Source of the DNA: an uncultured Desulfobulbaceae bacterium
Lineage (GTDB): Bacteria > Desulfobacterota > Desulfobulbia > Desulfobulbales > BM004
Assembly (NCBI GenBank): GCA_947258675.1
Contig: CAMYJP010000078.1
Location: 1-8,728, forward strand
Direction: 5' to 3'
DNA: 8,728 nt
In this document: positions 1 to 8,728 of the stretch, in pieces
Numbering within the stretch: the first letter of the stretch is position 1
Layout of the letters: the number at the start of each line of letters is the position of its first letter
Program-made: the position numbers and the translations under genes
Notes under the pieces: model-generated
Database searches by the model: none
Seen by the model: the letters and a program-made list of their open reading frames with translations, nothing else
Told to the model about the DNA's origin: nothing

Positions 1-163
1 TATGAAATCTGGTCCTCTGAAATTGAGAATTTTGTCATCTGAGGATCCTGCAGCAAGATAGCCGCGTCTAACCGGCAAGGAATACAATGATCGCCGAATT
101 CAAGTTGAGGTTGCTTTAAAAAAGTATTTTTTATATAGTTGGCCCCTGAAAACCATTCTCATT

Positions 164-193
164 TTAGAGTTAGCTGATTTACTTTAAGATAAT
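164..193 (+). promoter_or_regulatory. Possible sigma-70 promoter for the lipoprotein gene
   Basis: GATAAT at 188-193 matches five of six bases of the -10 consensus. An 18-base spacer separates it from a poor -35 candidate, TTAGAG at 164-169. It lies 30 bases before the start codon, which fits a short leader. Other AT-rich candidates at 111-139 (TTGCTT, 17 bases, TATAGT) are about as plausible, so the call is weak. Confidence 0.25.
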
Positions 194-209
194 AGCAATA
201 CTATACACA

Positions 210-216
210 AAGGAGG
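210..216 (+). promoter_or_regulatory. Strong ribosome binding site of the lipoprotein gene
   Basis: AAGGAGG at 210-216 is a full anti-16S match and lies seven bases before the ATG at 224. It fixes that start and suggests efficient translation. No other gene in the window has a site this good. Confidence 0.85.
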
Positions 217-223
217 AAAATAG

Positions 224-1081
224 ATGTTTAAACTTGTAACATTCTGGTGCGCAGTTGCCGCTATTCTCATGGTAACGGCCTGCGATCGTCAATCTTCGGA
301 AACAAGCCAGCAAAATACCCAGACACAACAGCCTGCAGCAACTGCTCCGGCACCGGCAGCTCCTGCTGCTCCATCTGTCAAGTCCGGTAAAGTTACAGAA
401 ACCATGAATGCTGGTGGATATACTTATCTTCTTGTAGATGACGGTACTGCGCAGACATGGTTGGCAGTATTGAAAACAAATGTAGCTGTTGGGCAGGAGA
501 TTTCCTACTATGACGGTATGGTGATGCAGAATTTTGAAAGTAAAACCTTAGGGCGAACTTTTGACAGCATCATTTTTTCAAATGGACTTGTCGGAACAGG
601 CACATCAGGTCAGGCTGGTAGCCCTCCGACTGCTACAGGAGACCAGACCACCGATTCATTTGCAGCTGCCCTGCAGCAGGAAGGCCAGAATGTAACTGGT
701 CAGGAAGCCGCTGTGCCTTCAGGCAGTCGTAAGGCTGTAGTTCCATTTACCGAAATTAATGTAGATAAAGCCTCCGGCGAGAACAGCTTCACGGTTGGGG
801 AACTTTATGAAAAGGCTGCTGACCTTGATGGTAAAACAGTTCAAATCAGGGGCAAGGTTGTGAAGGTTTCGGCAAATATAATGGGTAAAAACTGGATACA
901 TATTCAGGATGGCACAGGCAATCCTGAAGCGAATACCCATGACTTGGTAATTACTACTTCAACTCCACCGGAGGATGGTTGGGATGTTATTACTGTCAGT
1001 GGAGTGATCAGTGCTAATAAAGATTTTGGCGCTGGATATTCTTACGCAGTAATACTTGAAGAAGCAGAAATCAGCGAATAA
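224..1081 (+). CDS. Lipoprotein with two OB-fold (NrfJ-like) domains
   Basis: The 285-residue product begins with a lipoprotein signal peptide: a short basic N-terminus, hydrophobic residues about 4-17, and a lipobox VTAC with the lipidated cysteine at residue 20. Asp at the +2 position is, in enterobacteria, an inner-membrane retention signal. Residues 24-52 form a low-complexity Gln/Thr then Ala/Pro linker. Residues about 53-120 (GKVTETMNAGGYTYLLVDDG, then SKTLGRTFD) resemble the OB-fold domain of NrfJ-like periplasmic proteins. A second Ser/Gly/Gln linker follows. Residues about 178-283 form a second OB-like domain (GKTVQIRGKVVKVS, GKNWIHIQDGTG, then a DFGAGY segment). Known relatives are found near cytochrome or redox genes, but their ligand is not established to my knowledge, so I assign no reaction. 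The gene stands alone between its own Shine-Dalgarno and a strong terminator. Confidence 0.85.
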   Translation: MFKLVTFWCAVAAILMVTACDRQSSETSQQNTQTQQPAATAPAPAAPAAPSVKSGKVTETMNAGGYTYLLVDDGTAQTWLAVLKTNVAVGQEISYYDGMVMQNFESKTLGRTFDSIIFSNGLVGTGTSGQAGSPPTATGDQTTDSFAAALQQEGQNVTGQEAAVPSGSRKAVVPFTEINVDKASGENSFTVGELYEKAADLDGKTVQIRGKVVKVSANIMGKNWIHIQDGTGNPEANTHDLVITTSTPPEDGWDVITVSGVISANKDFGAGYSYAVILEEAEISE

Positions 1082-1132
1082 AGCTATTTATTTGGATAGC
1101 AGTTTATGAAAATTCTAAAACGGTTTAAGAGC

Positions 1133-1160
1133 GGTTGTAAATCCAACCATTAATTTTTTT
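1133..1160 (+). terminator. Weak hairpin plus T-run after the lipoprotein gene
   Basis: GGTTG (1133-1137) pairs with CAACC (1144-1148) around a six-base loop. A run of eight T (1153-1160) follows after four spacer bases. The stem is only five base pairs, so it may be a first, leaky terminator ahead of the stronger one at 1188. Confidence 0.35.
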
Positions 1161-1187
1161 TGAAAAACAGAGAAAACACACATTTTC

Positions 1188-1236
1188 AATAAGACGGGTT
1201 GGCTGAGTTTATTTAGCCGTCCCGTCTTATTTCTTT
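1188..1236 (+). terminator. Strong intrinsic terminator
   Basis: AATAAGACGGG (1188-1198) pairs perfectly with CCCGTCTTATT (1221-1231). The stem continues inward, after one mismatch and one wobble pair, with GGCT (1201-1204) against AGCC (1215-1218), leaving a ten-base loop. A T-rich tail (TTCTTT) follows. It separates the lipoprotein transcript from panE. Confidence 0.8.
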
Positions 1237-1305
1237 AAACGTACTATCAGAATATACAGTAGGCAAATCTAAAAGTGGTCACCTCAAGTTTGAGAGTCGT
1301 ATGGT

Positions 1306-2253
1306 ATGAAGGTTGTAGTTGTCGGTCCCGGTGCAATGGGCTGTCTGATGGCAGCATCACTAGCACTTAAAGCTGATTTTTCAGATAATTCTATTAATGG
1401 AAATTCCCTGTGGTTGCTTGATCATAAGAAAGAAAGGGCGACAGCAATTGCTCAACACGGTATAATCCTTGAGGAAGATGACCGAGAATATAATTGTCAT
1501 GTTCATGCATCTGCAGATCCTGAACAGATTGGAAAAGCGGATATCATTTTCTTGTGTGTTAAGTCCCAGGATGTTGGTAGTTTTCTTTCTCAATTTCAAT
1601 CACTTCTCAAAGCAGAAACCCTGCTCATTACTCTGCAAAATGGTATAGGTCACATTCCTATTCTCCAGAAAATTGCTCAGAGCAATAATGTTGCAATTGG
1701 TGTTACCGCCCAGGGGGCCACACTAAAAGGAATCGGTCGTGTCCGTCACGCAGGATACGGTTTAACCCGAATCGGATATATGGCTCCACAAACCGGGGAT
1801 GCGATGGTAATACTGAACCGTGCCGCGGTTCTATTAACCAGAAGTGGAATCACAACTGAAGTCGTCGATTCCGTTATGGATCATGTCTGGGCAAAACTTT
1901 TGGTTAATGTTGGAATCAATGCTCTTACTGCGATCTTGGGTTGCCAAAACGGGAAACTCCTTGACACACATTCGTCAAAAGCCCAACTGGTTGATGCAGT
2001 TCAGGAAGCAGAAACAGTAGCCCGAGCTATTGGAATCAATATTAAGGAGGATCCTGTGGCTATGACCTGCAAAATCTGCCAGGCAACCCGTTTGAATTTT
2101 TCCTCCATGCTTCAGGATGTTCAGAATAAAAGGCCTACGGAAATTGATTCTATTAACGGTGCTGTAGTGAAAAAAGCAAAAGAACTGGGTATACTTGTGC
2201 CAGTTAATGAAAAACTGGTTCAGGCGGTCAAAGCAATTGAAAAAAAATATTGA
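1306..2253 (+). CDS. panE: 2-dehydropantoate 2-reductase (ketopantoate reductase)
   Basis: This enzyme reduces 2-dehydropantoate to (R)-pantoate with NADPH in the cytoplasm, a step of pantothenate and coenzyme A synthesis. The 315 residues fit the ApbA/PanE family length. The N-terminus has a beta strand and the nucleotide-binding GPGAMG motif at residues 7-12. The family's LQNGIG motif is at residues 110-115. The C-terminal domain begins near residue 190 with HVWAKLLVNVGINALTA, where K197 corresponds to the catalytic lysine. The substrate-binding stretch SSMLQDVQNKRPTEID (266-281) is intact, with E279 at the conserved glutamate. The ATG at 1306 is chosen because the Rossmann strand starts directly after it; the Shine-Dalgarno is weak. 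An out-of-frame ATG at 1301 reads only ATG-GTA-TGA across the real start. No other pantothenate gene is in view. Some family members act on other 2-oxo acids, so the exact substrate is inferred. Confidence 0.9.
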   Translation: MKVVVVGPGAMGCLMAASLALKADFSDNSINGNSLWLLDHKKERATAIAQHGIILEEDDREYNCHVHASADPEQIGKADIIFLCVKSQDVGSFLSQFQSLLKAETLLITLQNGIGHIPILQKIAQSNNVAIGVTAQGATLKGIGRVRHAGYGLTRIGYMAPQTGDAMVILNRAAVLLTRSGITTEVVDSVMDHVWAKLLVNVGINALTAILGCQNGKLLDTHSSKAQLVDAVQEAETVARAIGINIKEDPVAMTCKICQATRLNFSSMLQDVQNKRPTEIDSINGAVVKKAKELGILVPVNEKLVQAVKAIEKKY

Positions 2254-2444
2254 GTGAACATTAATCCTGGGTCAAACAATCAAAAAGGCAATTTACCGAA
2301 ATTCGGTTAACCCGAAAAAATCATAGCGTAACCTGTCCGGATTTTAATTAATTTCTGCATATTTGGAAAATTATTAGGCAGAATAAATATTCTTATTGCC
2401 ATTTAGGTATTATTTGCTTAATTATATGGCCTTTTTCAGCATAG

Positions 2445-2478
2445 AGCTATTAATACTGCAATGTATCTATTAATAGCT
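2445..2478. repeat. 11-bp perfect inverted repeat upstream of the HAD gene
   Basis: AGCTATTAATA (2445-2455) and TATTAATAGCT (2468-2478) are exact reverse complements separated by 12 bases. The right arm contains CTATTAATAG, itself a ten-base perfect palindrome, and the left arm is nearly one. The repeat ends 34 bases before the next start codon. It could be an operator for a dimeric regulator or an RNA hairpin; it has no T-run directly after it, so a simple terminator is less likely. Confidence 0.6.
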
Positions 2479-2512
2479 AACATTATATTTTAAAATAGGT
2501 TAGAGAATTTTT

Positions 2513-3085
2513 GTGATGATTCATCCATGTCTTATAGGATTTGATATTGATGGGGTCGTAGCAGATACGATGGAAGCATTTATCAGGCTTGCCGCAGTGG
2601 AGCATGGGGTAACCTGGATTAAACCCGATCATATCACTGAATTCGATGTTGAAGAGTGTCTTGATTTGGATTCTGCTACGGTGTCAGATGTTTTTAACCG
2701 TTTACTGGAAGAACCTTTACAGGCAGGTCTGCAACCGATGGAGAACGCTGTATTGGTACTTCATGATTTATCTAAATTTGCACCATTAACCTTCGTTACT
2801 GCACGTCCACAAAGAAAACCAGTTGAAAAGTGGCTCAAAAAAACATTGGGGAATGATGTCTGTTCTAAGGCCAGAATAGAGGCGATGGGCGAACATGATG
2901 GTAAGGCAGAGTATGTCAAGGAGATGGGTTTGGAATATTTTGTTGATGACAGAGCCCAAACGTGTGTTGCAATGCAGGAAAAAGGTATTACTTCGGTAGT
3001 GTATTCACAGCCATGGAATCGTGGAAAACATAATTTGATGACTGTGGATAACTGGTTGGATATACGGGCGTTATGTATGGAGTAA
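2513..3085 (+). CDS. HAD-superfamily 5'-nucleotidase-like phosphatase
   Basis: The 190-residue cytoplasmic protein has all four haloacid-dehalogenase motifs. Motif I is DIDGVVAD, with nucleophile D11 and acid/base D13. Motif II is T96 in FVTARP. Motif III is K131 in HDGKAEYVKE. Motif IV is FVDDR, with D145 and D146. The short helical insert after motif I and the late QPWNR (residues 166-170) resemble the NT5C-type nucleotidase group of putative 5'(3')-deoxyribonucleotidases. It probably removes phosphate from a nucleotide or another small phosphomonoester with magnesium; the substrate cannot be read from sequence. Start GTG 2513 and ATG 2516 are adjacent and equally possible, and the Shine-Dalgarno is weak. 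It is followed after 44 bases by the Nudix gene and may share its transcript. Confidence 0.8.
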   Translation: MMIHPCLIGFDIDGVVADTMEAFIRLAAVEHGVTWIKPDHITEFDVEECLDLDSATVSDVFNRLLEEPLQAGLQPMENAVLVLHDLSKFAPLTFVTARPQRKPVEKWLKKTLGNDVCSKARIEAMGEHDGKAEYVKEMGLEYFVDDRAQTCVAMQEKGITSVVYSQPWNRGKHNLMTVDNWLDIRALCME

Positions 3086-3129
3086 AATATTTGATCCCAC
3101 CTATAATTTTCTGGCAGAAATAGTATGTT

Positions 3130-3570
3130 ATGAAATGCCCCCACTGTAACGTATCTCTGGATGAGCACAGGAACCCTGTCCCAACTGTTGATATAATAAT
3201 AGAACTGAATGGTGGCGTGGTTTTGGTAAAAAGAAAATATGAGCCTAAGGGTTGGGCGTTACCAGGCGGTTTTGTTGATTATGGCGAATCCTTTGAAAAG
3301 GCGGCGATCAGGGAAGCATATGAAGAAACAGGGCTTAATGTTTTGTTGACACGACAACTGCATACCTATTCCGATCCCAATCGAGATCAGAGAATGCATA
3401 CTGCCTCCACTGTATTTATAGGTACCTCAAGCGGAAAACCAAAGGCAGGAGATGATGCAGGGGAGGTAAAGGTCTTTGCAAAAGAGAATATCCCTGCAAT
3501 GGCCTTTGATCATAATATAATTTTGGATGACTATTTCAAATCCATAGGAGAAAGCAGTGCAAACCGATAA
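3130..3570 (+). CDS. Nudix hydrolase (ADP-ribose pyrophosphatase-like, COG1051 style)
   Basis: Nudix enzymes cleave nucleoside diphosphates linked to another group, using divalent metal bound by the Nudix-box glutamates. The complete box GX5EX7REUXEEXGU runs from G47 to L69, with E53, R61, E62, E65 and E66 all present, inside [20 protein letters not shown] and the following EETGL. The N-terminus starts MKCPHC, one half of a zinc-ribbon-like CxxC, followed by [12 protein letters not shown], a typical family entry. [13 protein letters not shown] (81-93) and the C-terminal [11 protein letters not shown] match ADP-ribose pyrophosphatase-like members, but the substrate is inferred. At 146 residues it has normal length. 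Its last 14 bases overlap the GTG start of the response regulator, which implies translational coupling. Confidence 0.88.
3546..3550 (+). promoter_or_regulatory. Ribosome binding site inside the Nudix gene
   Basis: AGGAG at 3546-3550 lies six bases before the GTG at 3557. It supports that non-ATG start for the response regulator even though it overlaps the end of the Nudix reading frame. Confidence 0.7.
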
Positions 3571-4450
3571 AATTCTTATAGTAGATGATGATCCGGTAAT
3601 ACTGGAGCTCATGGGAACATATATAGAATCTTTCGGCTATGAATATGATACTGCTGAAGATGGGCAGAAGGCCGTTGAAAAATTGAAGAGCGGTGAATTC
3701 ACCATTGTGTTTACGGATATGGTAATGCCGTCAATGGATGGAATGGAGCTGCTAAAGAACATTCGTGAAAAATATCCCAAAATAGGGGTAATAGTAATAA
3801 CCGGATATGGACATACATTTACATATACCGATGTGATTAAAGCCGGAGCAAGTGATTTTATATCCAAGCCTTTTAATGCAGATGAGCTTGAAGCGAAGCT
3901 CAACAGAATTGTGCGGGAGCAGACTCTGGTGAGGCAGTTGGAGCACCACTCCATCTGTGATGCTTTAACTGATTTATATAATCGTCGGTATTTTGACGAT
4001 AAAATTGTGACTGAAGTCCATCGTGCCGATCGACAGGGATATGATATTTTTATGCAGCTTCTGGATGTGGATAATCTCAAGGGATATAACGATGAGACCG
4101 GTCATCTGGGCGGTGATCAGCTTCTTCAATCTGTTGGCAATATATTGCAGCAATCTATCAGAGAGAATGTTGACTGGGCTTTTCGATATGGCGGGGATGA
4201 GTTCGGGGTCATTTTCACGCAGGTGGAACTCAAACAAATTGTTGCTGTTGCGAAACGAATTCTGGAAAAATATAATAAGAAAAAATTTGAAGGCACAGGT
4301 CTCAGTATCGGTATTGCCAGGTTCATACGGCATCAGGAAAATTCCTGGACTGATGACATCGCCGACCTGGTTAAGCGTGCTGATAATGCTCTTTATAAGG
4401 CGAAAAACCAGGGGAAAAATCAGGTTGTCCTTGACGAATCTTCAGGATAA
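3557..4450 (+). CDS. Response regulator with receiver and GGDEF (diguanylate cyclase) domains
   Basis: This 297-residue protein is predicted to make cyclic di-GMP from two GTP when its receiver domain is phosphorylated. The receiver (about 5-120) has the acidic pair D10/D11, phospho-acceptor D54 in FTDMVMP, T82 and K104 in SKPF. A short linker helix leads to the GGDEF domain (about 132-292), with [14 protein letters not shown], metal-site [12 protein letters not shown] (168-179), GHLGGDQLL, the active-site YGGDEF (211-216), LSIGIA, and [14 protein letters not shown]. Catalytic residues are intact. The inhibitory I-site RxxD expected just before the active site reads ENVD (203-206), so the arginine is missing at that position. 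The start is GTG at 3557, backed by AGGAG six bases upstream. A cognate histidine kinase is not in view. Co-transcription with the Nudix gene is inferred from the overlap. Confidence 0.93.
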
Positions 4451-4472
4451 AAGATTGCTCTAAGAACTCTAT

Positions 4473-4512
4473 TGCTATTCGGAAAACGTTATTTGCGAAT
4501 AGCAGTTTTCAT
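4473..4512 (+). terminator. Probable terminator after the REC-GGDEF gene
   Basis: TGCTATTCG (4473-4481) and CGAATAGCA (4496-4504) form a nine-base perfect stem. A G-T and an A-T pair extend it outward and the loop is 14 bases. GTTTTC follows, a short and imperfect T-run, so efficiency is uncertain. It starts 22 bases after the stop codon, as expected for the end of this operon. Confidence 0.55.
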
Positions 4513-4843
4513 GTATAAATATCATTTCTTTAACTAATGCTTCCCTACCTCATAAGCTTTTAGTCAATGATATTACCTTGGGTGTATGTCTCTAATATTT
4601 CTGTCGGTCTTATTCAACTTTTAGTCTTTCACCCCTATTTAAGTAACAGGTTAGTATTGCATACTCCTTCTTTTCAGCTTATTAATACCACCAAGCGTGA
4701 AGTTTATCCCTAATGGGGTCTGAAGGGAGTGCCCTATAGGGTGCTTATCTCCTTCAGGCGAAGTGAAATTTCCGGCTCCTCGAAATAAGTGCAATCTGTG
4801 TCTTAAGCCATCTCAATAAGTAAATTTTTCCGGCTAAATCAAA
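4513..4843. other. Gene-free, AT-rich spacer before the dciA-like gene
   Basis: I see no reading frame with family features on either strand here; a frame antisense to the start of the next gene (4754-5011) has no recognisable content. Apart from the palindromic element at 4720-4757 there is a small inverted repeat AGTAT/ATACT near 4650-4665 and the nine-base direct repeat CTTTTAGTC at 4557 and 4618. A promoter for the downstream pair must lie here, but no clear -35/-10 stands out. Confidence 0.5.
4720..4757. repeat. Degenerate long palindrome, copy 1 of a dispersed element
   Basis: TGAAGG (4721-4726) pairs with CCTTCA (4751-4756). Between them GTGCCC..GGGTGC forms an inner stem centred on the perfect ten-base palindrome CCCTATAGGG. 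The middle of the arms has decayed. A relative with the same order of blocks (CTGAA, GCCCT, GGGTGC, CTCC) occurs at 7729-7761. The pair suggests a REP-like dispersed intergenic repeat rather than a unique regulatory site. Confidence 0.5.
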
Positions 4844-5332
4844 ATGATGAAGCAAAAGAAATCGCGAGAACATAAGAGTAAGCCCGAAGATATAGGAAGT
4901 CTTCTTAAAAAAATGTTGGGTACCAGGAAATGGCAATCGCGTATAGAACAACATGCGGTTTTCACTTTCTGGGACGATGCGGTTGGCACAGATATCAGTG
5001 CTCGGGCGCAACCCTCTTACATCAGCGGTGGGGTTTTGTGGCTGCAGGTCACGGATTCAGTGTGGATGCAACAGCTTCATTTGCAGAAAATTTTATTGCT
5101 GGATATTATAAATGCAAAACTCGGCAGCTCAATGATCACGGATATTCGATTTCATCTGAATACTACTCTTCCAGAGAAAAAAGGTGCCAAAACGGATAGA
5201 CGTATATCCAGGCCGGTTCATAAAGAGAAAATGGAAGAGTTTAAGAAAACGCTAGTTGGTATAAAAGATGAGGATATCAAGGCGTCTTTATTGAGTCTGT
5301 GGATTAAATCGCAAACTTCAATTGACACATAA
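4844..5332 (+). CDS. dciA: DUF721 / DciA-like protein (putative replicative helicase loader)
   Basis: DciA proteins carry DUF721 and load the DnaB replicative helicase in bacteria that lack DnaC/DnaI-type loaders. The 162-residue product has a basic N-terminus (KQKKSREHKSK). The DUF721 domain spans about residues 15-106: IGSLLKKML, then FWDDAVG (W43, G48), then GGVLWLQVTDSVWMQQL (W74), then LLDIINAKLG and ITDIRF. These match the family's conserved tryptophans, VG turn and strand pattern. A charged linker (110-130) and a short C-terminal helical segment follow. An in-frame stop at 4835 leaves ATG 4844 or 4847 as the first possible start; no Shine-Dalgarno is visible. The fusion gene follows after 42 bases, so co-transcription is likely, though no functional link is known to me. 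Helicase loading is inferred from family membership. Confidence 0.75.
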   Translation: MMKQKKSREHKSKPEDIGSLLKKMLGTRKWQSRIEQHAVFTFWDDAVGTDISARAQPSYISGGVLWLQVTDSVWMQQLHLQKILLLDIINAKLGSSMITDIRFHLNTTLPEKKGAKTDRRISRPVHKEKMEEFKKTLVGIKDEDIKASLLSLWIKSQTSIDT

Positions 5333-5374
5333 GCCGGAAAAGGAAAGCCCCTGCGGCAAAGTTCATTTAACCAG

Positions 5375-7705
5375 GTGAAAAAAACGCTCATGGTACATCA
5401 CAACATTCTTGAAAAGATCGGGCACACTCCATTAGTCAGAGTCAATCATTTTGTGTTGCCTGAAAAAGTCAGTATTTATGCAAAACTGGAATCCTACAAC
5501 CCGGGTGGATCGGTTAAAGATCGTATTGCTTTGTCCATGATTGAGGCTGGCGAAAAGAGCGGTGTATTAACTCCTGATAAAATAGTTCTGGAGGCAACAA
5601 GCGGTAATACCGGTATTGGCCTTGCCATGGTTTGTGCAGTAAAAGGATATCGGTGTCAGCTGGTTATGCCTGAGTCTGCAAGTATTGAACGACGGAAAAT
5701 AATGGAGGCCTTTGGCGTAGAAATTCTTCTTACCCCGGCCAAGAAAAGTACGGATGGGGCAATTGAGCAGGCTTATGCAATGGCCAGGGAGCATCCGAAT
5801 CGGTATTTTCTTACCGATCAATTTAATAACGAAGCAAACTGGCAGGCACATTATGATAAAACAGGTCCTGAGATATGGGAGCAAAGCAATGGTAACGTGA
5901 CAGATGTTGTCGCTACGCTTGGGACTACAGGCACGGCAATGGGGCTTTCAAAATATTTTGCCGATCATCACCCGCAGGTAAGGGTGACGGCGATGGAACC
6001 CTTTTATGATCACAAAATACAGGGTTTAAAAAATATGAAAGAATCCTATAAGCCCGGTATTTTTGATAAATCGCTTCCCTACCAGATAATACACATTGCC
6101 GATGATAAGGCCTTTAAAATGTCGAGGCTTCTGGCCCGTAAGGAGGGGCTGTTTGTAGGCATGAGTTCGGGTGCTGCAATGTCTGCTGCTTTGCAGCGGG
6201 CTGAAGAATTGAAAGAAGGCTGTATTATCGTTATCTTGCCTGATGGTGGGGAGAAATATCTGAGCACTCCTTTGTTTACAAGGAAAAAACCTTCTCTTCC
6301 TAAAGCATCAGAACTGCGTTTTTATAATACGCTTAGCAAGAAAAAAGAGGTCTTTATCCCTCTTTCTGACAAAAGAGTTACTTTTTACGCCTGCGGACCT
6401 ACAGCCCACGAGCATGCGAACCTCTCCCACTGTCGCCGGTTTATTGTTGCTGATTTGATTAACCGTCTTCTTGGCAATAAAGGGTATGTAGTACAATCCT
6501 ATATGAATTTTACAGACCTTGATGATAATACAATTCTTGGAGCCCAGAAAAACGGTGAAGAGCTTCAAGAATATACAGAATCATATATAAGTGAATTCAA
6601 GTCTGATATTGAAGCGTTAGGAGTAAAAAAACCATCAGGATATCCGCGGGCTTCAGAACATGTTGAAGGGATGATAGATATAGCAGGCCGTTTGATGGAC
6701 AAAGGGTTTGCCTATGAAAAGCACGGCTCGATCTATTTTGATATTTCCAAGTTCAATAAGTATGGAAAGTTATCAGGGGTTGATTTAAGCAAAATCCAGG
6801 TAGGTAAAACAGTTGATCTGGATAATTATGAAAAAGACAATCCAAAGGATTTCACTCTTTTGAAACGATCAACACTGGCAGAATTGAAAAATGGTATTTT
6901 CTATAAAACCAAATGGGGTAATGTGCGGCCCGGTTGGCATATAGAATGTGCTGCAATGTCTATCCATTATCTTGGGGAAACAATGGATATACATACCAGC
7001 GGGCGTGATCTTATTTTTCCGCACCATGAGAATGAAATCGCTATAGCCGAGGCCTTGACAGGAAAACCATTGGCCCGTTATTGGCTGCACAGTGAACTGC
7101 TCCTGGTTGATGGGAAAAAAATGTCTGCTGAAGCAAATACGCTTATCACTTTCAGGGACCTGCTCGCAAAAGGCTACACCCCGCGGGAAATACGTTTTCT
7201 GCTCTTATCCACTCATTACCGGAAACCGCTTAATTTTTCCTATAAGAAACTTGATGAAACAAGAAAGATTTTGAAAAGGCTGGATGAGTTCACCTGTAAA
7301 CTTCTCTGCCTGCCTCCTGGCTTGCCGCACCCGCAGGTTGCCTCCTACCTCTCTGACATGGAAGAGCGGTTTTTCAGTGCCATGGATAATGATTTAAATA
7401 TGTCGCGGGCCATAGGAGCTGTTTTTGATTTTATTAAAAAGACTAACCCTATACTTGCCGAAGGCCAGCTTGACAAGGAACAGAAAAAGTATATTCTCGA
7501 AACACTCAGAAAGATAGATGGTCTGCTTAATGTGCTGAAGGTGGAGGAATGTCCACTTGCCCCGGAAATAGATCGACTCATACAAGAACGTGAGGAAGCG
7601 AGAAGGCAGAAGGATTGGAAAAAGGCGGATGATGTCCGTGATGAACTGATAAAACAAGGGTTTAGGGTTGTTGATACTGCTAAAGGTCCAGTCTGGAGTA
7701 TGTAA
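5375..7705 (+). CDS. cysS: Fusion of cysteine synthase (PLP) and a divergent cysteinyl-tRNA synthetase-like protein
   Basis: Residues about 8-302 are a fold-type II PLP enzyme of the CysK/CysM group, which makes cysteine from O-acetylserine (or O-phosphoserine) and sulfide. PLP lysine K48 is in NPGGSVKDR, the substrate loop TSGNTG is at 75-80, the phosphate loop GTTGT at 183-187, then GMSSGAAM and LPDGGEKYLST. Residues about 315-776 match CysRS in length and order. Zinc/cysteine ligands C340, C525, H550 and E554 are kept with near-E. coli spacing, as are NFTDLDD, FPHHENE and a C-terminal REEARRQKDWKKADDVRDEL segment. The class I signatures are altered: HIGH reads NLSH (349-352) and KMSKS reads KMSAE (582-586). 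tRNA charging is therefore uncertain. The reading frame is uninterrupted, so this is not decay by frameshift. GTG 5375 is the listed start. ATG 5390, preceded by AGGTGA at 5373, is a good alternative and loses only five residues. Confidence 0.88.
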   Translation: MKKTLMVHHNILEKIGHTPLVRVNHFVLPEKVSIYAKLESYNPGGSVKDRIALSMIEAGEKSGVLTPDKIVLEATSGNTGIGLAMVCAVKGYRCQLVMPESASIERRKIMEAFGVEILLTPAKKSTDGAIEQAYAMAREHPNRYFLTDQFNNEANWQAHYDKTGPEIWEQSNGNVTDVVATLGTTGTAMGLSKYFADHHPQVRVTAMEPFYDHKIQGLKNMKESYKPGIFDKSLPYQIIHIADDKAFKMSRLLARKEGLFVGMSSGAAMSAALQRAEELKEGCIIVILPDGGEKYLSTPLFTRKKPSLPKASELRFYNTLSKKKEVFIPLSDKRVTFYACGPTAHEHANLSHCRRFIVADLINRLLGNKGYVVQSYMNFTDLDDNTILGAQKNGEELQEYTESYISEFKSDIEALGVKKPSGYPRASEHVEGMIDIAGRLMDKGFAYEKHGSIYFDISKFNKYGKLSGVDLSKIQVGKTVDLDNYEKDNPKDFTLLKRSTLAELKNGIFYKTKWGNVRPGWHIECAAMSIHYLGETMDIHTSGRDLIFPHHENEIAIAEALTGKPLARYWLHSELLLVDGKKMSAEANTLITFRDLLAKGYTPREIRFLLLSTHYRKPLNFSYKKLDETRKILKRLDEFTCKLLCLPPGLPHPQVASYLSDMEERFFSAMDNDLNMSRAIGAVFDFIKKTNPILAEGQLDKEQKKYILETLRKIDGLLNVLKVEECPLAPEIDRLIQEREEARRQKDWKKADDVRDELIKQGFRVVDTAKGPVWSM

Positions 7706-7728
7706 CCTCATAAACGATCACAGACACC

Positions 7729-7761
7729 CTGAAAGAAGAGCCCTTGGGGTGCACCGCCTCC
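7729..7761. repeat. Copy 2 of the dispersed palindromic element
   Basis: It aligns with 4720-4752 over about 33 bases with one single-base gap. Shared blocks are CTGAA, GCCCT, GGGTGC and a terminal CTCC. A five-base stem CACCC (7725-7729) with GGGTG (7747-7751) can form, and CTCCGGAG at 7758-7765 is a perfect eight-base palindrome. It starts 24 bases after the fusion gene's stop. Confidence 0.45.
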
Positions 7762-7783
7762 GGAGCTTACGCTTACCTGCACT

Positions 7784-7830
7784 CAATCAGAACTGTTATC
7801 ATAGTAGAATATAGCTGACCGTTCTGATTG
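7784..7830. repeat. 10-bp perfect inverted repeat
   Basis: CAATCAGAAC (7784-7793) and GTTCTGATTG (7821-7830) are exact reverse complements around a 27-base spacer, in which four further pairs can form after one mismatch. No T-run follows directly, so it may be an RNA structure or the ends of a small element rather than a terminator of the fusion gene. Confidence 0.55.
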
Positions 7831-7873
7831 CTTACATCTGCAGCACCTGTTTTTGTTTATGTATTGGGTGTTG

Positions 7874-8061
7874 ATCTCCGCCAACAGTCTTGTTGGCATA
7901 TCGAGAGGCTTATGATCGTTTACTAGATGGAAGGAGATATGTGTCATTTTATTTCTTTCATTGCAGCACCTTAATCGCTTTCGCGTTTGGAGATGATCCG
8001 CCAACGGTCTTGTTGGCAAATCGAGAGGCTTGTGACCATTTACAAAGTGGGAGGGAAATTG
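7874..8061. repeat. Two copies of a ~67-base repeat with an exact 120-base period
   Basis: Copy 1 (7874-7941) and copy 2 (7994-8061) align without gaps. They share CCGCCAAC, GTCTTGTTGGCA, ATCGAGAGGCTT and GGGAGG/GGAAGG-like ends, with scattered substitutions. Each contains the same hairpin, GCCAAC paired with GTTGGC around a six-base loop (7880-7897 and 8000-8017). The block TGCAGCACC also precedes both (7839 and 7962), so the full unit is about 120 bases with a three-base shift at its left end. Confidence 0.8.
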
Positions 8062-8103
8062 ATATCTTTTAACTTCTCCATGACTGGTTACTTGAAAACT
8101 GTA

Positions 8104-8132
8104 TTGATTTCTTGGGCTGATGCGTCTAAAAT
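8104..8132 (+). promoter_or_regulatory. Probable sigma-70 promoter of the tRNA-Arg gene
   Basis: TTGATT (8104-8109) and TAAAAT (8127-8132) are separated by exactly 17 bases and match four and five of six consensus positions. The discriminator after the -10 is GC-rich (GCCGGCC), a property known from stringently controlled stable-RNA promoters. Transcription would start near 8139, leaving a short 5' leader for RNase P processing. Confidence 0.55.
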
Positions 8133-8161
8133 GCCGGCCTATTTATAAAAATATACTCAAG

Positions 8162-8238
<77 letters not shown>

Positions 8239-8248
8239 GAAACGTATG

Positions 8249-8279
8249 CCCTTAGCTTTTGAGTTAAGGGTTTTTTTTT
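8249..8279 (+). terminator. Intrinsic terminator of the tRNA gene
   Basis: CCCTTAGC (8249-8256) pairs with GTTAAGGG (8263-8270), eight pairs including one G-T, around loop TTTTGA. Nine T residues (8271-8279) follow immediately. It ends the tRNA transcript and leaves the next gene needing its own promoter. Confidence 0.92.
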
Positions 8280-8284
8280 GATAT

Positions 8285-8366
8285 GGATTGTGACAAAAAA
8301 TTGTGTACCATGAATGGTGGGATTGTGAGTTCCCAGGGGAAGGGTATTCGAAAAAATGAATGGTGG
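8285..8366. repeat. Short direct repeats after the tRNA terminator
   Basis: ATGAATGGTGG occurs exactly at 8310-8320 and 8356-8366, and GGATTGTGA at 8285-8293 and 8320-8328. They overlap at one base and lie in the 200-base gap between tRNA-Arg and the last gene. They might be binding sites or duplication remnants. No copy of the tRNA 3' end is seen among them. Confidence 0.4.
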
Positions 8367-8486
8367 CTCAGCTTGTGTTGGCCTGAATTACAAAAATGTT
8401 ATAAGCTGTAACGTATTGAACGAAAAAGCGGGTCGCGTTCGGTTGCGTTAACGAAATTGAGAAAACAATTGTGTGAGAAGAGTGTT

Positions 8487-8728
8487 ATGGAATGGAAATC
8501 GGCAACAACACGCGACGATAGCTTTGTTAAAGTACCAAGAGAATGGCTGCATGTACACTATTACGAGGCTCTGAATGTTTTGTTTAGGATTGAAAATTCA
8601 TTAAGGGTTTTTGTATATGTAATACTGAAAAATGAATTTCTTGATGGCTGGGAAAAGTGCAGTTTCAAGTCCGGAAATGATAACTATGCTGAAAGTATCG
8701 ATTCTATTGCGGCAAGGCGTATCAGAAA
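8487..8728 (+). CDS. Partial gene at right edge; possible HEPN/Abi-like protein
   Basis: An ATG at 8487, preceded by a modest GAGAAG purine stretch, opens a frame that runs to the window end: 80 complete codons, cut by the edge. The product begins MEWKSATTRDDSFVKVPREW and continues with a likely amphipathic helix, HYYEALNVLFRIENSLRVFV, then YVILKNEFLDGW, then SIDSIAARRIR. The pattern of an N-terminal helix with a central RIEN-LR, an aromatic-rich segment and a later basic helix recalls HEPN-fold proteins of the Swt1/Abi type. This rests on my recollection of such sequences and not on catalytic residues: the Rx4-6H motif of HEPN nucleases would lie beyond the edge. That the frame is coding is fairly secure from its length and composition. 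The function is not. Confidence 0.6.
   Translation, partial: MEWKSATTRDDSFVKVPREWLHVHYYEALNVLFRIENSLRVFVYVILKNEFLDGWEKCSFKSGNDNYAESIDSIAARRIR

What the first reader, a model, noticed from the sequence alone, without database searches (positions are those of the whole stretch)
5375..7705. Cysteine synthase fused to a CysRS-like domain with altered HIGH and KMSKS but an intact zinc/cysteine pocket
One uninterrupted 776-residue frame joins a cysteine-making PLP domain with conserved key loops (K48, TSGNTG, GTTGT) to a full-length CysRS-like domain. Zinc ligands C340, C525, H550 and E554, which select cysteine in known CysRS, are kept at the expected spacing. The adenylation motifs are changed: N349 replaces the first His of HIGH, S351 its Gly, and A585/E586 replace the KS of KMSKS. 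Possible readings are: (a) a divergent but active CysRS fed directly with cysteine; (b) a cysteine-activating enzyme with a non-tRNA acceptor, by analogy to MshC, the CysRS paralogue of mycothiol synthesis; (c) a cysteine sensor or channelling partner. I have a vague memory of similar divergent CysRS-like proteins in sulfate reducers, so the fusion may be a small existing family whose activity is untested.
Basis: partly seen in the sequence, partly recalled or inferred. Interest (0 to 1): 0.82.

Follow-up and report, generated by a model that had tools for sequence, protein, structure and literature searches.

The report
Cysteine synthase with pseudo-tRNA-synthetase domain
Many sulfate-reducing bacteria and their relatives carry a cysteine-making enzyme fused to a cysteinyl-tRNA synthetase that has lost its ATP-using motifs but kept its tRNA-reading part, which suggests that cysteine synthesis may be controlled directly by the cysteine tRNA.

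Summary
In detail: one 771-776-residue frame joins a cysteine synthase to a full-length CysRS-like domain with broken HIGH and KMSKS motifs. It is not decay or error. In 191 aligned fusions (190 distinct genes), intact HxGH occurs once, KMS[KR]S in 27, both together never; related pairs show purifying selection. A separate CysRS is present in 39 of 39 distant and 26 of 28 near fusion genomes examined. The zinc set is whole in 81 of 81 near relatives but in only 55 of the 110 distant ones. What never fails is the tRNA end: counterparts of the E. coli CysRS residues that touch anticodon base G34 are kept, conservatively, in 191 of 191. In 17 of 39 distant genomes the fusion is the only cysteine synthase found and no serine acetyltransferase is found. 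Best reading: an active cysteine synthase, in many hosts not fed by O-acetylserine, carrying a pseudo-synthetase that binds tRNA-Cys (and, where zinc remains, cysteine) and regulates it. tRNA binding is inferred; regulation is a hypothesis. My ten literature searches turned up no description of it.

The parts
5390..7705 (+). CysK-(pseudo)CysRS fusion gene, likely ATG start (GTG 5375 also possible), 771-776 aa
5408..6277 (+). Cysteine synthase (PALP/CysKM) domain, residues 12-301
5516..5518 (+). PLP lysine K48, kept in 191 of 191 fusions
6023..6046 (+). GLKNMKES loop (217-224); K219, N220, E223 invariant in 191; stand-alone CysK of 18 host genomes show KIQGIGAGF[VI]P in 16
6278..6310 (+). Linker between the two domains (302-312), partly low confidence in the model
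6311..7696 (+). CysRS-like domain, residues 313-774
6392..6394 (+). C340 = E. coli zinc ligand C28 (kept in 164 of 191)
6419..6430 (+). HIGH site, here NLSH (349-352); HxGH in 1 of 191 fusions
6434..6439 (+). R354-R355, invariant in 191 of 191; the second Arg is Ser in 25 of 25 canonical CysRS of host genomes
6947..6949 (+). C525 = E. coli zinc ligand C209 (kept in 174 of 191)
6995..7003 (+). TSG (541-543) in place of the conserved GGG; GG at 541-542 in 0 of 191
7022..7036 (+). H550 (191 of 191) to E554 (142 of 191) = E. coli zinc ligands H234 and E238
7118..7132 (+). KMSKS site, here KMSAE (582-586); KMS[KR]S in 27 of 191
7556..7702 (+). CysS_C anticodon-binding domain (728-776)
   Evidence: PF23493
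7589..7630 (+). R739, R743, W748, D752 = E. coli R423, R427, W432, D436 (contacts of anticodon base G34); kept conservatively in 191 of 191

Best explanation
The gene encodes a working PLP cysteine synthase whose C-terminal domain is a pseudo-synthetase descended from CysRS. It no longer activates cysteine with ATP, because the HIGH, KMSKS and adenosine-loop signatures are gone, but still recognises tRNA-Cys by its anticodon domain. In lineages that keep the zinc site, the window's among them, it may also bind cysteine. The most likely job is control: binding of (probably uncharged) tRNA-Cys, and of cysteine where zinc is kept, changes the activity of the attached cysteine synthase, so that synthesis follows the charging state. 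This would work like HisZ on HisG, but covalently and with a tRNA ligand. About half of the sampled fusion genomes have no detectable CysE, so there the substrate is probably not O-acetylserine; O-phosphoserine is the best guess, and the fused domain could stand in for the feedback that normally acts on CysE. Shown: fusion, motif losses, retained anticodon residues, purifying selection, separate CysRS in relatives, no CysE and no stand-alone CysK found in many hosts. Inferred: loss of adenylation, tRNA-Cys binding, active cysteine synthase. Hypothesis: regulation, and the O-phosphoserine substrate.
For: 191 fusion rows (L067 and L142 are one gene, so 190 distinct): HxGH 1, KMS[KR]S 27, both 0. 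GG at 541-542: 0. PLP Lys 191. G34-contact set R739, R/K743, aromatic 748, D752: 191 of 191 (strict R-R-W-D 151), including the 17 that lack both zinc cysteines; contacts from PMC12684709, passages; numbering by alignment. Positions at least 95% invariant in 55 canonical CysRS and still kept in 95% or more of the fusions: first Rossmann half 5 of 25, CP-like part 17 of 35, second Rossmann half 11 of 31, KMSKS segment 3 of 16, DALR 1 of 4, anticodon domain 6 of 9 (mean retention 0.89). Within-group identity falls in the HIGH half (0.49 against 0.69 for canonical) but hardly in the anticodon domain (0.46 against 0.50). A second CysRS match in 39 of 39 distant fusion genomes, two of them partial. 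dN/dS 0.024-0.298 for the CysRS-like part in 21 disjoint pairs. In 17 of 39 genomes the fusion is the only cysKM match (E 1e-60) and none of the 17 has a cysE match; of the other 22, 21 have one. Over 297 genomes, no cysE match in 61 of 117 with the fusion and 38 of 180 without. SepCysS over cut-off: 0 of 22. CysRS*-like paralogues in three of these genomes are the mirror image: KMSKS kept, no CysS_C (3 of 3).
Against: No binding, activity or regulation has been measured. Anticodon-domain residues may be kept for structure. One of three very divergent fusions scanned gives no Pfam CysS_C match at E 1e-3 (L249), and W748 is F or Y in 40 of 191. Some lineages keep KMSRS with HLGx, so weak ATP use is not excluded there. 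In the window's own clade the zinc set is whole in 81 of 81, which favours cysteine binding as much as tRNA binding, and 18 of 18 host genomes there have CysE and a stand-alone CysK, so the CysE-free argument does not apply to near relatives. CysE was judged by matches below the TIGR01172 cut-off in every genome; NF041874 reaches its cut-off in 180 of the 198 positives. Completeness of the genomes is not told and related genomes are not independent, so the Fisher p (4e-8) overstates the link with cysE absence. A stand-alone CysK relative with the GLKN motif occurs in one genome that does have cysE (G035), so the motif alone does not show O-phosphoserine use. The model's domain arrangement is uncertain (pTM 0.58) and its GLKN loop (218-221) is below pLDDT 50.
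Confidence: 0.45

Rival explanations
1. Cysteine-only sensor: the degenerate CysRS fold binds cysteine at the zinc site and gives feedback inhibition, as HisZ does with histidine; the anticodon domain is kept only for structure.
For: Full zinc set in 136 of 191 and in 81 of 81 near relatives; W521 189, H550 191 and T380 152 of 191; HisZ precedent (PMC9437257, passages).
Against: Zinc set incomplete in 55 of 191, both zinc cysteines lost in 17, while the anticodon contacts remain. HisZ lacks an anticodon domain (recalled).
Confidence: 0.2
2. Scaffold or channel: the domain holds tRNA-Cys near the place where cysteine is made so that the housekeeping CysRS can charge it at once.
For: tRNA-reading residues kept; separate CysRS in the same genomes.
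Against: A CysRS contact was not tested; the gene neighbours compared are shared only within sub-clades.
Confidence: 0.15
3. Active but divergent enzyme: it still activates cysteine and either charges tRNA-Cys or hands cysteine to another acceptor (MshC-like).
For: KMS[KR]S in 27 of 191 and first His in 60 of 191; zinc site intact in the window.
Against: HxGH and KMS[KR]S never occur together (0 of 191); GGG loop lost; MshC profile far below cut-off; separate CysRS present in relatives.
Confidence: 0.1
4. tRNA-dependent cysteine synthesis: the PLP domain changes an amino acid (e.g. phosphoseryl) already attached to tRNA-Cys, like SepCysS.
For: A PLP sulfhydrylase joined to a tRNA-Cys reader in genomes without a CysE match.
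Against: TSGNTG/SSGNTG loop kept in 191 of 191; recalled: it binds a free alpha-carboxylate, which aminoacyl-tRNA lacks. The 39 distant hosts have a CysRS; no SepCysS over cut-off in 22; SepRS was not searched.
Confidence: 0.05
5. Persulfide synthase of the CARS/CPERS kind, using PLP.
For: CysRS homologues make cysteine persulfide (PMC10655014, passages); many hosts live in sulfide (general knowledge).
Against: The KIIK and KMSK lysines named there as needed are all four present in 0 of 191, both KIIK lysines in 6, both KMSK lysines in 3.
Confidence: 0.03

Closest known systems
HisZ-HisG (HisRS paralogue regulating histidine synthesis)
   Same: A synthetase paralogue without adenylation activity regulates an enzyme of its own amino acid's synthesis (PMC9437257, passages).
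   Different: Separate subunits, class II, senses free histidine, no anticodon domain (recalled). Here: class I, covalent, attached to a cysteine synthase, anticodon domain kept.
CysRS (cysteine--tRNA ligase, TIGR00435; E. coli 1li5, 1u0b)
   Different: HIGH, KMSKS and GGG loop lost, fused to CysK, accompanied in relatives by a canonical CysRS.
MshC (mycothiol synthesis)
   Different: Below profile cut-off (206.9 against 485.1); MshC is ATP-dependent, and its profile match ends at residue 710, before the anticodon domain kept here.
CysRS* of Desulfobacterales
   Same: Extra CysRS paralogue in the same phylum (PMC9437257, passages).
   Different: CysRS* lacks the anticodon domain and charges SelC*; the fusion is the reverse.
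CysK/CysM, including O-phosphoserine-dependent CysM (3dki)
   Different: Invariant GLKN loop unlike that of the host's stand-alone CysK, and the C-terminal pseudo-synthetase.
GCN2 (recalled, not tested)
   Same: Pseudo-synthetase that senses uncharged tRNA and drives an enzyme domain.
   Different: Eukaryotic protein kinase with a HisRS-like domain.

Membership tests
CysRS (cysteine--tRNA ligase) | TIGR00435 score over 340 bits | tested here: met
   413.3 bits
CysRS (cysteine--tRNA ligase) | HIGH motif | tested here: not met
   NLSH in the window; HxGH in 1 of 191
CysRS (cysteine--tRNA ligase) | KMSKS motif | tested here: not met
   KMSAE in the window; KMS[KR]S in 27 of 191, never with HxGH
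CysRS (cysteine--tRNA ligase) | Zinc ligands C-C-H-E | tested here: met
   Met in the window, in 81 of 81 near relatives and 136 of 191; not met in 55 of 191
CysRS (cysteine--tRNA ligase) | Anticodon domain with G34-contact residues | tested here: met
   191 of 191, conservative set
CysRS (cysteine--tRNA ligase) | Charges tRNA-Cys | not testable with these tools
   Needs an assay
Cysteine synthase (CysK/CysM) | TIGR01136 subfamily score over 344.15 bits | tested here: met
   355.4 bits; below the cut-offs of TIGR01138 cysM (342.9 of 394.2) and TIGR01139 cysK (316.5 of 350.95)
Cysteine synthase (CysK/CysM) | PLP lysine and [TS]SGNTG loop | tested here: met
   191 of 191 each
O-phosphoserine sulfhydrylase | Basic residue that binds the phosphate (Arg220 in M. 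tuberculosis CysM, recalled) | tested here: inconclusive
   K219 invariant in 191; its equivalence to Arg220 is recalled, not aligned here; the motif also occurs in one genome with cysE
MshC | TIGR03447 score over 485.1 bits | tested here: not met
   206.9 bits
CysRS* (SelC*-charging) | No anticodon-binding domain | tested here: not met
   CysS_C present in the window; no match in the three CysRS*-like genes scanned
CARS persulfide synthase (CPERS) | KIIK and KMSK lysines | tested here: not met
   All four in 0 of 191
SepCysS pathway | SepCysS gene in the host | tested here: not met
   Over cut-off in 0 of 22 relatives' genomes; SepRS not searched; the window's own genome is not held

The most novel reading that the evidence does not exclude
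A bacterial amino-acid biosynthetic enzyme gated directly by its own tRNA: tRNA-Cys binding to a covalently attached pseudo-synthetase switches cysteine synthesis on or off, and in many hosts replaces CysE feedback in a CysE-free (probably O-phosphoserine) cysteine pathway spread through the Desulfopila phylum.
Probability: 0.3. Interest if true: 0.93.

Novelty: new variant of a known kind. Interest (0 to 1): 0.8.

Why it matters
Databases call these proteins cysteine--tRNA ligase or cysteine synthase depending on lineage, so annotation and pathway models of sulfate reducers can be misled. The 2022 review of duplicated synthetases lists two CysRS paralogue functions, CysRS* and MshC (PMC9437257, passages); this would be a third. 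It offers a testable case of direct tRNA control of amino-acid synthesis, and of cysteine synthesis without serine acetyltransferase. It may also bear on the unfilled phosphoserine phosphatase gap in Desulfovibrio vulgaris (PMC5764234, passages), a loose link.

Tried and rejected
Decay or sequencing error: rejected (clade-wide pattern, purifying selection). Sole CysRS of the cell: rejected for relatives; of 28 near genomes G024 showed only the fusion and G006 only a weak partial match besides it (31.6 bits), both of untold completeness. CPERS: rejected on the lysines. Gene context: the DciA/DUF721 gene lies just upstream in part of the clade, and other sub-clades have their own upstream genes, which I did not identify; nothing pointed to a function. 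Out-of-phylum search: plasmid records gave one record with one place over 80% query cover, Acetoanaerobium noterae, in two pieces in an unannotated stretch of a 2.6 Mb record; not followed. Distribution outside the phylum of Desulfopila is therefore not really tested. The D. vulgaris fitness paper (10.3389/fmicb.2023.1095191) has no occurrence of cysteine, cysK or DVU0663 in its main text; PMC10133479 lists Dde_3080 as cysteine synthase without more (passages). Literature searches showed no paper on the fusion in their listings; not all were aimed at it, and the library lacks most subscription papers.

Rows dropped: of 117 fusion genomes I fetched 110. G042, G094, G141 and G106 (partial matches) and G245, G156, G255 (full-length, left out for the limit of regions per call) are not in the 191. 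In some searches five loci were left out of the canonical set: L107, L108, L110 (fusions), L106 (split gene), L105 (a different CysRS type). The 30 further canonical genes were picked by a pattern that demands HxGH and KMS[KR]S; none of the 30 loci failed it. Rows without a regex match were recovered by coordinates. The 18, 28 and 39 genomes were chosen by me, not drawn at random.

Full report

A family, not an oddity. The scan of genome contigs gave 340 relatives, of which the best 80 were kept; their records are titled Desulfobulbaceae, Desulfocapsa, Desulfurivibrio, Desulfobacterales and kin, or only Deltaproteobacteria, Proteobacteria or Pseudomonadota. I call these 80 and the window the near set. 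A sample of 297 genomes from the phylum of Desulfopila aestuarii contained 117 with the fusion, read by me from the table (best match at E 1e-132 or better; 113 full or nearly full length, 4 partial) and counted. A second protein search from a distant member found it in Desulfovibrionales such as Megalodesulfovibrio gigas and Solidesulfovibrio magneticus, where NCBI names it cysteine synthase; in near relatives NCBI names it cysteine--tRNA ligase. Only the best 120 proteins are listed in each of those two searches.

What was lost and kept. I aligned 191 fusions: the window, 80 loci and 110 of the 117 (L067 and L142 are the same gene). HxGH is whole in 1, KMS[KR]S in 27, both in 0; the first zinc cysteine is kept in 164, the second in 174, the full zinc set in 136. 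In the near set of 81, HxGH and KMS[KR]S are whole in 0 and the zinc set in 81, so zinc loss belongs to distant lineages. Invariant in 191 of 191 are, among others, the PLP lysine K48, P342, R354, R355, D381, H550, R739, D752, R755 and D767. COCOMAPS 2.0 (PMC12684709, passages) names Arg423, Arg427, Trp432 and Asp436 as CysRS contacts of G34 in the tRNA-Cys complex; their counterparts R739, R743, W748, D752 are kept as R, R/K, W/F/Y, D in 191 of 191 and strictly in 151. The anticodon GCA is a major identity element of tRNA-Cys (PMC9976931, passages). The 17 members without either zinc cysteine keep the contacts too. Against 55 canonical CysRS of the same phylum, the fusions keep in 95% or more of rows 5 of 25 canonical-invariant positions in the HIGH half, 17 of 35 in the CP-like part, 11 of 31 in the second Rossmann half, 3 of 16 in the KMSKS segment, 1 of 4 in DALR and 6 of 9 in the anticodon domain. 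My reading: constraint left the ATP site throughout, the cysteine site in some lineages, and the tRNA-reading residues in none.

Still under selection. In 21 disjoint pairs of close relatives dN/dS (Nei-Gojobori) was 0.024-0.298 for the CysRS-like part and 0.017-0.243 for the CysK part. The window itself is not in those pairs. Several dS values are near 1, so the higher ratios are rough.

Host genomes. The 28 near genomes examined hold the fusion by choice. 26 also hold a CysRS distinct from it (in G021 in two pieces on two contigs, in G023 of the HIGN/KMAKS type), G006 only a weak partial match and G024 none. In 39 distant fusion genomes a second CysRS match is present in 39, in two of them partial; loci of 30 were read, and all 30 fit HxGH plus KMS[KR]S. 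In 18 of 18 near genomes a stand-alone CysK and a CysE match are also present, side by side in 12. But in 17 of the 39 distant genomes the fusion is the only cysKM match, and none of these 17 has a CysE match; 21 of the other 22 do. No CysE match reaches the TIGR01172 cut-off; with NF041874, 180 of 198 positive genomes reach its cut-off. Four of the 17 have the fusion on a contig of about genome size (G242, G128, G066, G093; lengths). SepCysS is not over cut-off in any of 22 genomes tested. Over the 297 genomes no CysE match is seen in 61 of 117 with and 38 of 180 without the fusion. On a quick tree of the CysK domain (119 rows) the fewest changes were 7 for the zinc set, 9 for KMSKS and 22 for CysE presence, the last perhaps inflated by incomplete genomes.

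Substrate. Stand-alone CysK of 18 near hosts carry KIQGIGAGF[VI]P in 16 (two did not match the pattern); the fusion carries GLKN[ML]KES-type sequence with K219, N220 and E223 invariant. From memory, this resembles the loop with Arg220 in the O-phosphoserine-dependent CysM of M. tuberculosis; I could not align the two here. One genome with CysE (G035) has a stand-alone relative with GLKNL, so the motif is a hint only. The lack of CysE in many hosts is the stronger argument, and it does not hold for the near set.

Mechanism. A CysRS relative that keeps the anticodon reader but loses ATP chemistry is most simply a tRNA-Cys binder. Attached to the enzyme that makes cysteine, and standing where CysE feedback is often missing, regulation by tRNA-Cys is the best single reading (0.45). 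A cysteine-only sensor, a charging scaffold, residual activation, on-tRNA chemistry and persulfide synthesis are rivals in that order. The mirror-image CysRS*-like genes in G301, G304 and G324 (KMSKS kept, no CysS_C match) show that in this phylum CysRS paralogues can lose the anticodon domain.

Novelty. Ten full-text searches (listings seen) and the review PMC9437257 (passages) show no account of the fusion; PMC3431258 (passage) mentions DVU0663 only as cysK. The kind, a synthetase paralogue controlling its amino acid's synthesis, is known from HisZ; the covalent class I, tRNA-reading form is new as far as these searches go.

Noticed in passing
L299 832-2094, L300 789-2060, L301 858-2285: Third, shorter CysRS-like genes with HxGN and KMSKS and no CysS_C match in genomes G301, G304, G324; they look like the CysRS* described for Desulfobacterales. 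SelC*/SelB* neighbours were not checked.
   Followed up: partly
L105 and L298: In Desulfofustis sp. PB-SRB1 (G023) and in G189 the other CysRS found is of a HIGN/KMAKS type, unlike the HIGH/KMSKS one of relatives.
   Followed up: partly
L281 3586-4674, L282 3649-4641: Stand-alone CysK relatives (54% identical to the fusion's CysK domain); L281 has a GLKNL loop, L282 did not match the pattern. In L281 the gene lies beside a protein that by eye resembles a methionine aminopeptidase. Possible unfused ancestor type.
   Followed up: partly
window 4844-5332: DciA/DUF721 gene directly upstream of the fusion; the same order occurs in part of the near set.
   Followed up: partly
window 8162-8238: tRNA-Arg (TCT) downstream of the fusion.
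   Followed up: no
window residues 485-515 (6827-6919): A fusion-specific nearly invariant stretch (Y485, R498, L504, K505, G507) with a short insertion before the GWHIEC motif; possible new contact surface.
   Followed up: no
fusion residue C353 (6431-6433): A new cysteine right after the HIGH site, in 128 of 191 fusions and in 81 of 81 of the near set, Ala or Gly in 25 canonical CysRS.
   Followed up: no
L302 (Acetoanaerobium noterae record): CysK-like and CysRS-like matches lie close together in two pieces in a Firmicute; not tested whether they are separate genes or have intact motifs.
   Followed up: no
DVU0663 of Desulfovibrio vulgaris Hildenborough: Called cysK and up in biofilm in PMC3431258 (passage). 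Whether it is a fusion of this family was not tested; it would be a ready laboratory model if so.
   Followed up: no
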